64,000 nt of DNA from Aggregatilinea lenta. GTDB taxonomy: Bacteria; Chloroflexota; Anaerolineae; Aggregatilineales; Aggregatilineaceae. The DNA lies in the NCBI RefSeq assembly GCF_003569045.1, contig NZ_BFCB01000001.1:527189-591188 (forward strand). Reading direction: 5' to 3'. Under the pieces are notes generated by a model. It worked only from the letters and a program-made list of their open reading frames with translations, made no database searches and had not been told where the DNA came from. Of this stretch, positions 1 to 64,000 are shown piece after piece. Position 1 is the first letter of the stretch; the number at the start of each line of letters is the position of its first letter. Both the position numbers and the translations under genes were made by a program.

Positions 1-1
1 C

Positions 2-1141
2 GAGCGCGGCACGCTGTTCCTGATCGACGAGGCGCGCAAGGAACTGTGGTCGCGCGTGCTGCTCGACGACCTCGGCCCGCTGTCGGAGATCCGCATGAAG
101 ATCGGCGAGGGCATCGCCGGGCAGGTCGCCGCGACGGGCCACGTACTCAATATTCCCGATGCCTACGCCGATCCGCGCTTCAACACGGCGGTCGATCAGG
201 CCAGCGGCTTCCGTACGCGCTCGATTCTGGCCGCGCCGCTGGTCAACCCGCAGCAGACCATCATTGGCGTGGTGCAGGTGCTCAACAAGCGCGACGGCGT
301 TTTCACCGCGCGCGACGAGCGGCTGCTGGCGGCGCTGGCTTCGCAGGCAGCGATCAGTATCGAGAACGCGCGGCTGTACCAGCAGGAGATCCAGCAGCGC
401 GTGCTCCAGCGCGAGCTGGAAATGGCGCATAACATCCAGGCCAGCTTTCTGCCGGACCAGCTCCCGCACGTCGAGGGCTGGGAGATCTGCGACTTCTGGG
501 AACCGGTGCGCGGCGTGGCGGGGGACTTCTACGACTTCTACCACCTGGAAGACGGGCGGCTGGCGCTGACCATCGCGGACGTGTCGGGCAAGGGCGTGCC
601 CGCCGCGCTGTTCATGGCGCTCAGCGTGACGGTGCTGCGCTTTGGCGTCAGCCTGCATCTGCCGCCCGCCGAGGTGATCCGCCGCGCAAACGAGTCGATC
701 ATCGCGTCGCAGCGCTCGCGCATGTTCGCTACCGTGCTGCTCGGCTATTTGGAACCGGAAACGGGCGCGCTCGAATTTGCCTCGGCGGGGCACAATCCCG
801 GCCTGCTCTACCGCGCCGCCGAACACCGCTGCGAGTACATCTCGGCATCGGGCGTGGCGGTCGGTGTGTTTCCCAACGTGGATTATGACGGCGGCAGCGC
901 ACAGATCGATCCCGGCGATATTCTCGTGCTCTACACGGACGGCATCACCGAGGCGACCAATGACGACGAGGACGAGTTTGGCGAAGATCGGCTCGAAGCG
1001 CTGCTGATGCAGCACTGCGATATGCCCGCCGGGGAGCTGTGCGGCACGATCGTCGAGGCGGTCAGTGCCTTCGCGGGCGGCCAACTGCTGACCGATGACG
1101 CAACGCTGGTCGTCATCAAGCGTCTGGAATCCGGCGTGTAA
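2..1141 (+). CDS. GAF domain-PP2C (SpoIIE/RsbU-type) serine phosphatase, 5' end missing
   Basis: The reading frame is open from the first in-frame codon, so the N-terminus lies outside the window. The visible part starts inside a GAF domain (IGEGIAGQVA, then IGVVQVLNK and SQAAISIENARLY) followed by a linker with REIEMAHNIQ-like sequence (RELEMAHNIQASFLP) and a complete SpoIIE/PP2C-type phosphatase domain. Acidic metal-binding residues are visible in VAGDFYDFY, IADVSGKG and LYTDGITEA. Proteins of this build usually dephosphorylate anti-anti-sigma factors in partner-switching stress pathways, with GAF sensing a ligand or redox signal. A large histidine kinase follows after 113 nt and may belong to the same pathway (inference). 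No anti-sigma or STAS gene is visible nearby. Confidence 0.9.
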   Translation, partial: ERGTLFLIDEARKELWSRVLLDDLGPLSEIRMKIGEGIAGQVAATGHVLNIPDAYADPRFNTAVDQASGFRTRSILAAPLVNPQQTIIGVVQVLNKRDGVFTARDERLLAALASQAAISIENARLYQQEIQQRVLQRELEMAHNIQASFLPDQLPHVEGWEICDFWEPVRGVAGDFYDFYHLEDGRLALTIADVSGKGVPAALFMALSVTVLRFGVSLHLPPAEVIRRANESIIASQRSRMFATVLLGYLEPETGALEFASAGHNPGLLYRAAEHRCEYISASGVAVGVFPNVDYDGGSAQIDPGDILVLYTDGITEATNDDEDEFGEDRLEALLMQHCDMPAGELCGTIVEAVSAFAGGQLLTDDATLVVIKRLESGV

Positions 1142-1169
1142 ACCCCAGATTAAGGGGCCGACAAAATCG

Positions 1170-1175
1170 TTGACA
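1170..1175 (+). promoter_or_regulatory. Possible -35 element upstream of the histidine kinase
   Basis: A perfect TTGACA lies 80 nt before the kinase start, in an AT-richer patch, but the matching -10 at the usual distance (ATTCTT) is poor. Suggestive only. Confidence 0.3.
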
Positions 1176-1254
1176 TAAGTTAAAATAAGCACATTCTTTC
1201 GCGTCCACCCAACGACGTGAAGCAAACAATTCATGAGGTGCTAGCCACAGCATC

Positions 1255-4173
1255 ATGGCAACATCGCTTCCGCCTGGCCTAGAACCGCTACTCTCCTCCA
1301 TAGTCAGCATGATCCAGACGCTGGGCTGGCATGATGCGGCCATCGTTCTGCGCGATGACCCCGGCGGCCCGCTGCGCAGCGTCGCTGCTGCAGGCGATCC
1401 GCCGCCGTTCGATCCCGATTTTGACTCGAAATCTCATTCGCAGCTCAGCCGCTCCGTCCTGATCGTGCCGGACGTGTCCGCCGCCGACCCGCGCTGGCAG
1501 GTTGCCATACCGCTGGCCGCCGAGGGTATCACGCTGGGCTGGCTGATCGTGGGCGGGTCGGAGCCAGACGAGGCACGCGTCACGGCGCTGGAAACTCACG
1601 CGGACCTGATCGCGGCGGCGCTCTTCCAGACGCGGCAGGCCGCCGCCATGCACGACGAGGCCGCGCGCCAGAAACTGCTCAACCGCATCGCGCGGATCGT
1701 GTCGCAACACCTGACCGTGCAGGACCTGTGCCGGGCCATCACGCACGAGCTGCGCGCGACTATCCCCTTCCAACGCGCCACCCTGATGTTTCATGGACAG
1801 AGCGGAGCGCAGGAAAGCGCCGTTCTGGACGCGGACGGCACGCCGCTGCCGGAGCGGGACCCGCTGGCCGCGATCGCGCAGGCATGGCTCGCCGCGCCGG
1901 GCGACAAGATACTGACAACGTCGTTGGACGAGGCCGCCGCGTCGCCGGAAACCCGGCGTGCCCTGAGCGACGCCGGGCTGCACAGCGTCGCCGTCGTGGC
2001 GCTTCAGGCGCACGGCCAGCGGATCGGCGCGTTCAGTCTGGCGGCGGAAGCCCCGGACGCCTTCCGTCCCGCCGATCTCGACCTGCTGCGCGCCCTCGCA
2101 GATCACCTCGCCGGGGCGGTGTGGAAAGCGTGGCTGTACCACAAGGAGCAGCGCCAGCGCCACGTCAATGAAGCCCTGGCGAACCTGTCGCAGAGCGTGA
2201 ACTCTACGCTGGCACTCGACGAAGTACTGGCCCTGGCCCTGGAGCAGCTCAGCCAGGTGCTGACCTTCGACACGGCGTCGATCATCCTGGCGGAAGGCGG
2301 CGAGCTGTGCATCATGGCCTGCCACGGCTTCGACCAGCCCGAAGACCTGATTGGCACCGTCTTCCACTTCGAGGAAAACAACATCGCCTACGAGACGATG
2401 CTGGCCCGGCAGGCACGCGTGGTCGGCGACGTGCAGGAAATCTCCAACTGGGGCCACAGCCGCCACGAGGTCGAAGGTGCGCACACCATCCGCTCGTGGA
2501 TCGGCGCGCCGCTCGTCGTGCGCGAGCACAGCATCGGCATGCTGACCATCGACAAGCACGAGCCGGACTTCTACACCGGCGACGACGGCGACACGGCGGC
2601 GGCGTTCGCAGTCCAGATCGCTACCGCGATCCACAACGCGCGCCTGTACGAATCCGAACAACTGCGGCGGCAGACGGCCCTGGCACTGGCGCAGATCGCG
2701 CAGACGATCAACGCCACGCTGGAACCCAGCGAGGTGCTGGATCTGGCACTGGACCAGCTGCGCACCGTGATGGACTATGACACGGCCTCGATCCTGCTGC
2801 TTCAGGGCAGCAATCTGAGGATCGCCGCCTGTCGCGGCTTCCACAGCCCGGAACACGTCACGGGTACGATGATCACGCCGGACCGCGCAAACTACGCGCA
2901 GCGCACGCTGGTCGATCAGCGCGTGCGTTATGTGGAGGACGTGCAGCAGACCGGGGATTGGAGCCATTCGCGCGACGAGATCCCCGAAATCGCCGCGATT
3001 CGCGCCTGGATCGGCGTGCCGCTAATCGTGCAGGATCAGAGCATCGGCGTGCTGACCATCGACAAGCAGCAGCCGAATTTCTACACGCAGGACGACGCCG
3101 ACACGGCGACCGTGTTCGCAACGCAGATCGCCACGGCGATCCACAACGCGAGCCTGCACCAGACCGTCGCCCGCCAGCGGGATCGTCTGGCTGCGATCCT
3201 GACCGACGCGTCCGACGCGGTGATCGTGGTCGATACCAGCAACCTGATCTGGCTGGTCAACCCGGCTGCCGAGCACGATTTGCAGATCGAGCGGGCGACC
3301 GTTGCCGGGGAGCCGTTGAGCTGCCTGGGACTGCCCGAACTCGACGAGGCATTTGCCACCGCCCAGGCGCAGCAAACCGCCGTCATGTGCGAGATCGTTA
3401 CCCCCGGCGGCACGGCGTTCCACGCCAGCCTGGCGCCTGTGCGCGACGTGGGCTGGGTGATCGTGATGCAGGACATCACGCCGCTCAAGGAGCTGGACCG
3501 GCTGCGCACCGACTGGGTGGCCGCCGTCTCGCACGACCTGAAGAACCCGATTCAGGTGATCCAGATGGGCGCGGCTATGCTCGAGCTGGATGCGCCGCTG
3601 AGCGCCTTGCAGATCGAGCACGTGCAGATGATCGAACGCAGCGCGGCCCAACTCAGCGATCTGGTAACCAATGTGCTCGACCTCGCCCGCCTGGAAGCGG
3701 GTCCGCCGCTGCGCGTGGTGTCCGTCAGCCCGCCGGACGTGATCGACGCGGCCATGTCGGAGATCGAGCACCTCGCCACAGAAAAGGGCCAGGACCTCAC
3801 GGTCGAGCTTGGGCCGTCGCTGCCACCGCTGATGGGCGACGAAAGCCTGCTGCGCCGCGTGCTGACCAACCTGCTGAGCAACGCGATCAAATACACACCC
3901 GAAGGCGGCAGCATCACCGTGCGCGCGCATACTACTAACGGTGCGCTGAACATCGAGATCGCGGACAACGGCCAGGGCATCCCCGCCGACGCGCTGCCGC
4001 ACCTCTTCGACCGCTTCTACCGCGTGCCGAACACCGCTGCGTCGGGCACGGGCTTGGGCCTGAGCATCGTCAAGAGCATCATCGACAAGCACAACGGCAG
4101 CGTGCACGTCACCAGCATCCCCGGCCAGGGCAGCACGTTCACTATCAGCTTGCCCACCGCCAAAGCGAGCTGA
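1255..4173 (+). CDS. Multi-GAF/PAS sensor histidine kinase
   Basis: A 972-residue cytoplasmic sensor kinase; no membrane segment is visible. Order: N-terminal GAF-like region (about 1-130), a second GAF (about 135-295), two clearly duplicated GAF domains (about 310-470 and 480-640, both with WxHSR...IRxWIGxPL and IGxLTIDK), a PAS domain (about 650-740), then HisKA and HATPase_c. The phospho-acceptor is His760 in [14 protein letters not shown]-binding boxes are N872-N876 (NLLSNAIKY), G1 DNGQGIP near 904 and G2 GTGLGLSIV near 931. No receiver domain or response-regulator gene is adjacent, so the partner is unknown. ATG preceded by a weak GAGGTG about 17 nt upstream. The tandem GAF pair is a recent internal duplication. 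Confidence 0.93.
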
Positions 4174-4294
4174 CCCGCCGCACGCCCCAAAGTCCATATC
4201 GACTTTGCTCCCCGGCGGATCGATAATTAGCAAGTGTGATTCATCGTTCGCGCCAGTGATTGACTGTAGAAGGGAGCTGCAATGCAGTTGTCTT

Positions 4295-4708
4295 ATGAGT
4301 CAAACGAATCCCTGCCTCACGTGCGGCGCTTGCTGCGCTCATTTCCGCGTTTCGTTCTACTGGGGTGAAGCCGATCCGGCCCAGGGCGGCACCGTTCCGC
4401 CCGACCTGACCGAAGACCTCACCGACTTCCGCCGCTGTATGAAAGGCACCGACCAGAAGCATCCCCGCTGCGCCGCCCTGCTGGGCGAGATCGGCTCGTC
4501 GGTGCGCTGCACGATCTACGAGGGGCGGCCCAGCCCGTGCCGCGAGTTCGGCGTCGATTGGGACGAGGACCACCTGCGCTACGTGGTCGAGGACCTGGAT
4601 CGCTGCACACGCGCGCGCGCCGCGTTCGGCCTGCCACCGCTGACGGATCTGCCGTATCACACGCCGTCCACGGACGACCAGACACCGCCGATCATTCATG
4701 CAGCGTAA
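4295..4708 (+). CDS. YkgJ family cysteine-cluster protein
   Basis: 137 residues starting [14 protein letters not shown]. The N-terminal CxxCxxCC cluster, the [12 protein letters not shown] stretch, [18 protein letters not shown] and PCREF all match the E. coli YkgJ type, proposed to bind zinc or an iron-sulfur cluster (UPF0153/CxxCxxCC family). Function is unknown. I chose the ATG at 4295 because family members begin just before the cluster; the AGGGAG at 4271-4276 would better fit the ATG at 4282, but that ATG is out of frame with the family sequence. The frame is open further upstream without similarity. Confidence 0.9.
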
Positions 4709-4732
4709 CCCGATCTGAACCCAGAACCAAAC

Positions 4733-4762
4733 CGTAGGGGCGTGTGGCCATACGCCCCTACC
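4733..4762. repeat. Palindromic GTAGGGGCGT...ACGCCCCTAC repeat
   Basis: An inverted repeat, GTAGGGGCGT and ACGCCCCTAC around a short loop, between convergent genes. One of about fifteen related palindromes in this window; it could serve as a bidirectional transcript end but lacks a T-run. Confidence 0.7.
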
Positions 4763-4779
4763 AAACCACCCGGCGCACC

Positions 4780-5229
4780 CTACAAAATGCTATTGATCGC
4801 CTGCTCCCACCCACGCACACCGTCCGGGTGATGTGCGGCGATCTGGTCCAACGCCGCCGCGCCTGTATCGCTCAGCGCGGTGAAGGTGTAGGTCACGTGC
4901 GCCACCGTTTTGCCGCCGTCCGCCGCCTCGCAGCGGATCGCCACAATCGCCAGCGTCTGTCCCGGCGTCACGCGCACGTATTCCGCCTCGAAGCGCGCTA
5001 CGTCGAAGCGGTTGACGTACCAAATCGTGTCCGGCTGACCTTCGTGTCGCGACGTGAACACCGTTCCAACGCTATCGCCTAACGCCGTTTCCGAATAGCG
5101 AAGCGTGGGGTCCCAATCCGTCGCCCACTCTTTTTCGCGCATGGGGCCAAACAGTGGGAAGACCCGCTCTGGCGGCGCGTTTAGAATGAGGCTTTCCGTG
5201 TGTGCGAAGTGTTGCAGGTCGTGTGACAT
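4780..5229 (-). CDS. SRPBCC superfamily protein
   Basis: 149 residues beginning MSHDLQHFAHTESLILNAPP. The pattern of a small START/SRPBCC fold is visible: an initial beta strand followed by APPERVFPLFG, a central WYVNRFD segment, and a long C-terminal helix ending in WEQAINSIL. Such proteins bind hydrophobic ligands in a helix-grip cavity; ligand unknown. The start at 5229 is chosen because GGAGGAGA stands 6 nt upstream; the 10-residue upstream extension is non-conserved and contains this ribosome binding site. A perfect 8-bp hairpin (5250-5277) lies just upstream of that site. It stands alone, downstream of the MoxR-VWA terminator. Confidence 0.75.
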   Translation of the reverse strand: MSHDLQHFAHTESLILNAPPERVFPLFGPMREKEWATDWDPTLRYSETALGDSVGTVFTSRHEGQPDTIWYVNRFDVARFEAEYVRVTPGQTLAIVAIRCEAADGGKTVAHVTYTFTALSDTGAAALDQIAAHHPDGVRGWEQAINSIL

Positions 5230-5249
5230 TCCATTCTCCTCCAATGACA

Positions 5250-5277
5250 ACGGGCACACTCCGCAAAGCGTGCCCGT
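5250..5277 (-). promoter_or_regulatory. Hairpin in the leader of the SRPBCC gene
   Basis: ACGGGCAC and GTGCCCGT form a perfect 8-bp stem with a 12-nt loop, ending about 7 nt before the GGAGGAGA of the SRPBCC gene. No T-run follows. It could be an operator or mRNA structure; role unknown. Confidence 0.4.
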
Positions 5278-5285
5278 TAGCCAAC

Positions 5286-5313
5286 AAAAAAGCGAGCCGG
5301 ATCGCTCCAGCTC
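5286..5313 (-). terminator. Rho-independent terminator of the MoxR-VWA operon
   Basis: On the minus strand GAGCTGGA-GCGA-TCCGGCTC forms an 8-bp stem (one G-U) capped by a GNRA tetraloop, followed by GCTTTTTT. It lies 70 nt past the stop of the VWA gene. Confidence 0.85.
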
Positions 5314-5383
5314 ACAGTCGCTTCTTTCACTCTAGGCCCAAACGCAGGCCCCTGTCAACCGTTACGCGGCCTGCTCGAGACCG

Positions 5384-6787
5384 TCACACCAAAATACGGT
5401 CAATCGCATCGGTGAGCTGGGCCAGGTTGCGCACCTGATAAAGCTCGCTGCACAGCGGCGCGTAGGACAGCATGTCGCTGTCGCCCGTGCCCCACTGCGC
5501 CGGATATTCCGGGTTCAGCCAAATCAGCTTGCGCGCCCGCCGCCCGATGCGGTTGAACGTCTCCAGCGCCGGGTCGTTGAAGTTGTTGCGCCCGTCGCCG
5601 AGCACGATCACCGTCGTGCGGCTGTCCACCGCGTCGAGATGCTTCGCTTCGAGCTGGCGCAGGCTGCCGCCCAGGTCGGTGTTGTAGTGGCCGGAGGGCA
5701 GCCTGGTCAGCACGGCGATCACCGCGTCGTCGATGCGGTGGGTCAGCAGGTCGTCGGTCACGTCTTCCAGGTGGTCGATAAACGCAAAGCTGCGCGTCTT
5801 CTGCACCTGATCTTGCAGCTCGTACAGCAGCCGCAGGAAGAACTCCGCCACGGGACGCATGGACGTGCTCACGTCGAGCACGGCGACCAGCTTGGGTTTC
5901 AGGCGCCGCTGCTTGAAGTGGATTTCGAACGGCACGCCGCTGTAACGCAGGTTGGCGCGCAGCGTGGTTTTGGCGTCCAGCTTGCCCTGCTTGCCACGCT
6001 TCTGTCGCAGGGCGGCGCGCGTGCGCAGGCGGGCGGCCAGACGGCGTACCTCGTCACGGAGTTGTTCCATCTCCGGCTGGCTCAGCGAACCGAACGAGCG
6101 CTCCATCAGGTCGTTCATGGGCTTGCGCCGTTGGGCATCTTCCACGCGGTTGTCGCGCAGCTTCTCTCCGGCGAACTCGCTGAGCTGGTCTTCGAGCCGG
6201 TCCATGTTCTGCGCGACCTGCTCCTTGATCTGCTCGATGCTGTCCGGGTCCATGCCCTGCTCGGCCAACTTCTCCCACAACATTTCCAGCAGTTCCTGCA
6301 TCTGCTCCCAGCCGAGCATCTGCTGCATGCGCCGTGCGTACTGCTGCGCGCGCTGCGGCGAGCGGGCGTTCGGCTGGTTCAGCCCGGCCTGATCGGCCAT
6401 CTGCTCCAGGTCTTCCTGGCTGGGACTCTGGCCGTTCAGCAGCCAATCGAGCAGCTTTTGCAGGTCACCCTTGAGCTGCTCCAGCATATCTTCGAGCATT
6501 TGCTGCATCATTTCCTGCAGCATCTGCTGTTCTTCTTCGGATAGGCCGGACTGCGGGTTCATCAGCGGCGGCGTCGCCAGCCCGAAGTACTGCGGGAACA
6601 GGTCCTCGAAGGTCGGCATCGCGTCGGCATCTTTGATCAGGGTTGCGCGCAGACTCATGCGGAATGCCTCGCGGTCGCGCACGCCCAGATACGTGATCGC
6701 TTCCCAGGCGTCCTGGCTTTCCGCGACGGAGACGCGCACGCCTTCCGCGCGCAGGGCGGCGATGAACTTAGTTATACGATCTTCCAT
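5384..6787 (-). CDS. VWA domain protein (CoxE-like), MoxR partner
   Basis: 467 residues. The C-terminal third is a von Willebrand A domain with the MIDAS motif DVSTSM at 305-310 and a matching TDLGG and VLGDGRNN further on. The N-terminal half is helical and strongly enriched in Met, Gln and Glu (about 85-215), probably coiled-coil. The organisation matches CoxE-like VWA proteins that work with MoxR-type AAA+ ATPases to mature or remodel metalloenzymes or other complexes; the client here is not evident (no coxMSL genes). Its ATG lies inside the end of the MoxR gene (20-nt overlap), so translation is probably coupled. Confidence 0.88.
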   Translation of the reverse strand: MEDRITKFIAALRAEGVRVSVAESQDAWEAITYLGVRDREAFRMSLRATLIKDADAMPTFEDLFPQYFGLATPPLMNPQSGLSEEEQQMLQEMMQQMLEDMLEQLKGDLQKLLDWLLNGQSPSQEDLEQMADQAGLNQPNARSPQRAQQYARRMQQMLGWEQMQELLEMLWEKLAEQGMDPDSIEQIKEQVAQNMDRLEDQLSEFAGEKLRDNRVEDAQRRKPMNDLMERSFGSLSQPEMEQLRDEVRRLAARLRTRAALRQKRGKQGKLDAKTTLRANLRYSGVPFEIHFKQRRLKPKLVAVLDVSTSMRPVAEFFLRLLYELQDQVQKTRSFAFIDHLEDVTDDLLTHRIDDAVIAVLTRLPSGHYNTDLGGSLRQLEAKHLDAVDSRTTVIVLGDGRNNFNDPALETFNRIGRRARKLIWLNPEYPAQWGTGDSDMLSYAPLCSELYQVRNLAQLTDAIDRILV

Positions 6788-7700
6788 GCCCGTTACCTCC
6801 CTGACGGCGCAGGGCGCGCCGGGCGCGCTCCACGTCCGCTTCGTACTTGAGCAGTACGGTCAGCGTATTTTCGAGCGTTTCGTTGTCCAGCGTGCGCGCG
6901 TTCAGCGTCACCAGCGCGCGCGCCCAGTCGAGCGTCTCGCTGACACTGGGGTTCTTCTTCAGATCGAGCTGGCGCAAGGTCTGGACCATCTCGACGGCCT
7001 GCCGCGCTAACTGCGGCGCGAGGTCCGGGACGCGCAGCCGCACAATTTCCAACTCTTCTTCCGCGGACGGGTAGCCGATGTACAGGTACAGGCAGCGCCG
7101 CTTGAGCGCTTCGCTCAGCTCACGCGTGTTGTTACTGGTCAGGAACACGACCGGTCGGTGCTTCGCCACGATGGTGCCCAGTTCGGGGATGCTCACCTGG
7201 AAGTCGCTGAGCACTTCCAACAGAAACGCCTCGAATTCGGCGTCGGCCCGGTCGATCTCGTCGATCAGCAGCACGGTCGTCTTCTCGCTCTGGATGGCGC
7301 GCAGCAGCGGGCGTGGCAGCAGGAAGCGCTCGGAGAAGAACACGTCTTCCTCTGCGCCCAACCGGTCCGCTGCGTCAGTGAGCGAGGTCGCATCGGCCAG
7401 CAGCGAAGACAGCTTATCCCGCAAAAGCTGTGTGTACAGCATTTGCTTGGCGTATTCCCATTCGTACAGAGCCTTGCTCTCGTCCAGCCCCTCATAGCAC
7501 TGCAAGCGCACCAACTCACGGCTGGTCGCGGCGGCCCAGGCTTTACTCAATTCCGTCTTGCCGACCCCCGCAGGCCCTTCCGCCAACAGTGGCTTTCCCA
7601 GCTTCTCGGCCAGATAGAGCACCGTCGCGATCTCGTTGGTTGCGATGTATTGGCAGTCGGCCAGCGCGCGCTTTACGTCTTCCACTGAGTTGAACAACAT
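6768..7700 (-). CDS. MoxR-family AAA+ ATPase
   Basis: 310 residues. Walker A GPAGVGKT at 42-49, Walker B VLLIDEID at 143-150, sensor SNN in FLTSNNTRELS and an arginine-rich RRC region. MoxR ATPases act as chaperones with VWA partners; the partner gene follows and overlaps by 20 nt. AGAGGAG sits 5 nt before the ATG. A promoter is visible at 7821-7849, leaving a leader of about 110 nt with alternative hairpins. An insert of about 40 residues after the Walker A region (ESKALYEWEYAKQMLYTQLL) is typical of the CoxD-like branch. Confidence 0.92.
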   Translation of the reverse strand: MLFNSVEDVKRALADCQYIATNEIATVLYLAEKLGKPLLAEGPAGVGKTELSKAWAAATSRELVRLQCYEGLDESKALYEWEYAKQMLYTQLLRDKLSSLLADATSLTDAADRLGAEEDVFFSERFLLPRPLLRAIQSEKTTVLLIDEIDRADAEFEAFLLEVLSDFQVSIPELGTIVAKHRPVVFLTSNNTRELSEALKRRCLYLYIGYPSAEEELEIVRLRVPDLAPQLARQAVEMVQTLRQLDLKKNPSVSETLDWARALVTLNARTLDNETLENTLTVLLKYEADVERARRALRRQGGNGHGRSYN

Positions 7701-7751
7701 GGATACTCCTCTTATGCCCCCACTACTCTACCGAAAGCGTCATGTCACTGC

Positions 7752-7787
7752 GCCGGGTTGCGCAAAGCCCGGCAAAGGGGGCCGGGC
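7752..7787 (-). promoter_or_regulatory. Mutually exclusive hairpins in the moxR leader
   Basis: Three segments (GCCCGGC 7781-7787, GCCGGG 7768-7773, CCCGGC 7752-7757 on the minus strand) let the middle one pair with either neighbour. The first hairpin is followed by only TTTG. Possible regulatory leader, unproven. Confidence 0.3.
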
Positions 7788-7820
7788 CTGTCCATCCATC
7801 GTGCAAATCCATCTACGGTG

Positions 7821-7849
7821 ATTGTACGAAAAAAGAATACTAACATCAA
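7821..7849 (-). promoter_or_regulatory. Sigma70-type promoter for moxR-VWA
   Basis: On the minus strand TTGATG, 17 nt spacer, TACAAT. It sits in the only AT-rich part of the 380-nt gap in front of moxR. Confidence 0.6.
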
Positions 7850-7936
7850 AATAAACCGGTCAATGCGCATCTGTCTATTGGACTGATTCGCCAAAGCGCG
7901 GGGCAAAACGGCATGGAAGAGGGGCGAACAAAAACC

Positions 7937-8025
7937 GGGGCGGGTCAAAGACCCGCCCCAACAGTACCGGATAGTTGTTAGTCTCCCTTCTCCAACTCAG
8001 ACTGGAGAAGGGCCGGGGATGAGGG
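7937..8025 (-). repeat. Composite intergenic repeat (palindrome B plus palindrome A, reverse orientation)
   Basis: GGGGCGGGT-CAAAG-ACCCGCCCC at 7937-7959 (module B), followed at 7982-8025 by module A in reverse orientation (CTTCTCCAACTCAGA then CTGGAGAAG, ending CCGGGGATGAGGG). Apart from this and the moxR promoter I see nothing else in the gap. Confidence 0.8.
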
Positions 8026-8080
8026 CTGATTTTGCTTTTCCCTGATCCCTAACCCCGGTTCCCTATTTCCTCACGGAGTG

Positions 8081-9610
8081 TTACTGCGCGTTGAGCTGGC
8101 CCTGGTTCATCCAGCCCTGCATGCCCATGCAGTCCACCTCGTACCAGTTCACCGCGCCGTCATTCCCGGCGCGCAAAATGGTCAGCGGCGTGTTGGCGAA
8201 GCAGGCCGCATCCGCGATCGAGTTGGTGCGCGGGGCGTTGTAGATCGACTGGCTGAACGGCGATGCGGGCATAGTGACCGTTTCGCCTTCTGCGTAGAAT
8301 GGCTCGACCGGATCGCCCAGGGCTGCCGCCGGATCGAGGATCTCTGCGGGGATGGGGCCGACGCCCAGGAACGCACGCCATTCGTTCTCAAGCTCGATCA
8401 GCGTCTTGCCGGTTGCCGCTACGAGTGCATCGTCCAGCGTGCGCGCCTGGGACATGGTCTCGACGATGGCGTGATACGTCTCCATGCCGCCATACGTATC
8501 CACGATCCAGCGCATGAACGACGATCCCATGTCGTAGATCAGGTGCGTGCAGCCGTCTTCCTGGGCTGTCACCGCGCCGCCGCCGGGGCCATCGCCCTGA
8601 AAGCTGGGAAAGTCGCCGCCGCGCAGATCGGCCAGCGCGCGCAGCCGTTCGTTGACCGGATACTCCTCGAACGTCTCGAAGAACATCGCCTGCCCCTCGA
8701 CCCACCAGCTTGGCCCGCCGATGCCCAGCTCGCCCTGGTAGAGGTGCGCAACCTCGTGCGCCGTGGTGGAGGCGGCCTGATTCATCTGGAACTCGACGGT
8801 CGGATTCTCCGGGTTCCAGGCGCAGTCCTGGCGGATGGTGGCCGGTTCCAGCGGGCGCACGCGCTGGATGGTGCTGCCCGCCTGACTGATGATCGTGCCC
8901 GTGAAGCCGAAGTCGGTGTCGTCGATGTCACTGCTGCCGCGATATTCGGTCCAGTCCGCGCCGGGCGGGAAGATCACCGACAGGGGCCGGTAGGGCAGCA
9001 GGATGCCGAAGCCCGCGAGATAGGTGTCACGGTTGGCGGCCATTGCGTCGATCACGACCTTGCCCAATTCCTCCGGCATGCCATACCAGTAAACCAGCAC
9101 GTCGTCGCTCTCCGCGCGGTACCATTCGCGCTGCGCGTCATAGTACATGGCGTGCACCGGCTCGCTGTCCACGCTCTCGCCGTCCATGCCGCGCACGCCC
9201 CAATACGCATCGACCTCGTGCCAGGGCGGCAGCCCGCGCCCGTCGTACGGCGTGGCGATCCACTCGTTCGGCGCGTCGCCGGGACGCGCCTGCTTGCGCC
9301 CGGTCTTGCCGGTGGCGAACGTATAGAACAGCGTCACCTGATTGATCGTCACGCCTTCGGGCGGGGTGATAATGGCGCGGAACTCCATGCCCTGCGGATA
9401 AAGTGACTGGTACGTGAAGTCCGTGAACGTGAAGCCGTCCACCGTCTGGTCGTCGTATGTCTGCGGCTCGTCCTTGCCGCCCACGACGGTCACCACATAA
9501 TCGCCGTCGTCCTGGGCGCGGACCGGCGCGGCGGGAACTGCCAGATCACCCGCGATCAGCGCGAGGGCCAGTGCGGCGATCACCGCCGTGTATTTAAGCG
9601 TGGAACGCAT
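8081..9610 (-). CDS. Secreted gluzincin-type metallopeptidase (peptidase MA-like)
   Basis: 509 residues with a signal peptide (MRSTLKYTAV followed by a hydrophobic stretch, cleavage near VRAQ, residue 33). The zinc-binding HEVAH is at 285-289 and the third ligand is probably E305 in WWVEGQAMF, 20 residues downstream, as in MA-clan gluzincins. The N-terminal part (35-150) looks like a beta-sandwich; the last about 55 residues resemble an SH3b-like tail (TPLTILRAGNDGAVNWYEV). AAGGAG precedes the ATG by 8 nt. The gene is 30 nt downstream of another metallopeptidase gene and may be co-transcribed. Substrate unknown; probably exported to the surface or medium. Confidence 0.85.
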   Translation of the reverse strand: MRSTLKYTAVIAALALALIAGDLAVPAAPVRAQDDGDYVVTVVGGKDEPQTYDDQTVDGFTFTDFTYQSLYPQGMEFRAIITPPEGVTINQVTLFYTFATGKTGRKQARPGDAPNEWIATPYDGRGLPPWHEVDAYWGVRGMDGESVDSEPVHAMYYDAQREWYRAESDDVLVYWYGMPEELGKVVIDAMAANRDTYLAGFGILLPYRPLSVIFPPGADWTEYRGSSDIDDTDFGFTGTIISQAGSTIQRVRPLEPATIRQDCAWNPENPTVEFQMNQAASTTAHEVAHLYQGELGIGGPSWWVEGQAMFFETFEEYPVNERLRALADLRGGDFPSFQGDGPGGGAVTAQEDGCTHLIYDMGSSFMRWIVDTYGGMETYHAIVETMSQARTLDDALVAATGKTLIELENEWRAFLGVGPIPAEILDPAAALGDPVEPFYAEGETVTMPASPFSQSIYNAPRTNSIADAACFANTPLTILRAGNDGAVNWYEVDCMGMQGWMNQGQLNAQ

Positions 9611-9640
9611 AAGATCTACTCCTTATTGTGTCGTCGTAAA

Positions 9641-10774
9641 TCAAGCAAAGCTGCGTAAACCGGGCCGACCGATATCGCGACGATGCAAAAGATATACGTC
9701 GCGGTTTTGCCTAATATAATAATCAAAATCCTCTTTCCAGTAGTTACGAGGATCTTGATTAAACAGCACGACAAATCCTTTAAATAAAGTAGGATTGAGT
9801 TGGTAAAAATAATGCGGATTCCTAAAAAACATTTCAAGATACCCGGCAATAAATTCGCCATCGTTGGTGAACACATAAGGATGCCCAACCGGAATATCCT
9901 GCTCGCCGGGACGTTCCTCCCGCGCCTTCTCATAACGCTCAAGCTCAAGACGTTTTCCCTGAAGAAACAGCGTCCTCGCCTCGGCTGAAAATAGCTCGCC
10001 ATCGGTTTCACGCATTCCAGGCAATAACCCGGTTCCAAAGCCCATAGTAGCCGTGCGTATGTCGAAAGCGTCTAGCATGTGACCAAACTCGTGGATGAAC
10101 GGCGCAACACCTGGAGCTTCCCCATAGAAGCCCTCAAATAACCGCGACGCTACCAATTTGATGCTACCCGTCGCGGGATCATAACAACCACCTGCAACCC
10201 CACCAGCTTGATGATATGAAGTCACATCCATGTAAAGATCAAAATAGCGGGATGTACTGAAGAAACGTTCTCGCAAGTCAGGACGATAAAAGAAAATCTC
10301 AACGATGTGTCCTGCGACGAGATAGGCCATGCTTGGGGGCGCAGCGCCGGTAATCTCGCCGCCATATGCGTTCCAAATTCTGAGGCCAAAATTGGGGTTT
10401 TGCGTGAGTTCCTGAACCGAGCGATGAAACTGCTGGCCCTCAACAGCGCTTAAGTGCTCAACTATCGGGAAATACATCGACATAACGCGTAGGTTGCCGA
10501 TGATGTCGTAGATCACGGCAGCAAACTGTGGCACGATGACGTTCAGCAGATTGTCAGATCGATACTTCAGCAGAGCATCGCTTAAAGTACAAACATCGAT
10601 GGTTTCGGATAATTCTTCCAGCCGCAGGAACTGGCTATGGAGCACATCCCGACCAATACGCACCCGATGTTTATTTTCATAATAAACGGGCTGGTGACGC
10701 ACGCTCTGCCACGGCAACGAAATGGAATCCGGTTTCGACCTGCTGCCGAAAAGATTGTTCAATCGCTGTCGCAT
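9641..10774 (-). CDS. MtfA-like (M90) zinc metallopeptidase
   Basis: 377 residues without a signal peptide. PFIHEFGHMLDAFD (His near 228 and 232) is the zinc motif, and DGEFIAGYLEMFFRNP with FNQDP near the C-terminus resembles the conserved (A/S)E..FF..P...QDP tail of MtfA/M90 peptidases, which regulate PTS sugar uptake in E. coli and otherwise have unknown targets. The protein is longer than MtfA (about 265). The nucleotide composition is clearly less GC-rich than its neighbours (around half A+T), suggesting transfer. Start at the ATG 10774 with GGAG 8 nt upstream; an upstream in-frame GTG at 10783 is possible. Confidence 0.72.
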   Translation of the reverse strand: MRQRLNNLFGSRSKPDSISLPWQSVRHQPVYYENKHRVRIGRDVLHSQFLRLEELSETIDVCTLSDALLKYRSDNLLNVIVPQFAAVIYDIIGNLRVMSMYFPIVEHLSAVEGQQFHRSVQELTQNPNFGLRIWNAYGGEITGAAPPSMAYLVAGHIVEIFFYRPDLRERFFSTSRYFDLYMDVTSYHQAGGVAGGCYDPATGSIKLVASRLFEGFYGEAPGVAPFIHEFGHMLDAFDIRTATMGFGTGLLPGMRETDGELFSAEARTLFLQGKRLELERYEKAREERPGEQDIPVGHPYVFTNDGEFIAGYLEMFFRNPHYFYQLNPTLFKGFVVLFNQDPRNYWKEDFDYYIRQNRDVYLLHRRDIGRPGLRSFA

Positions 10775-10820
10775 AGATTCCACTCCACAAGAGACATCTC
10801 CTTGCAGAGTATAGTATATT

Positions 10821-10852
10821 AAAAGCGGGGGCGTCGATTTCGAGACGCCCCC
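10821..10852 (-). terminator. Terminator of the marR-ABC-ABC operon
   Basis: GGGGGCGTC and GACGCCCCC form a 9-bp stem on the minus strand followed by GCTTTTAATA, just past the second ABC gene. Confidence 0.8.
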
Positions 10853-10862
10853 GACTCTATCC

Positions 10863-12830
10863 CTACGACGCAGGCTGCGTGTTCGGGGCCAGATGCCCGT
10901 TACCGGACGCGGTCGGCTCCGGCACGTCGCGCCGGAACTGGCTCATGTACAGGTCGTGGTAGAAGCCCTTGGCCTCCAACAGCTCCGTATGTTTGCCGTG
11001 TTCCACGATCTGGCCGTCCGCCAGCACGTACACCTGATCCGCGTTGCGGATCGTGCTCAGGCGGTGGGCAATCACAAAGCTCGTCCGGCCTTTGAGCAGT
11101 ACTTCCAGCGCCTTCTGGATCAGCCGTTCCGTGCGCGTATCGACGCTGCTGGTGGCTTCGTCCAGGATCAGCAGACGCGGATTCGCCAGCGCCGCGCGCG
11201 CGATGGCGATCAGTTGGCGCTGGCCCTGGCTCAGACCGCTGCCGCGCTCGCCCAGGACGGTGTTGTAGCCGTCCGGCAGGGACGCGATGAACCCGTCTGC
11301 ATGGGCCAGCTTCGCCGCCTCGATGACGTCCTCGTCGGTCGCGTCGGTCCGCCCGTAGCGGATGTTGTTCATCACCGTGTCGCTGAACAGGAACGTGTCC
11401 TGCAGCACCAGCCCGATCTGGCTGCGCAGGCTGTCGAACGTGACATCGCGCACGTCATGCCCGTCGATCAGCACCGCGCCGCCGTCCACGTCATAGAAGC
11501 GCGGCAGCAGGTTGATGATGGTCGTCTTGCCCGCGCCCGTCGGCCCGACGATGGCGACGGTCTGGCCCGGCTGCGCTTCGAGGCTGACGCCTTGCAGCAC
11601 CGGCTCGTTCTCGTTGTAGCTCATGGTGACGTCACGCAGCTCGACGTGACCCTCGATAGGCGGCATCACGATCGCGTCCGGCTTCTCCTGAACGTCCGAT
11701 TCCTCGTCCATGAAGTCGAAAATGCGCTCCGCCCCGGCGATGGCGTTCTGCAGGTTGGTCCACAGCGTCGAGATCATCTGGATCGGCTGGTTGAACTGCT
11801 GCGTGTACGAGATGAACGTGATGATCAGGCCCAGCGAGATTGCCGTCGTGCCCAGCTCCTGGCCGCGCAGCATGAAGATGCCGCCGACCGCCGCCACGAT
11901 CACGATGGAGACGTAACCTAACGCTTCGAGCGCGGGCGACAGGGCGCTGGTGAAGGCCACCGCGCGCACGTTGGCGTCGCGGTTGGCCGCGTTCACCGTG
12001 CGGAAGCGCGCGATGTTCTCGTCCTCGCGGGTGAAGGCTTGCGCCTCGCGCACCCCGGCGATGTTCTCCTGCAGGTCGGCGTTCACGTCGCCGATCTCGC
12101 GGCGGGCCACGCGGTACGCCTTACGCGCCTGCTGCGAGAACCAGATCGTCGCCACGACCATAAACGGCACGGGGATGATGCTCAACAGCGCGAAGGTCCA
12201 GTTGCGCGTGAACATCGCGTAGATCAGCCATGCGAGCTGGAAGACGCCGCGCATCACCTGGACCAGCACGAACGCGAACGCCTGCTGCAGCGTATCCGTG
12301 TCGTTGGTCAGGCGGCTCATCACGTCGCCCGCCTCGTTCTTCGAGTAGTATCCGAGCGACAACCGGTGGATGTGCCGGAAGATGCTGATGCGCATATCGG
12401 CCAGCACTTCCATCCCGGCGTAGCGCATGGCGTAGAACTGCGCCCCGGACGCGAACGCGCTCAGCACAAACAGGCCCACCAGCAGCAGGATCAGGTTGCG
12501 CAGGCCGGTCACGGTCTCCGACCGGGAAAGGTTGGCGGTGTTATCGGCGTACCAGCAGTTGCTTTCGGACGCGCCCCCCATGTTGCCCAGCGCCGCGCTT
12601 TCGCTGGTCACACCCTGCTGGATGTAGGGCGTCACGTAGCAGTCCACGGCCTGCCCGACGAGGTCGGCGGTCTTGACCTGCGCCCACGCGCTGAACAGCG
12701 ACATGGCGATGACCACGAGCAGCAGCAGCTTCCAGCGTTTGAAGTAGTCCCACAGGCGGCGCAGGGTCGTGCCGGTGCTGGCCGCTTTGCGCGTTTCAGA
12801 GCCAAACAGCATGGCGTCATGACGCATCAT
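10863..12830 (-). CDS. Heterodimeric ABC exporter, consensus-site subunit (TM288/BmrD-like)
   Basis: 655 residues: six-helix exporter membrane domain (about 30-360) and one nucleotide-binding domain. Walker A GPTGAGKTT, Walker B LLILDEATSSVD with the catalytic Glu, H-loop VIAHRLST, but an atypical signature LSQGQRQL. An extracellular loop of about 40 residues between helices 1 and 2 contains Cys and Asn-Met-Gly-Gly-rich sequence. The combination of a complete Walker B/H-loop with LSQGQ is what one half of heterodimeric exporters such as TM287/288 or BmrCD shows, and the neighbouring gene has the complementary defects. ATG overlaps the upstream stop (ATGATG over TGA), with GAGGAGG about 7 nt before: translationally coupled. 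Confidence 0.93.
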   Translation of the reverse strand: MMRHDAMLFGSETRKAASTGTTLRRLWDYFKRWKLLLLVVIAMSLFSAWAQVKTADLVGQAVDCYVTPYIQQGVTSESAALGNMGGASESNCWYADNTANLSRSETVTGLRNLILLLVGLFVLSAFASGAQFYAMRYAGMEVLADMRISIFRHIHRLSLGYYSKNEAGDVMSRLTNDTDTLQQAFAFVLVQVMRGVFQLAWLIYAMFTRNWTFALLSIIPVPFMVVATIWFSQQARKAYRVARREIGDVNADLQENIAGVREAQAFTREDENIARFRTVNAANRDANVRAVAFTSALSPALEALGYVSIVIVAAVGGIFMLRGQELGTTAISLGLIITFISYTQQFNQPIQMISTLWTNLQNAIAGAERIFDFMDEESDVQEKPDAIVMPPIEGHVELRDVTMSYNENEPVLQGVSLEAQPGQTVAIVGPTGAGKTTIINLLPRFYDVDGGAVLIDGHDVRDVTFDSLRSQIGLVLQDTFLFSDTVMNNIRYGRTDATDEDVIEAAKLAHADGFIASLPDGYNTVLGERGSGLSQGQRQLIAIARAALANPRLLILDEATSSVDTRTERLIQKALEVLLKGRTSFVIAHRLSTIRNADQVYVLADGQIVEHGKHTELLEAKGFYHDLYMSQFRRDVPEPTASGNGHLAPNTQPAS

Positions 12831-14764
12831 GAGAGCACCTCCTCGTTCACCACGGCTTGTTCGTCGGCGACTTCGGCATCGTCCACGAGCTGGGAGTTGT
12901 AGATTTCAACGTAGATTGGGCTGGTCTCCATCAGTTCCTCGTGCGTGCCGCGTGCCACGACGCGGCCCTTCTCAAGCACCAAAATCAGGTCGGCATTAAC
13001 CACCGTGCTGATGCGCTGGGCGATCACAAAACTGGTGCGGCCTTCCATCAGCTTGTCGAGCGCTTTCTGGATCTGGTATTCGGTCGCCAGGTCCACGCTG
13101 CTGGTCGAGTCGTCCAGGATCAGGAGGCGCGGATCAAGCACCAGCGCGCGAGCGATCGCGATGCGCTGCTTCTGGCCGCCGCTGAGGGTCGCGCCGCGCT
13201 CACCGACCGGCGTGTCGTAGCCCTGCGGGAACGACATGATGAAGTCGTGCGCGGCAGCGGCTTTGGCCGCCGCGATCACTTCTTCGTCGGTGGCATCGGG
13301 CCGCCCAAACGCGATGTTGTCGCGGAGGGTGCCGCTAAACAAGGTCGTCTCTTGCAGCACGATGCCGATCTGCGAGCGCAGGCTGCTCAGCGTCACGTCG
13401 CGCACGTCGGTGCTGTCGATCAGCACCTGGCCCTCGGTCGCGTCGTAGAAGCGCGGCAGCAGATTGATGATGGTCGTCTTGCCGCTGCCCGTTGCGCCCA
13501 GCAGTGCCACAGTTTGGCCGGGCTGCGCCTCGAACGAGACGTCCTTCAGCACGTAGTCGCCGCTCTTGAAATAGCGGAACGACACGCCCTCGAACTGGAC
13601 ATGTCCCTGCACGCCCGTCATCTCGCGCGCGTCCGGCGCATCCTGCACGTCGTTCGTAGCGTCGAGGATCTCGAAGATACGCGTCGCGGACGCGGACGCC
13701 TGCGACATCAGCGAGATGATCATGCCCAACTGTGCCAGCGGCATGAACACGTACACCAGGTACAGGCTGAACTCCTGCCATTGGCCCAGGGTCAGCGTGC
13801 CGTCGAGGATCTGCGTGCTGCCCGCGTAGAGCACCGCTGCCTGCCCCAGGTTCGCCAGCAGGAACGTCAGTGGGAAGATGATCGAGAAGATCAGACTGAT
13901 CTTCAGATTCCATTTCAGGTGTTCGTGCACGGCGTCGTCGAAGCGTCCCTGCTCCTGGCGTTCGCGTACGAAGGCTTTCACCACGCGGATGCCCGCCAGA
14001 TTTTCTTGCAAGATGGTGTTCAGGTTCGACAGCCGGATCTGCAAGTTGCGGAACAGCGACTGCGACGCGATGCCGAAGATCATGAACATCAGCACCGCCA
14101 GCGGCAGGATCGGCAGCGCGACCAGCGTCAGCTTGACGTTGGTCGTCAGCAGAATGAGCAGCGTGCCGACCAGCATCACCAGCGATTGCAACGCGAACAG
14201 CAAGCCCTGGCCGATGAACATCCGCACCTTTTCCACGTCGTCCGTGGCGCGGATCATCAACTGGCCGGTCTGGTTCTGGTCGTGATAGCTGAACGACAGG
14301 TGCTGGATCTTGGCGAACAGCTCGTTGCGGAAGTCGAACGCGATGCTCTGTGAGAGGCGCTCGGCCATGTAGTTCATGACGAAGGAGAACAGGCCGCGCG
14401 CGAGCGCAAAGCCGATGATCGCGATCCCGGCGGCGATGATCGCGCTTTCCGCGCCGTCCGCCCGTGATTGCAGCGCGGCGACGGTGGTGCCTTGCTGCGC
14501 CGCGACCTGCGGGATCGCCTGCTCCGGCAGGCCGAGGATCGTGTTGGCCGTGACGCCACCCGTCACCTCGTCGATGATGTGGCTGACCAGTCGGGGAACC
14601 ATCAACATCGCCCCGGTGGAAATGAACAACGCCGTATAGGCGATGATCGCCGTGGTGCGATAGTGGCCCAGGTAGCGCAGCGCGCGTCCCAGGTCCCGCA
14701 TGCCCCTGCGGTTATCACTCTCGCCGCGTGACTTCCGTGCTTTTGGATTCTGTCGCTCTTCCAA
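12827..14764 (-). CDS. Heterodimeric ABC exporter, degenerate-site subunit (TM287/BmrC-like)
   Basis: 645 residues, exporter membrane domain then nucleotide-binding domain. Walker A GATGSGKTT and signature LSGGQKQR are canonical, but the catalytic Glu after Walker B is Asp (LLILDDSTSSVD) and the H-loop His is Gln (VIAQRIST). These substitutions are the known hallmarks of the degenerate half of heterodimeric drug exporters. Starts at TTG 14764 with GAGG 8 nt upstream; ATG 14701 is an alternative that would shorten a charged N-terminus. Sixteen nt downstream of marR, overlapped by the partner gene. Confidence 0.92.
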   Translation of the reverse strand: MEERQNPKARKSRGESDNRRGMRDLGRALRYLGHYRTTAIIAYTALFISTGAMLMVPRLVSHIIDEVTGGVTANTILGLPEQAIPQVAAQQGTTVAALQSRADGAESAIIAAGIAIIGFALARGLFSFVMNYMAERLSQSIAFDFRNELFAKIQHLSFSYHDQNQTGQLMIRATDDVEKVRMFIGQGLLFALQSLVMLVGTLLILLTTNVKLTLVALPILPLAVLMFMIFGIASQSLFRNLQIRLSNLNTILQENLAGIRVVKAFVRERQEQGRFDDAVHEHLKWNLKISLIFSIIFPLTFLLANLGQAAVLYAGSTQILDGTLTLGQWQEFSLYLVYVFMPLAQLGMIISLMSQASASATRIFEILDATNDVQDAPDAREMTGVQGHVQFEGVSFRYFKSGDYVLKDVSFEAQPGQTVALLGATGSGKTTIINLLPRFYDATEGQVLIDSTDVRDVTLSSLRSQIGIVLQETTLFSGTLRDNIAFGRPDATDEEVIAAAKAAAAHDFIMSFPQGYDTPVGERGATLSGGQKQRIAIARALVLDPRLLILDDSTSSVDLATEYQIQKALDKLMEGRTSFVIAQRISTVVNADLILVLEKGRVVARGTHEELMETSPIYVEIYNSQLVDDAEVADEQAVVNEEVLS

Positions 14765-14780
14765 TGCTATGTCCTCGTCG

Positions 14781-15407
14781 TTAATCGGAAGAATCCCTGG
14801 ACATGGGAGATACTGTCATCGGCAGATCAACTCCCATGTCCTCGGCGCGTTGGATCAGGCCGTTGATCAGCTTGTCCAATAGTGCCAATAACGTGGCCTG
14901 TTCCTCCGGCGTCAGCACGTCGAACAGGCCGTCGATGAATCCGGCGAATTCGGGCGCGCGCTGGAGCACGGCAGTTTCACCCGCCGGGGTGATGCGGATC
15001 AGGAACTGGCGGCGGTCGGTTGGGTGCACTTCGCGCTCGATCATGCCCTGCTCTTCCAACCCGTTCAGTAGCGAGCTGACCGTGTTGCGGCTGACGCGCA
15101 AAAACTGGCTCAGCTCACTGGGCGACACGCCGCTGAGTCTGTCCGGATCCTTCGCGACGACCAATCCGCTTTTGCGCTGCTCGACCAGCAGCCGCACCAG
15201 CAGGTGCGTGCGTGCCGACGAGAGCGAGTCCTTGCGATACTGCCCGCCGATCAGGCTCATGAGGTGTGATGTCGCCTTGATGTGCCGGAACAGATTGATC
15301 TTGTTTTCGTCCGACACCTGGAAGATATCGTTGATCAGCTTGTCGATCTCCGGCGGCGGCCCCAGGCAGTTCCGCTGTTGATCCGCCGCGCTCTGTTTCT
15401 CGCTCAT
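14781..15407 (-). CDS. MarR-family transcriptional regulator of the exporter operon
   Basis: 208 residues. The winged helix is visible in LSQFLRVSRNTVSSLLNGLE, followed by QGMIEREVHPTDRRQFLIRITPAG, which has the DRR wing typical of MarR proteins. Flanking helices at both ends form the dimer interface. First gene of the marR-ABC-ABC operon, a common arrangement in which a ligand of the regulator derepresses its own operon and the drug pump. The ATG at 15407 (AGGTG 4 nt upstream) is preferred; GTG at 15425 is in frame. The promoter and an operator-like palindrome lie at 15504-15552. Confidence 0.9.
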   Translation of the reverse strand: MSEKQSAADQQRNCLGPPPEIDKLINDIFQVSDENKINLFRHIKATSHLMSLIGGQYRKDSLSSARTHLLVRLLVEQRKSGLVVAKDPDRLSGVSPSELSQFLRVSRNTVSSLLNGLEEQGMIEREVHPTDRRQFLIRITPAGETAVLQRAPEFAGFIDGLFDVLTPEEQATLLALLDKLINGLIQRAEDMGVDLPMTVSPMSRDSSD

Positions 15408-15503
15408 GGACACCTGATTTTCCACTCAAGCAGCCATCCGGTCCGGCTGGCGCATGATAATGCCAGCGCCGACCGATCTGCCGCGCTAAAAGTACAGCGC
15501 AGA

Positions 15504-15532
15504 ACTATACGACATAGAACTAACTCTGTCAA
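15504..15532 (-). promoter_or_regulatory. Promoter of marR-ABC-ABC
   Basis: TTGACA, 17 nt, TATAGT on the minus strand: one of the best sigma70-type promoters in the window. TAGTTCT occurs twice, 15 bp apart, across spacer and -10. Confidence 0.85.
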
Positions 15533-15538
15533 GGCCCC

Positions 15539-15552
15539 ATATGAACTCATAT
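15539..15552. promoter_or_regulatory. Operator-like palindrome next to the marR promoter
   Basis: ATATGA-AC-TCATAT, a perfect inverted repeat with a 2-bp centre, lies 6 bp upstream of the -35. Size and position fit a MarR operator; binding is inference. Confidence 0.5.
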
Positions 15553-15608
15553 AAAACTCTGACAGAACGGGCTGCACACGGCGGAAACGCGGCCCGGCGC
15601 GATCGAAA

Positions 15609-15626
15609 ACCGTGACGTTTCACGGT
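15609..15626 (-). terminator. Weak terminator-like hairpin after the hydrolase gene
   Basis: ACCGTGA-AACG-TCACGGT followed by TTTTCG on the minus strand, 80 nt past the stop at 15708. Confidence 0.45.
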
Positions 15627-15707
15627 AGCGCGACGGCTTAAACTGCATTTAAACCGAATAAGCTGGAACGTTATGGAATTTTAACGATCGGGCTTTGGGG
15701 TGATCTG

Positions 15708-16736
15708 CTAAGGCATCACAGCGTATTTGAGCTGCGCGTCGAAAAACCGGATCGTGCGCTGGATGAACAGCGCGTTGCCATCGTCCACGAAGGTATGCGG
15801 CTGGCCGTCATAGGTGTAGCACTCCACGGGCTTGCCCAACGCCCGCAGCCGCGTGCACAGATCCTCCGACCATTCCAGCGGAACCAGCTCGTCCGCGCCG
15901 CCGTGGTGGATGCTCACCGGGGCCTGAATGCGGTCGAGGTAGAAAATCGGGGAGACCCGCACATAGACGTCCTCCGGGATATCCTCCTCGTCCAGGCCGC
16001 GTGTCTTGCCGGACCACTCGCGGATCGCGGCGAAGTTTTGCTCGTCGTCGCCGCTCATCGCACTGTACAGCACCGCCGCATCCACGTCCTGGCTCACGGT
16101 CAGCACGCGCAGCGAGATCCCGCCGCCCATGCTGTGCCCCCACAGCCCGATCCGCTCCGGATCGGCGGCTTGCAGCGGGCCGGGCGTGCCGCCAACTTCG
16201 CGCACCAGCGCGATCAGGTTCAGCACGTCGATCGCCATGCCCACGCGGAACAGGTTCGGGCCGCTGTCGGAAGGCGGGTAGCCGCGCAGGTTGGGGTGCA
16301 GTACGAGGTATCCGGCGCGGGCGAGCGCGTCGGCGTAGAGCGTCGTATAGTCGAGCGTGTAATACGCGGCGGGATCGATGTAGCCGTGCAGCGCGATGAT
16401 CACCGGGAACGGCCCATCGCCGGGCGGCACGTCCATGAAGCCGTAGATGCTCAGCCCGTCGCTGGAATACGCGATCAGCGAGCGCGTGAAGTCGTCGCCG
16501 GTGTCCATCGTCTGGACGACGTCGAGCGTGCCGCTGCCATAGTTGCGCGCTGCGAGGTCGTCGATGCCCAGGCCCGCGTAGAGATCGGGCGTTCCCGGCG
16601 GAGCCGGGGTCGCGGTCGGCTTACCGGGCGCTGCCAGCGCGGGCGATTCCAATTGCCCCTGCGACAGGATGGCGGCGATCAGCACGATCCCCGCCACACA
16701 GAACGTTCCAACCAGACGGCTCAACCGCTGCATCAC
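15708..16736 (-). CDS. Secreted alpha/beta hydrolase (dienelactone hydrolase/S9-like)
   Basis: 342 residues. A signal peptide (MMQRLSRLVGTFCVAGIVLI...) is followed by a Pro/Thr/Ala-rich linker (about 35-50), then an alpha/beta hydrolase. The nucleophile is Ser in GHSMGG, the oxyanion loop is IALHGYIDP, and the acid and histidine are probably in HGGADELVPLEW and DGQPHTFV. Such enzymes cleave esters or peptides; the substrate is not predictable. GAGGAAG precedes the start; the second ATG at 16733 is equally possible. Followed on the same strand by a weak terminator. Confidence 0.87.
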   Translation of the reverse strand: MMQRLSRLVGTFCVAGIVLIAAILSQGQLESPALAAPGKPTATPAPPGTPDLYAGLGIDDLAARNYGSGTLDVVQTMDTGDDFTRSLIAYSSDGLSIYGFMDVPPGDGPFPVIIALHGYIDPAAYYTLDYTTLYADALARAGYLVLHPNLRGYPPSDSGPNLFRVGMAIDVLNLIALVREVGGTPGPLQAADPERIGLWGHSMGGGISLRVLTVSQDVDAAVLYSAMSGDDEQNFAAIREWSGKTRGLDEEDIPEDVYVRVSPIFYLDRIQAPVSIHHGGADELVPLEWSEDLCTRLRALGKPVECYTYDGQPHTFVDDGNALFIQRTIRFFDAQLKYAVMP

Positions 16737-16785
16737 ACTTCCTCACCAAACACCCTACAAATGCCGTTTGCGATACGCGTGCAGC

Positions 16786-16817
16786 AAAAACGCCCCGATC
16801 ACCGTCGACCGGGGCGT
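16786..16817 (-). terminator. Terminator of the beta-propeller gene
   Basis: ACGCCCCG and CGGGGCGT form an 8-bp stem followed by TTTTTGC on the minus strand, 35 nt past the stop at 16851. Confidence 0.85.
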
Positions 16818-16850
16818 CACATCTTAATCACTTTACCGGCATGCGTCAAC

Positions 16851-17936
16851 TCAACCGGCGGCCTCCGTCGCAGCCGCCTCCATCGGGGCCACTTCTGTCG
16901 CCATATCCATTGGCACGGCTTCCGTCATAGCCATATCCGCTTCCGGCGTCATCATGCTCGACATCGTTTCGAGATCCTCGAACGGCACGTGCACGATCTC
17001 AAACGTCTCCGGCAGCGGGTCGCTGCCCTGCTGGCTGAGCTTGGCGAAGATCACATACGCCTCGCCGTCCCGCAGGGCGGCGGTCGTGGGCTGGTCGTCT
17101 ACCTGGGCAGTACTGGCCACGCTGGCGGATTCCCAGCCGTCCGTGCTCTGCACTGCGAACACCGACTGCGGCGACCCGACCACGAACAGCGTGCCGTCAT
17201 CACGCAGCACGATGCCGTCTGCGCCATTCACCGGCGTGTCGAGCATCACCTCGCCGGCATCCTCCGGGCTGTCCACTGGCACCTTAAACAACTGCCCGGT
17301 ACTGGATTTCGCCACGATCAGGTAGCCATCCGGGTGGTACTCGATCCCGTTCAGGTTGAAACCTTCGCCGGCGAACTGTTCGTCTTCGAGGAAGACCGAC
17401 GGCGTGCCGTCCGGCGTCACCTTGAAGATCACGGGCGCGAAGCTGTCGGTCACGTAAGCGTTGCCGTCCGCATCGACGGTCACGTCGTTGGCGAAGTGCT
17501 GCCCGCCCTCGACCAGATCACTAAAGTCGGCGTAGAACAGCTCCTCGCCGCTTTCGAGGTCGAAGGCCATCAGCGTGGCGACCGGGCCGTCCGTCACCGG
17601 CCCCTGGAAGACCGCCGGGTTATTGTTGGCGACCAGCAGACGGTCCGCCGCCGGATCGATGTGAAGCCCGATGGACGCCATCAGTTGATCGTTTTCTATG
17701 AACGGGGCGATCGTGCCGTCGTCCTGCACGCTGAAGATCGTGCCCTCCGCGATGGAGCCGAGCAGGAACTGGCCGCGCGCCGCGTCCCACTCGATGCCTT
17801 CGGGGAACAGGCCCGCGTGTTCCACGACGACCTGTTCCGGGGCTTCGCCTCCCTGGGCGAGCGCACCGGGGACGCCCACGAGGGCAATCACCAATCCGGC
17901 CAACGGGAGCATACGGAGAATCTTTGAAATCTGCAT
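16851..17936 (-). CDS. Secreted SMP-30/gluconolactonase-like beta-propeller with Met/Ala/Glu-rich tail
   Basis: 361 residues. Signal peptide ending near GALAQ (residue 28). The body shows propeller repeats of the SMP-30/NHL kind (PEGIEWDAARGQFLLGSI, YVTDSFAPVIFKV, NGIEYHPDGYLIVAKS, ADGIVLRDDGTLFVV). The last 35 residues are a low-complexity tail of Met, Ala, Glu and Pro (MTPEADMAMTEAVPMDMATE). Family members are lactonases or strictosidine-synthase-like hydrolases, but many are non-enzymatic; no metal ligands could be assigned safely. AAAGGAGC precedes the ATG. Confidence 0.82.
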   Translation of the reverse strand: MQISKILRMLPLAGLVIALVGVPGALAQGGEAPEQVVVEHAGLFPEGIEWDAARGQFLLGSIAEGTIFSVQDDGTIAPFIENDQLMASIGLHIDPAADRLLVANNNPAVFQGPVTDGPVATLMAFDLESGEELFYADFSDLVEGGQHFANDVTVDADGNAYVTDSFAPVIFKVTPDGTPSVFLEDEQFAGEGFNLNGIEYHPDGYLIVAKSSTGQLFKVPVDSPEDAGEVMLDTPVNGADGIVLRDDGTLFVVGSPQSVFAVQSTDGWESASVASTAQVDDQPTTAALRDGEAYVIFAKLSQQGSDPLPETFEIVHVPFEDLETMSSMMTPEADMAMTEAVPMDMATEVAPMEAAATEAAG

Positions 17937-17989
17937 GGAATGCTGCTCCTTTAACTCTTCTCGTCGGTCAGCTTCACTGCAGACTATAA

Positions 17990-18017
17990 CAAAAACCGGA
18001 CCTGCTTCTGGCCCGGT
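17990..18017 (-). terminator. Terminator of the 290-residue orphan gene
   Basis: ACCGGGCC-AGAAGCA-GGTCCGGT (8 bp, one G-U) followed by TTTTTG on the minus strand. Confidence 0.8.
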
Positions 18018-18041
18018 GAGGTATTCGTGAGGGGAAATTGG

Positions 18042-18914
18042 CTACTCCGCCGCGTCTCCGGCGGGGTCGTCGTCGAGCAGATCTTCGATGAACGTGGCGA
18101 ACGGATTGTCAGGATCGTTCAGACCGGGATCGCCCGGCGGCAGATCGTCGTCGAATGGGTTCCCGCCCAGGTGGCGTAGATCGACCATATCGGGGCGGGC
18201 GGTGGCGCGCAGACCGGCGGGCCAGAACAGCGTGTCGAGCCGCTGAATGCCGTCCAGCAGGCGCGTGTTGAACTCCTGGCACTGTTCCAGCTCGATGCTC
18301 TTGCCGACCTCGTGGATCGCGCGGCGCGTGTAAATGTAGGCCGCCAGCACCTTGGGGTTCGTCTCCGGCGGGAAGTACACCGCGATCTCCTCGCGTCCGG
18401 CCAGCACGACCATGTGATGAAACGAGATCGTGTCGAACGCGGACACCATCTCGCGGAACGGGTACGGCTCTGCGTCGGATTCCGGCGGCTCACCGACCAT
18501 CGCAACGATCTCGCCCGGCACCGGCAGGTCGAACTCGCGCTTGAGACGGTTGCGCACGTTGCGCCACGCGCCGATCGCAAACTCGACCACCCATTCGTCC
18601 TCAATGCCCATCAGCGTCGCAAAGCCCGACAGGTACATCGCCATCTCGACCAATGCATTGACGCACGTCGTCTCGTCACGGCTGAACAACACCAGATCGT
18701 CCGTGTCGGGGTCGAAGGTGAACAGGTCGTTCACGGTCAGCATGTCGCGCGCCTGGAAACCCCGCTCGTCCAGCGTCACCTGGGCCGAACGCGGAAACGA
18801 CGCGATGACGTGGCGCAGGCCAAGCAGCGTTTCGGGAGAAAGGCCGCACAACTCGTCGAGCTGCTGCACGGAAAAATCGGGGTTGAGTGGATCGAGCATC
18901 GCCCGCGTCACCAT
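18042..18914 (-). CDS. Conserved-looking hypothetical protein
   Basis: 290 residues from the ATG MVTRAMLDPL; I do not recognise the family. It has no signal peptide or membrane segment, is rich in acidic residues, and ends in a very acidic, Pro/Asp-rich tail (GNPFDDDLPPGDPG and FIEDLLDDD). Codon use matches its neighbours, and it has its own terminator, so it is probably a real gene. The frame stays open for 40 codons upstream, but that stretch has no coding character. The start has only a weak GGATAGGA in front. Confidence 0.65.
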   Translation of the reverse strand: MVTRAMLDPLNPDFSVQQLDELCGLSPETLLGLRHVIASFPRSAQVTLDERGFQARDMLTVNDLFTFDPDTDDLVLFSRDETTCVNALVEMAMYLSGFATLMGIEDEWVVEFAIGAWRNVRNRLKREFDLPVPGEIVAMVGEPPESDAEPYPFREMVSAFDTISFHHMVVLAGREEIAVYFPPETNPKVLAAYIYTRRAIHEVGKSIELEQCQEFNTRLLDGIQRLDTLFWPAGLRATARPDMVDLRHLGGNPFDDDLPPGDPGLNDPDNPFATFIEDLLDDDPAGDAAE

Positions 18915-19092
18915 GCCAACCGTCCTATCCTTGATCTCGTTGCTATATCCCTGATTGTAACCCGCTTTGGAGAAAGCGAAATTAGGCGAATAGTCACAAG
19001 CCCGGCTAGAGTCCTGGCGTCCCGCTGGACACACTGGCCTATCCGATGCGGCGCGGCACCGGATAGGCGCAGGCGCAAACGCGACGGTAGAC

Positions 19093-19098
19093 TATAAT
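19093..19098 (+). promoter_or_regulatory. Possible -10 element for the acetyltransferase gene
   Basis: A perfect TATAAT 59 nt before the ATG, without a good -35 at 17 nt. Confidence 0.4.
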
Positions 19099-19156
19099 CA
19101 CAGTGCGGCGCTGTACCACGGCGCGAGGTGAGGACTAGTTCAAGGAGAGCATAACG

Positions 19157-19639
19157 ATGCCTGTTGCCCCTAACGTAACGATGGCCGACGACGTGCGCAT
19201 CTTCCAGCCCGATCTCGTCAACATGTACGGCTGTACCCTGGGCAGCCAGACGACGGTCGGCCCATTCGTCGAGATCCAGCGCGGCGTGGTGATCGGTGCG
19301 CGCTGCAAGATTTCGTCGCACTCGTTCATTTGCGACGGCGTGACGATTGAGGACGAGGTGTTCATCGGCCACGGCGTAATGTTCACCAACGACCTGTTCC
19401 CCCGTTCCACCAACGAAGACGGAAGCCTGCAGGGCGGCGACGACTGGACGCTGGTCAAGACGCTGATCAAGCGGCGTGCCTCCATCGGCAGCAACGTAAC
19501 CATCGTCGCGGGGATCACGGTGGGCGAAAACGCGCTGGTGGGCGCGGGCGCGGTCGTCACGCGCGACGTGCCGGATTACGCCATTGTGGTCGGAGTGCCG
19601 GCCAAAGTCGTCGGCGACGTGCGCGAGAAGCAGCCGTAA
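19157..19639 (+). CDS. Left-handed beta-helix (hexapeptide repeat) acetyltransferase, WbpD/WlbB-like
   Basis: 160 residues made of hexapeptide repeats ([LIV]GxxxxI pattern) throughout: VGPFVEIQRGVVIGARCKI, VTIEDEVFIGHGVMFTNDLFPR, ASIGSNVTIVAGITVG, ALVGAGAVVTRDVPDYAIVVG. The FTND(L)xPR segment and the overall length match UDP-2-acetamido-3-amino-glucuronate N-acetyltransferases (WbpD/WlbB), which build surface-polysaccharide sugars, so that or a related sugar acetyltransferase is likely. No other nucleotide-sugar genes are next to it. AAGGAGAG stands 6 nt before the ATG. Confidence 0.85.
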   Translation: MPVAPNVTMADDVRIFQPDLVNMYGCTLGSQTTVGPFVEIQRGVVIGARCKISSHSFICDGVTIEDEVFIGHGVMFTNDLFPRSTNEDGSLQGGDDWTLVKTLIKRRASIGSNVTIVAGITVGENALVGAGAVVTRDVPDYAIVVGVPAKVVGDVREKQP

Positions 19640-19666
19640 ACCGTCATACGTCAACAGAGTCCGCAC

Positions 19667-19692
19667 AGGGGCAGTGCCGGCACGCTGCCCCT
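19667..19692 (+). terminator. Terminator-like hairpin after the acetyltransferase
   Basis: AGGGGCAG and CTGCCCCT form an 8-bp stem; the T-run (CCCTTTTT) begins 6 nt later, so efficiency is uncertain. Confidence 0.5.
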
Positions 19693-19761
19693 CATCCCTT
19701 TTTCCCCCAACGTCACAAGTTCCCCATTGGCTGCTTTGAGAGCATCGTAATTTTATATATT

Positions 19762-19803
19762 TTGTAAAATATTATTGTAAATATTCACATTTAGGTGTAT
19801 TAT
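19762..19803 (+). promoter_or_regulatory. AT-rich promoter region of ndh with repeated and inverted motifs
   Basis: TTGTAA (19775-19780), 17 nt, TATTAT (19798-19803) reads as a promoter. Over its -35 lie the direct repeats TTGTAAAATATT and TTGTAAATATT, and an imperfect palindrome TGTAAATATTCACA (19776-19789). The patch is the most AT-rich in this part of the window. A regulator site is plausible; the spacing does not fit the Rex consensus. Confidence 0.5.
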
Positions 19804-19929
19804 ATGAGTAGGTTGTGCCTCTTTTCACAATTAGATCTTGTTCAGAATTTCACAAGAGTTACGAATACCGTCCTGCTCATATCAAATCGCCGTGAGCAAA
19901 CCGCCCCGGCGAGGTGCAAGGAGGCAGCC

Positions 19930-21306
19930 ATGCAGTCCATTTCCCGTCCCACAGTCGCGATTATCGGCGCGGGCTTCGGCGGGCTGAACGCCGCACAGGC
20001 GCTCGCCAACCAGCCCGTGGACGTGCTACTCATCGACCGTCAGAACTTCCACCTGTTCTCGCCCCTGCTGTACCAGGTCGCAACTTCCGGCCTGGACCCC
20101 AGCGAGATCGCGTACCCGGTGCGCGGCATCTTCAAGGACAAGCCCAACGTGCGCTTCCTGATGGGCGAGGTGCGCGAGATCGACCGCGCAACCAAGCGCA
20201 TCGCGGTGCAGATCAACGGCCACACGATCCAGGAATTCTACGACGTGCTGATCGTCGCGGGCGGCAGCCAGACGCACTACTTCGGCATGGACGACCTGCG
20301 CCAGCACGCTTTCGGGCTGAAGACGCTCTCCGACGCGGTGGTGCTGCGCAACCACATCCTGAAGTCCTTCGAGCGCGCGGCCTGGGTGGACGATCCGGTC
20401 CGGCGCGACGCGCTGACGACGTTGGTCGTCGTGGGCGGCGGCCCGACCGGGCTGGAAACCGCCGGGGCGCTCTACGAGCTATACAAGCACGTGCTCCAGG
20501 ACGAGTATTGCGCGCCGTGCGACGACCTCAAGGGGCGCGTAATCCTGGTCGAAATGCTCGATCACCTGCTCGATCCGTATCCGGCCAAGCTGCAAAAGGC
20601 GGCGTACCGCCAGCTCGAAGCCCTGGGCGTCGAGGTGATCCTGGGCACGCGCGTGGACAAAGTCGCGGCGGATGGCATCACGCTCAGCGACGGGCGGGTG
20701 ATCCCGACCTATACGCTGGTGTGGTCGGCGGGCGTGAAGGCGTCGCCGCTGGCGGAGATGCTCGACGTGCCGCTTTCGCGCGGGGGACGTGTGCCGGTTC
20801 GTCCGACAATGCAGCTCGAAGGCGATGACGACGTGTACGTGGTGGGCGACATGGCCTACCTGGAAGACCCGGACGGCAAGCCCTACCCGATGCTGATCCC
20901 CGTCGCCAAGCAGCAGGGCCAGCTCACAGCGCGCAACATCCTGCGGCAGCAAAAGGGAACCGAACAGAAGACTTTCACCTACCACGACCGGGGCATCATG
21001 GCGACGATTGGCCGCAGCCGCGCCGTGGCCTGGATCTTCTACAAGATCCCGCTGACGGGCTTCATCGCCTGGCTGGCGTGGCTGGGTCTGCACCTGATCA
21101 CGCTGATGGGCTTCCGCAACCGGTTGAGCGTGTTCCTGAGCTGGGTCTGGAACTACTTCACCTGGGATCGCTCGGTGCGCCTGATCCTGGAGCACCAGCC
21201 GCACGGCCAGTACGGTGACGAGGAGGAGCAATCCACGGTGGAGGCCACAGGGATTGAAGAAGCCCCGGTGGAAGACGCTGCGCTCGAAGTGATCGCCCCC
21301 CGGTAG
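19930..21306 (+). CDS. ndh: Type II NADH dehydrogenase (NDH-2)
   Basis: 458 residues. FAD-binding GxGFGG (IIGAGFGGLNAA) at the N-terminus, FSPLLYQVATSGLD, a second Rossmann motif GGGPTGLETAGAL for NADH, and VVGDMAYLED before a C-terminal amphipathic/hydrophobic stretch (IPLTGFIAWLAWLGLHLITLMG) that anchors the enzyme to the membrane. It oxidises NADH and reduces quinone without pumping protons. The start is the ATG at 19930, with GCAAGGAGG 6 nt upstream; the frame is open upstream through the promoter. The last about 30 residues are acidic and variable. Confidence 0.95.
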   Translation: MQSISRPTVAIIGAGFGGLNAAQALANQPVDVLLIDRQNFHLFSPLLYQVATSGLDPSEIAYPVRGIFKDKPNVRFLMGEVREIDRATKRIAVQINGHTIQEFYDVLIVAGGSQTHYFGMDDLRQHAFGLKTLSDAVVLRNHILKSFERAAWVDDPVRRDALTTLVVVGGGPTGLETAGALYELYKHVLQDEYCAPCDDLKGRVILVEMLDHLLDPYPAKLQKAAYRQLEALGVEVILGTRVDKVAADGITLSDGRVIPTYTLVWSAGVKASPLAEMLDVPLSRGGRVPVRPTMQLEGDDDVYVVGDMAYLEDPDGKPYPMLIPVAKQQGQLTARNILRQQKGTEQKTFTYHDRGIMATIGRSRAVAWIFYKIPLTGFIAWLAWLGLHLITLMGFRNRLSVFLSWVWNYFTWDRSVRLILEHQPHGQYGDEEEQSTVEATGIEEAPVEDAALEVIAPR

Positions 21307-21316
21307 CGGCGAAATT

Positions 21317-21462
21317 CACCTCACCCCCGACCCCGCTCCAATCCGATTGGAGCGGGGAGACAAACAGGATTTGATGATTTCGTAGGGGCGTATGGCTATA
21401 CGCCCCTGCCCACACCTTCCCCGGCTTTTCTCCCAACGGGCGGAGCAAGCCCCGCCCCTACG
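21317..21462 (+). repeat. Composite intergenic repeat cluster (A module and two B modules)
   Basis: CACCTCACCCCCGACCCC then GCTCCAATCCGATTGGAGC (A, 21317-21363); GTAGGGGCGTAT and ATACGCCCCT (B, 21382-21410); a B-like half GGGCGGAGCAAGCCCCGCCC (21434-21462). Between here and 21577 I see only AT-rich filler with short CGCTAACGGCTG-like repeats. Confidence 0.75.
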
Positions 21463-21574
21463 AGGGCGCGTGTAATCCGCTCTGTCTTTTTGCATTTTGT
21501 TCTTGCTAACCGCTATCCGCTAACCGCTAACGGCTGCATTTTTACAGCTTCGTGATAGCGTTTGCGCCGGGTTC

Positions 21575-21583
21575 TGCTACAAT
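21575..21583 (+). promoter_or_regulatory. Extended -10 promoter of the ABC-F leader
   Basis: TGCTACAAT is a full extended -10 (TGnTAnAAT); no good -35. The expected start of transcription (about 21590) coincides with the ATG of the leader ORF, so the leader peptide may be read from a leaderless message. Confidence 0.55.
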
Positions 21584-21590
21584 AAACATC

Positions 21591-21659
21591 ATGATTTACG
21601 TCTCGCAGGGCCGCACGCTTTCCTTCGCGCTGATGACGTCTGTGTCGGGCGCTCCTTGA
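21591..21659 (+). CDS. Probable leader peptide upstream of ABC-F gene 1
   Basis: A 22-codon ORF beginning MIYVSQGR and ending TSVSGAP, immediately after an extended -10 and followed by two hairpins, the second an intrinsic terminator, before the ABC-F start at 21795. Its TGA stop lies exactly in the loop of the first hairpin. Antibiotic-responsive ABC-F genes are known in other bacteria to be controlled by such leader ORFs through ribosome stalling; that this one works so is inference. There is no Shine-Dalgarno; an internal ATG at 21633 would give an 8-residue peptide. Confidence 0.55.
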   Translation: MIYVSQGRTLSFALMTSVSGAP

Positions 21660-21671
21660 ATAGGTGCGCCT
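21647..21671 (+). promoter_or_regulatory. Leader hairpin 1:2 overlapping the leader-peptide stop
   Basis: GGGCGCTCCT (21647-21656) pairs with AGGTGCGCCT (21662-21671) with one T-T mismatch and one G-U; the loop TGAAT contains the leader stop codon. The 3' arm is also perfectly complementary over 8 nt (GGTGCGCC) to the loop of the downstream terminator (GGCGCACC, 21725-21732). Confidence 0.6.
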
Positions 21672-21713
21672 GCTGAACGTGTAACACACTAACTAGCAGT
21701 TTCTCAGCCATGT

Positions 21714-21748
21714 AAACGGCTTTGGGCGCACCGCTCAAAGCCGTTTTT
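21714..21748 (+). terminator. Intrinsic terminator/attenuator in front of ABC-F gene 1
   Basis: AAACGGCTTTG and CAAAGCCGTTT form an 11-bp stem with loop GGCGCACCGCT, then TT (or TTTT if the outer A-T pairs fray). It stands 46 nt before the ABC-F start with no gene to terminate except the leader ORF, so it is best read as an attenuator. Confidence 0.75.
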
Positions 21749-21794
21749 GATTCTGATCCGGAATGATCTAAGCTGGTTTAAGAACGAGGGCATC

Positions 21795-23441
21795 ATGATC
21801 ATCATCCAGTTGGACCGCATCACCGTGAATTACGCCGGGCGCGTGATCTTCCGTGACCTCGGCTGGGCCATCGACGAGCGCGCCCGTGTGGGATTGGTCG
21901 GGCCGAACGGCGCGGGCAAATCGAGCCTGCTCAAGGTCATCACCGGCAGCGTGACGCCGGACGCGGGCATGGTCATCCGCGCCAAGACGGTCAGCGTGGG
22001 CTACCTGCCGCAGGACATCGACTTGATGCCGGGCCGCACCCTGCTCGATGAGGCCATGGTTCCACCGCCCGGCCTGGCGCAGGTCGAGGGGGAGTTGGCA
22101 CGCATCGAGGCGCAGTTGGGCGATCCCACTGTGTACACTAATCCCGGCGCGCTGACGCGTGCCCTGGAACGGCAGGAGCGCGCGCTGGAACAGTACGAGG
22201 CGTTGGGCGGGCCGCGCCATGCGGGGACGATCCGCGAATTGCTGCAGCGACTCGGCTTCACGCCGGAGGATTACGATCTCCCGGCAGATACGCTCAGCGG
22301 CGGGCAGAAGAAACTCGTGGCGCTGGCCCGGCTGGCCGCCGAAACGCCGGACGTGCTGCTGCTCGACGAGCCGGACAATCACCTCGATCTGGCGAGCAAG
22401 GCGCGGCTCGAAGCGGTGCTGCGCACGTACAGCGGCGCGGTGGTGATCGTCTCGCACGACCGCTACCTGCTGGACGAGGTCGCCACGCAGATCGCGGAGC
22501 TTGAAAACGGCGCGCTGACGATTTATCCCGGCAACTACACGGCCTACAGCACCGAGCGCGAGCTACGCCGCCTGCGCCAGCAGCAGGCGTATGTCGCGCA
22601 GCAGAAGGAGATCACGCGCATCGAGGAAGCGATCAAACGTTTCGAGCACTGGGCCAGCATCGTCGTGGATGAGCGGCACATCAAACAGGCGCGCAGTCGC
22701 CGCAAGATGCTGGATCGCATGGAGGCCAACGGCGAGATCGTCGAGCGCGTGGTCGAGCGGCGGCAGATGGAACTGCAGCTCAACGGCTGGCGCGGCAGCA
22801 CCAAAGCCCTGGACATCCGCGATCTGGCGATGGCGTTCGAGGACGATCTGCTGTTCACCGATCTAAGCCTGCTGCTGCGCCACGGGGAGCGCGTGGGCCT
22901 GATCGGGCCGAACGGCGCGGGCAAGTCCGTGCTGTTCCGGCTGATCCTGGGCGAGCTGGCCCCGCTGGACGGCGAGGTGATCGTTGGGCCGAGCAGCCAG
23001 ATCGGCTACTACGCGCAGGAGCACCAGACGCTGCTGCCGTGGTGGGATCGCACGCCGTTGGACCTGATCCGCGACGTCGCGCCCAAAAACGAGAGCGACG
23101 CGATCGCGTTCCTGCTGAAGATGCTGTTCACCTACGATCAGGTGCGCCAGCCGGTCCGCACGCTGAGCGGCGGGGAGCGCAGCCGCTTGCAACTGGCTGC
23201 GCTGATGCTTCAGCGGCCCAACCTGCTGCTGCTCGACGAGCCGACCAATAACCTCGACATTCCGTCGATGGAAGTGCTCGAAGGCGCGTTGGAGGATTTC
23301 GAGGGTGCGCTGCTGGTGATCTCGCACGACCGCTATTTCCTGGATCGCGTCGTGGATCAGGTGGTCGAGCTGGACGGCGGCGCGCTGGTGGCCTACCCCG
23401 GCGGCTACACGGATTACCTCGCCGCGACGGGTCGGGCGTAG
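21795..23441 (+). CDS. ABC-F family ATPase (translation factor / ribosome protection type)
   Basis: 548 residues with two ABC domains and no membrane segment. Domain 1: Walker A GPNGAGKSS, signature LSGGQKKL, Walker B VLLLDEPDNHLDL. Domain 2: GPNGAGKSV, LSGGERSR, LLLLDEPTNNLDI. Between them an interdomain helical linker rich in Arg, Lys and Glu (about 245-345, with EEAIKRFEHWAS and KQARSRRKMLDRME), the part that reaches the peptidyl-transferase region in ABC-F proteins. Length and linker fit Uup/EttA/ARE relatives; which subgroup I cannot tell. Start at ATG 21795 with GAGGG 4 nt upstream. Preceded by a leader ORF and attenuator-like terminator. Confidence 0.92.
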   Translation: MIIIQLDRITVNYAGRVIFRDLGWAIDERARVGLVGPNGAGKSSLLKVITGSVTPDAGMVIRAKTVSVGYLPQDIDLMPGRTLLDEAMVPPPGLAQVEGELARIEAQLGDPTVYTNPGALTRALERQERALEQYEALGGPRHAGTIRELLQRLGFTPEDYDLPADTLSGGQKKLVALARLAAETPDVLLLDEPDNHLDLASKARLEAVLRTYSGAVVIVSHDRYLLDEVATQIAELENGALTIYPGNYTAYSTERELRRLRQQQAYVAQQKEITRIEEAIKRFEHWASIVVDERHIKQARSRRKMLDRMEANGEIVERVVERRQMELQLNGWRGSTKALDIRDLAMAFEDDLLFTDLSLLLRHGERVGLIGPNGAGKSVLFRLILGELAPLDGEVIVGPSSQIGYYAQEHQTLLPWWDRTPLDLIRDVAPKNESDAIAFLLKMLFTYDQVRQPVRTLSGGERSRLQLAALMLQRPNLLLLDEPTNNLDIPSMEVLEGALEDFEGALLVISHDRYFLDRVVDQVVELDGGALVAYPGGYTDYLAATGRA

Positions 23442-23471
23442 ACACTGATGATCCCCGTAGGGGCGTAGTGG

Positions 23472-23550
23472 TGCAGTTCAATGGAATAGTCCGGTCGTCA
23501 CCGCGACCTCACCCCCGGCCCCGCTCCAATCAAGTTGGAGAGGGGAGAAA
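23472..23550 (+). repeat. Long form of intergenic repeat A
   Basis: Extended copy beginning TGCAGTTCAATGGAATAGTC, then CCGGTCGTCACCGCGACCTC, the CACCCCCGGCC core, and the CTCCAATC/TTGGAG palindrome. Two other extended copies are at 31927 and 52138. Confidence 0.85.
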
Positions 23551-23576
23551 AACACATTCGGGCATCTTTTTTTGTA

Positions 23577-23716
23577 GGGGCAGGTTTGTAACCCGCCCTG
23601 GTTTTTTGACCTGCCTCTACAGCCCTTTATGGGCGCGTCATCGACCATGGGCGATGCAAGCATCGCCCCTACGGGATCGCACATCTTCGCGTAGGGGCGT
23701 ATGCGATACGCCCCGG
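23577..23716. repeat. Run of B-type palindromes
   Basis: GTAGGGGCAGGTTTGTAACC-type, GGGCGATGCAAGCATCGCCC and GTAGGGGCGTATGCGATACG-type palindromes follow one another. Nothing else was seen in the 393-nt gap between the ABC-F and xylulokinase genes except the terminator at 23738. Confidence 0.75.
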
Positions 23717-23737
23717 TGAGGACAGAAATAGAAATGC

Positions 23738-23762
23738 AAAAGGGCCGGTTTGAAACCGGCCC
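23738..23762 (-). terminator. Terminator of the xylulokinase gene, built from a B-type palindrome
   Basis: GGGCCGGTTT-C-AAACCGGCCC followed by TTTTGC on the minus strand. Confidence 0.65.
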
Positions 23763-23834
23763 CTACGGAATCGCGTGAAGCTATGTACTGCGCTTGTTTG
23801 AACTAACAACCAACAACTAAAAACTAACGACTGA

Positions 23835-25325
23835 CTACAATTCCGCTTCCTTGTGGAACGCAGGCGTCAGCGTGGGATACAGCTCGCGGTAGAGCGCGTA
23901 CACCTCGTCGTAGGCCGCGGCGTTCGCGCCCGGCTCGACGCGCTCGCCCAGCTTGACGCCCGTTTCCGCCGCCGTCGCCACGTCCGGCCACACGCCGCCG
24001 CCAACACCCGCCAGCAGCGCCGCGCCGTAGGCCGCGCCTTCCAGCGCCTCGACGACCACCAGCGGCGCGTTGAACACGTCCGCCAGAATCTGCCGCCACA
24101 CGGGACTCTTCGCGCCGCCGCCGCTCACGCGTACCTCGTCGATGCGCCCCGCTTCGCTGGCTTTGATCAACTCGAAGCCGTCACGCAGGCCGAAGGCCAC
24201 GCCTTCCAGCACGGAACGCGTCAGATGCGGACGGGTGTGGATCTGCGTCAGGCCCACGAACGCGCCGCGTGCCAGCGGATCGGGGTGCGGGGTGCGCTCG
24301 CCAGACAGATACGGCAGGAAGATCAGGCCCTCGCTGCCGGGCTTGAGGCCGTCCGCTTCGGCGGTCAGTTTTCCATAGTCCTCACCGGGGCAAAGCGTGT
24401 CACGGTACCACTGCAGGCTGCCCGCCGCGCTGAGCATCACGCCCATGAAGTGCCACTGGCCGGGCACAGAATGGCAGAACGCGTGCAGACGTCCATCCGG
24501 CTCAAATGCGTAGCTGGGCAGGGGCGCGAACACCACGCCCGACGTGCCGACCGTCAGCGCGACGATGCCCGGCTTCACCGCGCCGACGCCCGTCGCCTGC
24601 GCGGCCTGATCGCCGCCGCCGCCCACGACCGGCGTCCCGGCCTTCAGACCGGTCAGTTCCGCCGCCTTGGCGCTGACCACGCCCGTGATCTCCGGGCCTT
24701 CGTGCACCTGCGGCAGCCATTCGCGCGGGATTTGCAGCGCGTCCACCACCGCGTTCGACCACTGGCGCTTGGCGACGTCCAGCAGCAGCGTGCCCGACGC
24801 GCCCGCGAGGTCGGTCATGTAGTCGTCGATCAGCTCGAAGCGGATGTAGTCTTTGGGCAGCAGGACGTGCGCGATCTTCGCATAGATCTCCGGCTCGTGC
24901 TTGCGCACCCACACGATCTTGGGCGCGGTGAAGCCCGTCAGCGCGCGGTTGCCGGTCAGCTCGATCAGGCGCTTCGGGCCGATGGTCTCGGTGATCTCGT
25001 CGCACTCGGCCTGCGTGCGCTGGTCGTTCCACAGGATCGCCGGGCGCAGCACCTTGCCGTTTTCGTCCAGGCACACCAGCCCGTGCATCTGCCCCGTGAG
25101 GCCGATCGCCTTGATATCGCCCGCGTCACCGACCTTCGCCACGACCGCGCGGATCGACTCGACCATGCCCTTCCACCAGTCCGCCGGATCCTGCTCGCTC
25201 CACAGGGGATGCGGGTGACTGATCGGGTGCTCGGCGGTATGGCTCGCCACCACTGCGCCGCGCTCGTCGATCAGCAGCGCCTTCGATCCGGTCGTGCTCA
25301 CGTCTAGGCCCAACAAATAGTTCAT
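23835..25325 (-). CDS. xylB: Xylulokinase (FGGY family)
   Basis: 496 residues. N-terminal phosphate-binding LGLDVSTTGSKALLID, SEQDPADWW, AIGLTGQMHGLVCLD and ILWNDQRT are xylulokinase hallmarks; WHFMGVMLSAAGSLQWYRD and the C-terminal FGGY signature region (VSGGGAKSPVWRQILADVF) follow. It phosphorylates D-xylulose (or a close ketose) to feed the pentose phosphate pathway. Start at ATG 25325 with GGAGG 8 nt upstream; eight extra in-frame residues upstream contain that site. A PfkB kinase and an aldolase gene lie upstream on the same strand, separated by 290 nt of repeats, so a shared sugar pathway is plausible. Confidence 0.93.
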   Translation of the reverse strand: MNYLLGLDVSTTGSKALLIDERGAVVASHTAEHPISHPHPLWSEQDPADWWKGMVESIRAVVAKVGDAGDIKAIGLTGQMHGLVCLDENGKVLRPAILWNDQRTQAECDEITETIGPKRLIELTGNRALTGFTAPKIVWVRKHEPEIYAKIAHVLLPKDYIRFELIDDYMTDLAGASGTLLLDVAKRQWSNAVVDALQIPREWLPQVHEGPEITGVVSAKAAELTGLKAGTPVVGGGGDQAAQATGVGAVKPGIVALTVGTSGVVFAPLPSYAFEPDGRLHAFCHSVPGQWHFMGVMLSAAGSLQWYRDTLCPGEDYGKLTAEADGLKPGSEGLIFLPYLSGERTPHPDPLARGAFVGLTQIHTRPHLTRSVLEGVAFGLRDGFELIKASEAGRIDEVRVSGGGAKSPVWRQILADVFNAPLVVVEALEGAAYGAALLAGVGGGVWPDVATAAETGVKLGERVEPGANAAAYDEVYALYRELYPTLTPAFHKEAEL

Positions 25326-25420
25326 CGTGCATCCTCCATATGAAACCACTCAAGCTAAGTTTTTTATGAAACGGCCACGCGGACGGTCCGCGCGCTCCGG
25401 TTGGTAACGGATTGAAGAAC

Positions 25421-25511
25421 ACCTCACCCCCGGCCCCTCTCCAGTCTGGGCTGGAGAGGGGAGAAAAGCCGTCTCAACGGGGGTTTGTAGGGGCGGGTTT
25501 GCAACCCGCCC
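25421..25511 (+). repeat. Composite intergenic repeat (A plus B)
   Basis: ACCTCACCCCCGGCCCC followed by the TCTCCAGTC/GGCTGGAGA palindrome (25421-25465), then GTAGGGGCGGGTTTGCAACC-type B palindrome (25488-25511). Confidence 0.8.
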
Positions 25512-25559
25512 TGGATTTGTCCTGATTTAAGAGTTAAAGAGCATGTAACCCGCCCGGTA

Positions 25560-25581
25560 GGGGCAATTCATGAATTGCCCC
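25560..25581. repeat. Perfect 22-bp palindrome
   Basis: GGGGCAATTCA and its exact complement TGAATTGCCCC, 33 nt past the PfkB gene stop. No T-run; a B-type repeat that may end transcripts from either side. Confidence 0.7.
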
Positions 25582-25614
25582 TACGCGAATACGTCAATGT
25601 CTGATTTGCGTACC

Positions 25615-26751
25615 CTACCGCCCGTCGTGCGGGCCGATCCACAGGCTGCTGGCCGCGTCATAAGACCAGCCCGGCGCATCGACCGTCAGCGCGGCGCGGG
25701 GCCATCCGGCTTCCACGCGCGCCTGGGTCGCCCGCCACGACAGCACGCCGCTGAGCGCGTCCGCCGCCTCGACGTTACAGCCGCCGACCGCCACCGCCGT
25801 GGTGACGGCTTGCTCGACCGTCTGGCCGTGCAGCACGCCCGCCAGAAAACCCGCGATGGTCGCATCGCCGGACCCCGTCGTGCCGACCAGCGGTTCCGGG
25901 CGGAAGCACGACGCCCACAGCTCCCGGCTGCGCCAGCCGTCCCCGTTCAGGAACGGCGCGCCCTCCGGGCCGGTGCGTAGATACAGCCCCCGGTCGCCCA
26001 TCTTGATCACGGCTACCCGCGCGCCCAGATCCAGCACGCGCTGCCCCAGGTCAGACACCAGCGCGTCGGTCCAGTCGCCGGGTTTCAGCATCGCGCCGTG
26101 CAGCATGAACCAGAGTTCGTCCACGCTGGGCAGGAACAAATCCACGTACGGCAGCGCACGCGACAGCACTAACGGCCAGTTCACCTGCCCGCTGGGACCG
26201 CCCGGATCGGGCAGGGCCATATCCAGCGAGGTGATCGTATCCGTCGCCTTGACGCGGCGCACCATCTCGACCAGCCCCGCGCCCTCGTTGATGTACATCT
26301 GGCGCATGAACGGCGGATAGCCGAAATGGAACAGCCGCGCGTCGTGCAGCCGGTCGTAGGGTACATCCTCCACGCCGAAAGTATGGTTGGCTCCGGCGCA
26401 GTGCATAAAAAAACGGTCCGTGCGCGGCGGGCTGATCACCACCGTATACGAGCTGGTTTCGCCCGTCGCGACGATCATGTCTTCCGCCAGGGCCGGATCG
26501 TCTTCACGGATCAGGCGCTGGATGATCTGCCCAAACGGGTCGTCGCCCACTTTCCCCATCAGGCGGGTGGCGATGCCCAAACGATGCAGGTTGCGCCCCG
26601 TGTTCGCCACAGAGCCACCCGTCGCCAGCAGCGCGGGGCCGATCTCGGCCAGCGATCCCGGCGCAAAAAACGACTTCAAATCGGTCGCGGGGATCTGCGG
26701 AATAATGTCCAGGCAGATATGCCCCGCCACCACCGCCTCGACGCGGGTCAT
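25615..26751 (-). CDS. PfkB-family carbohydrate kinase
   Basis: 378 residues. The N-terminal ribokinase signature is GGSVANTGRNLHRLG and the C-terminal one GTTGSGDATIAGFLAG, in which the Asp is the catalytic base and GSGD forms the anion hole. The family phosphorylates sugars, sugar phosphates or nucleosides; the substrate is not evident. Starts one nucleotide after the aldolase stop, so the two are an operon. A kinase plus DhnA-type aldolase pair suggests phosphorylation of a keto-sugar followed by cleavage (inference). Confidence 0.9.
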   Translation of the reverse strand: MTRVEAVVAGHICLDIIPQIPATDLKSFFAPGSLAEIGPALLATGGSVANTGRNLHRLGIATRLMGKVGDDPFGQIIQRLIREDDPALAEDMIVATGETSSYTVVISPPRTDRFFMHCAGANHTFGVEDVPYDRLHDARLFHFGYPPFMRQMYINEGAGLVEMVRRVKATDTITSLDMALPDPGGPSGQVNWPLVLSRALPYVDLFLPSVDELWFMLHGAMLKPGDWTDALVSDLGQRVLDLGARVAVIKMGDRGLYLRTGPEGAPFLNGDGWRSRELWASCFRPEPLVGTTGSGDATIAGFLAGVLHGQTVEQAVTTAVAVGGCNVEAADALSGVLSWRATQARVEAGWPRAALTVDAPGWSYDAASSLWIGPHDGR

Positions 26752-26752
26752 G

Positions 26753-27607
26753 TCAGCCGCCCAGTTCCGCCAGCGCCTCGTCCACGCTCAGGCCGGTGTG
26801 GATCATGCGGCTCAACACGCCCATCATCTGGCGCGGATCGGGGGCCTGGAACACGTTACGCCCGATGAACATGCCGCTCGCGCCCGCGTCCAGCGCGCCG
26901 TGCACCATCTCCAGCGCCTCGCGCAGCGATGCCGTTTTGGGGCCGCCTGCGATCAGGATCGGGCGGTACGCCGCCGCCGTCACGGTGCGAAACGTCTCCG
27001 CGCTACCGCTGTAGTCGGTCTTCAGGATGTCCGCACCCAGCTCCGACGCCATGCGCGATCCGAGCGCGATGTAGTCCGCGCTGTAAATGTCGTGATCGGC
27101 CCGCTTGCCGCGTGCCATCGGCTCGATGATGCAGCCGATGCCCAGCGCCTCGCAGTGCTCGGCCATGCGCGCCACGTCTTCGACCTGGCGGGCTTCGGCG
27201 TCGGGATCGTCGTAGCCGATGAACATGTAGGTCAGCACGGCATCCGCGCCCAACCGCGCTGCGCCCTCGACTGTCGAGATCATACGTCCGCGCCCCTCGT
27301 CGGAACCGAGCGCCTCAGGCGAACGCCAGCGGTTGGTCCAGTCCACGCGCATGATCAGGGCCGGTGCGCCGCGCCCGGTGAACACGTGGGCGAACATACG
27401 GGCCGTGCCGGGGCCGACCAGGAACGCATCCGCGCCCGCGTCCGCCAGCGCTTCGAGCGTTTCGCCGGGGTGCTGCACGCCGGGGATCGCGCCCAGGTGC
27501 ACGCCGTGGTCGAAGGCTACCACCGCCGCACGGTGATCGGACGGATTAAGGATGCGACCGATGCGAATCGTCTTGCCGGAGTTGCTAAACACGTAAGGGG
27601 AAGCCAT
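26753..27607 (-). CDS. Class I DhnA/LsrF-type aldolase
   Basis: 284 residues, TIM-barrel class I aldolase of the DhnA (DeoC/LacD/LsrF) group. AFDHGVHLGAIPG is the conserved N-terminal loop, ADILKTDYSG carries the probable Schiff-base Lys, and PILIAGGPKT is the phosphate-binding GGPK loop. Members cleave fructose-1,6-bisphosphate or related phosphorylated ketoses. ATG at 27607 with AAGGA 10 nt upstream is preferred to the longer frame. The leader has two promoter candidates and two hairpins. Confidence 0.9.
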   Translation of the reverse strand: MASPYVFSNSGKTIRIGRILNPSDHRAAVVAFDHGVHLGAIPGVQHPGETLEALADAGADAFLVGPGTARMFAHVFTGRGAPALIMRVDWTNRWRSPEALGSDEGRGRMISTVEGAARLGADAVLTYMFIGYDDPDAEARQVEDVARMAEHCEALGIGCIIEPMARGKRADHDIYSADYIALGSRMASELGADILKTDYSGSAETFRTVTAAAYRPILIAGGPKTASLREALEMVHGALDAGASGMFIGRNVFQAPDPRQMMGVLSRMIHTGLSVDEALAELGG

Positions 27608-27629
27608 GACTGAACGTTCCTTCCAGAAG

Positions 27630-27648
27630 AAAAAGGGGACCACTCCCC
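27630..27648 (-). terminator. Short terminator-like hairpin in the aldolase leader
   Basis: GGGGA-GTGG-TCCCC followed by TTTTT on the minus strand, 22 nt before the aldolase ATG. Only 5 bp; a possible attenuator. Confidence 0.4.
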
Positions 27649-27663
27649 GGTGCAGTTACAATA

Positions 27664-27691
27664 ACTATACCTTGTGCGGCGGCGGCGTAAA
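27664..27691 (-). promoter_or_regulatory. Promoter candidate proximal to the aldolase gene
   Basis: TTTACG, 16 nt, TATAGT on the minus strand, giving a leader of about 50 nt. Confidence 0.5.
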
Positions 27692-27693
27692 GA

Positions 27694-27716
27694 GGGGCGC
27701 ACCCATTATGCGCCCC
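27694..27716. repeat. GC-rich palindrome in the aldolase upstream region
   Basis: GGGGCGCA and TGCGCCCC, perfect 8-bp stem with a 7-nt loop, between the two promoter candidates. Confidence 0.6.
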
Positions 27717-27802
27717 CATGCAAGCTCCGATGGCTCCCGGCCCACTCGCCCAAAATGCGCGGACGACGGGCCGCGAGACGTTCCTAAGCGCCGTTTAGTT
27801 TA

Positions 27803-27831
27803 ATGACACAACAAAATCATTTCTTTGTCAA
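27803..27831 (-). promoter_or_regulatory. Distal promoter candidate for the aldolase-PfkB operon
   Basis: TTGACA, 17 nt, TGTCAT on the minus strand in an AT-rich patch. Confidence 0.5.
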
Positions 27832-27912
27832 GCAGAAGCGGATTCATATCCTATGCATGGCTGTCATAGGTCATTTTTCGGGACATGGAATGGGGCGAGA
27901 GGGGCAAAAAAA

Positions 27913-28010
27913 CCGGGCGGGTTTCTAACCCGCCCCTACAAAACCCGTTGAGACGGCGTGTCTCCCCTCTCCAATCTGGGTTGGAGAGGGGCCGAGGTTG
28001 AGGTCGCGAT
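27913..28010 (-). repeat. Composite intergenic repeat (B plus A, reverse orientation)
   Basis: CGGGCGGGTTTCTAACCCGC (B) at 27913-27938, then reverse A with TCTCCAATC/GGTTGGAGA and GAGGTTGAGGTCGCGAT at 27961-28010. The rest of the 523-nt gap holds the promoters listed. Confidence 0.8.
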
Positions 28011-28046
28011 ACGCTGCCGCCCTCAATCCATAGCCGCCGGGTATTT

Positions 28047-28075
28047 TTGACACGTCCTGGCGCGAGGCTTATAGT
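28047..28075 (+). promoter_or_regulatory. Promoter for the 88-residue orphan and probably typA
   Basis: TTGACA, 17 nt, TATAGT on the plus strand, 56 nt before the ATG at 28131. Confidence 0.75.
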
Positions 28076-28130
28076 CCGGCGCGAGCAGACGCCTACCGGG
28101 TCCGTTCCGGCATATGGGGAACAGTATCGT

Positions 28131-28397
28131 ATGAACATCGAGCACCGCGTCGTGATGGAAGTGCGGCACGTGCCGCGCTATCGCCTCATGCTCGCCTTGC
28201 AAGAAGCTGGGAGCGAGGTCGTGGACGTGGCCTCGGTCGCCGCGCCGCGCTGGGCCGCGCACATCGAGTCGCTGGAACCGGACATCGTCGGCATCGTGGA
28301 AGTCCCACGCGACCGGCTGGTGATCGAGGGCGCGCGCACCGAGGTCGAGCGCGTGCACTCCTACATTCTGCGCCAAACCGAGCGTCACCGCCGCTGA
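28131..28397 (+). CDS. Small hypothetical protein
   Basis: 88 residues starting MNIEHRVVMEVRHVPRYRL. Not recognised. It is soluble, with an alternating hydrophobic pattern (VVMEVRHV, DIVGIVEVPRDRLVIEG) suggesting a small alpha/beta fold. A strong promoter lies just upstream and typA 111 nt downstream, so it could be the first gene of a typA transcript. Codon use fits the genome. Confidence 0.6.
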   Translation: MNIEHRVVMEVRHVPRYRLMLALQEAGSEVVDVASVAAPRWAAHIESLEPDIVGIVEVPRDRLVIEGARTEVERVHSYILRQTERHRR

Positions 28398-28508
28398 GTC
28401 TCTCCTGGTAAAACTGCACCTACTCGACTCCCCCTCTGATCTGATAAAATAGAGGTGTTTCCGAAAAACTCCCCATCGAACGTCAATCAATCTGAACGAG
28501 GAAGATCT

Positions 28509-30362
<1,854 letters not shown>

Positions 30363-30390
30363 ATCCCGTCATACACACGAAGTTCTGTAG

Positions 30391-30418
30391 GGGCGTATCG
30401 CGCGGTACGCCCTTTTTT
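30391..30418 (+). terminator. typA terminator derived from a B-type palindrome
   Basis: GGGCGTA-TCGCGCGG-TACGCCC followed by TTTTTT, 28 nt past the typA stop. A B-type repeat that has become a good intrinsic terminator. Confidence 0.85.
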
Positions 30419-30434
30419 GTTGTTCCGCGCAGAG

Positions 30435-30630
30435 CACCTCACCCCCGGCTCCTCTCCAATCCGATTGGAGAGGGGAGACAAGCAAAATCACCGAGGATTT
30501 TATAGGGGCGGGTTTGCACCCCATACGCATTAAGTGAAGTCTTTTCGAGGGGAACACCGTCTTTCGTAGGGGCGAGGCTTGCTCCGCCCGTTGTCTGCAA
30601 AGCCGGGTAGGGCAAGCCCTACCCCTACGA
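30435..30630 (+). repeat. Composite intergenic repeat cluster (A plus several B)
   Basis: A module CACCTCACCCCCGGCTCC with TCTCCAATCCGATTGGAGA (30435-30482), then partial B modules near 30498 and 30568-30630 (GTAGGGGCGAGGCTTGCTCC and GTAGGGCAAGCCCTACCCCTAC). The remainder up to 30758 has a TATGAT (30693) but no clear -35. Confidence 0.75.
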
Positions 30631-30758
30631 AGAACGACTCAGAAACGCCCAGAGAAATCAGTTAGTTAGCGGTCCTAACTTTCTTTTTGCGGTATGATTA
30701 ACGAGCGAGCAGCGTGACGTTCTGCCCGCCTGGATTTGTGTGAAAGGACCCCACCTCA

Positions 30759-31802
30759 ATGGCTACCTATATCGAAACCGAGATCGCCGAACAACCCGAC
30801 GTGCTGCGCCGCATGATCGCCGCCGAAAAAGACCACGTCGTTGAAATCGCCCGCCGCATCAAACAGCTTCAGCCGAAGTACGCCGTGATCGTCGCGCGCG
30901 GCACGTCCGACAACGTCGCACGCTACGGCCAGTACATGTTCGGCGGACTGGCGGACCTGTATGCCGGGCTGGCGACGCCTTCGCTGACCACACTTTACGA
31001 CGCCACCCCGCGCTTCGACGGCGCGCTGGTGATCGGCGTCTCGCAGTCCGGACAGTCGCTAGAGCCGACGCGCGTGCTCGAACAGGCGCACGCTCAGGGC
31101 GCGCTGATGACGCTGTCGATTACCAACGACGCGGACTCGCCGCTGGCACAGGTCTCCGACGAGCACATCGCGCTACACGCCGGACCGGAAAAGAGCCTCG
31201 CCGCGACCAAGACGTATACCGCCTCGCTGCTGGGTATCGCGCTGCTGGCTGCCGCGCTCGGCGAGCCGGACGGGTGGCAGGACGAGATCGCGGAGCTGCC
31301 CAACTGGGCCGCACAGACGCAGGCCATGCACCGGGGCACACGTACCGCCGCCGCCCGCTACACGTTTATGACGCACTGCGTCACGCTGGCGCGCGGCTAC
31401 AACTACTGCACTGGCTACGAGATCGCGCTCAAGCTCAAGGAACTCAGCTACGTTGCCGCCGAGGCGTACAGTTCCGCCGACTTCTACCACGGTCCCAAGG
31501 CAATTGTGTCGCCCGGCTTTCCGCTGATCGCCATTGCGCCCGAAGGCAAGGCGCTGGACACCATGCGCGAGTCGCTGGATACCTTCGTGCAGTCCCAGGC
31601 GGACCTGGCGATCATCTCCAACGTGCCGGATGTGCTGGAACGCGCCAATCTCGCGCTGCCGATCCCGGCGGGCATCCCAGAATGGCTCAGCCCGATCATC
31701 GCGGTGATGCCCGGCCAGCTGTTGGCGTTCGGCCTGTCGGAGGCGCGCGGCGTGGAAGTGGATCGCCCGCGTGGGCTGAACAAGGTGACGTTCACGGAAT
31801 AA
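30759..31802 (+). CDS. SIS-domain sugar-phosphate isomerase/deaminase (GlmS-C/NagB-II/FrlB type)
   Basis: 347 residues containing two SIS domains and no glutaminase domain. ARGTSDNVARYGQYMF, GVSQSGQSLEPTRVLEQA, TNDADSPLAQ and AATKTYTASL are the SIS signatures; ALKLKELSYVAAEAYSSADFYHGP matches the second half of GlmS-like isomerases. Likely converts an amino-sugar or fructosamine phosphate, for example as a type II glucosamine-6-phosphate deaminase; the reaction cannot be fixed from sequence. AAAGGA is 9 nt before the ATG. It stands alone. Confidence 0.88.
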   Translation: MATYIETEIAEQPDVLRRMIAAEKDHVVEIARRIKQLQPKYAVIVARGTSDNVARYGQYMFGGLADLYAGLATPSLTTLYDATPRFDGALVIGVSQSGQSLEPTRVLEQAHAQGALMTLSITNDADSPLAQVSDEHIALHAGPEKSLAATKTYTASLLGIALLAAALGEPDGWQDEIAELPNWAAQTQAMHRGTRTAAARYTFMTHCVTLARGYNYCTGYEIALKLKELSYVAAEAYSSADFYHGPKAIVSPGFPLIAIAPEGKALDTMRESLDTFVQSQADLAIISNVPDVLERANLALPIPAGIPEWLSPIIAVMPGQLLAFGLSEARGVEVDRPRGLNKVTFTE

Positions 31803-31831
31803 AGCGGGGAACGGGCACGCGTACAAAATCG

Positions 31832-31898
31832 TAGGGGCAATTGCCGCCCCACCAAACACATGTTTGGCGGGGACCCCGGCTCATGAATTGCCCCTACA
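31832..31898. repeat. Nested palindrome, B module containing a CCAAAC/GTTTGG insert
   Basis: GGGGCAATT...AATTGCCCC encloses CCCCACCAAACA and TGTTTGGCGGGG. The same nesting recurs at 44923-44985. Confidence 0.75.
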
Positions 31899-31926
31899 GA
31901 GATCGCGTTTTGGTAAGGGCGTATAG

Positions 31927-32051
31927 ATGCAGTTTAACAAGATAACCCGGTTATCACCGCGACCTCACCCCCGGCCCCTCTCCAGTCTGGGCTGGAGAGG
32001 GGAGACAAGCACATCTCAACGAGTTTTGTAGGGGCGGGTTAAACCCGGCCT
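31927..32051 (+). repeat. Long form of intergenic repeat A plus B module
   Basis: TGCAGTTTAACAAGATAACC, then CGGTTATCACCGCGACCTCA, the CCCCCGGCCCC core with TCTCCAGTC/GGCTGGAGA (to 32010), and GTAGGGGCGGGTTAAACCCG (32027-32051). No gene is visible in this 361-nt gap. Confidence 0.85.
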
Positions 32052-32163
32052 TTCGCATATCCGGATCTAAAAGTTAAAGCGCATCTATATGCCCCTACGT
32101 GATCATGGGCGGTTATTGCTCTTGCTTTGGCTGATCACTGAAAGCTAACGGCTGGCGGCTGCG

Positions 32164-33291
32164 TTAGCTCGCGCTGGTGAGTTCCCCGAACACGATCATG
32201 CGCCGGTTGTCCACGCGGTAGGGATGGCACGTGATCAGCGTGAGGTCGCTCACGTCGCCGGCCAATACCCACACGTCGTCGGGGTCCACGATCTCCTTGC
32301 TGCGCACAGTGTACGTGTAGCGCTGGCCGTTGCGCGCCGTGAGGACGATCTCGTCGCCCGGCTCCAGGTCTTCCAGGTAGCGGAAGATCTCGCCGAAAAT
32401 GTCGTTGTGGGCGGAGAGCACCACGTTCTGCCCGTCGCCGGGGTTGCCGCTGCCGGGCAGGTGACCCACGCCCTTTTGCAGCGTGAACCAGTCGTCGCCC
32501 TGGTAAACGGAGGCGTTGACGCCGATCGCGGGGATCTCGATCTGGGCGGGCGCAGGACTGTTGGCGGCAGGCGTCGGCAGCGGGGCCTGCGGCGCGCTGA
32601 GCTGCGCGGCAACGGCGGGACGCACGCTTTCGGGCACTTCGTCATAATTGAAAACCGCGACGCCGTTCGTCTCGTCCGGGGAATAGTGGCCGCCGGGGAG
32701 CACGTAGGACGACACCTGGAGGTCCGGGGCAGGGCTGGGCGTGGAACGCATCGCCTCGGCGTTTTGCTGGATCTCCGCCGACTTCTCCTGCAATTCGTCA
32801 AGCTTGTTGTTTTCGATCAGGATCAGATACGCGCCGACGCCGATCACGACCAGGATACCGATCACGCCGACGACTTCCACGGCCATCAGCACGCGGTCGA
32901 ACAGCGAGCGGCGGCGGGCACGCACCTCGTCCGAGGCCGGGGAACCGAGCGGCACGGCCTGCGGCTTGCGGCGCACATGGCGCACCAGCGGCTCTGGGTC
33001 AGGATCTTCTTCAAAGCGCGGCACATCGTCGGTGATGTCGTAGGTGACCGGCGGCTCGATCGGCTCGACCTCGGCGGCGGCCTCGTGCTGCTGCGGTGCG
33101 ATCTCCGGCTCCGGCTCTGCCTCGTCGTCCGGCTGGATCTCGGACGGCAGCGGCACGTCCGGTATGGCAATACGCCGCCCCTGCGTCTCGTAGCGACGCA
33201 GGCGCTGCTGGCGCGCCTCCCGCTTGCGGATCACCAGGATGCGTTCGAGTTCCTCAATGGACAGCTCGTCGACGGGCCGTCTGTCGCGCAT
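32164..33291 (-). CDS. Sortase (class D/E-like) with long acidic cytoplasmic N-terminus
   Basis: 375 residues. Residues 1-135 are charged and Glu/Pro-rich, then one membrane helix (about 140-160, VVGVIGILVVIGVGAYLIL), a short coil and a Pro/Ala-rich spacer, then the sortase barrel from IEIPAIGVNASVY. Catalytic residues: His295 (VVLSAHNDIFG), Cys355 (LTLITCHPY) and Arg363 or 364 (VDNRR). TLITC is the usual form in class D/E enzymes. It would anchor surface proteins to the cell wall. No LPXTG substrate was recognised nearby. The gene follows a methyltransferase gene after 4 nt. Confidence 0.9.
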   Translation of the reverse strand: MRDRRPVDELSIEELERILVIRKREARQQRLRRYETQGRRIAIPDVPLPSEIQPDDEAEPEPEIAPQQHEAAAEVEPIEPPVTYDITDDVPRFEEDPDPEPLVRHVRRKPQAVPLGSPASDEVRARRRSLFDRVLMAVEVVGVIGILVVIGVGAYLILIENNKLDELQEKSAEIQQNAEAMRSTPSPAPDLQVSSYVLPGGHYSPDETNGVAVFNYDEVPESVRPAVAAQLSAPQAPLPTPAANSPAPAQIEIPAIGVNASVYQGDDWFTLQKGVGHLPGSGNPGDGQNVVLSAHNDIFGEIFRYLEDLEPGDEIVLTARNGQRYTYTVRSKEIVDPDDVWVLAGDVSDLTLITCHPYRVDNRRMIVFGELTSAS

Positions 33292-33295
33292 CGTG

Positions 33296-34141
33296 TTATC
33301 TCACTGACTGAACAGGCTCAGCCGACTTGGTCGCCACGGCGAAGATCTCGCGCTCGAAAAACCACCGGAACGGCGGCCAGTGGAAGAAGGCATAGCGCAG
33401 TCCGGCCAGCACGGGGTTCTCCTGGCGGTGCTGCGGCGGCGAATCGAGCCAGATGTGCCCCTCAAGTCCGGCGTGGCGCAGCGCACGCTTCATGCTGAGC
33501 ATCGACTGCTCGTTGACGTGCACATCCTTGTTGTGCTCGACCAAAAACTGCCGGGGATCGGCGGGATAGGCTTTGCCCTGGCCCGCCGCACGGCGGAACA
33601 AGCGCACGAACGGGTAGGCGTAGCGGTCGTACCAGATATTCGGCGCGGTGTGGATGATCAGCCGCCCGTCGTCCTTGAGCACGCGGCGCGCCTCGACCAG
33701 CGACGCGTGCAGCTCCCAGGGATGCAGGTGCTCCACGATGTCGAACATCAGCACGCGGTCGAACGCCCCGGTTGGGTACGGGTACAGCTTCGCGTCTGCC
33801 TGGGCGAGCGCCATCACCGCGCCGGACTGCTCCGGGTCGCGCGCGATCAGCTCGCGCGAGAGCTTGATCGCGGCGTGGGCGTAGTCGAAGCCATACGCAT
33901 CCGCGCCCAGGTGCGCGCAGTGCCGCACGATCTCGCCGCGCCCGCAGGCCACGTCGAGGACTTTCATGCCCGGGCTGACCGCCGCCAATTCGAATGCCGC
34001 CTTGAGCCGCCGCGAAAGCTGTTCGCCTTCGCTGGCGATGAACTCATCGTACCCTTCGCAGGCGGTGAGGAAGTATTCCTCGGTATACAAATCGGATGGC
34101 AGTGGTGCGGGCCGTTGATCGGTCAAGACGGTAACCCCCAT
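33296..34141 (-). CDS. Class I SAM-dependent methyltransferase
   Basis: 281 residues. Motif I is VLDVACGRGEI, followed by YGFDYAHAAIKLS, DRVLMFDIVEHLHPWEL and an arm VLKDDGRLIIHTAPN, the pattern of Methyltransf_11/25 enzymes. The C-terminal region (about 165-281) is larger than the minimal domain, with VRLFRRAAG and a terminal FFEREIFAV. The target is unknown; glycan or lipid methylation would suit the neighbouring cell-envelope genes (sortase, murJ), which is inference. No clear Shine-Dalgarno before the ATG. Confidence 0.85.
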   Translation of the reverse strand: MGVTVLTDQRPAPLPSDLYTEEYFLTACEGYDEFIASEGEQLSRRLKAAFELAAVSPGMKVLDVACGRGEIVRHCAHLGADAYGFDYAHAAIKLSRELIARDPEQSGAVMALAQADAKLYPYPTGAFDRVLMFDIVEHLHPWELHASLVEARRVLKDDGRLIIHTAPNIWYDRYAYPFVRLFRRAAGQGKAYPADPRQFLVEHNKDVHVNEQSMLSMKRALRHAGLEGHIWLDSPPQHRQENPVLAGLRYAFFHWPPFRWFFEREIFAVATKSAEPVQSVR

Positions 34142-34274
34142 GACGAGCGCAATTTTGCGCGATTATACAAAGCGGCCCACCCGTGCGCCACCGCGATCTG
34201 GCCTGCGCGGGCTTCCATACGAGGTGCGGCACAATGATTCTGCGGACACGTCCAGACGCGCGCTGAACGCGCTG

Positions 34275-35915
34275 CTACAGCCCGAAGCGCCGCAGCAGGC
34301 CGCGCACGAAGCTCCACTCTTCCAGGCCCAGACGCGAGGCCAGCAGGCTGTAGATCACCAGCCCGGCCCCGCCCGCCACGCCGACCGTCAGCGCGAAGCC
34401 GATCACTGAGCCGGGCAGGAACTGTTCCAGCCCCAGCGAAATCGCCAGCGCCGCGCCGCCCATGATCGCGGCGGCGAAGCTCGCCCGCACGACGGTGCGC
34501 AGCAGGTGCTGGCGGCCATACCCGTCCAGCTTGTGCCATAGCAGCCGTGCCGAGATTGCAGAATGAATCAGGTGTTTGACCGAGTCCGCGATCATCAGCG
34601 CGAAGAAGCTGTACCACGGCAGCAGCACGATCGCCACGACCATGTACGCGCCCAGGCTCACCAGTCCGATCAGCGCAGGCGTCAGCGTATCCTGCTGCGC
34701 GTAAAAGGCGTACACCAGCAGCAGATCGACCGCCGCAAACGGCAGGCCCAGCAAATAGAGGCGCAGCGCCAGCGCCGTGGTCGTCGTGTCCCCCGCCAGG
34801 AACTTGCCATGCTGGAAGATCAGCCCGACGACCGGCCCGGCCAGCACGAACAGCCCGACCGCCGCCGGGATGATCAGCACAATCGCCAACCGCAACCCCT
34901 GACCGAGCGTGTTACGAAACTGCTGCCTGGCTCCCGTGCCAATCACAGCCGCCTGCCGCGACAGGGTGGGTAGGATGGCCGACGAGATGGCAATCGCCAC
35001 CAGCCCCTGCGGGAACTGGATCAGCGTCGTGGCCCAGTTCATGTAGGCGAGGCTGCCTTCGCCGGTGCGCGTGGCGAGATTGTAACTGAACGGGCGGTTG
35101 ACCAGCACGTCCAGCGCCAGCGTCGCCATGACCGGCACGTACAGCACCCCAATCCGCCGCACGCCGGGATGGCTCAACGCGCCGCGCACGGAGATCCGCA
35201 GGCGAGCGTCGCGCAGGCCGGGAGCCTGGAGCAGCATCTGCACCACCGCGCCGACCAGCCAGCCGACCGCCGCCGCCGTGATATCGAGCCGCCCCGCCAG
35301 GGCGAGCGTCGTCACGACGATGGTCCCGTTGAACACCGTCGAGGCGAAAGCGGGCCACGTAAAGCGCCGCAGCGCGTAGAGCACGCCCGACAGCACTGCG
35401 AACAGGCTGAGCGCCATCAGCGCGGGAGCCGTGACGCGCAGCAGCCGCGTCGCCTCGTCGATCACCTCCGGCGCAGTCTTGTCGCTGGCGACCACGCGGA
35501 TCACGACCGGAGCCAGCAGCTCCAGCGCCAGCACCAGCACGCTGAGGCTGATCACGACCAGCCCCAACAAAATATTGACCAGTCGCCACAGCTCGTCGCG
35601 ATCCTTGCGCTGCGCGTATTCGCTGAGCACGGGGACCAGCGCCGAGTTGACGTGCCCGCCGATCAGCAGGTCGTACAGGCCGCGTGGCACGACCAGCGCC
35701 AGATTGAGCGCGTCCACTGCCGCGCCCGCGCCGAACAATGCCGAGATGATCGTCTCGCGGACGAGGCCGAGCACGCGGCTGGTGATGTTGCCCAGGGCAA
35801 TGACGGTCGTCGCGCGGACCATTCCGGAAGAGGGGGCATCCAGAGGGACGGAATCGTGGAGCGGCGCAGCAGCGGCGGCATCGGTCATGGCCGCATCGAC
35901 GTTTTCTTCCAGCAC
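34275..35915 (-). CDS. murJ: Lipid II flippase MurJ
   Basis: 546 residues with about 14 membrane helices. ATTVIALGNITSRVLGLVRE, LFGAGAAVDALNLALVVPRG and GGHVNSALVPVLSEY are the classic MurJ/MviN start; NRPFSYNLATRTGEGSLAYMNWA and LIQFPQGLVAIAISSAILP are also characteristic. It moves the peptidoglycan precursor lipid II across the membrane. I choose the GTG at 35915, with GAGG 5 nt upstream; ATG 35888 (MTDAAAAAP) is an alternative. The frame is open to 36311, but that part translates repeats and is not protein-like. Confidence 0.93.
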   Translation of the reverse strand: MLEENVDAAMTDAAAAAPLHDSVPLDAPSSGMVRATTVIALGNITSRVLGLVRETIISALFGAGAAVDALNLALVVPRGLYDLLIGGHVNSALVPVLSEYAQRKDRDELWRLVNILLGLVVISLSVLVLALELLAPVVIRVVASDKTAPEVIDEATRLLRVTAPALMALSLFAVLSGVLYALRRFTWPAFASTVFNGTIVVTTLALAGRLDITAAAVGWLVGAVVQMLLQAPGLRDARLRISVRGALSHPGVRRIGVLYVPVMATLALDVLVNRPFSYNLATRTGEGSLAYMNWATTLIQFPQGLVAIAISSAILPTLSRQAAVIGTGARQQFRNTLGQGLRLAIVLIIPAAVGLFVLAGPVVGLIFQHGKFLAGDTTTTALALRLYLLGLPFAAVDLLLVYAFYAQQDTLTPALIGLVSLGAYMVVAIVLLPWYSFFALMIADSVKHLIHSAISARLLWHKLDGYGRQHLLRTVVRASFAAAIMGGAALAISLGLEQFLPGSVIGFALTVGVAGGAGLVIYSLLASRLGLEEWSFVRGLLRRFGL

Positions 35916-36030
35916 AGAATCCTCGAATGCCCAACCGGGCAGCGGCAAAGCCCAATCACGAGGCGACCTACTGTACCGGAAGCGTCCCGAACCTGCTAGT
36001 CGTGGCAGGCGAGCGGTGGGAAGCAGTGGG

Positions 36031-36120
36031 TCGCCCCCACGCCAAACCCCTCCCTCCTTACGGGGAAGGGGCTTAAAAACATGGGTTCTCCCTTTTCTCC
36101 TCGCGGGGGAAGAGCCGGGG
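36031..36120. repeat. Variant GC-rich intergenic repeats
   Basis: CCCCTCCCTCCTTACGGGGA with GGGG, then TCTCCCTTTTCTCCTCGCGG with GGGAAGAGCCGGGGGTGGGG. Related to but distinct from the A family. Confidence 0.6.
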
Positions 36121-36137
36121 GTGGGGGCATTTCCCAC

Positions 36138-36160
36138 AAAAAAAGCGCGCCCACGCGCGC
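36138..36160 (-). terminator. Terminator of the HAMP-protein gene
   Basis: GCGCGC-GTGG-GCGCGC followed by TTTTTTT on the minus strand, 48 nt past the stop. Confidence 0.85.
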
Positions 36161-36207
36161 CGCTGTACTTCGACTTACCATTACAAACTATCGAACAGGG
36201 ACTGCGT

Positions 36208-36816
36208 TTACCGCGTGACGCTGCGCCGCAGCGCGCGCACCTTGCTCTGAAGCTGCTGGAAGTAGTCCGTCTCGGTGATCTCGGACACCTGCTGCTCGCG
36301 CTGGGCGGCATTGATCTCGATGCGCAGCTGCTCGACCTCTTGCGCCAGCCGGACCTCGCGGCGCTGCACTTCGCGGCGCATGTCCTGAAAGCCGCGCGCC
36401 AGATCGCCCAGCTCGTCGCCGCGCTCGGCCAGCGCGATCAGCGCGTCCGCGTCACCCGGCGGAACCAACAGCTCGCCCACCGCGATCCGCCGCGCTACCG
36501 CTGCGATCTGCTCCACTGGCCGGACGACCAACCAGCGCAGCAGGGCGCTCGCCAGCAACACCACTCCCACATTCACCACCAGCAGCAGTCCGGCGAGCGC
36601 CGCCGCGCCCCCTGTGCCCTGTACCGCCACGGGATCGTCACCACTCAACAGCAGTACCAGTACTGCCCCACTGAGCGTGGTGCCCACCAGCATCGTGACC
36701 AGTAGGATCAGCGCGAACCGCGTACCCAGCCGGAGGGCGCTCCACTGTTGTTCCAGGCGATGCCGCATGGTGTGTCGATTCCGTAAGAGGTCAGGTTTGT
36801 ATTGCACAAGGTCCAT
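36208..36816 (-). CDS. HAMP-domain membrane protein without an output domain
   Basis: 202 residues. Two membrane helices (about 33-55, FALILLVTMLVGTTLSGAVL, and 70-92) separated by only about 15 residues, then a HAMP domain (RWLVVRPVEQIAAVARRIAVGE ... GDELGDLARGFQDM) and a C-terminal coiled coil (about 150-195). There is no kinase, cyclase or receptor output domain, so it may act as a scaffold or regulator. A TATAAT lies just 6 nt before the ATG at 36816, so the message would start at or after it: either leaderless or using the ATG at 36768. Confidence 0.75.
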   Translation of the reverse strand: MDLVQYKPDLLRNRHTMRHRLEQQWSALRLGTRFALILLVTMLVGTTLSGAVLVLLLSGDDPVAVQGTGGAAALAGLLLVVNVGVVLLASALLRWLVVRPVEQIAAVARRIAVGELLVPPGDADALIALAERGDELGDLARGFQDMRREVQRREVRLAQEVEQLRIEINAAQREQQVSEITETDYFQQLQSKVRALRRSVTR

Positions 36817-36904
36817 GTTTCTATTATACGGGCGGTGATCCGGCAGCGGGTGACGCCGGCATGAAATTTTTATGAATTATGTGAGGGGTTTTGCGCGCAC
36901 CGCG

Positions 36905-36933
36905 TTTTCGCCCCTGGGCGACGATGTTATACT
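36905..36933 (+). promoter_or_regulatory. Promoter candidate for the type IIG gene
   Basis: TTTTCG, 17 nt, TATACT; the -35 is poor, the -10 good. 43 nt before the ATG. Confidence 0.4.
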
Positions 36934-36975
36934 CATCCGCAGCGCAGTTCTTACCCGATCACCAAAGAGAGTGTG

Positions 36976-39852
36976 ATGAACAGCCTCACGCCACAACAGT
37001 TTACCGACAAATGGTCGCGGACGGAACTGAAAGAGCGCGCCAGCGCCCAGGAGCACTTCACCGACGTCTGCCGTCTGGTGGACCACGCCACGCCCGCCGA
37101 GCTGGACCCCAAAGGCGAGTTCTTCACCTATGAGTACGGCATGAAAACCAGCGAAGGCCGCCAGGGTTACGCGGACGTGTGGTACAAGGACCACTTCGCC
37201 ATTGAGTATAAGGGCAAAAACAAGTATGACTCACTCGACGGCGCATTGCAGCAGCTCCAGCGTTACCGCGAAAATCTGCACAACCCGCCCCTGCTGGTCG
37301 TCTGCGACATCGAGCACTGGGAAGTGCACACCAACTGGACCAACACCGAAAAGCAGGTCTACCGCTTCACCAACGCGGAGGTCCTCACACCGCGCGTGCA
37401 GCGGATCTTACACGCGCTGTTCTTCGACCCGGCCTACCTCCACCCCGACCGCACCGCTGCCGAGGTCACCAAAGACGCGGCGGAGGTCTTCCGCGACATC
37501 GCGCAGAACATGCGCCAGTGGGAAGCCGCGCCGCAGCGCATCGCGCACTTTTTGACCAAGCTCGTGTTCTGCCTGTTCGCGGAGGACGTGGGGCTGCTGC
37601 CCACCGGGGTGAGCGGCAAGCGCATCTTCACCGAGATCATCGAGGCCACGCACGACAACCCGAAGGATTTTGTGTTCTACACGCGCCAGTTGTTCCAGGC
37701 GATGGCCGAGGGCGGCAAGGTCATGCTGCGCGACATCCCCTACTTCGACGGGCGGCTGTTCGAGGACGTAGCGGTCGAGGAGATCAGCTACGAGGCGCTG
37801 GCCGCGCTGGAAAAGGCGTGTCACCTGGACTGGTCGGCGGTCGAACCGGCGATCTTCGGCACGCTGTTCGAGCGCAGCCTGGACCCCGGCAAGCGCGCGC
37901 AGTTGGGCGCGCACTACACCAGCCGCGACGACATCCTGCTGATCGTCGAGCCGGTGCTGATGCAGCCGCTGCGCCGCGAGTGGGACGCGATCCGCGCTGA
38001 GGCCGCGTCTGTGCGCGAGCGGTACGACGCGGCGCTGGCGACCGGGACACGCGCGAGCGTGACGACCCTCGGCAGCCAGCTTTTGGCACTGCGCGAGCGG
38101 ATGCTGACCCGCCTGCGCGCGATCACCGTGCTGGACCCGGCGTGCGGGTCGGGCAACTTCCTTTACGTGTCCTTGCAGTTGCTCAAGGACCTGGAAAAAG
38201 TGGTGATCATCGATCCGCTGTTTGCCGGGCTGCAAACGCCGTTCCCGGCGGTGCACCCGCGCCAGTTGTACGGCATCGAGATCAACGAGATCGCGCACGA
38301 TCTGGCGAGCATCGTGGTGTGGATCGGCTACATCCAGTGGCAGCAGAACAACGGCTACCTGAGCTTCAAGGAGCCGATCCTGGAGCCGCTGGACAACATC
38401 CGGCAGATGGACGCGATCCTGGCCTTCGACGCGGACGGCACGCCGGTCGAGCCGGACTGGCCGAGCGCGGACGTGATCGTGAGCAACCCGCCGTTTTTGG
38501 GTGGCAACAAGATCCGCCAGGAACTCGGTAGCCGGGTCGATTACTTATTTAAGCTCTATGATGGCCGCGTACCTGCATTCTCGGATCTCGTCTGTTACTG
38601 GTTTGAAAAAGCGCGCGCCGCCATCGAACAAGGTACAGCAAAACGTGCAGGAATGCTTGCCACAAACTCTATCCGCGGCGGCGTGAATCGAACTGTCCTG
38701 GATCGAATCAAGCAAACTGGCGACATCTTTATGGCCTGGGCAGATCGAGAGTGGATTCTTGACGGAGCTGCGGTTCGGGTATCGATGATAGGATTTGATC
38801 ATGGAAACGAAAAGGATAGAACGCTAGATGGGGCAGCAGCAACTTATATATTTCCGAATCTAACCGCATCCGTGGACATTACGAAGGCAAAAATCCTTGT
38901 TAACAACCAAGGAATAAGCTTTATGGGACCATCTCCAAAAGGGCCTTTTGATATTGACGAAAAACTTGCCTCTGAAATGCTCAGTGCGCCACTAAATGCC
39001 AACGGTAGGCCAAATTCGGATGTTGTCCGCCCCGTGGCTAGCGCCATAGATATTGTTCAACGATCTCGGAAAAAATGGACGATCGATTTTGGTACAGATA
39101 TGAGTGAAACTGAAGCAATGGCATATAAGTTGCCATTTGAATACGTCAAAACTTACGTTCGTCCCAAAAGACTTCAGAGCAAACAAACAGATCGAGAAAA
39201 AGCACTTTGGTGGTTATACACACGTCCACGGCCTGAAATGCGAGCCGCAGTGACTGATTTAACTCGCTACATAGCAACCCCAACTTTAGCAAAACACCGG
39301 GTTTTTATATGGGGTGAGCCGAACACGCTGTTCAACCAGCAAACAATCGTGATCGCCCGCTCGGACGACTACTTCTTCGGGGTGTTGCACTCGAAGCTGC
39401 ACGAGGTGTGGTCGCTGCGCATGGGCACGTGGCTCGGCAAGGGGAACGATCCGCGCTACACGCCCACCACGACGTTCGAGACGTTCCCGTTCCCGTGGCC
39501 GCCGGGCCAGGAGCCAACCGATCACCCTGCGTACCGGGCCATCAGCGCGGCGGCGGCGCAGCTCCACGCGGAGCGGGACGCGTGGCTCAACCCGCCCGGC
39601 GTGCCGGAAAGCAGGCTCAAAAAACGCACGCTGACCAACCTGTACAACGCGCTTCAGGTGTTCCGGGGGGAGGGGTCGGGCCGGGTCGAGACGGCGGCGG
39701 GGGACTTCGCGCCCCGGCTGGACGTGCTGCACCGCACGCTCGACGAGGCCGTGTGCGACGCGTACGGCTGGCCGTATTCGGTTCTGGACGACGAAGAGGA
39801 GATTTTACGGCGGCTGCTGGCGCTCAACCTGGAACGGGCGGGAGAACGCTAG
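36976..39852 (+). CDS. Type IIG restriction-modification enzyme (nuclease-methyltransferase-specificity fusion)
   Basis: 958 residues. An N-terminal PD-(D/E)xK nuclease is visible as Asp67 (GYADVW), Glu77-x-Lys79 (IEYKGK). A helical connector follows, then an N6-adenine methyltransferase: motif I DPACGSGNFLY near 387 and motif IV SNPPF at 503-507. The C-terminal part (about 600-820) should be the target recognition domain, as in MmeI-like enzymes. One polypeptide can therefore both methylate and cut; no separate R, M or S gene is present. From about 38530 to 39315 (residues about 518-780) the DNA is strikingly less GC-rich than both flanks while the frame is intact, suggesting a swapped specificity region. 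AAAGAGAG precedes ATG 36976 (GTG 36973 is also possible). Confidence 0.88.
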   Translation: MNSLTPQQFTDKWSRTELKERASAQEHFTDVCRLVDHATPAELDPKGEFFTYEYGMKTSEGRQGYADVWYKDHFAIEYKGKNKYDSLDGALQQLQRYRENLHNPPLLVVCDIEHWEVHTNWTNTEKQVYRFTNAEVLTPRVQRILHALFFDPAYLHPDRTAAEVTKDAAEVFRDIAQNMRQWEAAPQRIAHFLTKLVFCLFAEDVGLLPTGVSGKRIFTEIIEATHDNPKDFVFYTRQLFQAMAEGGKVMLRDIPYFDGRLFEDVAVEEISYEALAALEKACHLDWSAVEPAIFGTLFERSLDPGKRAQLGAHYTSRDDILLIVEPVLMQPLRREWDAIRAEAASVRERYDAALATGTRASVTTLGSQLLALRERMLTRLRAITVLDPACGSGNFLYVSLQLLKDLEKVVIIDPLFAGLQTPFPAVHPRQLYGIEINEIAHDLASIVVWIGYIQWQQNNGYLSFKEPILEPLDNIRQMDAILAFDADGTPVEPDWPSADVIVSNPPFLGGNKIRQELGSRVDYLFKLYDGRVPAFSDLVCYWFEKARAAIEQGTAKRAGMLATNSIRGGVNRTVLDRIKQTGDIFMAWADREWILDGAAVRVSMIGFDHGNEKDRTLDGAAATYIFPNLTASVDITKAKILVNNQGISFMGPSPKGPFDIDEKLASEMLSAPLNANGRPNSDVVRPVASAIDIVQRSRKKWTIDFGTDMSETEAMAYKLPFEYVKTYVRPKRLQSKQTDREKALWWLYTRPRPEMRAAVTDLTRYIATPTLAKHRVFIWGEPNTLFNQQTIVIARSDDYFFGVLHSKLHEVWSLRMGTWLGKGNDPRYTPTTTFETFPFPWPPGQEPTDHPAYRAISAAAAQLHAERDAWLNPPGVPESRLKKRTLTNLYNALQVFRGEGSGRVETAAGDFAPRLDVLHRTLDEAVCDAYGWPYSVLDDEEEILRRLLALNLERAGER

Positions 39853-40250
39853 CGTCCGCTGCGCCGGAGGCGCTCGTCCTGCGCGGCGAGCAGATCCGCC
39901 AGCGCGACCGATTCGCCGTCCGCAGTCAGGTCGTCCATCAGGCGGCGTTTCAGCTCGCGGCGATCCTCGTCGTCCATGAGCTGGAGCAGCAGCGCCACCC
40001 GCGCGTCGTCCGGCGCGGCCTGCGTCGGGGCGGTGCGCTTGGCTTTTTCCGCGCTAACCCCTTCGTTTGGCTTATCACCGTACACGGTGAACACCCACAC
40101 GAGCCAGATCGCCAGGTTGCCGCCAAACGCCGCAAAAATGGCAAAGCTCAACATGCCATCATTGGCCCCGACCAGCTTCGCGGCAAAAACCGCCACCCAC
40201 ACAAAAATACTCGCCAGGATCGAAAAGAAAAAGCTCTGCCAGCGGTCCAT
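39849..40250 (-). CDS. Small membrane protein, tandem paralogue 1
   Basis: 133 residues: two membrane helices in the first 70 residues (FFFSILASIFVWVAVFAAKL and FAAFGGNLAIWLVWVFTVYG), a short linker, and a helical acidic/basic C-terminus (VALLLQLMDDEDRRELKRRL). The next gene is a paralogue, almost identical in the last 50 residues and divergent in the first 80. Function unknown; the tail resembles the short C-terminal helical modules of SHOCT-like membrane proteins. It converges on the type IIG gene with a 4-nt overlap. Confidence 0.75.
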   Translation of the reverse strand: MDRWQSFFFSILASIFVWVAVFAAKLVGANDGMLSFAIFAAFGGNLAIWLVWVFTVYGDKPNEGVSAEKAKRTAPTQAAPDDARVALLLQLMDDEDRRELKRRLMDDLTADGESVALADLLAAQDERLRRSGR

Positions 40251-40329
40251 AAGCTTTCAACTCCCATATCCGGCACAGGGGCAAACTCGCGTCGAAAAGC
40301 GGCCTACCCTCCCGCTATATTTCCCACCG

Positions 40330-40731
40330 TCACCGTCCCGACGCGCGCCCGATGTGCTCGCCCTGCGCGGCAAGCAGATCCGCCAGCGCGACCGATTCGC
40401 CGTCCGCGCTCAGGTCGTCCATCAGGCGGCGCTTCAGCTCGCGGCGATCTTCGTCGTCCATGAGCTGGAGCAGCAGCGCCACCCGTGCGTCTTCCGGCGT
40501 GGCACTGGTCGCGGCACGTTTGGCTTTTTCCGCTGTCTGCTCCGTCTCGCCGGATTGGTACGTGGAGAAAGTCCATACCAGCCACAGCGCCACCGTACTG
40601 CCAAATCCGCCGACCAACCCAAAGGTGATCAACTCCTCGACTGGCGTCAGAATTTTCATCGCGGCGACACCCGCCCAAATAATGACGGTTGCCAGAATGG
40701 TATACATAAGCTGCGTGCGAGTGCGGTTCAT
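40330..40731 (-). CDS. Small membrane protein, tandem paralogue 2
   Basis: 133 residues, the same plan as its neighbour at 39849: helices MYTILATVIIWAGVAAMKIL and GGFGSTVALWLVWTFSTY, then the shared tail VALLLQLMDDEDRRELKRRL. AGGAG is 8 nt before the ATG. It lies 130 nt downstream of tsaC and 80 nt upstream of its paralogue, all on the minus strand. Confidence 0.78.
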   Translation of the reverse strand: MNRTRTQLMYTILATVIIWAGVAAMKILTPVEELITFGLVGGFGSTVALWLVWTFSTYQSGETEQTAEKAKRAATSATPEDARVALLLQLMDDEDRRELKRRLMDDLSADGESVALADLLAAQGEHIGRASGR

Positions 40732-40863
40732 GGGATACGCTCCTGGGCGTCATGAACAGCCGGGCCACACCTGCGATCAGGCAGGCAGCAGCGCCCGACT
40801 GCGGCAGCAGTGGTTTATTCACTTTACGCAGAGATCGACGATCAGGTTGCGGATCGGGAAAAT

Positions 40864-41484
40864 TCAGGTAGATCGCAGCGCCGCCTTGAGCACGCGCTCG
40901 GCGATAGGGCCTTCGCGGATGACGCGCAGTTGGCCGTCTTCGACGGACACGACCGTCGAGGGGATCCCGCCCTGGCACGGGCCGCCGTCGAGGTACAGCG
41001 CGACGGAATCGCCCAACATATCTTTGGCGGCCTCGATGGTGCAGGCAGCGGGTTCGTCGGAGCGGTTGGCGCTGGTAACGGCCAGCGCGCCGCCCGCCGC
41101 CGCGATCACGGCGCGCGTCGCCGGATGATCGGGCACGCGGATGCCAACCGTCGGCAGCATGGAGAGGTTGCGCGGCAGGTGGTAGCGCTTGGGCACGACA
41201 ATGGTCAGCGGGCCGGGCCAGAAAGCATCGGCCAGCCGCCGCGCTTCGGGGCCAAAACTGCCCGCGACGAGTTCCACCGCGTCTACGCTGGACAGCAGCA
41301 CCGGCACGGCGCGCTCCGGGGCGCGCTGCTTGGCGAGGAACACATGCGCGATGGCGGCTTCGTCGATGGCCGACGCGAGGCCGTACACGGTGTCGGTCGG
41401 CAGCACGACCAGCCCGCCGGTCCGCAGCACGTCGCCCGCGCGTCCCACCGCATCCTGCGCATTAATGGGAATCGTTCGTGCCAT
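40864..41484 (-). CDS. tsaC: L-threonylcarbamoyladenylate synthase (TsaC/Sua5-YrdC)
   Basis: 206 residues, the YrdC domain alone (no Sua5 C-terminal domain). LPTDTVYGLA, KQRAPERAVPVL, FWPGPLTIVV, VGIRVPDHP and VTSANRS are all diagnostic. It makes threonylcarbamoyl-AMP for the t6A37 modification of ANN-decoding tRNAs. Third gene of prfA-prmC-tsaC, starting 3 nt after the prmC stop. Confidence 0.95.
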   Translation of the reverse strand: MARTIPINAQDAVGRAGDVLRTGGLVVLPTDTVYGLASAIDEAAIAHVFLAKQRAPERAVPVLLSSVDAVELVAGSFGPEARRLADAFWPGPLTIVVPKRYHLPRNLSMLPTVGIRVPDHPATRAVIAAAGGALAVTSANRSDEPAACTIEAAKDMLGDSVALYLDGGPCQGGIPSTVVSVEDGQLRVIREGPIAERVLKAALRST

Positions 41485-41487
41485 CGC

Positions 41488-42345
41488 TCAGCCCTTTCGT
41501 TCGAGGCTGACGACCCGGTCATGCCCCGCATAATCAAGGTGCAGGCGCGCCGTCGCGCCGGGGAAAACGGCCTCGGCCAGCGCCATCACAGCGCGGCCCT
41601 GCCCCGCGCCGATCTCCAGCAGCAGCAATCCCGCCGGGGCCAGCACGTCGGGCGCTTGCGCCAGCAGCCGCCGGATCACGTCCAAACCGTCCGGCCCGCC
41701 GTCGAGCGCCAGACGCGGCTCGTGCTGCGCGACGACCAACGCACTCAGGTCGCCGGAGGGGATGTAGGGCAAATTGGCCGCGATGAGATCCGCACGCACG
41801 CCGCTCGCCAGCACCGGGGCCAGCAGATCGCCGTGCATGACGGTTATACGCGCCGCGAGGCCGTAGGCGTCCGCGTTTTGCCGCGCGACGGCCACCGCCT
41901 CGGCGGAAACGTCCACCGCCCAGATGCGCGCGTCCGGCAGGTGCGCCGCCAGCGTCACGGCGATCGCGCCGCTGCCCGTGCCCACGTCCACGACACGCAG
42001 ATCCGCGCGTCCGCGCGCCCAGTCCAGCGCTGCCTCGACGAGGTGCTCCGTCTCCGGGCGGGGAATGAGCACGTCGGGCGTCACGGCGAGGTCGCGGTCG
42101 TAAAACGCGCGGCGGCCCAACAGGTAGGCGACCGGCATGCCCGCCGCGCGCTGCCGGATCAGCGCGCCAAACACGGCGGCCTGGTCGGGCAGGAGCGGCT
42201 GGTCGGGATGCGCGATCAGGATGGCGCGCTCCACGCCGAGCACGTGCGCCAGCAGCAGCGCGGCATCCAGCGGCTCGGCGTCAGCATCGGCCAGCCGGGC
42301 GCGCGCCCAGGCCAGCGCCTGCTCCACGCGCTCTAGCGAGATCAT
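41488..42345 (-). CDS. prmC: Release-factor glutamine N5-methyltransferase
   Basis: 285 residues. PrmC N-terminal helical domain, LLGRRAFYDRDLAVTPDVLIPRPETE, motif I VVDVGTGSGAIAV and the active-site loop NLPYIPSGDL. It methylates the Gln of the GGQ motif of RF1 and RF2. The usual NPPY is NLPY here, a substitution in the loop that holds the target Gln. ATG 42345 has AGGAG 6 nt upstream; the ten upstream residues are excluded. Between prfA and tsaC. Confidence 0.94.
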   Translation of the reverse strand: MISLERVEQALAWARARLADADAEPLDAALLLAHVLGVERAILIAHPDQPLLPDQAAVFGALIRQRAAGMPVAYLLGRRAFYDRDLAVTPDVLIPRPETEHLVEAALDWARGRADLRVVDVGTGSGAIAVTLAAHLPDARIWAVDVSAEAVAVARQNADAYGLAARITVMHGDLLAPVLASGVRADLIAANLPYIPSGDLSALVVAQHEPRLALDGGPDGLDVIRRLLAQAPDVLAPAGLLLLEIGAGQGRAVMALAEAVFPGATARLHLDYAGHDRVVSLERKG

Positions 42346-42429
42346 GTCATGCTCCTGATCAGAGCCAGCCCGCACAGAACGGGGCCGCTCCGGTGAGGCG
42401 AGGTCGCCCCTGCCTGCCTTGTGGGCGCA

Positions 42430-43488
42430 CTAGATGACGGTTTGCAACCGCTCCGATTCCTCGCGCGTCGCCAGCTCGTCGACGAACTCGTCCAGGCCGC
42501 CGTCGATAACCGCCGGAAGGTTATAAATCGTCATGCCGGTGCGGTGATCGGTGACCCGGTTTTGCGGGTAATTGTAGGTGCGGATCTTCTCGCTGCGCTC
42601 GCCGGTACCCACCTGGCTGCGGCGGTCGGCGTCCTGCTCGCTGCGAATGCGTTCCTGCTCCATATCGTAGAGCTTGGCGCGCAGCACGCTCATCGCGCGC
42701 TGCTTGTTCTGAAGCTGGCTGCGTTCGTCCTGGCACGCCACGACGATCCCGGTCGGCAGGTGGGTGATGCGGATCGCCGTCTCATTCTTCTGGACGTTCT
42801 GACCGCCCGCGCCACCGGAGCGGAACGTGTCGATGCGCAGGTCGTTAATGTTGATGTCCACCTCGACGTCGTCCATTTCGGCCAGCACGGCCACGGTGGC
42901 CGTCGAGGTATGGATGCGGCCCTGACTCTCGGTGACGGGCACGCGCTGGACGCGGTGCACGCCGCTTTCGTACTTCAGGCGCGAGTACGCGCCCTTCCCC
43001 TTGACGGAGAATACGATTTCCTTATAGCCGCCCACGCCGGTATCGCTGGCGTCGAGCACTTCCACCTTCCAGCGCTTGTTTTCGGCGTAGCGAGCGTACA
43101 TGCGGAACAGGTTCGCCGCGAAGATCCCGGCCTCGTCGCCGCCCGTCCCGGCGCGGATCTCGACGATCACGTTTTTGTCGTCGCGCGGGTCGCGGGGGAG
43201 CAGCAGGCGCAGCAAATTGGCTTCCATGTCGGGGATGCGTGCCTCGATCTGCGCGGCTTCCTCGTGCGCCAGCTCGGCCATATCGGGATCGTCAAGCAGA
43301 GCTTGAGCCTGTTCCAACTCCTCGCGTGCCTGCCGGTACTCGAGCGCAGCGCGCACAATGTCTTCCAGCTCGGCGCGCTCCTGCGCGTACTCCGCGACCT
43401 TCTCATAGTCGGCCACGTTTGCGGGATCGGAGATCAGGCGTTCGAGTTCCTCATAATGCGCGATGATGCCCGCCAGTTTATCTAGCAT
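42430..43488 (-). CDS. prfA: Peptide chain release factor 1
   Basis: 352 residues. The catalytic GGQ is at 228-230 (RSGGAGGQNVQKNETAIRIT) and the stop-codon reading PxT motif PVT is at 184-186, which marks RF1 (UAA/UAG) rather than RF2. GERSEKIRTYNYPQNRVTDH and the N-terminal helical domain are complete. ATG 43488 has GAGG 9 nt upstream; the longer frame to 43608 is non-coding. First gene of the prfA-prmC-tsaC operon. Confidence 0.97.
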   Translation of the reverse strand: MLDKLAGIIAHYEELERLISDPANVADYEKVAEYAQERAELEDIVRAALEYRQAREELEQAQALLDDPDMAELAHEEAAQIEARIPDMEANLLRLLLPRDPRDDKNVIVEIRAGTGGDEAGIFAANLFRMYARYAENKRWKVEVLDASDTGVGGYKEIVFSVKGKGAYSRLKYESGVHRVQRVPVTESQGRIHTSTATVAVLAEMDDVEVDININDLRIDTFRSGGAGGQNVQKNETAIRITHLPTGIVVACQDERSQLQNKQRAMSVLRAKLYDMEQERIRSEQDADRRSQVGTGERSEKIRTYNYPQNRVTDHRTGMTIYNLPAVIDGGLDEFVDELATREESERLQTVI

Positions 43489-43586
43489 AGGGTGTACCTC
43501 ACACAAAAAACCCCAGGGGGTGATGATGCCGCCGATTATACCACACAGGGAGGCGGACACTGAAGGCGGAGGGCAAAACGCAGTGG

Positions 43587-44897
43587 TCAGGTTCCCGGCG
43601 ATAGGCACACTATGCGTTCGTCAGGATGAGCTGCGAACAGATCGGCCAGCGGTAGATCCTGCATATCCAAGTTCGCGTCGATCACTGTGGCGCTTTGAAG
43701 CTGTCTATCGGCCACGATGAGGTAGTCGTTATAACGGCTGTTGTAGAATACCTGGCCCACTTCTGAAGCGATCTGTCTGACGGCGGCTTCATTTTTGGTT
43801 GTGAGCGCGATCAGCGCACGTACCGGATAGGATAAACCGACCAGAGTCGGTTGTGCTTTGCCGAGGCCGTAAACACTGTTTGAGAAAAACGCCTGGGACA
43901 CAGCCGTTGGCGTCAATCCACCATCAAGCGCGTCCTGCCATACCAAAAAGATCGGCACTTCGCTGCTGGCAGTATCCCGCCACTCATAGATGACCGTTCT
44001 CTCGTCGCTCCAGGTGGTAAAAAGAGGCGTCACATGGTACAGCTCGGCGCTGTTCAGGATCACCGCCTCTGAACCGGCAGACGCATCAAGAACTTGAATC
44101 GACGCTGTACAAACGGAATCGCGGCAGGCGTCCTTCGTGGCGTAAGCAAGCATGACTCCATCGGGCGACCATGATAAGCCATCTGCAAACGGGATCGGAG
44201 TGAGTTGGGCCGAAGGCTGAGAATAGTCGAGGATGTAGCCATATGAGGCGTTTTGAAAAGAATAACAATGCCCGACGGGCTTGATCGTGAACGCGAATTT
44301 ATCCTGGCCCGGATTCGGCAGCACCGTGTCGATCAGAATACGCGGCCCGCAGCCCGTCCACTCGCCGGCGGCGCGGTGGTGATAGTCCACGTCTAGCAGC
44401 GTGGAGCGCGACCCGGTGGCGGTATCGATCAAGGCAAATTCATAAAATCCGTAACAGTCGTCTCCCGGCAGCGTGTCACACGCCATATGAACGATCTCAG
44501 CGAGCAGCCAGCCAGGACTGACAAGCCACACGCCTGCAATGGCCTGAGTCATTATTACTACATCGTCAGCCGTTTTTCCTTGAAAGATCCCTTGCCCAAC
44601 ATCTGCATTGAACGCGGCCAGCTCGTGTTCGGACAAGGATTCCCGGAGCGTTATCGAGTCATAGTAGTTTAGAGTCAGCACTTCACGGATTTCGTCACGG
44701 GGTAGATCGACTTCCCAAATGGTCGTCATCGTAGCGATGTTCCACGTCACCGCATAAAAGGTATCCGGCGCAAAACGCTGCGCGATGGACGGTGCGATGT
44801 CGAAATGACCGGATACAGAGGCGGCAACCAGCAGGACGAACAAAAATCGCCGGAGAAAACGAGCCGGTATGAGCCTCGCCCTTGTCACGATACGCAT
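43587..44897 (-). CDS. Secreted TolB/WD40-like beta-propeller protein
   Basis: 436 residues. An Arg-rich signal peptide (RARLIPARFLRRFLFVLLVA, cleavage near 50) precedes repeats of which one is a clear TolB-type blade (GLSWSPDGVMLAYATKD). Several Cys (ACDTLPGDDCYG, GCGP, KDACRDSVC) suggest extracellular disulfides. Function unknown. Base composition is somewhat less GC-rich than the neighbours. GGGAGG sits only 3 nt before ATG 44897; the in-frame GTG at 44888 would have better spacing. Confidence 0.7.
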   Translation of the reverse strand: MRIVTRARLIPARFLRRFLFVLLVAASVSGHFDIAPSIAQRFAPDTFYAVTWNIATMTTIWEVDLPRDEIREVLTLNYYDSITLRESLSEHELAAFNADVGQGIFQGKTADDVVIMTQAIAGVWLVSPGWLLAEIVHMACDTLPGDDCYGFYEFALIDTATGSRSTLLDVDYHHRAAGEWTGCGPRILIDTVLPNPGQDKFAFTIKPVGHCYSFQNASYGYILDYSQPSAQLTPIPFADGLSWSPDGVMLAYATKDACRDSVCTASIQVLDASAGSEAVILNSAELYHVTPLFTTWSDERTVIYEWRDTASSEVPIFLVWQDALDGGLTPTAVSQAFFSNSVYGLGKAQPTLVGLSYPVRALIALTTKNEAAVRQIASEVGQVFYNSRYNDYLIVADRQLQSATVIDANLDMQDLPLADLFAAHPDERIVCLSPGT

Positions 44898-44922
44898 ACG
44901 CCTCCCGGCACGGAAACAGCGC

Positions 44923-44985
44923 AGGGGCAGTTCGTGAACCAAGACTCCACCAAACATGGTTTGGCGGGGTGGCAACTGCCCCTAC
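44923..44985. repeat. Nested palindrome upstream of the TolB-like gene
   Basis: GGGGCAGTT...AACTGCCCC enclosing CCACCAAAC-ATG-GTTTGGCGGGG; second copy of the nested form at 31832. Confidence 0.75.
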
Positions 44986-45011
44986 GGGAAAACCGACTGA
45001 CCCTGGCAGCT

Positions 45012-48296
<3,285 letters not shown>

Positions 48297-48308
48297 GGTT
48301 TCCGTCCC

Positions 48309-49307
48309 CTATTCCTGCTCATATACCTGACCGGAAGCCGCCGGACCCTGGACGCGTCCGACGAACCCGGCCAGCACGACGATGGTCAGAATATAGGGCA
48401 GCATTGCCACCAGCTGGTGGGGGAAGTTGATGCCAAACAGCTGGAGCTGGTTCTGCAGCGCCATCGCAAAGCCGAACAGCAGCGCGCCCTTCAGCGCGCC
48501 GGACGGCTTCCAGTTGCCGAAGATCATCACCGCCAGCGCGATGAAGCCGCGCCCGGTGGTCATGCCGCGCTCGAACGAGCCGACCGCCGCCAGCGTCAGG
48601 AACGCGCCCGCCAGCCCGGCCATCACACCGCTGATGAACAGGTTCATGTACTGCGTGCGGTGTACGTTGATGCCCAGCGTATCGGCTGCGCGCGGATTTT
48701 CGCCCACGGCGCGCGTGCGTAGTCCCCACGTGGTGTGGACCAGCGCCCACCCCACGACGAAGACCATGATGATACTGAGGTAAGTCAGCAGGTCCTTGTC
48801 GAACAGGATGCGCCCAATGTCGTAGGGAAAGTAGAATTTGAAGTTGTCCGCCAGCTTCAGCTCGACCGATCCCGACTGGTTCCACGGGTTGCCGATCAGG
48901 TTCGACAGCTTGCCCAACGTGCGGGTTTCTTCCTGATAGAAGTAGCCCGTCAGGCCCAGCGCCAGGATGTTGATCACCGTGCCGCTGATGATCTGGTCCA
49001 CTTTGTACCGGATCGACAGCAGCGCGTGCAGCAGGCCCATCGCCCCGCCGGTCAGCAGCGCGACCGCCAGCGAGATGCCCAGGCGCGTCGGGTCCTCTTG
49101 CAGCGACGCCGAGACGCCCGGCTGGCTGAGGATCACGTTGGTCATATAGCCGGTGAAGGCGGACATCAGCATCATGCCGTCGATGCCGATGTTCACCACG
49201 CCGGATCGTTCACTGAAAATACCGCTCAGCGCCCCGAAGGTGATCGGGACGGAAAAGCGGATCATGGCGTTGATAGTCGCCACGATGGCGACGCCAAGCT
49301 CAACCAT
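48309..49307 (-). CDS. BMP-type ABC importer permease (NupQ/YufQ-like)
   Basis: 332 residues, about 9 hydrophobic helices. FSERSGVVNIGIDGMMLMSAF is the diagnostic N-terminal motif of this permease family, followed by GTVINILALGLTGYFY and ENPRAADTLGINVHRTQY (the cytoplasmic coupling region). It forms the channel with the other permease for uptake of nucleosides or related solutes. GAGAGGA is 5 nt before the ATG. Second gene of the operon, 18 nt after the first permease and 12 nt before the ATPase. Confidence 0.92.
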   Translation of the reverse strand: MVELGVAIVATINAMIRFSVPITFGALSGIFSERSGVVNIGIDGMMLMSAFTGYMTNVILSQPGVSASLQEDPTRLGISLAVALLTGGAMGLLHALLSIRYKVDQIISGTVINILALGLTGYFYQEETRTLGKLSNLIGNPWNQSGSVELKLADNFKFYFPYDIGRILFDKDLLTYLSIIMVFVVGWALVHTTWGLRTRAVGENPRAADTLGINVHRTQYMNLFISGVMAGLAGAFLTLAAVGSFERGMTTGRGFIALAVMIFGNWKPSGALKGALLFGFAMALQNQLQLFGINFPHQLVAMLPYILTIVVLAGFVGRVQGPAASGQVYEQE

Positions 49308-49325
49308 AACGTCCTCTCATCCTCG

Positions 49326-50510
49326 CTACTTTCGCCAACTGCTTTCGAGGCGCTTCTGCGCTCCATCGAAGCCCGGCGCGCGCACGCGGTACAACCGCCG
49401 GATGATCTGGTCGGCGGCGACAAACATCAGGATCATGGCCTGGATTACCTGGATCAGCTCCGGCTGGACGGCGGCGTCACGCGCCATGCGCGTTGTGCCG
49501 GAATCCATCGCGCCGAATAGAAACGCCGAGATGGGCATCCCCAGGGGTGCGTTGTTGGCGAGGAAGGAGACCGTGATAGCGTCGAACCCCAGCGATAGGC
49601 TCTGGTTGCCCTCGTAGTGGTAGTTCACGCCCAGCGTCTGCACGCCGCCCGCCAGCCCGGCCAGCGCTCCGGCGATGAGCATGGTCATGATCGTGACGCG
49701 CTTGACGTTCACGCCCGAATAGCGCGCCGCGTTGGGGCTGAGGCCCACCATGCGCAGCTGGAAGCCGAAGGTCGAGCGGTAGAGCAGGAACGCGATCGCC
49801 ACTGCCACGATGAGCGCGATGAAAATGCCCGCATGCAGCGAGAAGTTCGGCGGCACGGTGTACACGGTCGGCAGCTTGGCCGAGTCGAGGATGTCCCGCG
49901 TGCGCGCTATCGCCCCGGTCTGGCTGGGATCGGACAGCGGGCCGGGCTTGATTTTGCCGTCGGTGCTGCCGGTGGAGATCAGCCATTCCGCGAAGCGACT
50001 CGCGATGAAATTCAGCATGATCGTCGTGATCACTTCGTGCGCGTCGGCATAGGCTTTCAACGCGCCGGGGATGGCTCCCCACAGGCCCCCCGCCGCGACG
50101 GCGGCCAGCAAGGAGAGCGTTACGTGCAGCACGGGCGGCAGGCCGTCCACCGCGTAACCGACCCAGGCTGCCGTGATGGAGCCGATGATCAGCTGTCCTT
50201 GCACACCGATGTTGAACAGGCCGCACTTATACGCAAACGCCACCGCCAGTCCCGACAGGACGAGCGGCGTCATGTTGCGGAAGGTTGCCAGCAAGCCTCG
50301 CGGTTCCAAAAAAGCGCCTTCGAAGAGGCCCTCGAAGGCAGTAATTGGATCGCGTCCGTTCAGCAAAATGAGAATCGACCCCACCATGATCGCCGTGAAC
50401 ACCGACAGCATCGGGATCAACAGCCCCTGGAGGGCCATCCACATTCGTGCAGACGGACCTGAGAACCGGCGGCGCGGCGCGGCGGGCCGAGTTGTTGCGC
50501 TTGTTGCCAT
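49326..50510 (-). CDS. BMP-type ABC importer permease (NupP/YufP-like)
   Basis: 394 residues. After about 20 basic residues, hydrophobic helices begin (LLIPMLSVFTAIMVGSILIL). FAYKCGLFNIGVQGQLIIGS, EVITTIMLNFIAS and GLSPNAARYSGVNVKRVT are diagnostic for the larger permease of BMP-family nucleoside importers. ATG 50510 with AAAGGG 6 nt upstream is chosen over ATGs at 50516 and 50534. First gene of the operon; no substrate-binding BMP lipoprotein gene is present in the window. Confidence 0.92.
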   Translation of the reverse strand: MATSATTRPAAPRRRFSGPSARMWMALQGLLIPMLSVFTAIMVGSILILLNGRDPITAFEGLFEGAFLEPRGLLATFRNMTPLVLSGLAVAFAYKCGLFNIGVQGQLIIGSITAAWVGYAVDGLPPVLHVTLSLLAAVAAGGLWGAIPGALKAYADAHEVITTIMLNFIASRFAEWLISTGSTDGKIKPGPLSDPSQTGAIARTRDILDSAKLPTVYTVPPNFSLHAGIFIALIVAVAIAFLLYRSTFGFQLRMVGLSPNAARYSGVNVKRVTIMTMLIAGALAGLAGGVQTLGVNYHYEGNQSLSLGFDAITVSFLANNAPLGMPISAFLFGAMDSGTTRMARDAAVQPELIQVIQAMILMFVAADQIIRRLYRVRAPGFDGAQKRLESSWRK

Positions 50511-50611
50511 GGGCATCCCTTTTCCGCAGGCCAAACTGAAGACGGAGGCTGTGAGTAGTACTCAGCAGCGAGCGGCCCCGTTCAACCGGGCCCGCTGGAC
50601 GTTGGCGGGTA

Positions 50612-50617
50612 ATTATA
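50612..50617 (-). promoter_or_regulatory. -10 element of the ABC importer operon
   Basis: A perfect TATAAT on the minus strand about 100 nt before the first permease; no clear -35. Confidence 0.45.
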
Positions 50618-50673
50618 GAAGAGAGCCGCAAAAAACGGTAGTTCCGGCGGATTTTCCGCCGCGCCCCGCGTGC

Positions 50674-50702
50674 TGGACGCAAAACCGAAACGGGACTACA
50701 CT
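50674..50702 (+). promoter_or_regulatory. Promoter candidate for the glycerol-1-phosphate dehydrogenase-like gene
   Basis: TGGACG, 17 nt, TACACT; divergent from the importer promoter. Confidence 0.4.
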
Positions 50703-50768
50703 AAACACACGATCCTGAGCCGCCGCCCCTGAGCGAATACCCCGGCGCAGCACGATGGAGAATCCAGA

Positions 50769-52049
50769 ATGACGGTATGGCCATTGCCTCGCATCAGCTT
50801 TCGGGAGCTGGGTTCGATTCAAGAAAAGCGGCCCGTCGCGCTGCTGACCACCGAGCAGACGTGGGCCATCCTGGGCAGCCAGATCGCGCTGCCGCTGGTG
50901 ATCCAGGCTGAGCCGGAGCGCCAAAGCCTGGAACTTTTCGAATATCTGGCAGCGCACCTGCCGTCACAGGTCGAGGCGGTTTACGTCGTCGGGCAGGGCG
51001 CCGCGTTGGAAGCGGGCAAACTCGTCGCCGCGCGCAACGACATCCCGCTGATCGTCGTGCCGACCGCGCTGGAGAGCGCGGCCATGCTGACGCCCACCGC
51101 CACCGCCTACCAGGACGACGACGGTCAGCCGACCGTGCATACCATCGAAACCGGTCCCGCGACGGAAGTCATCGTCGATTGGGACGTGATCCGGGCCGCC
51201 CCCGATTCGCTGCGCGGCGCGGGCATCGTGGACGTAATGTCGATCATTACCGGCCTGCTCGACTGGCGCTATGCCGCCCAGCGCGGCAAGAATCCGCCGG
51301 AGCAGCGCTTTACACCCTGGTCCGCGAGCGTCGCAGCAGGACTGGCCGCCCACGCGCTCAAATCCGCGCCCGCCATCGGCGAGGGCAAGCCGGGCGCGCT
51401 GCGCACCCTGCTCGATCTGCTGATGCAGATGACGCAGCTCAGCAACCAGCTCGGCCATGCGCGCGTGCATGAAGGCAGCGAGCACGTGCTGGCGCAGGCG
51501 CTCGCCGCGCAGGATACGCGCAAGCTGGCGCACGCGGAGATCGTCGGGCCGTGCATTTTGCTGGTGTCGGCCCTGCATGGCCAGGACCCGGCCTCGCTGC
51601 GCGACGCGATGGAGTCGGCGGGCGTCAAGCTCGACCGGCTGCGTGCCACCGACGTGCAGTCGTTCATCGACGTTCTACCGGAATATTTGGGCGCGCACAG
51701 CCTACCCTACACCGTTTTGAACGATCTCGATCCGCTGGGCGAAGAAACCGCGCAGGCGCTGCAAGCCGCCGGACTGGCGATTCTGCCCGGCACGTGGCAG
51801 TCGCCGGATCTGGCGATCGAAGAAGTGCCTGAAGAAGCCGCCGCTGCGCAGGCCACCGTCGAGGACGCCGCCCCACCGGACGACGAAGCGACCCGCCCCG
51901 AACCGGCTGAGCCGGCGGCTGTGGCCGAAGCCGAGAGCGTGCCGGAGCAGGAAACCGCCCCCAAAAACGCGCCCGTCGAAGCCGTGCCGAACCAGGCCGG
52001 GGACGCGAGCGGCGCGGACGACGTCACGGAGGATTCACCGCGCGCGTAA
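50769..52049 (+). CDS. Glycerol-1-phosphate dehydrogenase-like protein (EgsA/AraM group), with Ala/Glu/Pro tail
   Basis: 426 residues. Residues 1-340 have the iron-alcohol-dehydrogenase/DHQ-synthase fold: VVGQGAALEAGKLVAA (NAD phosphate loop, normally GGGxxxDxxK), PLIVVPTALES, GAGIVDVMSIITGLLDW (metal Asp region) and EGSEHVLAQAL (metal His). The glycine motif is altered and the usual Asp is Glu. Residues about 345-426 are low complexity (Ala, Glu, Pro, Asp). Relatives make sn-glycerol-1-phosphate from dihydroxyacetone phosphate. Activity here is doubtful because of the altered motifs. GGAGA is 8 nt before the ATG. Confidence 0.72.
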   Translation: MTVWPLPRISFRELGSIQEKRPVALLTTEQTWAILGSQIALPLVIQAEPERQSLELFEYLAAHLPSQVEAVYVVGQGAALEAGKLVAARNDIPLIVVPTALESAAMLTPTATAYQDDDGQPTVHTIETGPATEVIVDWDVIRAAPDSLRGAGIVDVMSIITGLLDWRYAAQRGKNPPEQRFTPWSASVAAGLAAHALKSAPAIGEGKPGALRTLLDLLMQMTQLSNQLGHARVHEGSEHVLAQALAAQDTRKLAHAEIVGPCILLVSALHGQDPASLRDAMESAGVKLDRLRATDVQSFIDVLPEYLGAHSLPYTVLNDLDPLGEETAQALQAAGLAILPGTWQSPDLAIEEVPEEAAAAQATVEDAAPPDDEATRPEPAEPAAVAEAESVPEQETAPKNAPVEAVPNQAGDASGADDVTEDSPRA

Positions 52050-52071
52050 CGCCGCAGCATTTGAAACGACA

Positions 52072-52107
52072 ACGGGCCAGCCGGAGACGATCCGCTGGCC
52101 CGTTTTT
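52072..52107 (+). terminator. Terminator after the glycerol-1-phosphate dehydrogenase-like gene
   Basis: ACGGGCCAGC and GCTGGCCCGT form a 10-bp stem followed by TTTTT. Confidence 0.9.
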
Positions 52108-52137
52108 CATCGGGAAACGCTGTTGGGGCAGGATTAA

Positions 52138-52217
52138 TGCAGTTTAATGAAATAATCCGGTCATCACCGCGACCTCACCCCCGGCCCCTCTCCAATCAAG
52201 TTGGAGAGGGGAGACAG
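52138..52217 (+). repeat. Long form of intergenic repeat A
   Basis: TGCAGTTTAATGAAATAATC, then CGGTCATCACCGCGACCTCA, the CCCCCGGCCCC core and the TCTCCAATC/GTTGGAGA palindrome; near-identical to 31927 and 23472. Confidence 0.85.
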
Positions 52218-52242
52218 GCGATGAGGACAATATGTCAACCGC

Positions 52243-53442
52243 CTACGCCCCGTCTTCGACCTCCACGATCTCGACGTAGTCGTCCGTGCCGCCGCGCTCC
52301 CAGTAGATGCGCGGCACGATCGAGTCTTCCATGATGCGGTCGCGGTACTGCACCACGCGCCGGATCACGCTCTCCACCAGCGAGTCGGACAGGTAGTGCG
52401 GCTTGAGGCCCAGATCGAACAGGCCGGTGTGGTCGGGATTGTAGTAGTGCTCCTCCGCCTCGACGCGCGGGTTGCGATAGTGGGCGATCGTCACGTCGAT
52501 TCCCGCCTCGCGCGCAGCCTTCTTGACGTGCTTCGCCAGATCCATCACCGAAAAGCGTTCGACCCACTGGTTGAACACGCGCATCTTGCCCGGCGTAGGC
52601 GGATTGAGCGCGGAAAGTTCGATGCACTGCAGCGTATCGCGGATGTTCAGGTAGCCGCGTGTCTGCTGCCCGCGCCCGAACAGCGTCAGCGGGATACCTG
52701 CCACGGCCTGCACGCAGAAGCGATTCAGCGCCGTACCGAATGATTCGTCGTAGTCGAAGCGCGTCAGCAGCCGGTCGTCCAGATTCGATTCGTCCGTCTC
52801 GATGCCGTACACCACGCCCTGGTTGAGATCCGTGGCACGCAGCCCCCAGACCTTGCAGGCGAACATGATGTTGTTGCTGTCGTGCACTTTGGTCAGGTGG
52901 TAAAACGAGCCGGGCTGCTTGGGGAACGGCAGCGTGTCCGTGCGCCCCTTGTATTCGATGGTGAAATAGCCTTCGGGGATATCTACGTTGGGCGTGCCAT
53001 ACTCGCCCATCGTGCCCAGCTTGACCAGATGCGCATCCGGCGCGAACTCGTGCATGGCCCACAGCACGTTCAGCGTGCCGTTGACGTTATTTTCGTGGAC
53101 CTGCACGGCGTGGTGCACGTCGATCATCGAGTATGGGGCGCTGGGGATTTCGCCGTAGTGCACGATAGTGTCCGGCTGGAAGTCACGGATCAGGTGACTG
53201 ATGAAATACCAGTCCTTGATGTCGCCGATGAACATCTCGATGTTGCAGCCCGCCACGTTGTGCCACGCCTCAACGCGCGACTGGAGCGACTGGATCGGCG
53301 TGAGGCTGTCGGTGCCGCGTTCCAGGTGCATCATGCGCCGCGTAAAATTATCGACGACGGCCACCGTATGGCCGCGCTTGCTGAAGTACATCGCGGTGGG
53401 CCACCCCAGGTATCCGTCCCCACCCAAAATCAAAATTCGCAT
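52243..53442 (-). CDS. sqdB: UDP-sulfoquinovose synthase (SQD1/SqdB)
   Basis: 399 residues, extended short-chain dehydrogenase. RILILGGDGYLGWPTAMYFS is the SQD1 N-terminus; HYGEIPSAPYSMID, KLGTMGEYGTPN (catalytic Thr/Met-Gly-Glu-Tyr), SFYHLTKVHDSNNI (YxxxK) and VVYGIETDES are diagnostic. It converts UDP-glucose and sulfite to UDP-sulfoquinovose, the head-group donor of sulfolipid. ATG 53442 has AGGAG 9 nt upstream. No SqdD or SqdX/SQD2 glycosyltransferase is adjacent. Its stop lies 25 nt past a repeat. Confidence 0.93.
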   Translation of the reverse strand: MRILILGGDGYLGWPTAMYFSKRGHTVAVVDNFTRRMMHLERGTDSLTPIQSLQSRVEAWHNVAGCNIEMFIGDIKDWYFISHLIRDFQPDTIVHYGEIPSAPYSMIDVHHAVQVHENNVNGTLNVLWAMHEFAPDAHLVKLGTMGEYGTPNVDIPEGYFTIEYKGRTDTLPFPKQPGSFYHLTKVHDSNNIMFACKVWGLRATDLNQGVVYGIETDESNLDDRLLTRFDYDESFGTALNRFCVQAVAGIPLTLFGRGQQTRGYLNIRDTLQCIELSALNPPTPGKMRVFNQWVERFSVMDLAKHVKKAAREAGIDVTIAHYRNPRVEAEEHYYNPDHTGLFDLGLKPHYLSDSLVESVIRRVVQYRDRIMEDSIVPRIYWERGGTDDYVEIVEVEDGA

Positions 53443-53568
53443 AAGCCCCATCTCCTGTTCCCGTTCAGGCAGCCGGGTCACCGCCGGATTGCTGATGGGG
53501 GATTATACCGTGTGGCCTGCCTGGGGCGAACGGTAACTTATGCCGAAAGATAGACTGAGCAGCCAAGA

Positions 53569-53597
53569 TTGCGTAATTTACGTAAAATATGTAAACT
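53569..53597 (+). promoter_or_regulatory. Promoter and operator of the toxin-antitoxin pair
   Basis: TTGCGT, 17 nt, TAAACT, with a perfect palindrome TTTACGTAAA (53577-53586) inside the spacer and a second GTAAA half downstream: the layout of an autoregulated toxin-antitoxin promoter. Confidence 0.55.
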
Positions 53598-53624
53598 ATA
53601 GCAAATGCAGCATAAGGAGACACA

Positions 53625-54023
53625 ATGTCTATCACGATTTCTAAAACGGATCTCGCCCGAAATACGCGCGACATCGTAGACCAGGCCCGCCGGGGACAGA
53701 CAATCGTCGTGCAGAGCTACGGGGAAGATCAGGTCGTGCTGCTGGATGCGATGGACTATCGCCTGCTGCGCGCACTCGTGGCCTACGCCCTGCGTGATTC
53801 GGCTGTCGAGGCAGGCAATGCGCCGGTCAACGACGCCGTGTTCGCCTATCTCGACGAGCGCGTAAGCCTCGCCAAAGCGGCGGAATTGCTCGACCTCTCG
53901 CGCTTCGAGCTGATGGAGCGCTTCGAGCGGCTGGGCGTGCCGCTCCGTCAGGGTCCGGCAACGCTGGATGAAGCGCACGAGGATGTCGCCGCCGCCCGTC
54001 GTGGCAACTCAGCATCCGCATGA
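53625..54023 (+). CDS. Antitoxin: Phd-like N-terminus fused to a UPF0175-like C-terminus
   Basis: 132 residues. Residues 1-50 (MSITISKTDLARNTRDIVDQ then GQTIVVQSYGEDQVVLLDAMDY) resemble the DNA-binding fold of Phd/YefM antitoxins. Residues about 80-120 (YLDERVSLAKAAELLDLSRF, ELMERFERLGVPLRQGP) match UPF0175, which alone usually accompanies DUF3368 toxins. AAGGAG stands 5 nt before the ATG. It overlaps the toxin gene by 4 nt (ATGA), and its promoter carries an operator-like palindrome. Expected to bind and neutralise the PIN toxin and repress the operon. Confidence 0.85.
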   Translation: MSITISKTDLARNTRDIVDQARRGQTIVVQSYGEDQVVLLDAMDYRLLRALVAYALRDSAVEAGNAPVNDAVFAYLDERVSLAKAAELLDLSRFELMERFERLGVPLRQGPATLDEAHEDVAAARRGNSASA

Positions 54024-54499
54024 TCGCCGCCGTCATCGATACGACGGTGCTCAGCAACTTTGCGCACGTCGATCAACCGCAGTTGCTACGCAGCGCCTTT
54101 GACGACTCCGTCACCGTTCGGGCCGTCATGGACGAACTGGCCGAAGGCGTAAGGCTGGCACGCTTACCGGACGTAAACTGGCGATGGCTCCGGGTTGTTG
54201 AGCTAACCACCGACGAGCTTCTACGCGCTGATGAGTTAAACAGGACGTTGGGCCGGGGCGAATCAGAATGCATCGCTTTAGCGCAGTCCCGGCAGTGGAT
54301 CGTCCTTACCGACGACCGCGACGCCAGGACCGCCGCACGGACAGCCGGGGTTAGTGTGTCGGGCACGCTAGGTTGCCTGATGAATCTGATCGAGATCAAC
54401 ACTCTGACTCTGTCCCAGGCGGATCGCTGGCTGGAGCAAATGGTGCGGCACGGCTATCGCTGTCCGGTAAAGTCGCTCGCGGACCTCCGGCGCGACTGA
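54020..54499 (+). CDS. PIN-domain toxin (DUF3368)
   Basis: 159 residues. The acidic PIN residues are visible: Asp7 (VIDTTVLSNF), Glu near 41, the GRGESECIALA helix and Asp near 96 (VLTDDRDAR). GTLGCLMNLIE and the C-terminal helix are typical of DUF3368 VapC-like ribonucleases. It would cut RNA when free of the antitoxin. Translationally coupled to the antitoxin gene (4-nt overlap); a perfect 9-bp hairpin follows at 54504. Confidence 0.9.
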   Translation: MIAAVIDTTVLSNFAHVDQPQLLRSAFDDSVTVRAVMDELAEGVRLARLPDVNWRWLRVVELTTDELLRADELNRTLGRGESECIALAQSRQWIVLTDDRDARTAARTAGVSVSGTLGCLMNLIEINTLTLSQADRWLEQMVRHGYRCPVKSLADLRRD

Positions 54500-54503
54500 T
54501 CGC

Positions 54504-54525
54504 GCTTTCTTTTGGGAAAGAAAGC
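54504..54525 (+). terminator. Hairpin after the toxin gene
   Basis: GCTTTCTTT-TGGG-AAAGAAAGC, a perfect 9-bp stem 5 nt past the stop; no T-run, so termination is uncertain. Confidence 0.45.
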
Positions 54526-54577
54526 CTGGCAAAGAAAGCCGCAGCCAGTTCTTGCGGCGTGGTTCCCGCCAATCACC

Positions 54578-54607
54578 TTGACAACGCCGTCGTCGATCCC
54601 CTACAAT
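54578..54607 (+). promoter_or_regulatory. Promoter of the second ABC-F leader
   Basis: TTGACA, 18 nt, TACAAT: strong sigma70-type promoter, 274 nt before the ABC-F ATG and 17 nt before the leader ORF. Confidence 0.8.
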
Positions 54608-54624
54608 ACGCAGGGTCGGGGCGA

Positions 54625-54705
54625 ATGCGCAGCCGCGCCTCACTCCGTCTTTCGCAAACCAGAGCAGAAAGGCTCCGAATGACCGACAAGGGTGCTCACA
54701 GCTAG
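54625..54705 (+). CDS. Probable leader peptide upstream of ABC-F gene 2
   Basis: A 26-codon Arg/Ser-rich ORF (MRSRASLRLSQTRAERLR..., ending MTDKGAHS) between a strong promoter and an intrinsic terminator. The in-frame ATG at 54679, preceded by AAAGG at 7 nt, would yield only MTDKGAHS. The codons near the stop pair with a downstream segment (54684-54691 with 54732-54739). Function as an attenuation leader is inferred from layout. Confidence 0.5.
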   Translation: MRSRASLRLSQTRAERLRMTDKGAHS

Positions 54706-54739
54706 TCCCATTCCGGGCTGCTTGCTGCTGACCTTGTCG
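54684..54739 (+). promoter_or_regulatory. Long-range stem spanning the leader stop codon (ABC-F gene 2)
   Basis: CGACAAGG (54684-54691) and CCTTGTCG (54732-54739) are perfectly complementary over 8 bp; the loop holds the leader stop and a smaller CCC/GGG stem. Confidence 0.5.
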
Positions 54740-54793
54740 CATTCTGGCTGACAGACGTCCTTTCCTGCCACCGACTCACCGAAACGACTTGTG

Positions 54794-54827
54794 CGCCGCA
54801 CGGGCAATTGACCCGGCGGCGTTTTTT
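54794..54827 (+). terminator. Intrinsic terminator/attenuator in front of ABC-F gene 2
   Basis: CGCCGC-A-CGGG and CCCG-GCGGCG form a 10-bp stem with one bulged A and loop CAATTGA, followed by TTTTTT. It lies 53 nt before the ABC-F ATG with only the leader ORF upstream. Confidence 0.8.
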
Positions 54828-54880
54828 GTTATTCCCATAAGAATCTCGTCGTATTCAGGTGCACGAAAGAAGGGCCTTTT

Positions 54881-56530
54881 ATGCTTACCGTCTCCAACGT
54901 CTCCAAACAATTTCCCGGCGCGGATGATCCGGTGCTCAAGAACATCACGTTCAGCGTCAACCCCGGCGAGCGCGTCGGGCTGGTCGGGCCGAATGGCAGC
55001 GGCAAAACGACGCTGCTGCGCATCATCATGGGCGAGGTCGTGCCGGATGCGGGCGGCGTGCAGTTCACGCCCGCCGGGCTGCGCGTCGGCTACCTGGCCC
55101 AGGGACTCGAAGCGCCCGACGACACGCCACTGGGCGACGTGATCGATCCGCAGGCGGCGGCGCTGCGCCGGTCGGAGGCCGAGGTCGAGCGGCTGGCGGC
55201 GGCGATGGCCGGTGACGGCAACCTCGACCGCATTATGGCCGACTACGCCGACGCGCTCGAACGCCTCGAAGATCTCAGCCGCCGGGCCGGATCGGGCGAG
55301 GCCGACCGGGTTCTGGCCGGGCTGTCTTTGGCGGACATCCCGCGCGACGCGCCGGTAGGCCATCTTTCCGGCGGACAGAAGACGCGCCTGGGTCTGGCCT
55401 CGCTGCTGGTCGGCGATCCGCAGCTGCTGATCCTGGACGAGCCGACCAACCACCTCGACATCACCGCACTGGAATGGCTCGAAGGCTGGCTGCGCGGCTT
55501 CTCCGGCGGCGTGCTGATCGTCTCGCACGACCGCACGTTCCTGGACGAGACGGTGACGCGCGTCGTCGCGCTGGACGACCGCACCCACACCGCGCGCGTG
55601 TTCGAGGGCAACTACAGCGCCTACGTGGGCGCGGTCCGCTCGGAGCTGGACAAGCAGTGGGCCGTGTGGCGCGACCAACAGGTCGAGATCGGGCGCCTGC
55701 AGGTAGACGCCCGGCAAACGATGTCGCGCGCTGTAACGAAAGAAAAAGCGACGCACGACTCCACGCAGCGCCGCTACGCCAAGAAGGTCGCCGCGCGCGC
55801 CAAAGCCAAAGAAACGCGCCTCAAGCGCTACATAGATTCGGATGAACGCGTGGACAAGCCCACCCCAACGTGGAATCTCAAGCTCGACTTCGGCGATCTG
55901 CCCACTACCGGGCAGGATGTGGTCTTTCTGGAGGACCTGACGATCGGTTACGCGCCGGACGTGCCGCTGCTGTGTGACCTGACGCTGACACTGCGCGCCG
56001 GGGAGCGTGTCGCCGTGCTGGGACCCAACGGCCACGGCAAAAGCACGCTGCTCAAGACCGTGATCGGGCAGATCCCGCCGCTGGCGGGCCGCGTGCGCAT
56101 CGGCGCCAGCGTGAAGATCGGCTACCTCGCGCAGCAGCAGGAGATCCTCGACCCGGATAGCAACGCCCTGGACGTGATCCAGGCCGCCGCGCCGCTCAAC
56201 CAGACTGACGCACGCTCGTTTTTGCACTTCTTCCTGTTCAGCGGCGACGACGTGTTCACCCCGGTGAGCAGCCTGAGCTACGGCGAGCGGGCGCGGCTGA
56301 TGCTGGCCATGCTGGTGGTGCGCGGCGCGAACTTGCTGGTGCTGGACGAGCCGATCAACCACCTCGATGTGCCCTCGCGCGAGCAGTTCGAGCAGGCGCT
56401 GGCATCGTTCAAGGGCAGCGTGCTGGCGGTGGTCCACGACCGCTACTTTGTGGACAAGTTCGCCACAACCGTGTGGCACGTTGAAGATGGCGACCTGGAC
56501 GTGATCGTGCGCGAGCCGATCATGGCCTGA
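54881..56530 (+). CDS. ABC-F family ATPase, second copy
   Basis: 549 residues, two ABC domains, no membrane segment. NBD1: GPNGSGKTT, LSGGQKTR, LLILDEPTNHLDI. NBD2: GPNGHGKST, a signature LSYGERAR (Tyr for Gly), LLVLDEPINHLDV (Ile for Thr). The interdomain linker (about 245-325) is basic (KKVAARAKAKETRLKRY). The protein differs enough from the one at 21795 to be an older paralogue. Relatives act at the ribosomal E site and include antibiotic-resistance factors. AAGAAGG is 9 nt upstream of the ATG; a leader ORF and terminator precede it. The SDR gene follows directly. Confidence 0.92.
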   Translation: MLTVSNVSKQFPGADDPVLKNITFSVNPGERVGLVGPNGSGKTTLLRIIMGEVVPDAGGVQFTPAGLRVGYLAQGLEAPDDTPLGDVIDPQAAALRRSEAEVERLAAAMAGDGNLDRIMADYADALERLEDLSRRAGSGEADRVLAGLSLADIPRDAPVGHLSGGQKTRLGLASLLVGDPQLLILDEPTNHLDITALEWLEGWLRGFSGGVLIVSHDRTFLDETVTRVVALDDRTHTARVFEGNYSAYVGAVRSELDKQWAVWRDQQVEIGRLQVDARQTMSRAVTKEKATHDSTQRRYAKKVAARAKAKETRLKRYIDSDERVDKPTPTWNLKLDFGDLPTTGQDVVFLEDLTIGYAPDVPLLCDLTLTLRAGERVAVLGPNGHGKSTLLKTVIGQIPPLAGRVRIGASVKIGYLAQQQEILDPDSNALDVIQAAAPLNQTDARSFLHFFLFSGDDVFTPVSSLSYGERARLMLAMLVVRGANLLVLDEPINHLDVPSREQFEQALASFKGSVLAVVHDRYFVDKFATTVWHVEDGDLDVIVREPIMA

Positions 56531-56547
56531 TGAGGAGCAACGAAACG

Positions 56548-57423
56548 ATGAGAATCGATCCGGGCTTGAAGGGGCGGGTGGTGCTGATCACCGGGGCCAA
56601 CCAGGGCATCGGCGCGGCGACGGCCAAAGCGTTTGCCGCGCTGGGCGCGCACGTGTTCGTGCACTACTTCCGCCTGCTGGGCGATCCGGCAGCCAGCGGC
56701 GACACGTCCATGCCGGGGGCAGCGCGCCACGCCGCCGACCGTGAACAGGGCGCGGACGCCGTGCTGGACGCGATCCGCGCGTATGGCGTGCAGGCCGCTG
56801 CTGCCGAAGCGGACCTGTCCGATCCGGCCAGCATCCCGGCGCTGTTCGAGCGGGTGGAAGCGGGCCTGGGGCCAGTCGAGATCCTGGTCAACAATTCGGC
56901 AAGCTGGCAGGCGGACACCTTCGTGCCGTCCGGCGCGGCCCAGTTCAACACGCTGCCGGAGTTGTGGTCCGATCACGTGACGGGCACGCTGACGCCCGCC
57001 AGTATCGACGCGCACTTTGCGGTCAACAGCCGCGCTCTGGCGCTGATGATGGCCGAGTTCGCGCGGCGGCACCGGGCGCGCGGCGCGACCTGGGGGCGCA
57101 TTATCAACCTGAGCACGGGCGGCGCGTACGTGTTCCCCGGCGAGGTGTCGTACGGGGCGAGCAAAGCCGCACTGGAAGCGTACAGCCGCAGCGCGGCGAA
57201 GGAGCTGGGCCAGTTCGGGATCACGGTCAACGTGGTTTCGCCCGGTCCCACGCAAACGGGCTGGATCACGCCCGCGCTGGAAGAAACGCTGCTGCCGTCG
57301 ATCCCAATGGGGCGCATCGGCCAGCCGGAGGATATCGCGTCGGCGATCGTGTTTTTCGCGTCGGAGCAGGCGGGCTACATCACCGGCCAGCTTCTGCACG
57401 TCGGCGGCGGACAAACGGTGTGA
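56548..57423 (+). CDS. Short-chain dehydrogenase/reductase
   Basis: 291 residues. NAD(P)-binding TGANQGIGAATAKAF, NNSAS in place of NNAG, Ser in NLSTGG and the catalytic YGASK; SPGPTQTGWI and GYITGQLLHVGGGQT close the fold. Substrate unknown. A 25-residue insertion after strand 2 (LLGDPAASGDTSMPGAARHA) is unusual. I start at ATG 56548 (AGGAG 10 nt upstream); the ATG at 56530 overlaps the ABC-F stop (TGATG). Probably co-transcribed with the ABC-F gene. Confidence 0.9.
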   Translation: MRIDPGLKGRVVLITGANQGIGAATAKAFAALGAHVFVHYFRLLGDPAASGDTSMPGAARHAADREQGADAVLDAIRAYGVQAAAAEADLSDPASIPALFERVEAGLGPVEILVNNSASWQADTFVPSGAAQFNTLPELWSDHVTGTLTPASIDAHFAVNSRALALMMAEFARRHRARGATWGRIINLSTGGAYVFPGEVSYGASKAALEAYSRSAAKELGQFGITVNVVSPGPTQTGWITPALEETLLPSIPMGRIGQPEDIASAIVFFASEQAGYITGQLLHVGGGQTV

Positions 57424-57653
57424 CGGATCAGCATGATCAGCATAAAAAAGCCGCGTCCGGTGCGATCGGGCGCGGCAAATTTGGGATATCATGATAGAAG
57501 ATAGTATACCTTCACCCGCTCCAACGCCTCAACTTTTCGGTGTTTTACGGCGCCCCCCGGCGGCTATACTTTCGCTCACCGTCCAGCATCGAGCACGCAG
57601 CGATCACCACCCTGGCGGCGTTTTTTGACCGGATGCAGCGAGGAGCGTGCCCC

Positions 57654-58139
57654 ATGACTTTGACCTTCGCGGAAGCAGGCGAGCAGGATATCCCCGATCT
57701 CACGCGCGTCATGACCCGCGCCTTCGACGATGAGAGCCGCACGTACCGGGGACTCGACAAAGGCGGGCCGGAAGGCTACGACAACGGTGACTTTTTCCGC
57801 CAGTGGATGCTGGGCTACGACGAGACGACTGGCTACACGATCCTGCTGGATGGCGAGGTGGTCGGCGGTCTGATCGTGTGGATCATCCCCGGCGGGCACA
57901 ACCATCTGGGCGCGATTTTCGTCGATCCCGCCGTGCAGGATCGCGGCATCGGGACCCAGGCGTGGCAGTTTGTCGAACGCACGTACCCCGGCGCGAAAAG
58001 CTGGCGACTCGAAACCCCGGCGTGGTCGCTGAAAAACCATGCGTTTTACGAGCGCAAATGCGGCTTCACCAAGATCGACGAAACCGATTCGCCCGACGGC
58101 GTGATGTTCGTGTACCGTAAAATCATCCACCCGGACTAG
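57654..58139 (+). CDS. GNAT-family N-acetyltransferase
   Basis: 161 residues. The acetyl-CoA-binding motif A is visible as LGAIFVDPAVQDRGIGTQAW, then ETPAWSLKNHAFYERKCGF, typical of GNAT. Substrate unknown. Start at ATG 57654 with AGGAG 9 nt upstream. A TATACT at 57566 is a possible -10. It ends at a bidirectional terminator shared with the DinB gene. Confidence 0.88.
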   Translation: MTLTFAEAGEQDIPDLTRVMTRAFDDESRTYRGLDKGGPEGYDNGDFFRQWMLGYDETTGYTILLDGEVVGGLIVWIIPGGHNHLGAIFVDPAVQDRGIGTQAWQFVERTYPGAKSWRLETPAWSLKNHAFYERKCGFTKIDETDSPDGVMFVYRKIIHPD

Positions 58140-58192
58140 ACCCGGATACGCCCCTTTTGAGCGGATAAACTGACTTCTCGCTCGTCCGTTCA

Positions 58193-58233
58193 CAAAAAAC
58201 GGCAGCGCCACATTAATCGGGCGCTGCCGTTTT
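58193..58233. terminator. Bidirectional terminator between GNAT and DinB genes
   Basis: AAAAAACGGCAGCGCC and GGCGCTGCCGTTTTG: an 11-bp stem with A-run before and T-run after, serving both convergent genes. Confidence 0.92.
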
Positions 58234-58257
58234 GTTTTGCGCGGAACGAGTCGCGGG

Positions 58258-58746
58258 CTATTCGTGCCCCGGCGGCCACGTGCCCATAATTTGCCGCAGG
58301 ATGCCGAATTCCCCAATGTGGTAGCTGTTGTGATCCGCGATCACCAGCGCCTCGCGCAGCACGGTATATCCCGGCGCATGCGGAATGTCCGCCGTCAGGT
58401 CGATTTCCGGGTTTTGCACGATGTCCTCGAACGCGCGCAGATCGGCGTGAATGGCGTTGATCGTCGCCTGCCACTTGAGCGGATCGGCCTGTTCGCCGGG
58501 CGGGGGCCAGTGGCCTTCCGGCCAGGAGGGCGACACGTGGTCCGGGTTGCGCGTGAACTCCAGAATATCCCACAGGGTGATGCGGATGTGCTCCAGCAGA
58601 TCCCAGGGCGAGTAACTCACGTTGGGCGGGTGCTCGTTGATGCGGTCCAGCGGAAAATCGGCAATGGCCTGGTCGAGCGTCATATGCGCGTTGCCGCCGC
58701 GCAGCAGGGCGAGGACTTGTTGCCGGAAAACGGAATCGTCGGACAT
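58258..58746 (-). CDS. DinB superfamily protein
   Basis: 162 residues, four-helix DinB/YfiT-like fold. Metal-binding His are visible in LLEHIRI and in HNSYHIGEFG (HxxxH). Related proteins are thiol-dependent transferases (bacillithiol or mycothiol S-transferases) or of unknown function. Start at ATG 58746 (MSDDSVFRQQ) with AAAGGA 8 nt upstream; the upstream frame is not conserved-looking. Confidence 0.85.
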   Translation of the reverse strand: MSDDSVFRQQVLALLRGGNAHMTLDQAIADFPLDRINEHPPNVSYSPWDLLEHIRITLWDILEFTRNPDHVSPSWPEGHWPPPGEQADPLKWQATINAIHADLRAFEDIVQNPEIDLTADIPHAPGYTVLREALVIADHNSYHIGEFGILRQIMGTWPPGHE

Positions 58747-58872
58747 CACCAGATCCTTTACTGCCGTATGGCAGGCTTCCGCGCCGGTACGGCTGCGGTC
58801 AGTCGATAGCACCGGGGATCGTGGTACTGGCGAAGGTGTGGAAAACTAAGTTGTCTGGTGCCGGGGCGGGCC

Positions 58873-59988
58873 TCAGATCCCGCAGGACAGCCAGGTGACC
58901 AGTGACCCGAACGTCCCGACCAGCGCGGTCAGCCGCGCCGACGACTTAGTTGGGTTTCCCCGGTTTTTTAGGGAACTCAGCGCGTGTTTGATGGATACAC
59001 CGTGCACGTTCGTGACGAACAGAGAGGGCGGCGTTTCGCGAATGTCGATACGCTTCAGCGCATAGGGCGAGTCTTCGGCGAACACCGGCCCGGCGATCGC
59101 TTCCAGCGCCGAATTGTGGCCGCTCTGCTTGATGATCTGGCGCGTGACAACCGTGAAATGCTCTTCCTGGCCGAAGGGATAGGCAAACGGCATTTCGTGC
59201 AGGCCCAGGTGCTGGCTGATGATCTCCTTGGCCTTCACGATCTGCTCTTCCTGCTCCTGCTCGGACAGCAGCGCCAGATTCACGTGATCGTGCGTGTGAT
59301 TGCCAAACTCAAAGCCCGCGCTGCGCATCGAGGTGATCTCGGCCCAGTCGAGATAGATTCGCGACGAATTCTCGTCTGGCAGCGTCAGGTGGTGATCGCG
59401 GCACAGCGCATCGACAAAGTCGTGAATCTCACGCGGGTGCACGCGCTCGTTGAGCGCCCAGATGATCTCCGGGATGTTTGCGCCGTAGGGCAGGTGCAGG
59501 CGCTTGCCCCATTGGCGGCGCGCCTGATAGGCCACGCGAGACGCGCCGAGCTTGTTGGCGACATACGCGATCTTGTTCGGCCACAGCTTGTCCGTCGCGC
59601 CGACCACCGCCGTGTTCAGGAAGATCGTCGCGGGCAGGTTGTGCTCGCGCAGGATCGGCAGCGCGTAGTGATACAAATCGCGGTAGCCGTCGTCGAACGT
59701 GATCACCAGCGTCCGCTCCGGCAGGTTCCCGCTGCGCAGCTCACCCAGCATCTGGCGCAGTGACACCACACGGAAGTTTTCAGACAGGTAGCGTGCGTGA
59801 TCTTCGAACACGTCCGGTGACACCGTCATATCCAGCCCGCGCATAAAGTCGTCTTCTACGGGAGCGATGTTGTGGTAGACCAGGATGCGCGCCTGGGCGC
59901 CTTTATATCCCGAGAGGGTTTGAGCCAGCCCCGTATAGTAGATGGCGGTGCGGAGGGTTCCACGTATCAAGTGACGTATTGAGGCCAT
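58873..59988 (-). CDS. Polysaccharide deacetylase (NodB homology, CE4)
   Basis: 371 residues. The CE4 motifs are VYHNIAP, TFDDGYRD (catalytic Asp and metal Asp) and FGNHTHDHVNL (metal His pair), and PFAYPFGQ as motif 3. An insertion of about 80 residues between motifs 1 and 2 (KLWPNKIAYVANKLGASRVA...) is characteristic of exopolysaccharide-associated members. It would remove N- or O-acetyl groups from a surface glycan. No signal peptide is clear; the N-terminus is basic. ATG 59988 has GGAG 8 nt upstream. Confidence 0.9.
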   Translation of the reverse strand: MASIRHLIRGTLRTAIYYTGLAQTLSGYKGAQARILVYHNIAPVEDDFMRGLDMTVSPDVFEDHARYLSENFRVVSLRQMLGELRSGNLPERTLVITFDDGYRDLYHYALPILREHNLPATIFLNTAVVGATDKLWPNKIAYVANKLGASRVAYQARRQWGKRLHLPYGANIPEIIWALNERVHPREIHDFVDALCRDHHLTLPDENSSRIYLDWAEITSMRSAGFEFGNHTHDHVNLALLSEQEQEEQIVKAKEIISQHLGLHEMPFAYPFGQEEHFTVVTRQIIKQSGHNSALEAIAGPVFAEDSPYALKRIDIRETPPSLFVTNVHGVSIKHALSSLKNRGNPTKSSARLTALVGTFGSLVTWLSCGI

Positions 59989-60226
59989 TTGAATGCTCCA
60001 ACTTATAACGATAGCACGGCAAAAAATCACGCCGGGCTATTGTGAGGCCTGACAGGTCATTCTCCCGCTTCGAATGACACCACCGGGGGATGGCAGCGTA
60101 TCATATAGATTTATTATAGAAATTTTCTCAATATTAACAAGTAACGTTGGTAAAAATAATCGATATTCGTTCGGGCAAAGTTACTAAAAGACGGAAGATG
60201 CGAGAAGATTTTCCCTTATACAGAAT

Positions 60227-60267
60227 AAAAAAATGCCCCGGTGAACCGGCAATTCGCCGGGGCATTT
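60227..60267 (-). terminator. mutS2 terminator
   Basis: AAATGCCCCGG and CCGGGGCATTT form an 11-bp stem, followed by TTTTTTT on the minus strand, just past the mutS2 stop. The rest of the 290-nt gap to the deacetylase gene is AT-rich with no gene. Confidence 0.92.
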
Positions 60268-60279
60268 GCGCAATTCCTG

Positions 60280-62694
<2,415 letters not shown>

Positions 62695-62746
62695 GGTGAG
62701 TCGTTCCTGGTTCTGTTTGAAGTGCTGTTGCGATTATCGCACAACG

Positions 62747-62783
62747 AAAAACGCCGCGAGTGTTGGTTCAACACCCACGGCGT
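62747..62783 (-). terminator. Intrinsic terminator/attenuator in the mutS2 leader
   Basis: ACGCCG-TGG-GTGTTG-AAC-CAACAC-TCG-CGGCGT followed by TTTTT on the minus strand: two 6-bp stems separated by a 3x3 internal loop. It ends 53 nt before the mutS2 ATG. Confidence 0.8.
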
Positions 62784-62810
62784 CAGGGGATCAAGTCTGC
62801 TGGTGGCCGG

Positions 62811-62913
62811 AAAAAGGAGGACCTAGCACGACAACCCGGCATGACGAACCGAGACGGGTATCAAACCGTTGGGCCGATTGAGTTTCAAAACGTTCACCGG
62901 GCTGCCTCCTTTT
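62811..62913 (-). promoter_or_regulatory. Shine-Dalgarno/anti-Shine-Dalgarno pair bracketing the mutS2 leader ORF
   Basis: On the minus strand AAAAGGAGG (62913-62905), the ribosome binding site of the leader ORF, is perfectly complementary over 9 nt to CCTCCTTTT (62820-62812), which lies 2 nt after the leader stop codon. Confidence 0.6.
62823..62897 (-). CDS. Probable leader peptide upstream of mutS2
   Basis: A 24-codon ORF starting GTG (MNVLKLNRPNG...) and ending RHAGLSC, with an ideal AAAAGGAGG 7 nt before the start and a consensus promoter 56 nt upstream of it. An intrinsic terminator follows before mutS2. The very strong ribosome binding site and lack of other coding potential argue that it is translated. 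Its role in attenuation is inference. Confidence 0.65.
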   Translation of the reverse strand: MNVLKLNRPNGLIPVSVRHAGLSC

Positions 62914-62952
62914 CGTAGTGTAGCCGCGTGTGGCGCACGCGACCCAGAGAAA

Positions 62953-62981
62953 AGTATACGGGGTCCGCGTGGCGCTGTCAA
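62953..62981 (-). promoter_or_regulatory. mutS2 promoter
   Basis: TTGACA, 17 nt, TATACT on the minus strand; expected start about 62946, giving a leader of about 250 nt. Confidence 0.88.
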
Positions 62982-63072
62982 CGGTGAGGCGAAAAACCCG
63001 TTTTTTCCACGTTCCGGCACGAGCGACAGAGTCGCTTTCCAGGTATGATGTGCCCTGTATCAGGAGTGAACC

Positions 63073-63930
63073 ATGACAACTGACCTCGACCATTATTTGC
63101 GGCTGTGGGACCTCCGCGATCCCGATCTGTTGGCGGAGACGCCGCGCAGCGCAGTCTATGCGGCCACCCGGAACGGCGGCGAAAAGGTCGCGCTGAAGCT
63201 GCTCACGCCGGAGGGCGCGGGCGATGAAGCGGACGGCGCGATCGCGCTGCGCTACTTCGACGGGCACGGCGCGGTGCGGCTGTTGGAGGCCGACGACGGC
63301 GCGCACCTGCTCGAATACGCCGGAGACGAGGAACTCGCGCAGGTCGTCTGGCGCGGGGATGACCTGGGCGCGGCGACGATCATCGCCGGGGTGCTGAACA
63401 AGCTGCACCAGCCCCGGCCCGGCGTGCCCGTGCCGCCGCTGCGCACGCTGCGGTTACGGTTCCGCGCGCTGTTCGACCGGGCCGCGCGCGATGAGGCGTC
63501 CGGCGACAACTCGATCTACGTGCGCGGCGCGCGGGCAGCGGAATACCTGCTTTCGACCGCGCGCGACGAGTGCGTGCTGCACGGCGACATCCAGCACCAC
63601 AACATCCGGCGGCATCCGGTGCGCGGCTGGCTGGCCTACGACGCGAAGGGGCTGTACGGCGAGCGCTCCTACGACGCCGCGAATACGCTGTGCAACCCGT
63701 CGCACGCCGACGACCGGGTGATCTCCGAAGCGCGGATGCTTCAGGTAAGCGAGATTCTGGCGGACGGCATGGGCGTGGACCTGGGGCGGCTGCGGGCGTT
63801 CGTGTTTGCGTACGCGTGCCTCAGCGCAAGCTGGTTCGGGGACGTCAACACCGCCGAGGATGAGCACGTCAAGCGCCAGATCCTCGCCGTGGCGCGCAAC
63901 GCCGAGCGCCACGCGGATTTTTCCGCGTAG
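63073..63930 (+). CDS. APH(6)-like aminoglycoside/hydroxyurea phosphotransferase
   Basis: 285 residues, kinase-like fold. VLHGDIQHHNIRR contains the catalytic HGDxxxxN, and GWLAYDAKGLYGERSYDAAN is the metal-binding Asp-Xaa-Lys-Gly segment typical of the APH(6)/StrB family (aminoglycoside/hydroxyurea antibiotic resistance kinases). LLEYAGDEELAQVV matches the hinge region. Members inactivate streptomycin by 6-phosphorylation, but many chromosomal homologues have unknown substrates. AGGAG is 7 nt before the ATG. Divergent from mutS2, sharing its 378-nt upstream region; a TATGAT lies at 63044. Confidence 0.88.
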   Translation: MTTDLDHYLRLWDLRDPDLLAETPRSAVYAATRNGGEKVALKLLTPEGAGDEADGAIALRYFDGHGAVRLLEADDGAHLLEYAGDEELAQVVWRGDDLGAATIIAGVLNKLHQPRPGVPVPPLRTLRLRFRALFDRAARDEASGDNSIYVRGARAAEYLLSTARDECVLHGDIQHHNIRRHPVRGWLAYDAKGLYGERSYDAANTLCNPSHADDRVISEARMLQVSEILADGMGVDLGRLRAFVFAYACLSASWFGDVNTAEDEHVKRQILAVARNAERHADFSA

Positions 63931-63954
63931 GCCACCTCGCCGAGAGGGAAAAAA

Positions 63955-63981
63955 CGGGCGGAGCAAGCCCCGCCCCTACGG
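63955..63981. repeat. B-type palindromic repeat
   Basis: GGGCGGAGCAAGCCCCGCCC followed by CTACGG after the APH(6)-like gene, at the right edge. Confidence 0.6.
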
Positions 63982-64000
63982 ATCACGCGCGATCTCCGGG

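Follow-up and report, generated by a model that had tools for sequence, protein, structure and literature searches.

The mutS2 Locus and Its Leader

The window, a 64,000-nt stretch of the Aggregatilinea lenta genome, carried mutS2 at 60280–62694 on the reverse strand, with the ATG at 62694. The 804-aa product contained MutS_V, MSSS SH3, and Smr domains and was a true, complete MutS2 (TIGR01069, 863 bits); this gene is the putative target of the leader described here. In Bacillus subtilis, collided ribosomes are split by MutS2, and its loss results in erythromycin sensitivity (PMC10897456). A phosphotransferase gene of the APH(6)/hydroxyurea type (PF04655, 191.7 bits; under the NCBIfam cut-offs for APH(6)) was located back-to-back with the leader, at 63073–63930 on the forward strand and ~92 nt from the −35 box of the leader promoter. 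The available sequence beside mutS2 in the other family members did not contain it.

The leader spanned 62981–62695, and all of its elements were on the reverse strand. The predicted promoter (TTGACA-17-TATACT, 62953–62981; −35 TTGACA at 62981–62976 and −10 TATACT at 62958–62953) preceded a Shine-Dalgarno sequence (SD), AAAAGGAGG (62905–62913), which paired, as the 5′ strand, with GCAGCCCGG in helix P1. This SD belonged to a leader ORF of 24 codons (MNVLKLNRPNGLIPVSVRHAGLSC) running from GTG at 62897 to TAG at 62823. Codons 12–15 of the ORF (TTGATACCCG, 62855–62864) formed the core of the strand for a predicted antiterminator helix, P2, whose pairing in the window extended to about 62843, and the last codons held the first part of a conserved anti-SD (GCCGGGTTGTC, 62830–62840), the 3′ strand of P1. 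Downstream of the stop lay nine nucleotides exactly complementary to the SD (CCTCCTTTT, 62812–62820) and then a strong intrinsic terminator, P3, with its hairpin at 62750–62784 and its T-tract at 62747–62751. The 5′ arm of the hairpin (62784–62769) was common to P2, and 52 nt separated the terminator from the mutS2 ATG. The leader matched no Rfam covariance model up to E = 1.

The promoter, SD, 24-codon ORF, 9-nt SD complement, and terminator were thus all found where an earlier sequence-only reading had placed them. That reading had also put the SD complement right after the stop, which held for the window but not for most relatives, where the complement was within the last ORF codons.

Conservation among Relatives

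MutS2 was used as the anchor in the search for relatives because the leader diverges too fast for a DNA-level search, the sole match of which was the terminator stem of one relative. The close relatives were Anaerolineae MAGs. The comparison set comprised the 14 members of the family (f1) with an intact mutS2 5′ end. A scan for an SD-driven short ORF plus a terminator found the layout before mutS2 in all 14 members, and the identical scan found it in none of the 34 order-level relatives outside the family. A scan of the same kind over 73 contig loci gave three matches, each a family member counted before, and the layout was absent from the 70 other mutS2 loci. Searches with R1, a covariance model built from the leader, found the leader before mutS2 and nowhere else. 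Weaker matches (G001:C63, G036:C98, G000:C1:351057, and others) looked, on reading, like ordinary terminators or chance.

The order of elements was the same in 14/14 leaders: near-consensus promoter, GAAAGGAGG-type SD, start, short ORF, terminator, and mutS2. The promoter agreed with the consensus at 11/12 positions in 12 of the 14 relatives and at 10/12 (TTGTCA) in two. The start codon was GTG, with ATG occurring once. An intrinsic terminator was located between the promoter and mutS2 in every leader, its 5′ arm beginning with GCCGTG and its distance to mutS2 ranging from 23 to 161 nt.

Frame and Peptide of the Leader ORF

The ORF comprised 23–26 codons in 13 of the 14 leaders and 39 codons in the remaining one. 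The first in-frame stop was 69–78 nt from the start, inside an interval of 66–81 nt, in 13/14 leaders, and the stops in the other frames, unlike the in-frame stop, were scattered. Shuffled sequences had their first stop within this interval in 3–10% of cases for each leader; the product of the shuffle probabilities, about 3e-15, overstates the significance because the leaders are related. Of 13 leaders checked for the spacing between the stop and the start of the anti-SD CCGG, 11 had a value of exactly 14 nt.

The leader peptides diverged, and the sole recurring part among the 14 was a C-terminal AG, which is encoded by the anti-SD. There was no common codon run for one amino acid (trp/his/ilv type) in the leader ORFs, and no arrest motif such as RLR (erm, hflXr type) was conserved among the 14 peptides. 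Amino-acid attenuation and arrest-peptide models were ruled out by these unconserved peptides. A frame conserved without its peptide argues for a leader ORF that is translated with its product free of selection, and against attenuation that is specific to an amino acid or an arrest peptide. Throughout the family, this short ORF with a strong SD and a kept frame and stop overlapped the predicted antiterminator.

Helices of the Leader

In helix P1, the SD and start region paired with the end of the ORF (GGAGGC..CCGG with CCGG..GCCTC). It was the strongest single helix, with a summed energy of z = −10.5 against dinucleotide shuffles and 91–94% of cells paired, and it was weak in L003, L007, and L114. 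Reading of the window sequence gave GGCAGCCCGG paired with CCGGGTTGTC and then with the post-stop TCCTTTT, the stop codon being bulged out; the long helix of the window therefore drew on the ORF-end CCGGGTTGTC plus CCTCCTTTT. P1 enclosed the P2 strand in a loop of about 66 nt. P1 and the terminator did not overlap, and both folded together. This indicated that P1 alone cannot switch termination and that another element must connect translation to termination.

A second complement of the SD/start region, or its copy, was present between the leader stop and the terminator in L004, L007, L008, and L009 (GGGGCTGCCTTTC in L004, for example), and it could compete with P1. Pairing of the anti-SD with the post-stop sequence (P1′; z = −3.9) had moderate support, was found in some leaders only, and is possibly an accessory element.

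The terminator 5′ arm paired with a strand near the middle of the ORF (nt 30–45, codons 11–15) that the sequence-only reading had not noted. This helix, P2, had one register in 14/14 leaders, with 9 pairs and 92% of cells paired; the strand was shifted a little upstream in L003 and downstream in L013, whose ORF is long, and the helix was weak in L014. Compensatory changes occurred at 4/9 pairs (A-U/U-A at 95:203, C-G/U-A at 96:202 and 97:201, and G-C/A-U at 92:206). They were spread across the MutS2 tree, and one of them separated the window from its sister L003. The joint covariation of P1 and P2 was 0.329, with slid controls at ≤0.13 and 0/500 shuffles reaching that value; the L013 strand was hand-realigned for one covariation run, and the unadjusted alignment gave the same picture. 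Relative to dinucleotide shuffles, the P2 duplex energies had z = −5.1; a test that exchanged ORFs and terminators between 11 non-redundant leaders gave p = 0.0008. In close relatives, the P2 codons were unchanged and neighbouring codons had changed.

In L008 and L009, the arm bases at columns 202–203 were paired in P2 but lay in an internal loop, unpaired, in the terminator. P2 is therefore not mere terminator pairing counted twice, and these concerted changes indicated constraint on the ORF strand itself. On the evidence of the shared register, the covariation, and the shuffle and swap controls, P2 and P3 are mutually exclusive.

The antiterminator strand ended 30–36 nt upstream of the stop in 12/14 leaders. 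If a ribosome waits at the stop, this position is roughly one footprint upstream of it, so that a second ribosome colliding with the first would cover the strand.

Folding and the Proposed Switch

Partition functions were calculated for nascent RNA that stopped short of the terminator 3′ arm, with regions masked as ribosome. With the SD and start masked, the mean P2 pair probability was 0.54–0.99 in 13/14 leaders; masking of the middle of the ORF abolishes P2 by construction. These masked-folding results favoured a model in which ribosomes at the leader start would turn mutS2 on. At equilibrium of the full-length RNA, the terminator beat P2 in most leaders; switching must therefore depend on kinetics, like that of other attenuators.

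Here, we propose that the leader controls mutS2 as a ribosome-mediated transcription attenuator, in the ON state when ribosomes are held near the leader start, and we consider this the likelier account, with appreciable doubt. Three helices would compete: P1 (SD/start with the ORF end), P2 (codons 11–15 with the terminator 5′ arm), and P3, the terminator; P2 would require leader codons free of ribosomes. On a leader without a ribosome, P1 would close over the ORF and the terminator would form (OFF). A ribosome in the middle of the ORF would cover the P2 strand, and the terminator would again form (OFF). If translation were stalled or jammed and ribosomes were held at or near the leader start, P1 would be blocked and the P2 strand exposed; with the 3′ arm still to be synthesized, P2 would then take up the 5′ arm of the terminator, and RNA polymerase would read into mutS2 (ON).

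Read-through is thus probably governed, according to this model, by the position of ribosomes on the leader ORF. The sequence-only reading had likewise made read-through depend on translation of the leader ORF, which fits with a frame and stop conserved without the peptide and with a covarying antiterminator inside the ORF. Since the peptide is unconserved, what the leader senses would be the state of translation as such, not an amino acid or a peptide-specific arrest. More tentatively, a leader whose SD competes with the end of its own ORF, and whose antiterminator is exposed only in the gaps between ribosomes, may respond directly and independently of its peptide to ribosome jamming or to the availability of free ribosomes, with feedback to the factor by which collided ribosomes are split. 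Ribosome trouble would then induce its own rescue factor, MutS2.

Alternative Explanations

Without a ribosome and before synthesis of the 3′ arm, P2 still formed in about half of the leaders, which makes the ribosome-free OFF state less certain. It speaks for an identical device with the opposite logic for the empty RNA, in which the leader senses scarcity of free ribosomes: slow initiation would let P1 close before the 30S subunit arrives, and the P2 strand in its loop would capture the terminator arm as a pseudoknot (ON), and ready translation would cover P2 (OFF). P1 and P2 are topologically compatible given the loop of about 66 nt, and the conservation of P1 would suit an initiation timer. 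However, in the folding without a ribosome, P1 displaced or excluded P2 in L009–L012 and L014, and the combined P1/P2 pseudoknot is beyond the scoring of the folding programs, which are nested. We regard this logic as improbable, although it is the most serious competitor to the attenuator opened by ribosomes at the leader start.

A protein that binds the leader might instead choose between P2 and P3, with the ORF as an accessory. MutS2 could be this protein, acting through its SH3/KOW-like domain, which would amount to autoregulation. The KOW domain of B. subtilis MutS2 binds uS10 in the manner of NusG (PMC10897456), and the MSSS SH3 domain is present in the MutS2 of the window. A protein-only switch would nevertheless have no need of the frame and stop kept in nearly every leader, and no conserved protein-binding motif was seen in the leaders beyond the helices, so that we give this explanation little weight.

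The switch in its earlier form consisted of the SD:anti-SD pairing and the terminator acting without an antiterminator. Both parts were present, and P1 surpassed every other single helix, yet the description was incomplete: its two parts are not mutually exclusive and could not switch by P1 alone, P2 was missing, and its covariation would be left unexplained. A mechanism of this form is very unlikely.

Equally slight is the chance that the leader is an independent small gene or small RNA, with mutS2 served by another promoter: promoter, SD, ORF, and terminator do make a complete small-gene set, but the peptide is unconserved, the leader was linked to mutS2 every time with only terminator-like chance matches elsewhere in the model search, the best promoter in the gap between terminator and mutS2 scored 4–9/12 in most members against 10–11 for the leader promoter, and the gap of only 23–24 nt in L008 and L009 leaves no room for a separate mutS2 promoter.

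Relation to Known Systems and Significance

Terminator/antiterminator switches that depend on a uORF are known for hflXr and vmlR (PMC6310831; PMC9226507). The leader rli80 of hflXr (lmo0762) in Listeria monocytogenes is an attenuator with a terminator, an antiterminator, an anti-antiterminator, and a short ORF, and its target, like that of the mutS2 leader, is a ribosome-splitting factor (PMC6310831). It differs in its 14-codon ORF with an RLR arrest motif, in its response to macrolides and lincosamides, and in its target, a GTPase of another family (PMC6310831); in the mutS2 leader, the peptide is unconserved and an SD:anti-SD helix encloses the ORF. In the vmlR leader of B. subtilis, a stall on the uORF blocks the anti-antiterminator and frees the antiterminator against an intrinsic terminator, and stalls at initiation are effective (PMC9226507). 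This leader has a uORF of 3 codons, an ABC-F factor as target, and an additional translation attenuation at the vmlR SD (PMC9226507). The uORF of toiL-topAI in Escherichia coli also senses several ribosome stalls, including those at the start codon, but its effects are on how the downstream gene is translated and on Rho-dependent termination, with no intrinsic terminator/antiterminator pair (PMC12121999).

The kind of device is therefore known from hflXr and vmlR, and the mutS2 target and the phylum appear to be new. The sequence-only reading knew of no described attenuator for mutS2, and none for mutS2 or in Chloroflexi was found in the full-text literature searched, which did not extend to subscription papers, so priority is not certain. 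Judged by that literature, no attenuator would have been reported earlier for either mutS2 or Chloroflexota. Its unusual trait is a peptide-independent ORF inside an SD:anti-SD helix, and the leader is compact enough for reporter work. How the levels of collision-rescue factors such as MutS2 are controlled is poorly known; from the leader, a feedback loop is predicted whereby disturbances of translation would turn on the factor that clears jammed ribosomes.
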